Shown here: positions 1 to 21,632 of the stretch, piece after piece
Position numbering within the stretch: the stretch's first letter is position 1
Layout of the letters: each line of letters opens with the position of its first letter
From: a virus
Strand: one strand, 5' to 3'
IMG/VR virus record: IMGVR_UViG_3300031787_000957
Span: 1 to 21,632 of that record
DNA length: 21,632 nucleotides
Notes under the pieces: generated by a model
What the model was told of the DNA's origin: nothing
Databases searched by the model: none
Seen by the model: only the letters and a program-made list of their open reading frames with translations
Position numbers and translations under genes: made by a program

Positions 1-1
1 G

Positions 2-124
2 CTGTCGATCGAGTTTGCCGACCTGTTATCGAGCGGCTGGGAGGTCGAAGCGTTCGCTTGGGTTCCGGCTGATTGTGTCGAGGAAGAATCCCCTAACTTG
101 GAGGGCTTGGACGATGATTTTTGA
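2..124 (+). CDS. 3' end of an unidentified gene (partial, cut by the window edge)
   Basis: An open frame enters from the left edge in frame 2 and stops at TGA 122-124, giving 40 C-terminal residues. The visible tail contains the segments EFADLLSSGWEVEAFAWVPA and CVEEESPNLEGLDDDF, so it ends in a strongly acidic stretch. The start of the next small gene (ATG 114) lies inside this tail, the close overlap seen through the whole window, which supports the frame being real. The family cannot be recognised from this fragment. Confidence 0.5.
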   Translation: MSIEFADLLSSGWEVEAFAWVPADCVEEESPNLEGLDDDF

Positions 125-227
125 TTTTGCGATTCTGTTGGCGGTTTGGATGGCCTCAGGCTATGGGCTTGCGGTCCTGTTTGGCGATTATATTTTTCCG
201 GCGATTGCCGAAAGGGAGGATGATTAG
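114..227 (+). CDS. Small single-pass membrane protein (37 aa)
   Basis: The protein begins MIFDFAILLAVWMASGYGL. Residues 1-29 are hydrophobic and could form one membrane helix, followed by the charged tail AEREDD. The ATG at 114 is preferred to an in-frame upstream start at 15 because GGAGGG lies at 100-105 with an 8-nt gap, and because the longer version would add an arginine-rich leader in front of the membrane segment. It overlaps the end of the preceding partial gene by 11 nt. Function unknown; tiny membrane proteins of this kind are common among phage early genes. Confidence 0.5.
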   Translation: MIFDFAILLAVWMASGYGLAVLFGDYIFPAIAEREDD

Positions 228-229
228 AA

Positions 230-331
230 ATGACCAAACCTAACGACGGCGGAGGATTTGGTTTTGAGGTTGGTTCTTTTATGGAGGTAATACGATGGCG
301 AACGTCGATACGATCTCGTCTAGCGAGATGA
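230..331 (+). pseudogene. Possible degraded copy of the MT(K/Q)PNDGG gene start
   Basis: ATG at 230 opens a 33-codon frame beginning MTKPNDGGGFGFEVGSFMEV. Its first eight residues nearly match the start of the gene at 512 (MTQPNDGGPAFP). After about 20 codons the frame runs into the ribosome site and start of the next gene (ATG 295) and then reads out of frame to a stop at 329-331. It looks like the 5' remnant of a duplicated gene cut short when the 295 gene was placed behind it. It could still be translated as a leader peptide. Confidence 0.35.
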
Positions 332-525
332 GATTTATACTTAGGTTGATGAAAGCAATCGAAAGAGTCAGCCTGGATTGCGAGATTTGGCCTTCAGGTG
401 TAATTCAGATCCATTCAAATTTTCACGGCAAGAAGGTCGGTTTTATTAAGGTCGACTGTGAAGAAGCTATTTTCTGCCACTACGAGCCTGTAGAACTAGA
501 GGAGTCACAAAATGACGCAACCTAA
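295..525 (+). CDS. Hypothetical phage protein, 76 aa
   Basis: The start at 295 is supported by GGAGG at 283-287 with a 7-nt gap. Residues 1-30 look helical (MRFILRLMKAIERV) and are followed by short alternating strands (CEIWPSGVIQIHSN, KKVGFIKVDCEEAIFCHY), so a small alpha/beta fold is likely. No catalytic motif or membrane segment is visible. It overlaps the next gene by 14 nt. The family is not recognised. Confidence 0.6.
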   Translation: MANVDTISSSEMRFILRLMKAIERVSLDCEIWPSGVIQIHSNFHGKKVGFIKVDCEEAIFCHYEPVELEESQNDAT

Positions 526-724
526 CGACGGCGGGCCAGCTTTTCCAAGCGATCGATTCGGTGAACTGGGCATGAGCCTACGCGATTGGTTTGCCGGTCA
601 AGCGTTGGCGGGAATTATGGCGAACGCAAAGCTAGTGATGGTCTTAGCAGAGTCGAAGCAAGACCCTGCATCTTGTGCGTTTGAGATGGCGGAGTTTATG
701 ATGGAAGAAAGGAGCAAGCGATGA
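512..724 (+). CDS. Small phage protein of the NDGGPAFP...GMSLRDWFAGQAL type, 70 aa
   Basis: The protein has the recognisable sequence MTQPNDGGPAFPSDRF followed by GMSLRDWFAGQALAGIMA. This arrangement recurs in many tailed phages just upstream of recombination or replication genes and, as far as I know, has no assigned activity. GAGGAG at 499-504 sits 7 nt before the ATG, inside the end of the previous gene. Its stop overlaps the nuclease start at 721 in an ATGA motif, so it is probably translated together with the nuclease and RecT genes. A shortened relative appears at 230. Confidence 0.7.
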   Translation: MTQPNDGGPAFPSDRFGELGMSLRDWFAGQALAGIMANAKLVMVLAESKQDPASCAFEMAEFMMEERSKR

Positions 725-1515
725 CTGACTACCACTCGATTAAGGCGTTGAGTAATTCGGCGTTGACGTGCCTAAAGCAATCGCCTGAGGTGTTTCGAGA
801 TCGCTACATCCTGGGCAAGCCTCAACCTGAAAGCGATGCGTTCAGGCTCGGCTCGGCTGTCCATTGCTTGGTCTTGGAGCCTTGGAAGTTCTCGGAGCGT
901 TATGCAATGGCTCCAAGGGTCGATCGCAGGACTAAGCAAGGCAAGGCTGATTGGGAGTCATTCCAAGAGACTTTGCAGGGGCGTGAACTTTTGACGGACG
1001 ACGAAAACACACTGGCGATCAGTCTCGCAAGGGCGTTTAACAAACATGCCGGACTGACGACGCTACTTGCAACTGAAGGCAAGGTGATCGAAGAGCCAAT
1101 CCAGTTTGAGCTATTCGGTCATGAGTTCAAAGCGAAACCTGATTGCGTAATTCCTTCGCTCGGGACGATCATCGACGTCAAGACTTGCAAGGACGCGAAT
1201 CCTGCCAAGTGGAAATGGTCGGCGGTCGATTACGGCTACCACAGGCAGGCAGCGATCTATCGAAAAGCTTGCGAGTTTAAATACAACCAGCAGTTTCGCT
1301 TTTTGTTCGCATGTGTTACAAAGACCTATCCGTTCGAGGTCGCTTTGATCGAAATTGATGAGAGATCAGTGGGTGATGGGTCGAATGAGGTAAGCGTGCT
1401 TGTCGAAGAATACGAGCGGCGTTTAGAAAACCAAGATTGGCTACCGAATCACAGCAAGGGAATCGTTTCCTTGCAATTACCAAGGGTGGAGCATTTTAGA
1501 TACGAGGAAGATTGA
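721..1515 (+). CDS. RecE/Exo VIII-like PD-(D/E)XK nuclease (DUF3799-type), 264 aa
   Basis: A probable double-strand DNA 5'-3' exonuclease that makes single-stranded ends for the annealing protein encoded next door. The N-terminal region has SIKALSNSALTCLKQSPEVF and GSAVHCLVLEP (G44-P54), typical of the RecE/DUF3799 group. The nuclease core follows in order: E124/E125, KPD at 139-141, IDVK at 151-154 (the D-x-K half of PD-(D/E)XK) and QAAIY at 176-180 (the Q-x-x-x-Y motif of this nuclease superfamily). It starts in an ATGA overlap with the previous stop and runs straight into recT. All expected active-site residues are present, so it should be active. The substrate is inferred from the family and from the RecT neighbour. 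Confidence 0.85.
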   Translation: MTDYHSIKALSNSALTCLKQSPEVFRDRYILGKPQPESDAFRLGSAVHCLVLEPWKFSERYAMAPRVDRRTKQGKADWESFQETLQGRELLTDDENTLAISLARAFNKHAGLTTLLATEGKVIEEPIQFELFGHEFKAKPDCVIPSLGTIIDVKTCKDANPAKWKWSAVDYGYHRQAAIYRKACEFKYNQQFRFLFACVTKTYPFEVALIEIDERSVGDGSNEVSVLVEEYERRLENQDWLPNHSKGIVSLQLPRVEHFRYEED

Positions 1516-1517
1516 TT

Positions 1518-2396
1518 GTGAGTAACATTGTTGACGAACTAAAAAACCAGGGCGCGGTGGAAGTGCCACAGGCGGAGCAAACGGCGATTGCCAAAAAGCG
1601 AGAGCCAAACTTTCGAGAAAGGTCGCTTGCACTTGCATCTCAGGTGCTTGTAAGTTGGGTTGGAGAGGATCGGGCTAGAGAGGCTGCTGGTCGCGTATCG
1701 GTGGCATTGCAAGCGGCTAGGACCAGTGCCAAGGATCCAAAAGACTTCGACGAGTGCACAATCGAAAGCATTGGGCGAGTTATCGCGATCGCTTCGCTGA
1801 CTGCGATCATGCCAAGTACAGGTGCTACTGCGTTGGCTTATGCGATCCCTCGAAGGCCTAGAAAGGGCGAGGCTCCGCAACTGACCTACATGCTCAGCCA
1901 TCGCGGTATCAACGCTTTAGCGAATCGAGCGGGTATGCACATGGTCGCAATTCCGATCAGTTACGCCGACAAAGTGAAGGTGACGGAGACAGGCGAAGTG
2001 GTCATCGAGGATCGCGACATCGACAATCCGCCGACGAACGAAAACGAGCTTCGCGGTGTAATGCTACTTGTCAAGCAACTTGCTACCGGCAACACGATCT
2101 GCCAAGGTTGGGTGCCCAAGAAGTTGATTCTCGCAAGGCGTGAACAGTCCGATGGCTATCGCTACGCCGAAAAGAACGAATGGGCCAAAGAATCAGATCC
2201 TTGGCACAAGTGGTTTACCGAGCAGGCGATGAAAACGGCGATGCACTACGCAATTGGTCGCGGCTGGTGCGTGATCGACGATACCGAAAGCGTAAAGGCT
2301 CTTTCGGCTGACGTTGAATCCGACATCATCGACGGCGAAGTGGTTTCACAAAGGCGGATCGGTGGCTTGGTCAAGAACGATTTGCCAACGGAATAG
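1518..2396 (+). CDS. recT: RecT-family single-strand DNA annealing protein, about 292 aa
   Basis: RecT coats single-stranded DNA and anneals it to complementary strands in phage recombination. The middle carries LTYMLSHRGINALANRAGMH, matching the RecT signature around the Y/H-kGlieLa-R-G block. Later, DPWHKWFTEQAMKTAMHYAI matches the family's conserved W-x-x-x-F-x-x-M-x-x-K-T segment. The GTG at 1518 (MSNIVDELKNQ) is preferred over TTG 1512 because GAGG at 1504-1507 is better spaced from it. The C terminus ends in an acidic stretch (DVESDIIDGEVV) and a short tail. It directly follows the partner exonuclease, the RecE/RecT arrangement. A folded element with a T tract follows the stop. Confidence 0.85.
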   Translation: MSNIVDELKNQGAVEVPQAEQTAIAKKREPNFRERSLALASQVLVSWVGEDRAREAAGRVSVALQAARTSAKDPKDFDECTIESIGRVIAIASLTAIMPSTGATALAYAIPRRPRKGEAPQLTYMLSHRGINALANRAGMHMVAIPISYADKVKVTETGEVVIEDRDIDNPPTNENELRGVMLLVKQLATGNTICQGWVPKKLILARREQSDGYRYAEKNEWAKESDPWHKWFTEQAMKTAMHYAIGRGWCVIDDTESVKALSADVESDIIDGEVVSQRRIGGLVKNDLPTE

Positions 2397-2407
2397 TACG
2401 AGAGGCA

Positions 2408-2513
2408 TGGCCCAAGCCACTCTGACAAAGCGGGCCAGGATCGATAGTTTGCGACTCGTTGAGGCTCAAGCCTCGGTAGTTGCGGCACTCGACGGGGTGC
2501 CCGATCCTTTTTT
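2408..2513 (+). terminator. Intergenic multi-helix element ending in a T tract (possible terminator or small RNA)
   Basis: Within the 145-nt gap after recT I can pair TGGCCC (2408-2413) with GGGCCA (2432-2437). GGATCG (2438-2443) then pairs with CGATCC (2502-2507), closing a multibranch that holds GAGGC/GCCTC with a TCAA loop (2461-2474) and GGCAC/GTGCC with a 7-nt loop. A run of six T starts right after the closing helix (2508). A T tract flush with a closing helix is terminator-like, but the branched interior is larger than a plain hairpin. It is not a standard tRNA: there is no TTCRA loop and the middle arm has a four-base loop. Confidence 0.45.
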
Positions 2514-2541
2514 GTTTGTTTGTTTAATCGGAGGGAAAGAA

Positions 2542-2949
2542 ATGATGATCGAAGGAATACCGGACGGTTGGGTTGCTTTAAGATTTGACCATTCAGTTTT
2601 CGGCGATAATTGGATCGACGAAATGGGGCAAATTCATTTACACGAAGCGGATCTGCATTCAAAGTACAAGCGGTTAATCATCCGCAAGATCGAGAAGCCC
2701 AAGCAGTATCGACCATTCGCGAATGCGGCGGAGTTCGAGCCTCATCGGGATCGGTGGGTGTATTCGGCAGAGCAAAGAGACGACAACCAAGAAGGGGCGG
2801 AAAGTCCTGAAGATGGGCATTCAAAAATCACGACTTATTCAAAACATGGCGTAACTATTGACGGATATGCTTTTTGCTTCGACACCGCATTTAGGTATTT
2901 TGTTTTTGACGACGACGGAACCCCATTTGGCGTGGAGGTGACACAGTGA
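2542..2949 (+). CDS. Hypothetical phage protein with YRPFANAAEFEPHRDRW motif, 135 aa
   Basis: ATG at 2542 follows CGGAGGG at about 2529-2535 with a 6-nt gap. Longer in-frame extensions would run back through the folded gap and into recT, so they are rejected. The centre contains KPKQYRPFANAAEFEPHRDR, a segment seen in assorted phage accessory proteins of unknown role. The rest is short beta-like segments and an acidic middle (DDNQEGAESPEDG). The last residues FGVEVTQ are shared with the next gene, because both genes end in the same 24-nt DNA segment that holds the ribosome site and start of the following gene. Confidence 0.6.
   Translation: MMIEGIPDGWVALRFDHSVFGDNWIDEMGQIHLHEADLHSKYKRLIIRKIEKPKQYRPFANAAEFEPHRDRWVYSAEQRDDNQEGAESPEDGHSKITTYSKHGVTIDGYAFCFDTAFRYFVFDDDGTPFGVEVTQ
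2926..2949 (+). repeat. Stop/ribosome-site/start cassette, copy 1 of 2
   Basis: This 24-nt segment is identical to 3525-3548. It contains GGCGTGGAGGTGACACAG followed by TGA, so it encodes the last residues of one protein (FGVEVTQ), supplies GGAGGTGA as ribosome site, and overlaps the GTG start of the next gene in a GTGA motif. Confidence 0.8.
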
Positions 2950-3548
2950 TATTAATCGCTAATTTTTGCGACAGGCACAGAGCATGCCAAGACGGTCGAA
3001 AGTGGGCATTGGACAACTGCGTGGACATGCACGACGCATGGCAGAGGCTAGAGCCAGATTGGTTGCTGTGGGTAGCCACTAGGCCCGGCGTGCTAACCGA
3101 TCGAGAGCTGCGATTGTTCGCCGTCTTTTGCGCTCGGCAAGTAGAGCACCTGCTGACCGATCAGCGATCCAAAGACGCGATTGACACGGCTGAAAAGTTC
3201 GCGAAAGGAGAAGCGACTTACGAAGAGCTGGCTGCGGCTGAGGATGCGGCTTGGGCTGCGGCTAGGGTTGCGGCTTGGGATGCGGCTTGGGCTGCGGCTG
3301 AGGCTGCGGCTAGGGTTGCGGCTTGGGGTTCGGATAGGGATGCGGCTTGGGCTGCGGCTAGGGTTGCGGCTTGGGATGCGGCTTGGGATGCGGCTTGGGC
3401 TGCGGCTAGGGTTGCGGCTTGGGGTTCGGCTGCGTCTGCGGCTAGGGTTGCGGCTTGGGGTTCGGCTTGGGATGCGGCTTGGGCTGCTCAGTCGGATTGG
3501 CTGAGGGCTAACACGCAACCTAACTTTGGCGTGGAGGTGACACAGTGA
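2946..3548 (+). CDS. Ala/Trp-repeat protein with an Imm-5-like N-terminal part, 200 aa
   Basis: The GTG at 2946 uses the GGAGGTGA site in the preceding repeat cassette. Residues 1-95 (CDRHRACQDGRKWALDNC, PDWLLWVATRPGVLTDRELR, FAVFCARQVEHLLTD) resemble the putative-immunity (Imm-5-like) proteins often seen in phages, whose function is not settled. Residues about 96-185 are a helical run of AAW, AAR, DAAW and GSA units made by tandem 12-nt DNA words. The result is an alanine-rich helix with tryptophans at regular positions. It ends in FGVEVTQ like its upstream neighbour. The repeat length probably varies between relatives. Function unknown. Confidence 0.65.
   Translation: MILIANFCDRHRACQDGRKWALDNCVDMHDAWQRLEPDWLLWVATRPGVLTDRELRLFAVFCARQVEHLLTDQRSKDAIDTAEKFAKGEATYEELAAAEDAAWAAARVAAWDAAWAAAEAAARVAAWGSDRDAAWAAARVAAWDAAWDAAWAAARVAAWGSAASAARVAAWGSAWDAAWAAQSDWLRANTQPNFGVEVTQ
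3231..3487 (+). repeat. Imperfect 12-nt tandem repeats inside the Ala/Trp-repeat gene
   Basis: About 257 nt are built from variants of GCGGCTTGGGAT, GCGGCTTGGGCT and GCGGCTAGGGTT. The period is a multiple of three, so gains or losses of units keep the frame. The same low complexity opens long frames on both strands here; these are by-products of the repeat, not genes. Confidence 0.85.
3525..3548 (+). repeat. Stop/ribosome-site/start cassette, copy 2 of 2
   Basis: Identical over 24 nt to 2926-2949. Here it ends the Ala/Trp-repeat gene, supplies GGAGGTGA and overlaps the GTG start of the sliding clamp gene. The two copies therefore bracket the Ala/Trp-repeat gene exactly. Confidence 0.8.
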
Positions 3549-4639
3549 AAATCAACATCAACAGACGGCAACTACTAGACCTGCTTTCGGTCGCAAGTGC
3601 GACGACGGGCAAGGACGTTTTGAGCAACGTCAAAATCTCGGCTGGTCCCGATTGCTTAGCGATCGACTCAACAGACGGTGAGATCGGCTCGGTGCTGTCC
3701 TCGGACTGCGAATGCATGGCTCCCGGGAAGTGCCTAATCAACCCCGGTCGAGTCGCTTCGATCCTTGGTCCATCGACAGCCGAGACAGTGACGATTGAGG
3801 CCAACGGTCAAGCGGTGACGGTCACGGCGGGCAAGGCGAGTTTCGAGCTTCCTGCGGTCGATCCTGGCACGTTTCCGGCGGTCAAGACAATCGAGGGCGA
3901 AGCGATCGAGATCCCGGCAGCGGCATTGCTGTCGGCGATTAGGCGGACGATCTTTGCTGTCGACCTGACTTCGACCCGATACCAGTTGGGCGGAGTATTG
4001 TTCGAGGTCGACGGCGAAACGCTTCATCTAGTCGCAACTGACGGCAGAAGGCTCTCAACCGTCGCTGTCGACGTCGCAGGCGGAAAGATTGCCGGAGGGC
4101 CGATCGTCGCACATCGTGGCTTGCAAGCGATCCTGAAGACGTTTGGAGGGGCCTCTACCGTGACGATCAAGACTGACGGTGCATCGCTGCAGGTGGCCTC
4201 AGATACCGCTACGCTGGTTTGCAGGCTGGTTGAAGGGCGATTCCCGAATTGGCGTGGAGTGGTCCCGTCGGGCAACTTCGCCCATGCGATTCCGATCCCG
4301 GCTGACAGACTCAAAGCGGCATTGTCGCAGGCTTCGGTAACGACGCTGGACGAATCGCGGGGCGTGGAGTTGGCCTTTAGGCCTCCAAAAGAAAATGAAG
4401 CAAAAGGGACGTTGAAGATCAGTTCCAAGGGGCAAGACAGGGGCAAGTCGGAGATTGAGTTTGAGGTCGATACTTCGGCGGAGATCGCGACGACGATCGA
4501 CTGGCGGTTCGCGCTGGACTTCGTTAAGGAGATTCCAGGCGATGAGGTGATTGAGTTCAGGATCAACGATAAGACCAAGCCAATCGTTTTGGCCTGGGGA
4601 ACTTGGACGTATGTCGTCATGCCGATGAGCAAGGAGTAG
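3545..4639 (+). CDS. dnaN: Phage-encoded DNA polymerase III beta sliding clamp (DnaN), 364 aa
   Basis: A ring-shaped processivity factor that holds a polymerase on DNA. Length and order match bacterial DnaN (about 365 aa, three similar domains). Visible marks are VLSNVKISAG in domain 1, GVLFEVDGETLHLVATDGRR (domain 2, the L-x-x-V-A-T-D-G-x-R-L block), LVEGRFPNWRGVVP, and the C-terminal YVVMPM near the protein-binding pocket. The GTG start uses GGAGGTGA in the shared cassette. The copy looks intact. A polymerase gene is not in this window, so the clamp may serve a phage polymerase encoded elsewhere or recruit the host enzyme. Confidence 0.93.
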   Translation: MKININRRQLLDLLSVASATTGKDVLSNVKISAGPDCLAIDSTDGEIGSVLSSDCECMAPGKCLINPGRVASILGPSTAETVTIEANGQAVTVTAGKASFELPAVDPGTFPAVKTIEGEAIEIPAAALLSAIRRTIFAVDLTSTRYQLGGVLFEVDGETLHLVATDGRRLSTVAVDVAGGKIAGGPIVAHRGLQAILKTFGGASTVTIKTDGASLQVASDTATLVCRLVEGRFPNWRGVVPSGNFAHAIPIPADRLKAALSQASVTTLDESRGVELAFRPPKENEAKGTLKISSKGQDRGKSEIEFEVDTSAEIATTIDWRFALDFVKEIPGDEVIEFRINDKTKPIVLAWGTWTYVVMPMSKE

Positions 4640-4644
4640 TTGAT

Positions 4645-5007
4645 ATGAGTAATCCAAAATGGGAAATCGGGCCGGTTAAGCTGATGGATGGCTCGGATGC
4701 ATGGATTTTTTTCGTCCAGCCTGAGAGCAGGCATAAGCGATACATAGGAAAAGCCAAAGACAGCGACGGCGAATGGCGTGCGTTGCACTGGTGCGATTGC
4801 GGTCGAGTGCCTTACACGACCACTGGCTATGCAAAGAACCTAGCCCCACCGCCAAAGAAAACGATGCGGGTGAAAGGGTGGCTCAATGTTTACGCAAACG
4901 GAAACGCCAGTTTTTGGAAGAACAAAGATAACGCCGATTCACAAACGCATCGCTTCTCCTGCATCGAGATTGATCGCGAGGTCGAAGAAGGCGAGGGGCT
5001 ATCATGA
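4645..5007 (+). CDS. Hypothetical protein, first of two tandem paralogues, 120 aa
   Basis: ATG at 4645 follows AAGGAG (4631-4636) inside the end of dnaN. It begins MSNPKWEIGPVKLMDGSDAW and later has NLAPPPKKTMRVKGWLNVYA and IEIDREVEEGEGLS. The next gene has the same three blocks at the same places, so the pair arose by duplication. The alternation of short strands suggests a small beta-rich fold. The middle (residues 25-70) differs most between the two and holds CDC in this copy only. No activity can be assigned. Confidence 0.65.
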   Translation: MSNPKWEIGPVKLMDGSDAWIFFVQPESRHKRYIGKAKDSDGEWRALHWCDCGRVPYTTTGYAKNLAPPPKKTMRVKGWLNVYANGNASFWKNKDNADSQTHRFSCIEIDREVEEGEGLS

Positions 5008-5354
5008 CTAATCCAAAATGGGAAGTCGGGCCGGTTAAGTTGGTCAATGGGTACGACGCTTCGATCTTTTCGTTCGACGAAATACGAAAGGTTTACTTGG
5101 GATGGTACATCCTACCTGGAGGCGGGCGTTACGTTTCTGAGTGGTGGGAGGATGGGCGTCCGGCGATCGGGACTGATTTCTCCCTAGCCCCTCCGCCCAA
5201 GAAAACGGTGAGGGTGCAATTGTGGATCAATGTTTATGCGGACGGCCATCATGCTATTCACGCATCGTCGGAATCGGCTCTTGCGGGTGGGGAACACGCT
5301 AGGTTCGCTTGCATCGAATTTGATCGAGTCGTCGAAGAAGGCGAAGGGCTATGA
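5004..5354 (+). CDS. Hypothetical protein, second tandem paralogue, 116 aa
   Basis: It starts in an ATGA overlap with the upstream paralogue and begins MTNPKWEVGPVKLVNGYDAS. It shares LAPPPKKTVRVQLWINVYAD and EFDRVVEEGEGL with its neighbour. In both genes the codons for the terminal EEGEGL stretch also contain the purine-rich ribosome site for the next start, so the conserved tail may be kept partly for translation coupling. Middle residues differ (GGRYVSEWWEDGRPAIG here). Function unknown. Confidence 0.65.
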   Translation: MTNPKWEVGPVKLVNGYDASIFSFDEIRKVYLGWYILPGGGRYVSEWWEDGRPAIGTDFSLAPPPKKTVRVQLWINVYADGHHAIHASSESALAGGEHARFACIEFDRVVEEGEGL

Positions 5355-5455
5355 CAACCAAGACCTGCAAATACTGTTTCGAAATCTTCGAGCGGAAGCA
5401 TTATGGGTGCGTTTGCTCTCAGTGCGAAAAGCCAAAACGCTCGAAGATGGCTTAG
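5351..5455 (+). CDS. Tiny zinc-ribbon protein, 34 aa
   Basis: ATG at 5351 overlaps the previous stop (ATGA) and opens a 34-codon frame that begins MTTKTCKYCFEIFERKHYGC and continues VCSQCEKPKRSKMA. The pairs C6-x-x-C9 and C22-x-x-C25 form a treble-clef or ribbon-like zinc site, and the tail is basic. The overlap geometry and the clean CxxC pairs support translation. It may bind nucleic acid or a protein partner; the exact role is unknown. Confidence 0.6.
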   Translation: MTTKTCKYCFEIFERKHYGCVCSQCEKPKRSKMA

Positions 5456-5476
5456 TCTGAAATCTGCCTCGTTGCC

Positions 5477-5776
5477 TTGGATCGAATCTCGGAGCCGGGC
5501 CGACGAGCGAAGATTGAAGATGCGTTGAGGAAATACCGATTGAGGGAAGATGCAATCGCTATTCAAGCCAAGAACTTCGACCCGATCAGCAGGCTCGAAA
5601 AAACGGCAAACGTCGACGATCTAGGCCAGGCCAAGTACGTTCGGAAGCGGGTTGGATGGCGTTGCAAGCGGTGTCTATCGCTGCAGGTCAAGCCAAGGTG
5701 TTTAAGGTGCGATTTGAAGGGAGGGGACAACGATGCCGAAAAAGCGACACAAGAAAACGATCATCGAGCGTGTTGA
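5477..5776 (+). CDS. Hypothetical protein with C-terminal zinc ribbon, up to 99 aa
   Basis: The only usual in-frame start near the upstream stop codon is TTG at 5477, which lacks a clear ribosome site, so the start is uncertain; a TTG at 5524 is another option. The N-terminal half is helical and charged (KIEDALRKYRLREDAIAIQA), followed by YVRKRVGWRCKRC and CLRCDLKGGDNDAEK. The pairs CKRC and CLRC lie ten residues apart and form a likely zinc site. It overlaps the next gene by 44 nt, and the purine-rich GGAGGGG in its tail is the next ribosome site. Function unknown. Confidence 0.55.
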   Translation: MDRISEPGRRAKIEDALRKYRLREDAIAIQAKNFDPISRLEKTANVDDLGQAKYVRKRVGWRCKRCLSLQVKPRCLRCDLKGGDNDAEKATQENDHRAC

Positions 5777-5942
5777 GATCGTTGATCGAATGGAGGTTAG
5801 AGCGGCTACGTTCGATAGGCTTCACAAAGAAGGCTACCGAGTGACGCACTCAGGACCGTGCCCGGCAGGTAGAAACGAAGAATGGCAAATGGTCGATTTG
5901 AACTGGTTCAAGGTGATAGCGGAAAGGGAGGTTGGGAAGTGA
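5733..5942 (+). CDS. Hypothetical basic protein, 69 aa
   Basis: ATG 5733 has an excellent ribosome site (GGAGGGG, about 5720-5726). The first ten residues are very basic (MPKKRHKKTI). Then come a helix (ERVEIVDRMEVRAATFDRLH) and the segment EGYRVTHSGPCPAGRNEEWQ ending in a short hydrophobic helix (VDLNWFKVIAERE). It overlaps the previous gene by 44 nt and its stop overlaps the next GTG start. The family is not recognised; a nucleic-acid role is possible from its charge. Confidence 0.6.
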   Translation: MPKKRHKKTIIERVEIVDRMEVRAATFDRLHKEGYRVTHSGPCPAGRNEEWQMVDLNWFKVIAEREVGK

Positions 5943-6118
5943 CCGACACCGACATCCTCGAATACTACGGCGAGCGGCTTGGCGTGGCGATCAACTGCGG
6001 CGAGCTAGACGAACACAAGGCGATTCTGCAAGCCTATAGTGAATTGCGGAAAGTTTATACTGGGCCGGTGCCTGAGAGCATCAAGGCCGACATCAAGAAA
6101 GCGAAGGGGTTGAAATGA
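5939..6118 (+). CDS. Hypothetical small helical protein, 59 aa
   Basis: GTG at 5939 overlaps the preceding stop (GTGA) and is preceded by GGGAGG at 5926-5931. The protein (MTDTDILEYYGERLGVAINC then GELDEHKAILQAYSELRKVY) looks like two or three amphipathic helices with a lysine-rich tail. An upstream in-frame ATG at 5882 lies in another gene and lacks a ribosome site, so it is rejected. The family is not recognised. Confidence 0.6.
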   Translation: MTDTDILEYYGERLGVAINCGELDEHKAILQAYSELRKVYTGPVPESIKADIKKAKGLK

Positions 6119-6504
6119 TTGATTTCAGCAAGATAACAAAAACGCTCGATGGGTTCGATTGCCACTACTTTGGGACGCGGGAAAGTTTCGGAAGGCAGGT
6201 CCATTGCTTCGCGGTGTTCCATCCGCTATTGGGAACGGCGGAGGTCCAGTGCGATGGCGACGGCAAGCGGCTGAAATTCGAGAATGGCTTATGGGTCGAA
6301 AGCGCAGCCACTAACTACCAGATCGTCAAGCCAATGCCAACGGTCGAGGTTACGCGGTGGTTGTGCTTTAAGCATATACCGACGCATTCCGAAGATTCTG
6401 TTGTAGTGCATTGCATGATTCGAGAGCCGAGCGCCGACGCAATCGACCGAAACAAATACTTTAAGGTCGAAAGACGCGTTTGGAAGGTGGAGGTGCCAGA
6501 GTAA
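6115..6504 (+). CDS. Hypothetical protein, 129 aa
   Basis: Starts in an ATGA overlap behind the purine-rich GCGAAGGGG. Residues 1-65 include KITKTLDGFDCHYFGTRESF and HPLLGTAEVQCDGDGKRLKF, which look like a beta-rich domain. The second half contains TVEVTRWLCFKHIPTHSEDS and KYFKVERRVWKVEVPE. No catalytic signature, signal or membrane helix is visible. It ends in a TAATG overlap with the nuclease gene, so the two are probably translated together. Confidence 0.6.
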   Translation: MIDFSKITKTLDGFDCHYFGTRESFGRQVHCFAVFHPLLGTAEVQCDGDGKRLKFENGLWVESAATNYQIVKPMPTVEVTRWLCFKHIPTHSEDSVVVHCMIREPSADAIDRNKYFKVERRVWKVEVPE

Positions 6505-6893
6505 TGTTTTCCTACCAAGCCAAACTGATCGAGGTTATTGACGGCCACACGGTGGACCTGCTGGTCGATCTCGGATTTGGAGTCCACGTCAAAGAGCGTT
6601 TCAGGCTCTACGGAATCGACGCTCCTGAGATGCCAACGGAAGCAGGCAAGATCGCCAAGGCGTACTTAGAATCGATTCTAGGGACCGCCATAGAGCTATA
6701 CGTTGCGACTCGAAAGATGATCAGACGACCGCAAGAGAAGACGGATAAGTATGGTCGGTATCTTGCGGTGCTGTACGATAACTACCACGACGTTGAAGCG
6801 GATGTTGACGAGACTAAGATCAACATGATGCCAACGTCCATAAATTTACGCATGACCTACACAGGCCACGCCAAGGAGCGGTACTGGAAATAG
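6504..6893 (+). CDS. Staphylococcal-nuclease-like (thermonuclease, SNc) protein, 129 aa
   Basis: An OB-fold, calcium-dependent nuclease for single-stranded or nicked DNA or RNA, by family. The signature is present in order: VIDGHTVDLLVD (D18), RFRLYGIDAPEM (R34, D39, E42) and TDKYGRYLAVLY (R85). These match the Asp21, Arg35, Asp40, Glu43 and Arg87 set of the classic enzyme, so activity is likely. The C terminus GHAKERYWK is typical of the family. ATG 6504 overlaps the previous stop (TAATG), with GGTGGAGG upstream. No export signal is seen, so it probably acts inside the cell, for example in host DNA breakdown or DNA repair. Confidence 0.85.
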   Translation: MFSYQAKLIEVIDGHTVDLLVDLGFGVHVKERFRLYGIDAPEMPTEAGKIAKAYLESILGTAIELYVATRKMIRRPQEKTDKYGRYLAVLYDNYHDVEADVDETKINMMPTSINLRMTYTGHAKERYWK

Positions 6894-7032
6894 CAGTTGA
6901 CTCGCTAGGGCCTCATTGAGCCCGAAAGAGTTGGTTCGGTGCCAGAGCCGGGATTGCCTTCACTCCCAATCGGCATCAAAGCGGCGGTCTGATACGAGCC
7001 GTGACGCTAGCTCGGCCTCGAAAGGGGCCGGG
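6894..7032 (+). ncRNA. Structured intergenic RNA candidate upstream of the HNH gene
   Basis: The gap between the nuclease and HNH genes carries several pairings. GGG/CCC with CTC/GAG form a small hairpin at 6908-6923. GGTGCC (6938-6943) pairs with GGCATC (6972-6977), stacked on GATTG/CAATC (6952-6956 with 6967-6971). CGGC pairs with GCCG (6982-6985 with 6998-7001), and GCTAG (6904-6908) can meet CTAGC (7007-7011). The last element is a nine-pair hairpin at 7011-7032 capped by GAAA. I do not recognise a known RNA class; it lacks group I or II intron core sequences that I could identify. Confidence 0.4.
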
Positions 7033-7041
7033 CGACTTTTT
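7011..7041 (+). terminator. GAAA-capped GC-rich hairpin with T tract
   Basis: CTCGGCCTC (7011-7019) pairs with GGGGCCGGG (7024-7032) through nine pairs, including wobbles, closed by a GAAA tetraloop. CGAC and then five T (7037-7041) follow. This is a good intrinsic-terminator shape, except for the 4-nt gap before the T run. It would end transcripts from the recombination/nuclease block. Confidence 0.55.
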
Positions 7042-7068
7042 AACACTTCTAGGAATCTAGGTGCAAAG

Positions 7069-7542
7069 ATGAAAAAGCTGATTTATCACGACCGTTATTA
7101 CGCAAGAGATGATGGTCATATCGAAAACGCATTGACTGGCAAAGTCTTATCTGGTGGTAAAAACAGCAGGGGCTATCTTACGGTTTCGCTTTACGATGGC
7201 TCTACACCTAAAAGGCCAAAATCGTTTCTGGTCCATCGGTTAGTTGCCGAAGCTTTTTTGGGAGAGAGCGGATTGCAGATCAATCACAAAGACGGAAACA
7301 AGACAAACAATGAGATTTCGAACCTTGAGTTTGTTACGGCAAAAGAAAACACTAGGCACTCCATCGAGGTTCTTGGAAACGATCAGTTTGGCACTAATAG
7401 CCCAGTGTGCAAGCTATCCGAGGAAGCCGTTAAAGACATCCTGTCTAGCGATCTACGAAACGCCGATCTAGGGCGAAAATACAATGTGCACCCAGCATAC
7501 GTTGGGCAGATTCGCAAGGGTTTGTATAGGGCTCGCGGGTAA
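7069..7542 (+). CDS. HNH homing-type endonuclease, 157 aa
   Basis: An HNH DNA nuclease of the phage homing type. The N-terminal part (YYARDDGHIENALTGKVL, RGYLTVSLYD) resembles a NUMOD4-type DNA-recognition region. The catalytic core is VHRLVAEAFLG (H56) and INHKDGNKTNNEISNLEFVT (N72, H73, N77, N81, N85), with the usual VTAKEN end. Residues 111-150 (CKLSEEAVKDILS, DLGRKYNVHPAYVGQIRKG) form a helix-turn-helix-like tail. Upstream in-frame codons from 6916 fall in the structured gap, so ATG 7069 is chosen; its ribosome site (AGGTG) is weak. Likely a mobile gene sitting between the nuclease and replication genes. It is not evidently inside an intron. Confidence 0.85.
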   Translation: MKKLIYHDRYYARDDGHIENALTGKVLSGGKNSRGYLTVSLYDGSTPKRPKSFLVHRLVAEAFLGESGLQINHKDGNKTNNEISNLEFVTAKENTRHSIEVLGNDQFGTNSPVCKLSEEAVKDILSSDLRNADLGRKYNVHPAYVGQIRKGLYRARG

Positions 7543-7589
7543 CATTCCGTTTTTCTCGGATGACTTTTTAAGGTAGAATCATGGCGTCA

Positions 7590-7681
7590 GGTTGCAAGCC
7601 CGACAACAAAGAAACAACTCCCCCAGCGGTATCTTTTGGTGCGTCTACGCGCCAGGGCTTGCAACCGTATATCGCTGGGGG
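7590..7681 (+). promoter_or_regulatory. Interleaved long inverted repeats (pseudoknot) in the leader of the replication genes
   Basis: Arm A GGTTGCAAGCCC (7590-7601) is exactly complementary to 7655-7666. Arm B CCCCCAGCGGTAT (7620-7632) pairs with 7669-7681 over 13 pairs with one G-T wobble. The order is A, B, A', B', so the helices interlock. Between B and A' sits a seven-pair hairpin (7637-7643 with 7648-7654, loop TCTA) directly abutting A'. The 18 nt between A and B are A/C-rich and unpaired; only two nt separate A' and B'. A possible -10 box TAGAAT (7574-7579) would start RNA just before arm A. The initiator gene's ribosome site follows at about 7695. It could be a regulatory RNA switch or, as DNA, a protein-binding site. 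Confidence 0.65.
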
Positions 7682-7707
7682 ATTTTCCATTTGCGGGGAC
7701 GCATAGC

Positions 7708-8595
7708 ATGAGCAACGAGACTGACGGCAACAAGCGAAAGAGCCCAAGCGCAAAATCTCCGGGGTTTTGGTTTTTCACGGGCGATTGGCTCAAGGATCCT
7801 GAGTTGCGATTTTGTTCCATTTTTGCTCGCGGTTTGTTAGTCGATTTGCTTTGCTTCATGTTCGAGTCTAAAGAACGCGGATATCTGATTTGGCCGGACG
7901 GATCCCCAAGGTCAAATGAGGATATCGCCGACGCGGTTTCAGGCGGGGACCGGTCAGATAAGGTCAAGGCGATCGAGGAACTGGAAAGAAAAGGCGTTTT
8001 ATCCAGGGATTCTCGCGGTGTTTTATTTTCCCGCAGGATGGCAAGGCTTGGAGAGATATCGCAAATGCGAAGCAACGCAGGCAGCAAACCCAAAACAAAA
8101 CAGGAACAAACGCCAAACAAAACAGGAACAAAAGGCGAACAAAAACCGGGGGTTACGGATACGGATTCTGTTTCGGATTCAGTAAATAAAACCCCCCTTA
8201 CCCCCCAAGGGGGAGGTGTTGTTGTCTCTGAGGAAAAACCGAAACAGCCTGAACAGCGCGCGGGAGATCCTCCACCGAAGCGAACCCGCAAGACTCAAGA
8301 GACGATCGGAGAATTCCAGATCCCTAAACGACTGGACACCCCTGAGGTCCGCAAGGCACTCGAAGATTTTGAGACAATGCGCATCAGGACAGGCAAGCGG
8401 ATTCGAGATCGCGGGAATGTTTGCCGAGGGTGGGATAATCGATTTGTCGACGTTGCTCACTTGCTAGCCTGCATCGATATTACGATTGCCAACGAGTGGC
8501 AAGGCATCGACCCAAAGTACGTTACGGCGGGTCAGGCGTCATTCGGAAGGCCAGAGCGAAAAACGACCGAGGTCCCTGCCCACAGGAGGTTTTAA
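7708..8595 (+). CDS. Phage replication initiator / replisome organiser-like protein, 295 aa
   Basis: Probably recognises the phage origin and loads the DnaB-type helicase encoded next, as lambda O-like and replisome-organiser proteins do. Residues about 18-115 (GFWFFTGDWLKDPELRF, RSNEDIADAVSGG, AIEELERKGVLSRDSRGVLF) look like a winged-helix domain. Residues about 120-205 are a low-complexity Lys/Gln/Thr/Pro linker. The C-terminal part ends in ACIDITIANEWQGIDPKYV, typical of helicase-loading tails (IANxWQGI). ATG 7708 is chosen because the in-frame ATG at 7636 lies inside the pseudoknot and GGGGAC precedes 7708. The linker DNA carries the candidate origin. Confidence 0.7.
   Translation: MSNETDGNKRKSPSAKSPGFWFFTGDWLKDPELRFCSIFARGLLVDLLCFMFESKERGYLIWPDGSPRSNEDIADAVSGGDRSDKVKAIEELERKGVLSRDSRGVLFSRRMARLGEISQMRSNAGSKPKTKQEQTPNKTGTKGEQKPGVTDTDSVSDSVNKTPLTPQGGGVVVSEEKPKQPEQRAGDPPPKRTRKTQETIGEFQIPKRLDTPEVRKALEDFETMRIRTGKRIRDRGNVCRGWDNRFVDVAHLLACIDITIANEWQGIDPKYVTAGQASFGRPERKTTEVPAHRRF
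8093..8216 (+). other. Candidate replication origin: iterons plus GC-run hairpin inside the initiator gene
   Basis: AAACAAAACAGGAACAAA occurs exactly at 8093-8110 and 8115-8132, a 22-nt period, with CGCC and GGCG flanking the second copy. The copies fall in different reading frames, so protein sequence does not explain them. CGGATTC repeats at 8162-8168 and 8174-8180. An A/T stretch follows (about 8181-8191), then CCCCCTT (8193-8199) pairing with AAGGGGG (8207-8213) around a C-rich loop. Lambda and its relatives place their origin in the linker of the initiator gene with the same order of parts. The origin assignment is an inference. Confidence 0.5.
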
Positions 8596-8598
8596 CCG

Positions 8599-9897
8599 AT
8601 GAACACTGAAGAAACCCTAAAGGACGAAGAAGCGTTGATTGGCGGGATCCTTTGCAACCCAGAGACAATCTACCAAGCGGCAGAGCACGTTGACAGCAAG
8701 TCATTCATTTCCAGCGGGTTTGGGTTGGTTTTCCAAAGCATCCAAACGATGCTTCAGTCTGGATTGCCGGTTACTAGGGCGAATGTGGCGTTGGAGCTCA
8801 CTAGGGTTAAATCGGTTGATGCGATCGGAGGCGTCAAGAGGCTCATTGAACTACTCGAAGACGGTCAGCCCCATCATGTGGTTTACTACGCAGAGCAAGT
8901 TGCAAAGCACGGAAGACGTCGGAGGCTAAGAGATTTCATTGAGGACATCCGAAGTAGATCGGAGGATCCGGCATTGGACCCGTTGGAGTTAGCTTCCGAA
9001 ATGGCTCAGGCTGTTGGCATCATGGGCGGCGACGACTCCAACCAGAAGCAGATCGGGCAAGTAGTGGTTGAGTTTTTGGAGCAATGCGAACAAAACAAAA
9101 AGATTGGCAAGGAATCTGTTTTATCGACTGGACTGGGACCACTGGACACCGCTCTTGATGGTGGGCTACCAGCGGGGTATATCACGATCGGAGCGAGGCC
9201 ATCGATCGGTAAGTCTGCCTTTGGGTCAGAGATTTGCTATCGAGTTGCCAAGCAAAATGTGCCGACGTTGTTTGTTAGCTTGGAAATGAACTTTAGACAA
9301 ATTGCCTCAAGGTTTGTTTTGAGGTCTTCGACCATGACGACAGCGGACCTGAACCGACTGACATACACGCAAGACCAGATCGATCAGGCGTTTTCTAGTG
9401 CGTTGCGTGATGCTAGCGTACCGATGGATTTCTGGCATAAACCAGGGGCAACGATCGCCAAGATTGAATCTAGGATCCGCTCCGACATCGCCAAGCGAGG
9501 TTGTCGGCTGGTTGTGATTGACTACATCCAACTTGTAAAGGCTCCAGGGTTTACCGAGCCTAGGATGCGTGTAACGCATGTCTCAAACGAGATCCAGCGG
9601 ATAAGCAAAGAGTTGAATATCCCGATCGTGATGCTGGCCCAGGTTGGCAGGCAATCCGAGGGCGCGATGCCGGAACTAAACGACCTGAAAGAATCTGGAA
9701 GCATTGAAGAAGATTCCGACGTTGTTATACTTCTCCACAGGGAGAAGCGGGACAGCGAGGATCTTATCGCCAAGGTTGCAAAACAGCGAAGCGGTGAAAT
9801 CTCCGAAGCTGGTTTGGCGATGCGTCGAGGTGTTGTTATGTCCCCAGCAGAGTTGGGGCAAGAGTTTCATGGTGATTTTGCGAAAGGGTCTTATTGA
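8599..9897 (+). CDS. dnaB: Replicative DNA helicase, DnaB family, 432 aa
   Basis: A hexameric 5'-3' helicase for the replication fork. Residues 1-140 form the DnaB N-terminal domain (EEALIGGILCNPETIYQAAE). The RecA-like motor follows: Walker A GARPSIGKS at 198-206, catalytic glutamate in SLEM (E229), Walker B RLVVIDYIQL around D308, then NDLKESGSIEEDSDVVILLH and KVAKQRSGE. Walker A ends GKS where many DnaB proteins have GKT, which is tolerated. The C terminus (AMRRGVVMSPAELGQEFHGD) differs from bacterial DnaB. GGAGG at 8585-8589 sets the start. It directly follows the initiator-like gene, the usual phage replication pair. Confidence 0.93.
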   Translation: MNTEETLKDEEALIGGILCNPETIYQAAEHVDSKSFISSGFGLVFQSIQTMLQSGLPVTRANVALELTRVKSVDAIGGVKRLIELLEDGQPHHVVYYAEQVAKHGRRRRLRDFIEDIRSRSEDPALDPLELASEMAQAVGIMGGDDSNQKQIGQVVVEFLEQCEQNKKIGKESVLSTGLGPLDTALDGGLPAGYITIGARPSIGKSAFGSEICYRVAKQNVPTLFVSLEMNFRQIASRFVLRSSTMTTADLNRLTYTQDQIDQAFSSALRDASVPMDFWHKPGATIAKIESRIRSDIAKRGCRLVVIDYIQLVKAPGFTEPRMRVTHVSNEIQRISKELNIPIVMLAQVGRQSEGAMPELNDLKESGSIEEDSDVVILLHREKRDSEDLIAKVAKQRSGEISEAGLAMRRGVVMSPAELGQEFHGDFAKGSY

Positions 9898-10121
9898 TGG
9901 ACTTTCAAAGGGAGATAGAACGCAATCGGTTTAACATGCACGCATCTGCGGCGATCGGTGGGGTTTTCGGTGAGAATCAAACCAGCCGGGAACAGATCGC
10001 TAAAGCATTTGAAATAGCAACTCAAATGATGCTTGTGGAATCGCTTGCATGGGAGTCGTACTTACTACGCAAAGCACAAGCAACGATCGACATCAAGCGA
10101 AAGGAACAGGGTTTAACCTAA
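9897..10121 (+). CDS. Hypothetical helical protein, 74 aa
   Basis: ATG 9897 overlaps the dnaB stop (TGATG). A TTG one codon upstream would add one residue. The protein (MDFQREIERNRFNMHASAAI, NQTSREQIAKAFEIATQMML, LAWESYLLRKAQATIDIKRK) appears mostly helical with no cysteine, signal or membrane segment. Its stop overlaps the next start (TAATG), so it is translated with the ribbon-helix-helix gene. Family not recognised. Confidence 0.6.
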   Translation: MDFQREIERNRFNMHASAAIGGVFGENQTSREQIAKAFEIATQMMLVESLAWESYLLRKAQATIDIKRKEQGLT

Positions 10122-10315
10122 TGCCAAGATCAATCCTAACAACATCGCAGCCTCAAGCCTTGATCGACGAGGCCAAGCGACAAGCATCCGCCGAGGGTTT
10201 GAACCTCTCGGAGTTTGTAGGCAACGCGATCCGCAAAGCGATCGACAAGCCATCGAAGAAGATCGACAAAGAGATCCAAAAGCAGGTGCGGTATAAGCCA
10301 CGGGGGGCGAAGTGA
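10121..10315 (+). CDS. Small ribbon-helix-helix (CopG/Arc-like) DNA-binding protein, 64 aa
   Basis: The start is the ATG in a TAATG overlap, with AAGGAACAGGG upstream. The sequence PRSILTTSQPQALIDEAKRQ then GLNLSEFVGNAIRKAIDK fits the ribbon-helix-helix plan: a short N-terminal strand, helix A, a turn with a serine-led helix B, then a long basic tail (KKIDKEIQKQVRYKPRGAK). Such proteins bind DNA as dimers and usually regulate promoters. No partner toxin is visible next to it. The assignment rests on pattern only. Confidence 0.5.
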   Translation: MPRSILTTSQPQALIDEAKRQASAEGLNLSEFVGNAIRKAIDKPSKKIDKEIQKQVRYKPRGAK

Positions 10316-10488
10316 CGGAAACAAAAAAGGATCTGCAGCGTTGCATCGATAGCCTTGAGAGGCGATTAGCCAAGGCGATCATCGAGCGTGACGAGGCGAG
10401 AGGCAGGGCGGCTTGGTATCGTGCCAAGTTGCTTGGATTCGTAACGACAAGGTGGATTAAGCAGGAGAGGGAAAGCGATGGCGTTTAA
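10312..10488 (+). CDS. Short coiled-coil protein, 58 aa
   Basis: GTG 10312 overlaps the previous stop (GTGA) and opens a 58-codon frame: MTETKKDLQRCIDSLERRLA, then KAIIERDEARGRAAWYRAKL, LGFVTTRWIKQERESDGV. The first 45 residues form one charged amphipathic helix likely to dimerise as a coiled coil. It overlaps the next gene's start (10478) by 11 nt and its last codons contain that gene's ribosome site. The overlaps and the amphipathic pattern support it being real. Function unknown. Confidence 0.5.
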   Translation: MTETKKDLQRCIDSLERRLAKAIIERDEARGRAAWYRAKLLGFVTTRWIKQERESDGV

Positions 10489-10831
10489 AGAGGGCGATGT
10501 GGTTGTCTGGGAAAAGAAGCCTGATGAGAACTGGACGGTAGTTCACCAGTTGGACAGTGAGTCGATTTATATCGTTCGGCATGAGCGTGGAGGGTTTGTG
10601 TCGATTCGCGTACCGATCAGCGAGATCAAGCCATTCAATCAATACAACATGGTCAAGCAAGCAGTACGCGAGGTCTTGCTAAGCGATGAGTTCTTGACGG
10701 CATTCGCGGCGGCTTGGGTTAAGACACCGCTGATTCACAAGTCCGAAATGAACTTGACCATTGACCCGATTACCGGGACTGAAAGCGAAGCGTACTATCT
10801 CGACAAACTGAAAAAAGGAGAGGCGAAGTAA
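10478..10831 (+). CDS. Hypothetical protein with small beta-barrel-like N terminus, 117 aa
   Basis: ATG 10478 follows AGGAGAGGGAAA. Residues 1-52 (FKEGDVVVWEKKPDENWTVV, IYIVRHERGGFVSIRVPISE) alternate strands and turns like an SH3/KOW-type barrel. The second half is helical (MVKQAVREVLLSDEFLTAFA) with a lysine-rich end. The stop overlaps the next ATG (TAATG). No enzyme motif is visible; a binding role is plausible but unproven. Confidence 0.6.
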   Translation: MAFKEGDVVVWEKKPDENWTVVHQLDSESIYIVRHERGGFVSIRVPISEIKPFNQYNMVKQAVREVLLSDEFLTAFAAAWVKTPLIHKSEMNLTIDPITGTESEAYYLDKLKKGEAK

Positions 10832-11676
10832 TGAGCGACGCAGTAAACAAGCCATCACATTACAACCAAGGATCTATCGAGTGCATCGAAGCGATGAAGA
10901 TCGTTTTAACTCCCGAAGAATTTCGCGGATACCTTAAGGGCAACGTCTTTAAGTATCTTTGGCGTGAGAAAGACAAAAACGGCATCGAGGATATACGCAA
11001 AGGCAAGTCGTATTTTGATCGTCTTATCGATCTGGTCGATGAAAGTGAACAACAGAAATCGGCTGATCTTCAATCGCTTCCAGCCATGCCTATTGATGGT
11101 CGCAGGAACAGCGACAAGATTCCCGAAGGCTATCGCAAGCTTAAAGATTCATCGGAAGAGCCAAGGAAACTCGGCGATCTTCGCTGGAGCATTTCTCAGA
11201 AACGCTACGTCGAAATCGGCGAGGAAGAAATCGGCTATGCCAACCGCGACAACTGGTCAGCGTGCAGGAAGGTCGAACCAGTTGTTAAGCAATCCCTAAC
11301 AACTGAACCTCCCGTTGGTTTGCGATTCAGGCATTGGCCTAGTGATTCGCAAGAATCTTCGACACCTGAACCCCCCGATGGTTGGAGATTCTTGGAGTTT
11401 GGCGAAGTGTTGAGGAAGGGCGATAATCGCTACAAGAACTTCGTTTATTGGGACTTAGAACGAGGCCACGTTGGCGACTTGGTTTCGGACAGCTTTAATA
11501 CGGGATTCATCCGTCGCAACCGCTTTGAGGTTGGCGAGAAGGTGATTGACTGTCGAACCGGAGCGGTGTCAACTGTCCAGCACACTGATAAGCAGTACCC
11601 GATTGTTTTTCTTGAAGGTGTCACCAATGGAGTCGAATCAAAACACCTTGCCCCCTACATCGAGGCGACAGAATGA
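10831..11676 (+). CDS. DUF3310 protein fused to a long repeat-like C-terminal part, 281 aa
   Basis: Residues 2-72 (VNKPSHYNQGSIECIEAMKI, GNVFKYLWREKDKNGIEDIR, KGKSYFDRLIDLV) match the small phage DUF3310 domain, often annotated as a nucleotide-kinase-like protein on weak grounds. Most DUF3310 proteins are about 70-150 aa. Here an extra 200 residues follow, with repeated units of the type IPEGYRKL, PPVGLRFRHW and PPDGWRFLEFGEVLRKGD, and an SH3-like end (FEVGEKVIDCRTGAVSTVQH). The units resemble short phage proteins that are usually separate, so this looks like a fusion. Start and stop both overlap their neighbours. Confidence 0.75.
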   Translation: MSDAVNKPSHYNQGSIECIEAMKIVLTPEEFRGYLKGNVFKYLWREKDKNGIEDIRKGKSYFDRLIDLVDESEQQKSADLQSLPAMPIDGRRNSDKIPEGYRKLKDSSEEPRKLGDLRWSISQKRYVEIGEEEIGYANRDNWSACRKVEPVVKQSLTTEPPVGLRFRHWPSDSQESSTPEPPDGWRFLEFGEVLRKGDNRYKNFVYWDLERGHVGDLVSDSFNTGFIRRNRFEVGEKVIDCRTGAVSTVQHTDKQYPIVFLEGVTNGVESKHLAPYIEATE

Positions 11677-12140
11677 TCTACATCGGCATCGACCCTGGAC
11701 CCGAAGAGCATGGCGTAGTTTGGTACGATTCGGAGGCCAAGCGAGTGATCAGGGCAGAGAATCTGATTACAACCAATCTAGTCCCGCTGCTTTTTGACTT
11801 CGACGGCATCGTTGGTTGCGAGTGGATCGAGTCCTACGGCATGGCAGTTGGCAAGTCAGTCTTTGAAACGTGCCTTGAAATCGGCCGGCTAGTCGATGCC
11901 CCCAAGCAACTGAGGCTTATTCCTCGGCGGTTGGTCAAGTTGCATCTATGCGGGACCATGCGGGCCAAAGACCCGAATGTTCGCCAAGCGTTGATTGACA
12001 AGCTAGGGACCGTAGGAACCAAGAAGAGCCCAGGGCCCTTGCACGGAGTCGCGGGGCATCTGTGGTCGGCTCTGGCGATCGCGGTTTACGCTGCGGAGTG
12101 CGTCGAGAGCGATCAGGAATACAGGCCTAAAATTTCTTAA
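11673..12140 (+). CDS. RuvC/RNase H-fold resolvase-like protein, 155 aa
   Basis: Probable junction-resolving nuclease acting on branched replication or recombination DNA before packaging. The start MIYIGIDPGPEEHGVVWYD gives the first strand with catalytic D7. CEWIESYGMAVG gives the second acidic position (E53). KDPNVRQALIDKLG and GHLWSALAIAVYAAE follow in the usual order. In the last motif RuvC-type enzymes usually show an aspartate before the ALA stretch; here the residue is serine (S132), with H129 nearby, so the metal ligand set may differ. It starts in an ATGA overlap and ends the replication operon, before a promoter region. Confidence 0.65.
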   Translation: MIYIGIDPGPEEHGVVWYDSEAKRVIRAENLITTNLVPLLFDFDGIVGCEWIESYGMAVGKSVFETCLEIGRLVDAPKQLRLIPRRLVKLHLCGTMRAKDPNVRQALIDKLGTVGTKKSPGPLHGVAGHLWSALAIAVYAAECVESDQEYRPKIS

Positions 12141-12171
12141 AAAAATTTCCCGAATTTCTTTCCGAGTGGAC

Positions 12172-12200
12172 TTGCAAGGGTCGATGATTGTAATACAATC
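12172..12200 (+). promoter_or_regulatory. Sigma70-like promoter with a palindrome over the -10
   Basis: TTGCAA (12172-12177) and TACAAT (12194-12199) are separated by 16 nt, a good vegetative promoter, in an A/T-rich gap. The -10 lies inside the perfect palindrome GATTGTA-A-TACAATC (12186-12200), a natural operator for a dimeric repressor. Downstream, GCGACGCA occurs twice with a 12-nt period (12210-12217, 12222-12229). The first gene it would drive starts at 12255. Confidence 0.6.
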
Positions 12201-12254
12201 TAGGGGCAAGCGACGCACAACGCGACGCAAGACACTAACCGGAGACGATGAAAG

Positions 12255-12434
12255 ATGAAGTTTGCAAAGAATCAAATTGTTCGAGGCGTGGCAGCAGGTC
12301 GATTTGTAGTTGTTTCGAGCAAGATTCGCGAGGCCGACAGTTGCGAAGTTGTGACAGTAAAGCAAATCAGCCCAGAGGGTTTTGTCAGTAGTTCGACGAT
12401 GCGACTTCCGGCAGATTGCTTAGTCGCTGAATAG
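12255..12434 (+). CDS. Small beta-rich protein, 59 aa
   Basis: ATG 12255 follows GGAG (12241-12244). The frame encodes MKFAKNQIVRGVAAGRFVVV, then SSKIREADSCEVVTVKQISP and EGFVSSSTMRLPADCLVAE. The alternating hydrophobic pattern and glycine turns suggest a small SH3/KOW-like barrel. An overlapping frame from ATG 12248 gives a cysteine/serine/arginine-rich peptide that looks non-coding. It is the first gene behind the operator-bearing promoter. Function unknown. Confidence 0.55.
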   Translation: MKFAKNQIVRGVAAGRFVVVSSKIREADSCEVVTVKQISPEGFVSSSTMRLPADCLVAE

Positions 12435-12452
12435 AACCCCACAACAGCCAAT

Positions 12453-12470
12453 GCCGGGATAGGCTCCGGC
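12453..12470 (+). repeat. Short hairpin GCCGG...CCGGC, copy 1 of 2
   Basis: GCCGG pairs with CCGGC around an 8-nt loop (GATAGGCT). A near copy with identical arms and 3 differences is at 13994-14011. The CTCCG in its 3' side could also pair with the CGGAG of the ribosome site just downstream, so it may affect translation of the 12487 gene. Confidence 0.5.
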
Positions 12471-12486
12471 AAACGGAGGAATAAAG

Positions 12487-12705
12487 ATGGCAACAAAACA
12501 AATCCAATACGAAGAGCTACGGCATTTTGGCCCTGAGAACTTCTGCAGTATGGTTGACATGCCAAGCACGAAGCGAGTCAGCAAGACCACGACCGATCGA
12601 TTCGACAGGCAGACGGAGCGAACCGTGTTCTATCGCGGGTCGAAGATTCTCGGCATGCAAACGCGGTCGGCTTGCGGCTATCGGTACTACATTCGCAAGG
12701 GCTAA
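12487..12705 (+). CDS. Hypothetical protein, 72 aa
   Basis: ATG 12487 is preceded by CGGAGGA. The protein reads MATKQIQYEELRHFGPENFC, then SMVDMPSTKRVSKTTTDRFD and later VFYRGSKILGMQTRSACGYR. It is basic, with beta-like segments at the C terminus (TERTVFYRGSKILG, GYRYYIRKG). No known domain is recognised. Its stop lies two bases before the 15-codon frame at 12707, which is a truncated copy of the 13789 gene's start. Confidence 0.55.
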   Translation: MATKQIQYEELRHFGPENFCSMVDMPSTKRVSKTTTDRFDRQTERTVFYRGSKILGMQTRSACGYRYYIRKG

Positions 12706-12706
12706 C

Positions 12707-12754
12707 ATGACCAAATCCAAACGCGGCGGCAAACGCAAGGGGGCAGGGAGATGA
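12707..12754 (+). pseudogene. Truncated copy of the KRGGKRKGAGR gene start (15 codons)
   Basis: ATG 12707 encodes MTKSKRGGKRKGAGR and then stops. Its last 38 nt (12713-12750) are identical to 13792-13829, the opening of the gene at 13789. The fragment ends exactly where the PAPS-reductase-like gene begins (ATG 12751), and its AAGGGGG serves as that gene's ribosome site. Best read as a 5' remnant left by duplication or insertion; a translated leader peptide is possible. Confidence 0.6.
12713..12750 (+). repeat. 38-nt direct repeat, left copy
   Basis: Exact match to 13792-13829, starting AAATCCAAACGCGGCGGC and ending GGGGGCAGGGAG. The two copies bracket the PAPS-reductase-like gene and the small gene behind it, 1,079 nt apart. 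Confidence 0.9.
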
Positions 12755-13584
12755 GCAAGCAATGGAACGTAATCAGCCTAGGGGCGGGCGTGCAATCGTC
12801 AACAATGGCACTAATGGCGAGCCGTGGCGAACTGCTTGACATCCAAGTTGACTTTGCGATTTTTGCCGACACGCAGGACGAATCGAAAAAGGTCTACGAT
12901 TGGCTTGATTGGCTTGAGGGTCAATTGAGATTTCCGGTCTATCGGGTAACCAAAGGGAAGTTGAGCGAGCATGTTTTGATGATGCGAACAAAGAAAAACG
13001 GTGCGGTCTACAGCAAGTCAGACGTTCCGTTTTACACGCTCGGAAAAGACGGAAGCGAGGGCATGATACCATTCAGGACATGCACCGCAGATTTTAAGAT
13101 TCAACCGATACTCAAAGAGCTTCGCAATCGATGCGGAATTAAGCGAGGGCAGAAGGTGCAAACCGTCACTAGCTTAATCGGCATAAGTTACGATGAGCAG
13201 CAACGCATGAAAGATTCGCGGGATGCTTGGGTTGTCAACCGATGGCCTTTAGTCGAATTAAAAATGAGGCGGTACGATTGCCTTGAGTGGATGAGACGCA
13301 ACGGATACCCAGAGCCACCTAGGTCTAGTTGTGTCTATTGCCCATTTCATCGAAACGCGGAATGGAGGCGACTGCAAACCAAAGAGCCCGAAGAATTCCA
13401 GAAGGCGGTGAAGTTCGAGAGAGACTTGCAGGTAGCGAAAGCGAAAAACGATGAATTTAAGAGCGTTCCGTTTTTGCACAATTCACGCAAACCCCTTGAC
13501 CAAATTGACTTTCGGTCGGACGTTGAGCGGGGGCAAGGCTTGCTGGATTTTCAGGACGAGTGCGACGGGATGTGTGGGGTGTAG
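12751..13584 (+). CDS. PAPS reductase-like (adenine nucleotide alpha-hydrolase fold) protein, 277 aa
   Basis: An ATP-pyrophosphatase-type fold related to PAPS reductases and thiolation enzymes. The nucleotide loop is SLGAGVQSSTMAL (G11-S17). DFAIFADTQDES and PFRTCTADFKIQPI (C111) follow, then SLIGISYDEQQRMKDS and the cysteine pair SSCVYCPFH (C194, C197). The end has DECDGMCGV (C271, C275). Five well-placed cysteines could bind zinc or an iron-sulphur cluster. Such genes are common in phages; a role in DNA or tRNA modification is possible, while true sulphate reduction is unlikely without partners. The gene is bracketed by an exact 38-nt repeat and borrows its ribosome site from it, pointing to recent acquisition. 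Confidence 0.8.
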   Translation: MSKQWNVISLGAGVQSSTMALMASRGELLDIQVDFAIFADTQDESKKVYDWLDWLEGQLRFPVYRVTKGKLSEHVLMMRTKKNGAVYSKSDVPFYTLGKDGSEGMIPFRTCTADFKIQPILKELRNRCGIKRGQKVQTVTSLIGISYDEQQRMKDSRDAWVVNRWPLVELKMRRYDCLEWMRRNGYPEPPRSSCVYCPFHRNAEWRRLQTKEPEEFQKAVKFERDLQVAKAKNDEFKSVPFLHNSRKPLDQIDFRSDVERGQGLLDFQDECDGMCGV

Positions 13585-13585
13585 C

Positions 13586-13792
13586 ATGAAAAAACAAGCT
13601 AAGCGAACGTACAGCGACGACGTTTTTTATGACGTTTGGCGAATCGGCGGCAACGTCGATCAGGTCAACTCGGATCGAGTCGAGGACTGTTACTACCAAG
13701 GCATTGAATCGCAGCAAGCGGCTAGGATCGAAACCGAAGCCCAAAGGAAAAACATCGAGGGTGCAGATTGCGAAACAACGGAGGGCAAATGA
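13586..13792 (+). CDS. Hypothetical acidic protein, 68 aa
   Basis: ATG 13586 follows the previous stop after one base. The protein reads MKKQAKRTYSDDVFYDVWRI, then GGNVDQVNSDRVEDCYYQGI and ESQQAARIETEAQRKNIEGA. It is probably helical with a glutamate-rich second half. Its stop overlaps ATG 13789 in an ATGA motif. It sits in the same repeat-bracketed block as the PAPS-reductase-like gene. Family not recognised. Confidence 0.55.
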   Translation: MKKQAKRTYSDDVFYDVWRIGGNVDQVNSDRVEDCYYQGIESQQAARIETEAQRKNIEGADCETTEGK

Positions 13793-13983
13793 AATCCAAA
13801 CGCGGCGGCAAACGCAAGGGGGCAGGGAGCAAGCCCAAGCCGATCGACCAAACCAAGCCGGTCCAAAAGGGCTTTCGATGCTCGCTAGAGGTCGGTGCGT
13901 TTTTGGCGGAAGTCGGAACGGGCGTGATCGAGGATCTGATCAAGGCGTCTGAGGCGTTCAAAAGATGGGGTAAGGGCAAGTGA
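13789..13983 (+). CDS. KRGGKRKGAGS-type small basic phage protein, 64 aa
   Basis: The start MKSKRGGKRKGAGSKPKP is the glycine/lysine-rich opening of a widespread group of small phage proteins (GGKRxGAGRKP type). It is followed by the helical part CSLEVGAFLAEVGTGVIEDL and IKASEAFKRWGKGK. It probably binds DNA or a DNA-associated partner. ATG 13789 in the ATGA overlap is preferred to a TTG at 13768. It is the intact version of the 15-codon fragment at 12707. Confidence 0.6.
   Translation: MKSKRGGKRKGAGSKPKPIDQTKPVQKGFRCSLEVGAFLAEVGTGVIEDLIKASEAFKRWGKGK
13792..13829 (+). repeat. 38-nt direct repeat, right copy
   Basis: Exact match to 12713-12750. This copy forms codons 2-14 of the intact KRGGKRKGAGS gene, so it is likely the original and the left copy the duplicate. 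Confidence 0.9.
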
Positions 13984-13993
13984 TCGCCCCAAA

Positions 13994-14011
13994 GCCGGTA
14001 TGGTCTCCGGC
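13994..14011 (+). repeat. Short hairpin GCCGG...CCGGC, copy 2 of 2
   Basis: GCCGG and CCGGC enclose TATGGTCT. The arms equal those at 12453-12470 and the two loops differ at 3 positions. It lies in the gap between the early genes and the membrane-protein genes. Confidence 0.5.
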
Positions 14012-14023
14012 GGTGGCAATCCC

Positions 14024-14051
14024 TTGCATTCGCTAATTTTCTTGCTAGGAT
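14024..14051 (+). promoter_or_regulatory. Weak promoter candidate before the late-type genes
   Basis: TTGCAT (14024-14029) and TAGGAT (14046-14051) have a 16-nt spacer in an A/T-rich gap. The -10 overlaps the terminator hairpin beside it, so only one reading may be right. Confidence 0.3.
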
Positions 14052-14067
14052 GAGGCATCCTTTTTTT
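14047..14067 (+). terminator. Short intrinsic terminator
   Basis: AGGATG (14047-14052) pairs with CATCCT (14056-14061) around AGG, and the T run goes on to 14067. The stem is short but the T tract is flush with it. It separates the early block from the membrane-protein block. Confidence 0.55.
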
Positions 14068-14079
14068 ACGGGGTGCTTC

Positions 14080-14271
14080 ATGAAGTTGAACGAAATTCTA
14101 AAATCCAAGCGAGTTTGGGCCGTTGTTGGCACGATCGCGGTGGTGGTCCTCAAGGACCGAACAAGCCTATCAGAGCAGCAGATTTTGGAAATCGTCGCGT
14201 TGATTTCCGCTCTTGTCGTCGGCGATTCTCTTCGCCCGATCACCCCAAAGCCTGACGAGGTGGCCAAGTGA
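14080..14271 (+). CDS. Small membrane protein, possible holin-like, 63 aa
   Basis: ATG 14080 follows GGGGTG; the in-frame ATG at 14050 lies in the terminator and is rejected. The protein reads MKLNEILKSKRVWAVVGTIA, then VVVLKDRTSLSEQQILEIVA and LISALVVGDSLRPI. It has one hydrophobic segment (residues 13-24) and a second amphipathic or hydrophobic helix (34-49). The basic start, two short hydrophobic helices and position before a row of membrane proteins suit a holin-like protein, but no family match is certain. Confidence 0.55.
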   Translation: MKLNEILKSKRVWAVVGTIAVVVLKDRTSLSEQQILEIVALISALVVGDSLRPITPKPDEVAK

Positions 14272-14588
14272 ATCTGCTTTCCTTCGAAAAAATCCAGACC
14301 GAATCCAAAAAGCATGAGCAAACCTTCGCGGATTGCTACGCTGAGGCTGACGGCAATACTCGCGTCGCCCGAAAGTTGCTTCGGCGAAAACTGGTTGCGA
14401 CTTACGGACTGGATCCGGCAACGATCGCGCTGATTTTTGCCCTAATCCAGTTGGCTTTCAAGGCTTGGAAGTGGGCGAAGGATAACGGCTATCTGACGGC
14501 CTACGCTGCTAGCGAAGTGCCGATGGGTTACTTGCTATCGACTGCTTACGACGCAGGCGAACTTGACGGTGACGACGAAGAAAACTAG
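14268..14588 (+). CDS. Membrane-associated hypothetical protein, 106 aa
   Basis: GTG 14268 overlaps the preceding stop (GTGA). The N-terminal half is charged and helical (FEKIQTESKKHEQTFADCYA, NTRVARKLLRRKLVATYGLD). A hydrophobic segment at about residues 50-66 (PATIALIFALIQLAFKAWKW) is flanked by a basic/aromatic edge, and an acidic tail ends DGDDEEN. It likely sits in the inner membrane with one pass. Its stop lies in the 5' arm of a long hairpin (14587-14643). Family not recognised. Confidence 0.55.
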   Translation: MNLLSFEKIQTESKKHEQTFADCYAEADGNTRVARKLLRRKLVATYGLDPATIALIFALIQLAFKAWKWAKDNGYLTAYAASEVPMGYLLSTAYDAGELDGDDEEN

Positions 14589-14643
14589 CCCTCGCCAACC
14601 CGATCTTTCCCACGAGATAAGGCGTCGGAGAGTTGGCAGGGCT
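14587..14643 (+). promoter_or_regulatory. Long intergenic hairpin
   Basis: AGCCCT (14587-14592) pairs with AGGGCT (14638-14643), and GCCAAC (14594-14599) with GTTGGC (14632-14637): twelve pairs with one bulged C. The 32-nt loop can add CCGA/TCGG. The arm begins in the stop codon of the upstream gene and the hairpin ends 7 nt before the next ribosome site (GGAG 14651). There is no T tract, so mRNA processing or translation control is likelier than termination. Confidence 0.5.
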
Positions 14644-14660
14644 CTGAAATGGAGTTGAGA

Positions 14661-15044
14661 ATGAGCGATCCCAAACCGCAAGAAACAAACTACCTCCCGC
14701 TGATTTTAGTCGGCGTGGTTTTGTTTTTTGCGTTACGTCAACCAAGGGAAGGGGGTAATCCATCTGATACCGGTCGAGTAGAGACGGTTGTGAAATCGAC
14801 TTTCCCCTCGATCCGGTCGGCTTATCGCGATGCGTTTCTTGAGGCGGCCAAGAAGATCGAATCGGGCGAGATCAAGAATCAAGAGCAATGGACGAAATGG
14901 ATCGCTGACAACGCAGGAGCGAAGCAGCGAGAAGCCTTGGACAAGGTGTACACGGCCATTGACGAATTGAAGCTACCGGCTGACTTCGCTGGCAAGGAAA
15001 AAGAGATTGCCGAGGTCAATCGCAGGATCGGGGGGGCTTGGTAG
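14661..15044 (+). CDS. Membrane-anchored hypothetical protein, 127 aa
   Basis: ATG 14661 (MSDPKPQETNYLPLILVGVV) is chosen because GGAG at 14651-14654 lies just upstream; an ATG at 14649 would add four residues. Residues about 11-25 form one membrane helix. A soluble helical domain follows (SIRSAYRDAFLEAAKKIESG, NQEQWTKWIADNAGAKQREA, AIDELKLPADFAGKEKEIAE). The layout is a short N-terminal anchor plus an external or cytoplasmic domain. Part of the membrane-protein row; function unknown. Confidence 0.55.
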   Translation: MSDPKPQETNYLPLILVGVVLFFALRQPREGGNPSDTGRVETVVKSTFPSIRSAYRDAFLEAAKKIESGEIKNQEQWTKWIADNAGAKQREALDKVYTAIDELKLPADFAGKEKEIAEVNRRIGGAW

Positions 15045-15248
15045 ATGGGTTGCAATGTGCCGAAAATTAAAAAAGCATGTTTGCCAACTTCGGTCCCGCC
15101 ACCGCGAAAAGCGGAAGCATCCAGCAGCGACGATGCCACAAAAAAACCATCGGCTATCGATTGGTTATTTGATCCTTTTGGGATTGGCCTAGTGGTTGGA
15201 TCGACGCTTTTTGAGTCGGCGAAAGTGGAGGATCATCGCGATGGATGA
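15045..15248 (+). CDS. Small hydrophobic-tail protein, 67 aa
   Basis: ATG 15045 directly follows the previous stop (TAGATG). The sequence begins MGCNVPKIKKACLPTSVPPP, then a Ser/Asp/Lys linker (RKAEASSSDDATKKPSAI) and a hydrophobic stretch (DWLFDPFGIGLVVGSTLF). The early cysteines could suggest lipid attachment, but there is no true lipoprotein signal. It overlaps the next gene by 8 nt. Function unknown. Confidence 0.45.
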   Translation: MGCNVPKIKKACLPTSVPPPRKAEASSSDDATKKPSAIDWLFDPFGIGLVVGSTLFESAKVEDHRDG

Positions 15249-15564
15249 TCAGCCCCAGGACCAACTTCTTACTGAGATTCGCAGCATTGCCTGGAACGAA
15301 TCTATCTGGCACGTTTTGGCGGTATTCTCGCTGGGCATCAATGCAATTCTCGCTGCTGGCCTTGGGGTTGTTGAGTGGAAGACCGAAACCCGGCTCCGAT
15401 CTTTGGAGGCTCAGTTGGCTGACTATCAGAGCGACAAGTGGAAGATTCGAGAGGCACTCGAGAACGCCAAAACCGCTTTGAATCGGACCAAGAATCAAGA
15501 AGTCCGGCAAAGCGAGATCATCGTTTACTTGGATCGAGTCTCGGATAAACTGAGGGCGAAATAA
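15241..15564 (+). CDS. Membrane anchor plus coiled coil (possible inner-membrane spanin-like), 107 aa
   Basis: ATG 15241 has GGAGGAT upstream. The protein starts MDDQPQDQLLTEIRSIAWNE, then a membrane helix at about residues 23-42 (WHVLAVFSLGINAILAAGLG), then a long charged coiled coil (ETRLRSLEAQLADYQSDKWK, LENAKTALNRTKNQEVRQSE). One pass plus a coiled coil is the layout of Rz-like spanins, but no proline-rich or outer-membrane partner is evident, so this is a guess from shape. Overlaps the next start (TAATG). Confidence 0.5.
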   Translation: MDDQPQDQLLTEIRSIAWNESIWHVLAVFSLGINAILAAGLGVVEWKTETRLRSLEAQLADYQSDKWKIREALENAKTALNRTKNQEVRQSEIIVYLDRVSDKLRAK

Positions 15565-15821
15565 TGGCGCAGAAAAATTTTTGGGCGTGGCTGAACATGG
15601 GTCGCGATGGCCAACCGATTGACGGCGAATCGGGCAGCGGTCAGCAGTATTTTGCTGCCGAGGATCGCAAGCCAAGTAAACTCTGGAATGTGGCTTACTG
15701 GGCTTTCTACGGGACAATAAGCGTGGTTTTCTTTTTGCCAATGATCTTCGCCTTGATCGTTATTGAGATCGGAGATTGGATCGATTCGGTCCTCGATTGG
15801 CTTGACGAAAAAAGGGGCTAA
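15564..15821 (+). CDS. Single-pass membrane protein, 85 aa
   Basis: ATG 15564 overlaps the previous stop. Residues 1-45 are soluble (FWAWLNMGRDGQPIDGESGS). A membrane helix at about 46-67 (AFYGTISVVFFLPMIFALIV) is followed by an acidic end (EIGDWIDSVLDWLDEKRG). Its tail codons (AAAGGGGC) supply the ribosome site for the peptidase gene two bases later. Family not recognised. Confidence 0.55.
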   Translation: MAQKNFWAWLNMGRDGQPIDGESGSGQQYFAAEDRKPSKLWNVAYWAFYGTISVVFFLPMIFALIVIEIGDWIDSVLDWLDEKRG

Positions 15822-15823
15822 TC

Positions 15824-16639
15824 GTGGAATTTACCGGCTACAATCCAGAGCTCGAGCGTCGCGACGAGATCGCTAACACAGCGACACCGATGGGCTTTCG
15901 CATGAGCGATTTCCAGGCACCTGAGGAGGTCGATCCAAGGCCATTGGTAAGGCACGATAAGCAGTTCAATATGGGCTCTTGCGGTGGCTTTGGCAACACC
16001 AACACCGGCGAATATCTTTGGGCTTTGAAAACCGGAACGGTTAGCGACGAGAGGCAGTTCAGCCAGTTGTTTTCCTACCTTGAGGCACAGCGGCTCGATG
16101 GTTTGCTCGGTCGCGATGCAGGATCGACGATTTCAAGCGGATTGAAAGTTAGCAAGGACATCGGTTACTTGCCACTTTCAGAGCTTGAGTACAAAACGCC
16201 GTACCCATCAAATGCTAGGACATTGATTACCGGTGCGATGCGGAAATCGGCGGGACGCTTTAAGATTGAGAGTCACACTTGGCTTGAGTCTTACGATGGG
16301 ATGTTTCAGTACTTCGCGTCGCAATGCGGAGGCTGTTTCGCTGGAACTGCCTGGAACGATTCTTTTTACTCAAAAAACGGCACGCTGGAATCGATCAGTT
16401 TTACCCGTTCAGACGGTGGACATGCGTATGCTTTTCTGGGCTACTCCAAGCGGAAAGATTCCAAGGGTCGCAACTACATTTGGCGATTAAACAGCCACAA
16501 CGATTCTTGGACTGAGATTGCCCCATCGGTCATAGATACGCTTTTCAGGCACAATTACACTTCGATTGTCGGAGTTAGTGACTTGCTGACGCCCGGCCCC
16601 CGCGTTGTCCTCTGGAAACAAGCGAGGCCACTGGGATGA
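15824..16639 (+). CDS. Papain-like (C1 family) cysteine peptidase, 271 aa
   Basis: A thiol protease. The active-site cysteine lies in FNMGSCGGFGNTNTGEYLW (C53), the histidine in SDGGHAYAFLGYSKRK (H200) and the asparagine in WRLNSHNDSW (N223), in the order and spacing of papain-type enzymes. There is no signal peptide or clear pro-domain; the N-terminal 40 residues (GYNPELERRDEIANTATPMG) contain an RxMSDF block and could be a short pro-region. GTG 15824 follows AAAGGGGC. In a phage such an enzyme could process virion proteins, act during entry or help lysis. Its place among membrane proteins favours the last two, but this is inference. Confidence 0.8.
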   Translation: MEFTGYNPELERRDEIANTATPMGFRMSDFQAPEEVDPRPLVRHDKQFNMGSCGGFGNTNTGEYLWALKTGTVSDERQFSQLFSYLEAQRLDGLLGRDAGSTISSGLKVSKDIGYLPLSELEYKTPYPSNARTLITGAMRKSAGRFKIESHTWLESYDGMFQYFASQCGGCFAGTAWNDSFYSKNGTLESISFTRSDGGHAYAFLGYSKRKDSKGRNYIWRLNSHNDSWTEIAPSVIDTLFRHNYTSIVGVSDLLTPGPRVVLWKQARPLG

Positions 16640-16719
16640 TTTTGGTTATCGGTCTATTTGTCTTTGCTTTGCTGGTTGCCATCGCTGCGGAGTCTGACGG
16701 CGGAGGGCCAACGATATGA
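16636..16719 (+). CDS. Tiny membrane peptide, 27 aa
   Basis: ATG 16636 overlaps the peptidase stop (ATGA) and encodes MILVIGLFVFALLVAIAAES then DGGGPTI. Residues 1-18 form one membrane helix. GGAGGG in its last codons is the ribosome site of the next gene, whose ATG (16716) overlaps its stop. The double overlap argues for real translation. Confidence 0.5.
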   Translation: MILVIGLFVFALLVAIAAESDGGGPTI

Positions 16720-16919
16720 GCGAAAAACACCTTCCGGCATTTCGGCGAGAGAAACAGGACAACGGAACAACTAGCGTCGGCGTTGATGGCCGGCAATACA
16801 CCTCGGTAGACCGTAGGTATAAGTGCTGGATGCTTAACGGCGTCCCGGTGGACAAACCGACTGAGCAACGGCACGAAATACACCACGGGCCGAGGCTTTT
16901 GTTGATGGGTGCGATATGA
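16716..16919 (+). CDS. Hypothetical soluble protein, 67 aa
   Basis: ATG 16716 follows GGAGGG. The sequence (MSEKHLPAFRREKQDNGTTS, VGVDGRQYTSVDRRYKCWML, NGVPVDKPTEQRHEIHHGPR) is basic, with a possible beta-hairpin in the middle and a hydrophobic end (LLLMGAI). The stop overlaps the next ATG (ATGA). Family not recognised. Confidence 0.5.
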   Translation: MSEKHLPAFRREKQDNGTTSVGVDGRQYTSVDRRYKCWMLNGVPVDKPTEQRHEIHHGPRLLLMGAI

Positions 16920-17368
16920 ACGAAAAAGGAGTTGCTATCGTGATTGGAACATGCTTGGTTTTGGTTTGGTTATTCGGTGGCACACCTGCAAAAAAGGTCG
17001 AGCCGATTCCCGTTGATGGGCTGATTGAATCGGTCGCAAGCGTTCAGCAATCCTTGACCGTTGACCATTCTTCCGACGTTGGCAAAATGGTCCCCAACTC
17101 TTCGGAAAATCCGAATAGTTCGAGCCCCTCCGATCGTCACGAAAAGGCCAAGCGAGAAATAATAATCTTCACGTCGAAGAACTGCCCGCCGTGCGATCGG
17201 TGGAAGCGATGCGAACAAGCGAAGTTTGAGGCGGACGGATGGGCGGTAGCGTACTGCGAAGACCACAACTACCCGCTAACGCCTCACTTTTTAATCGAGT
17301 CAAGCAACAAGCAAACGGAGCATCGAGGCTATTTACCTTTTGAGAGAATTGACGAGGTGGTGAAGTGA
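16916..17368 (+). CDS. Membrane-anchored thioredoxin-like protein with CPPC motif, 150 aa
   Basis: Residues 5-20 (GVAIVIGTCLVLVWLF) form an N-terminal membrane anchor or uncleaved signal. A flexible Ser/Asn/Pro linker (about 25-75) follows. The C-terminal part has IIIFTSKNCPPCDRWKRCEQ (C90-P-P-C93), and YPLTPHFLIESSNKQ carries the cis-proline-like TP of thioredoxin folds. This layout places a thiol-redox domain outside the cytoplasmic membrane. It may reduce or form disulphides in a phage or wall protein; the thiol peptidase nearby is a possible partner. Its domain is shorter than classic thioredoxin (about 75 vs 105 residues). Confidence 0.7.
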   Translation: MNEKGVAIVIGTCLVLVWLFGGTPAKKVEPIPVDGLIESVASVQQSLTVDHSSDVGKMVPNSSENPNSSSPSDRHEKAKREIIIFTSKNCPPCDRWKRCEQAKFEADGWAVAYCEDHNYPLTPHFLIESSNKQTEHRGYLPFERIDEVVK

Positions 17369-17589
17369 ACTTGATTTTGGCACAGATTTCTCAAGAGGCG
17401 GCTTTGGGCATCGGTACGGCGATGATGACAACGATGTGCGGCGTTGTTTCGTTTCTTTTTGCTTACGTCATGAAGTTCGTTTCTGACACGAAATCGGACT
17501 TGAAGGAATGCAAAGAGGACAGGGACGTTCTTCACGAAAAGTTACACGCTCTCGCTCTCGAAGTCGGAAAGAATGCAAAGGGCCAATAA
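17365..17589 (+). CDS. Membrane protein with short coiled coil, 74 aa
   Basis: GTG 17365 overlaps the previous stop (GTGA). The protein reads MNLILAQISQEAALGIGTAM, then MTTMCGVVSFLFAYVMKFVS (membrane helix at about 18-38) and a charged helix DTKSDLKECKEDRDVLHEKL. One pass followed by a heptad-like helix resembles small holins or spanin-like proteins. Its stop overlaps the next ATG (TAATG). Confidence 0.5.
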   Translation: MNLILAQISQEAALGIGTAMMTTMCGVVSFLFAYVMKFVSDTKSDLKECKEDRDVLHEKLHALALEVGKNAKGQ

Positions 17590-18131
17590 TGCAAACACTC
17601 ATCGACGAATTAAGGAAGCCTGAATACCAAGGCAAGACCGACCAGCAAGCAGCGGACCTGATCAACGCCAAGATGGTGACGGTCAGAGTTTTGGTTGACC
17701 TTTGGCAGATTGAAGAATACGCAAGGCGAAACGGAATTCGGCAAGCCCTTAAGCGAGCCGAAGGAAACCCAGAGCACGATTGTCAAGGCATCGCGATCGA
17801 CATCTTGGCTTATATCACCTCACCCAGAACTGAAAAGCTCGACGTTGATTTGCATGAGACGCAAGCAATGTTTGGTGCTATGGTTTCTTGTGGTTTCGCG
17901 ACTCAATTTCATGTCAAGGAGATGATGGACTTAGCAAACGAAACCAAGCGATGGGTCGATTTCAGTAGCGTTGGCGATCAATCCGCCGATTCGATCCGAG
18001 TCGCAAGAGAAGTAATCAGTGGGTTGAGGCAGCGTAAAGATAATTTGTTAAAGGCTGGCTCGTTGCGTTGGAACGATTACGTTCAATCTGTCGATTCCTT
18101 AACGCTCGAAGATCCCGACCCGGAGTTGTAG
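17589..18131 (+). CDS. Phage structural-region protein of unknown role, 180 aa
   Basis: ATG 17589 sits in a TAATG overlap. The start MQTLIDELRKPEYQGKTDQQ, then AADLINAKMVTVRVLVDLWQ, is an opening I associate with conserved proteins in the structural blocks of tailed phages. The middle contains AIDILAYITSPRTEKLDVDL and ETQAMFGAMVSCGFATQFHV, and the tail is acidic. An in-frame extension upstream would run back through the previous gene and is rejected. Its position right before the beta-helix protein suggests a tail or neck role; the family is not certain. Confidence 0.6.
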   Translation: MQTLIDELRKPEYQGKTDQQAADLINAKMVTVRVLVDLWQIEEYARRNGIRQALKRAEGNPEHDCQGIAIDILAYITSPRTEKLDVDLHETQAMFGAMVSCGFATQFHVKEMMDLANETKRWVDFSSVGDQSADSIRVAREVISGLRQRKDNLLKAGSLRWNDYVQSVDSLTLEDPDPEL

Positions 18132-18134
18132 ACG

Positions 18135-19526
18135 ATGCCTTTAGCAGCAACGTGCCAATGGGAAGTCCGCACAGGAGGCTCAGACGACAACGGAGGAGCC
18201 TTTAATTCCGCCGCAGCGGGAACTGACTATACACTCCAAAATTCAGCGCAAAAGACCGGCACTGATTTGACGATGCACCCAACCTTAAATACCAGGGTTC
18301 AGCCAGTTCTTGCCGGTGTTGCTGCTGCTGATGTAGGCAACGTGATTCAAATTCGTGCCGGTACTGGATGGACTGTTGGGTGGTATGAAATCACGGCTCA
18401 AGATGGAACATATTGGACGTTAGATCGCAGTCCGGCTGCTGCTGGTTCAGCAAACCTTGGAACCTACAATATGGGAGGAGCCTTGTCCAGCCCAGGAAAA
18501 CTGGGTGAGGCATTAGCCAACAGCAACAGCAGAGCAAGCGGCATGATCTGTTGGATCAAGTCGGGAACCTACACGATTACTAGCACGACTGCAAATGTTA
18601 CGGGCGGCAGGGTTTCGTTGCCGTCTTCGATCATGCTACGAATCGAGGGTTACGACAACACAAGAGGCGATCTTGGAACGAAGCCTGTAATCTCCGCTGG
18701 CACTCAGACTTCTTTCACGATTTTCACTACTAACGGGGACTTTAACAGCAAGCAACAGTTTGTTGTGAATCTTGAATTCAATGGCAATTCACAAACGAGC
18801 GTCAGAGGTATTTCTTGTGTGGTTAATGGCTACAGGGATCGCATATGGCGATGTCGATCTAAGAATTGCAATAATGTTGGATTCTTTGGGCAGGCTGAAT
18901 TTATTGAATGTATTGCAGAATCTTGCAACATTGGCTTACAACCGTCATCACACTCCAGTCTTTATGGATGCGTTGCCTTTTCTTCGACTTCCGACGGTTT
19001 TTTGTTAGGTTCAACGCAGGGACAATCCGTGGTAAATTGCTTAAGTTACAGCAACGGTGGCAAGGGCTTCAACACAACGACTGGTTTTCCACACACGTTT
19101 ATCAACTGCGTTGCTCACGGCAACACTGCCGACGGATTCGATTTTCAAACCTACGGTATGCAAGTTGCAATTAACTGCCTTGCAACAAACAACGGTGGCT
19201 GGGGCTTTAACCTTTCCAACCGAGACACGTTTTTAATCAATTGTGCAGGTCGCAGCAATACGACAGGCAATGTTGATACAACAACAGTTCCGTTTATCAA
19301 TCAAGGCTTTGTTACGCTCACCGCAGATCCTTACCAGAATGCTGCTGGTGCAGATTTCCGACTAAATAACAATGCCGGTGGCGGAGCAGCTTTGCGAGGA
19401 TTGGGTATCGGCGTGACAGGCCAAACAGACTCGCAAGATATTGGTGCGGTTCAGACTGCTGCTGGATCTAGCGGTGGCGGCGGATTGATACTACCTAGGC
19501 CAATGAACGGGGGCTATTCAGCGTGA
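18135..19526 (+). CDS. Right-handed beta-helix protein (tailspike/fibre-like), 463 aa
   Basis: The N-terminal part (ATCQWEVRTGGSDDNGGAFN, GWYEITAQDGTYWTLDRSPA) leads into a long parallel beta-helix. Its coils carry repeated pieces such as VVNCLSYSNGGKGFN, TFINCVAHGNTADGFDF, VAINCLATNNGGWGFN and LINCAGRSNTTG. The cysteines at 240, 259, 279, 302, 325, 348 and 370 are spaced about 19-23 residues apart, a cysteine/asparagine ladder running down one face. The end is glycine-rich (GSSGGGGLILPRPMNGGYSA). Such proteins bind or cut surface sugars as tailspikes; no catalytic site is obvious. GGAG before ATG 18135 sets the start, and the stop overlaps the next GTG. Confidence 0.75.
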   Translation: MPLAATCQWEVRTGGSDDNGGAFNSAAAGTDYTLQNSAQKTGTDLTMHPTLNTRVQPVLAGVAAADVGNVIQIRAGTGWTVGWYEITAQDGTYWTLDRSPAAAGSANLGTYNMGGALSSPGKLGEALANSNSRASGMICWIKSGTYTITSTTANVTGGRVSLPSSIMLRIEGYDNTRGDLGTKPVISAGTQTSFTIFTTNGDFNSKQQFVVNLEFNGNSQTSVRGISCVVNGYRDRIWRCRSKNCNNVGFFGQAEFIECIAESCNIGLQPSSHSSLYGCVAFSSTSDGFLLGSTQGQSVVNCLSYSNGGKGFNTTTGFPHTFINCVAHGNTADGFDFQTYGMQVAINCLATNNGGWGFNLSNRDTFLINCAGRSNTTGNVDTTTVPFINQGFVTLTADPYQNAAGADFRLNNNAGGGAALRGLGIGVTGQTDSQDIGAVQTAAGSSGGGGLILPRPMNGGYSA

Positions 19527-21217
19527 AGCGAAAATTCAAAGGCGGACTAACTTCGGTTTCATTGCCTGTTTTTATTGCCGATACATCGAGCACGACGGGC
19601 GGCGGATTGTCCGGTGTAACGTCGGCATCCAGCGGCTTGGTGCTGGAGTATCGACGAGCGGGCCAATCGACTTGGACAAGCGTAACGCCTCAAGCAGGAA
19701 AGACCCTGGGCAGCTACCTATCGGGCGGCATCGTCGCGGATGGGTCGCTAGCGGGTGCGTATGAAGTCGATTTTCCCGATGCTGCATTCGCTTCGGGTGC
19801 TCGCATGGTTGTTTGCCGGGTCAGAGGCGTGACAAACATGCTAGCGGTACTTATTGAGATCGAGCTTGATGCGGTGGATTACCAGGTCGACGCTTTCGGC
19901 GCAATCAAGCCAACCACAGCGGGCAGGACGCTCGATGTTTCGGCGGGAGGTGAGGCTGGAATTGACCTAGCTAACGTCGGATCACCGACCACTACGGTCA
20001 ATCTTTCGGGCGTGACGATCAAGACAGCAACCGACGTCGAAACCGACACGCAAGATATTCAGAACCGATTGCCAGCGGCGTTGGTCGATGGTCGAATCGT
20101 GGCGTTGGCTCAGGCGGTCGGCGACAAGACAGGCTACACAGCAACGATCAGCGATAAGACAGGATTCAAGCTAGCCTCCGATGGCCTTGCGTTGGTGACG
20201 GCATGGACCGTTGGCATCACGGGCAATCTTACCGGCAACGTGACTGGCTCAGTCGGATCGATCAGCGGGGTGAGTTTCCCGGCCAACTTCAGCCTTCTCG
20301 GCATTGGTGGAACCGGAGCAATTCTGCTGGTAGATACAGTCGACGAATTAGCGGCAGGGGCACTTACGGCCAACGGAGCCGTCGATTCAATACCCCCTGC
20401 CGTCTGGAACGCGTCGACGACTGACACCTACGTTGACGGCTCATTCGGCGATCGATCGCTAATCAGCAAGAACAACACTCGAGAAGTAGCGGTGACAGGC
20501 AGCAATCACGTTGCAGCGGTCTTGCACGACGCCGAGCCCAATTCGATCCCTGAGGATGCGTTTGTGACTGGGGCATTGTCGGCTAGGGCATTGGCAGCGG
20601 ATGCAGCGACGGAGATCGCAGCAGAGGTAGGAGCACTCCAGGTTTTGACGCGGCTAAATTCCATGATCGAAGATAATGGAGCGGGTCAATTCCGTTTCGA
20701 TACGATTGCCTTGGAGATGGCTCCAGCGGGCGGTGGCGGTGGCGGGACTGACTGGACTGCTAACGAGCGTTCAGCGATCAGGGCTATCCTTGGCGTTCCT
20801 GCCAGCGGGACTACGCCGACCGATCCGACGACTGGGATTCTTGATACCATTCGAGATTCGGTAGGAGCTATTGGCATAAACGTCTACCCGGTTTCCGCAT
20901 CGACCCCCGAGCGTGTAGCAGGGACTACGATCACGTACTATCGAAACGAAATTAGATCGGTATCGGTGGTCACTGATTTCACGCTGACGAGCCTTACGCT
21001 AACCTTCACGGTCGAAGACTCGGAAGGTACCGACCTACTGACGATCGCTAACGCGTCGATTAGTCGATCAGACAAGACGTTTACGGTGTCGATCGGTACG
21101 GCAGTAACAGCGACGATCAGCAACTACCGATGGGCACTCAGGGACATTACAGGCGGATCCAATAGCGTTATTGCAAGGGGCGTTCTTTCGGTGCAGGAGG
21201 CGGCTAGCAATGGCTAA
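19523..21217 (+). CDS. Tail fibre / baseplate-like structural protein, 564 aa
   Basis: GTG 19523 overlaps the previous stop. The N-terminal domain (KFKGGLTSVSLPVFIADTSS, GLVLEYRRAGQSTW, AGAYEVDFPDAAFASGARMV) resembles the beta-rich openings of phage fibre or BppU-like baseplate proteins. The segment DLANVGSPTTTVNLSGVTIK then TATDVETDTQDIQNRLPAAL is a heptad/hydrophobic stretch frequent in phage fibres. Residues about 405-420 have a GGGGGG linker before TDWTANERSAIRAILGVPAS. The end is a small beta domain (TYYRNEIRSVSVVTDFTLTS). Probably assembles with the beta-helix protein in the adhesion structure. Confidence 0.7.
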   Translation: MKRKFKGGLTSVSLPVFIADTSSTTGGGLSGVTSASSGLVLEYRRAGQSTWTSVTPQAGKTLGSYLSGGIVADGSLAGAYEVDFPDAAFASGARMVVCRVRGVTNMLAVLIEIELDAVDYQVDAFGAIKPTTAGRTLDVSAGGEAGIDLANVGSPTTTVNLSGVTIKTATDVETDTQDIQNRLPAALVDGRIVALAQAVGDKTGYTATISDKTGFKLASDGLALVTAWTVGITGNLTGNVTGSVGSISGVSFPANFSLLGIGGTGAILLVDTVDELAAGALTANGAVDSIPPAVWNASTTDTYVDGSFGDRSLISKNNTREVAVTGSNHVAAVLHDAEPNSIPEDAFVTGALSARALAADAATEIAAEVGALQVLTRLNSMIEDNGAGQFRFDTIALEMAPAGGGGGGTDWTANERSAIRAILGVPASGTTPTDPTTGILDTIRDSVGAIGINVYPVSASTPERVAGTTITYYRNEIRSVSVVTDFTLTSLTLTFTVEDSEGTDLLTIANASISRSDKTFTVSIGTAVTATISNYRWALRDITGGSNSVIARGVLSVQEAASNG

Positions 21218-21632
21218 GTTGTGTCGCTGCGGAAAGATTGTCAAAGACAGGTGCGATTGCAGTAGCGGTCAATCTGTCAATCGTCGCAACGTGACAAGCG
21301 AAGGGCATGGACAAGATCATCGCTTGGCATCGGAACGATACAGAGCGAATCATCCCTTATGCGAGCGGTGCGTAATGCTTTATGGTGCGATGGATGCCAA
21401 GCCATCGAAGGACATGCACCATATCCACTCGATTCGGTCAGCACCTCACTTGCGAATGAGCCCTGATAATTGGCTCGCTGTTTGTGGGCCTTGCCATGAG
21501 GATATAGAGGGTGATCCAATGCAGGGCATGGAAATCAAGCGATGGTCGGAGCGTGCGTATAGCGAAGCGTTAGAGGGCTCTAGCAGTGTGAAACCGGGGG
21601 TATCCGAAAAGCTTGGATCGACTGTCGCCGAT
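21210..21632 (+). CDS. HNH endonuclease with N-terminal zinc ribbon (partial, runs off the window)
   Basis: ATG 21210 has GGAGG at 21196-21200 and overlaps the previous stop by 8 nt. The frame is open for 141 codons to the window edge. The start MAKLCRCGKIVKDRCDCSSG gives a C5-x-C7/C15-x-C17 zinc site. The HNH fold follows: HPLCERC (C51, C54), MHHIHSIRSAPH (H70, H71, H73), SPDNWLAVCGPCHED (N87, C92, C95, H96). Cysteine-framed HNH proteins of this kind are often encoded beside terminase genes, where HK97 gp74 is known to help packaging cleavage. Terminase genes would be expected just beyond the edge. Confidence 0.8.
   Translation, partial: MAKLCRCGKIVKDRCDCSSGQSVNRRNVTSEGHGQDHRLASERYRANHPLCERCVMLYGAMDAKPSKDMHHIHSIRSAPHLRMSPDNWLAVCGPCHEDIEGDPMQGMEIKRWSERAYSEALEGSSSVKPGVSEKLGSTVAD

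Follow-up and report, generated by a model that had tools for sequence, protein, structure and literature searches.

What does the leader ahead of a phage replication operon encode when its inverted repeats interlock? An earlier note, made from the letters of the 21,632-nucleotide stretch analysed here (the window; positions 1 to 21,632 of IMG/VR record IMGVR_UViG_3300031787_000957), had described such repeats in the order A-B-A′-B′ between an HNH gene and a replication initiator gene, and had proposed a pseudoknotted regulatory RNA, two mutually exclusive hairpins or a DNA site for the initiator. The observation proved real, and its interpretation is partly supported by the analysis below.

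Interleaved helices ahead of the initiator gene

All three helices that the earlier note described were reproduced from the sequence and with a repeat finder, at the same coordinates and with the same pair counts. The element and its surroundings comprise the following features:

7550–7555, + strand: −35-like position, TTTTTC (TATTCC or TTTCC in relatives, 17–18 nt before the −10 box); weak and short of the sigma-70 consensus
7574–7579, + strand: −10-like box, TAGAAT (TAAAAT, TATAAT or TGTAAT in relatives; TANAAT-like)
7581–7706, + strand: 42-codon open frame over the element, not taken for a conserved gene
7590–7601, + strand: helix P1, 5′ arm, GGTTGCAAGCCC (sequence, repeat finder, covariation)
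7602–7619, + strand: joining strand L1, A-rich, GACAACAAAGAAACAACT (group 1 alignment)
7620–7632, + strand: helix P2, 5′ arm, proposed 5′ arm of a terminator stem, CCCCCAGCGGTAT (sequence, repeat finder, covariation)
7637–7654, + strand: hairpin P3 (7637–7643 with 7648–7654), TGGTGCG-TCTA-CGCGCCA, abutting P1′ (sequence, fold, covariation)
7655–7666, + strand: helix P1, 3′ arm (P1′), within the P2 loop, GGGCTTGCAACC (sequence, repeat finder, covariation)
7669–7681, + strand: helix P2, 3′ arm (P2′), ATATCGCTGGGGG (sequence, repeat finder, covariation)
7683–7686, + strand: U-tract TTTT, proposed termination point (sequence; up to U6–7 in relatives)
7695–7699, + strand: Shine–Dalgarno-like GGGGA of the initiator, outside all helices (sequence)
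7708–8595, + strand: replication initiator, the first gene past the element (PHROG 13246 replisome organizer, 678 O-like; PHROG match)
8599–9897, + strand: DnaB-type replicative helicase in the initiator's operon (database match)

P1 is Watson–Crick throughout (12/12 pairs, by sequence and repeat finder), P2 has 12 Watson–Crick pairs and one G-U, and P3 has six and one G-U. The arm order is A-B-[hairpin]-A′-B′: the 36-nt P2 loop holds both P3 and P1′, so that P1 and P2 interleave. P1′ and P2′ are separated by 2 nt in the window and by 0–6 nt in relatives; ATTTT (7682–7686) follows P2′ directly, and the initiator ATG at 7708 lies 26 nt past the arm that ends at 7681, as had been reported. A covariance model built later found a single copy of the element in the window. 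An additional outer helix in the window, GCGTC/GACGC, was rejected, as it is not retained across all relatives.

Chance is a very unlikely origin, as the note had judged. In 3,000 dinucleotide shuffles of the element, no A-B-A′-B′ knot reached 12 and 13 pairs in its helices, none reached even 10 and 10, and 11 shuffles had knots of 9 and 9; a 108-nt strand folded 3.8 SD below its shuffles, with 0/200 shuffles equalling it.

A search with the Rfam 15 covariance models returned nothing relevant up to E = 1, in keeping with the view that this is no known ribozyme or riboswitch. The nested pseudoknot arm order with a P3 hairpin is shared with HDV-like ribozymes, a likeness remarked on before, and could suggest a self-cleaving or processing RNA, either such a ribozyme or a nuclease-resistant pseudoknot. 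The likeness fails, however, because the 0–6 nt between P1′ and P2′ leave no room for a P4 or for the catalytic joining strand (J4/2); Rfam gives no match, and the single-stranded joins vary apart from an A-rich L1 and a UCUU-like J2/3. We regard cleavage or processing as highly improbable.

Compensatory change in related leaders

Related leaders (group 1) were gathered through relatives of the initiator in viral contigs and through pattern and neighbour searches. Phage records held no similar DNA and only two, distant, initiator relatives; in a genome collection no initiator relative passed, and 25 pattern matches were judged to be chance on reading. Six further leaders (L138, L044, L136, L139, L065 and L068) were likewise set aside as chance pattern matches with the wrong context and a weak or absent model score. 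A strict automated knot screen of leaders missed true members, and a looser one found 7–8-bp knots in about 16% of leaders once these were shuffled (22/1,880, or 1.2%, with a T-tail); because of this chance level, only model-backed or exactly complementary cases were counted.

Group 1 leaders have a common design with differing letters, as their P1 arms illustrate:

Window and L060: GGTTGCAAGCCC/GGGCTTGCAACC
L061 and L071: GGTT(T)GGCCGCC/GGCGGCCAACC
L003: GTGTGGCAGCTA/TGGCTGCCACGC
L149: TTTGGCCGCCGA/TCGGCGGCCAAA
L016: TGACCGCCGA/TCGGCGGTCA
L152: GGTTGCTACCC/GGGTAGCAGCC

The P2 arms diverge similarly, from CCCCCAGCGGTAT/ATATCGCTGGGGG in the window to CCCCGCGTCGTCGT/ACGGCGACGCGGGG in L149. Cognate arms gave a mean longest pairing run of 11.0 for P1 and 12.4 for P2, compared with 5.7 and 6.7 between arms of unlike variants, and some close variants cross-pair. 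The P2 stem spans 11–15 positions and is followed by U3–6, and GAC and AAACA recur in L1 in most group 1 relatives.

A covariance model (R2) built on five near-identical sequences of the L003 type, with P2 and P3 and without P1, matched the window (E = 6e-6) and L071, L063, L140, L149, L152, L016 and L142 (E = 0.004 or better), these E-values, like those of model R1 below, being rough by the tool's own warning. In the R2-derived alignment, P1, a helix absent from the model, was paired in 88% of cells with 24 double-compensated cells, whereas sliding its partner by 1–3 columns left 23–44% paired and at most 7 compensated. Over all 30 pairs of the knot, 92.4% of cells were paired (at most 44% in slid controls), 69 cells were double-compensated against 23 ± 4 in shuffles, and two-sided changes affected 22/30 pairs. 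Group 1 was aligned both by hand and by model, since MAFFT shifts P2 by one position. The aligned leaders thus show both interleaved helices to be maintained by compensatory change, as expected of a pseudoknotted structured RNA. The covariance search that the earlier note had suggested therefore strongly supports its pseudoknotted regulatory RNA, and no homologous leader examined had lost pairing in both helices without compensation. The ATTTT after arm B′ was likewise a good clue, with U3–7 at the same spot in relatives.

The 42-codon frame over the element invites a translational explanation, in which it would be translated and coupled to the initiator while the helices hide or expose ribosome sites. 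No stop interrupts the frame in those group 1 members that were checked; several have AAGG ahead of its ATG, and its end adjoins or overlaps the initiator start. Yet where the frame differs between the window and its closest variant, L060, 7 codons are changed nonsynonymously and 1 synonymously, and several of these changes belong to the compensation in P2; length differences between group 1 variants are not divisible by three and break the frame; and in the second group of leaders described below an ATG at this place is followed by a stop within a few codons (L019, L028). The initiator's Shine–Dalgarno sequence, moreover, lies outside all helices. We read the frame as a probable by-product and consider control through it very unlikely.

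A second group with kissing loops

Initiators about 49–50% identical to that of the window are preceded by leaders of another design (group 2), which a pattern scan also refound. Three hairpins make up their plan: H1 at the 5′ end, H2 (GCGG-GNAA-CCGC), and H3, whose 15-bp stem runs into U6–7. The H1 loop is 8 nt long, an A and seven further letters, and can form 7 bp with the 8–9-nt loop of H3, and the kissing letters vary (CTAGCAG, ATAGTAG, GTAGACG, CTACCAG, GTAGCTG), each with its own complement in H3; differing kissing loops do not fully cross-pair. Across the group 97.2% of cells were paired, with 47 compensated cells against 15 ± 3 in shuffles, and the kissing helix was 100% paired in 7/7 sequences with 4/7 of its pairs compensated. 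Two other pairings fared less well: CAACAA/UUGUUG is nearly invariant, is broken in L042 and is thus unproven, and L042 could also pair H2 with the 3′ arm of its terminator, an alternative that relatives do not conserve.

A model of group 2 without the kissing contact (R1) found one copy per group 2 record and also matched L168 (E = 2e-5) and L195 (E = 1e-3), which precede initiators of another family. The L168 loops are complementary (TATGCAGA/TCTGCATA), as are the 7-nt loops of L195 (GAACAAG/CTTGTTC), a less certain case than L168 as R1 placed H1 on a different hairpin. That models from partial data, R1 and R2 alike, found further members supports an RNA family. The two groups are alike in plan and place; since neither model detects the other group, a common origin is unproven.

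Group 2 leaders adjoin the 3′ side of a csrA gene (Pfam CsrA; 8/8 group 2 records tested, for example L050:1108–1293). Most of them have AANGGA, which may be a CsrA motif, immediately ahead of H1, and CsrA may be a candidate regulator.

A leader of the replication operon

Group 1 leaders become similar about 30–35 nt before the element despite unrelated upstream genes (17 distinct upstream sequences), and the similar region includes the −10-like box. The position of this box predicts a transcript start at about 7583–7587, just before P1. There is no good −35 element by E. coli standards.

The gap from U-tract to start codon is 12–21 nt in the members measured, across several initiator families, and longer in L142–L147. 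The first gene is almost always a replication initiator (PHROG 13246/678, 2149/1408/16167 or 2509/9474). In L016 the element heads an operon whose first three genes are non-initiator and whose initiator comes fourth, with close spacing to the first gene retained; the element is therefore better described as an operon leader than as an initiator-specific site. This bears on the proposal that the inverted repeats are DNA, whether as a replication origin or as an initiator binding site with protein sites or a cruciform. Nearly all copies do lie beside replication genes, but the element persists while the initiator family changes, in L016 three genes separate it from the initiator, the letters of the helices diverge freely under maintained pairing that includes many G-U pairs, and the U-tract and promoter box hold fixed places. 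A DNA role is disfavoured and, in our judgement, extremely improbable.

The HNH gene upstream of the element in the window is real (PF13392) and appears incidental to it, because it is absent from that spot in L016. In the window it occupies 7069–7542, between a terminator-like hairpin (7010–7033) and the element's promoter (region 7042–7549); in L016 (320–391) hardly anything separates that terminator from that promoter. Given this empty site, the gene looks like a free-standing mobile insertion. L016 (392–3898) and the window further have in common the promoter, the initiator's C-terminal part and DnaB (100%). They differ in the helices of the RNA, in the N-terminus of the initiator and in three inserted genes (one without identification, one resembling ParB/DUF5131 and one HNH-like), a sequence pattern that is one of exchange at the replication module. 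Elsewhere in the window, a low-complexity coding repeat (AARVAAWDAAWAA...) occupies 3150–3540 in the open reading frame 2946–3548, and a phage sliding clamp gene (DNA polymerase III beta; 3545–4639) lies downstream of RecT- and exonuclease-like genes.

A putative pseudoknotted terminator

Comparison of the leaders establishes the structure, its compensatory conservation, the U-tract and the place before the first gene of the operon; that transcription terminates at the U-tract and that P1 modulates termination is what we infer from them. We propose that the element is probably, though by no means securely, an attenuator, in which an intrinsic terminator folded as a pseudoknot would set how much transcription reads through into the replication operon. 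A leader RNA of about 100 nt would be transcribed at the start of the operon, with P2 as the intrinsic (Rho-independent) terminator stem and its large loop captured by the 5′ end of the transcript through P1; in group 2 the equivalent would be the 7-bp kiss between the loop of the 5′ hairpin and that of a canonical terminator. Transcription would begin just upstream of P1; in folding of the nascent strand P1 and P3 come first and P2 last, and with polymerase at the U-tract P2 would have to close on an already tethered strand. Timely closing would release the transcript after about 105 nt, and otherwise polymerase would read through to the initiator and the DnaB helicase, so that the element would meter replication protein. 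Candidate signals include a copy of the RNA acting in trans, a protein (the phage CsrA in group 2) and transcription speed.

In both groups a stem runs directly into a U-tract, and the 15-pair stem with U6–7 in group 2 supports termination; one group 2 stem was flagged by a terminator scan. Against it count the 36-nt P2 loop and the short tracts of U3–4 in the window (U4), L061 and L149, which are weak for an intrinsic terminator, and the window was not flagged. No competing anti-terminator pairing was seen, the P1 and P2 arms overlapping in no member, so a basis for conditional termination is not visible. The same fact bears on the earlier suggestion of two mutually exclusive hairpins. On energies alone a switch is possible, P1 with P3 (−32.2 kcal/mol) and P2 with P3 (−33.1 kcal/mol) being nearly equal in the window, but the helices share no bases in any relative, and in group 2 the P1 partner fits inside the 8–9-nt terminator loop, which suggests that the two helices form at the same time; a switch is thus disfavoured.

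A simpler proposal is an unregulated insulating terminator that blocks read-through from upstream and whose tertiary structure is decorative. It would fit the stem, the U-tract and the mosaic upstream genes. The promoter-like box of group 1, however, lies upstream of the stem, so that such a terminator would act on its own operon, and a bare hairpin would suffice, making the conserved second helix needless; we find insulation quite improbable.

A further proposal turns on the released RNA. The terminated transcript of about 100 nt might itself be a trans-acting small RNA, whose P1 or kissing strand pairs with nascent leaders of other genome copies and so senses copy number or co-infecting relatives. 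It would have a compact fold flanked by a promoter-like box upstream and a U-tract downstream; P1 or kissing letters differ despite near-identical flanks (between L071 and L126 the promoter is shared and the following 300 nt are 96% alike), and different kissing loops cross-pair incompletely. A position 12–21 nt from the operon's first gene would nevertheless be needless for a free-standing RNA. Prophage immunity is also unlikely, as no tyrosine integrase, resolvase or above-cut-off HTH_3 repressor was found in 14–18 related partial records (contigs of about 40 kb included). We consider a purely trans-acting role unlikely. The attenuator and the trans-acting RNA could be combined: contact of the loop strand with the transcript's own 5′ end would gate terminator closing, and released RNA would sense like copies in trans, as the diversification of contact letters between phages might suggest, limiting the initiator of its own kind in a plasmid-style copy-number control of apparently virulent phages. 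This extension is speculative, and we would not expect it to hold.

Relation to known leader RNAs

We know of few descriptions of structured RNAs controlling phage replication genes, and a literature search for kissing or pseudoknotted terminators in phage initiator leaders found none. In pT181 and inc18 plasmids such as pIP501, a structured leader carries an intrinsic terminator before the replication initiator, and loop–loop kissing can occur (PMC4878617). The putative attenuator described here resembles these in having a structured leader with a proposed terminator ahead of a replication initiator. In the plasmids, an anti-terminator pairs with the 5′ terminator arm and an antisense RNA drives the switch, whereas here the contact of P1 is confined to the terminator loop and leaves the stem untouched, and an antisense gene was not identified. 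The repZ pseudoknot controls translation together with a translated leader peptide. It lies in the replication-initiator leader of IncI-alpha/IncB plasmids (ColIb-P9, pMU720; Asano and Mizobuchi 1998, cited in PMC10286972). Here, by contrast, the fold does not include the Shine–Dalgarno sequence and is followed by a U-tract, and the frame in the leader lacks conservation.

Among phages, HK022 put is a cis-acting RNA of about 70 nt in early transcripts that alters termination (PMC9378689). Its two stem-loops bind polymerase and suppress termination at distant sites; put forms no such knot and does not itself terminate transcription, unlike the interleaved helices and U-tract found here. In the CI-RNA immunity of satellite phage P4, pairing in a leader RNA decides early termination of the replication operon. 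P4 has a separate CI RNA and a temperate life, whereas no integrase was found in the 14–18 partial records of the phages here.

On its proposed working, the element seems to be a folded stop signal of a new kind, one that would meter replication protein in uncultured phages. Two architectures, a pseudoknotted and a kissing-loop terminator, would then occupy one spot before the replication operon, with fast-changing letters and kept helices. They offer a natural collection of loop pairs that are orthogonal to one another, and a test case for the effect of co-transcriptional tertiary contacts on intrinsic termination. Reading of raw sequence without tools had in this case identified a real RNA family that is absent from Rfam.

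Related initiators also follow leaders outside both groups. L161 and L166 share another conserved multi-stem leader (GACAGTAGGTCTCTCACCTTCCTACGCGCCGC), within about 200 nt before position 1001. In L186 (about 120 nt before 764) and L176 (about 80 nt before 1001) the initiator is directly preceded by a large terminator-like hairpin with T-runs, and in L176 its loop, GGTGG, is the complement of CCACC a little upstream. Attenuators ahead of phage initiators may, on such sequences, be more general.
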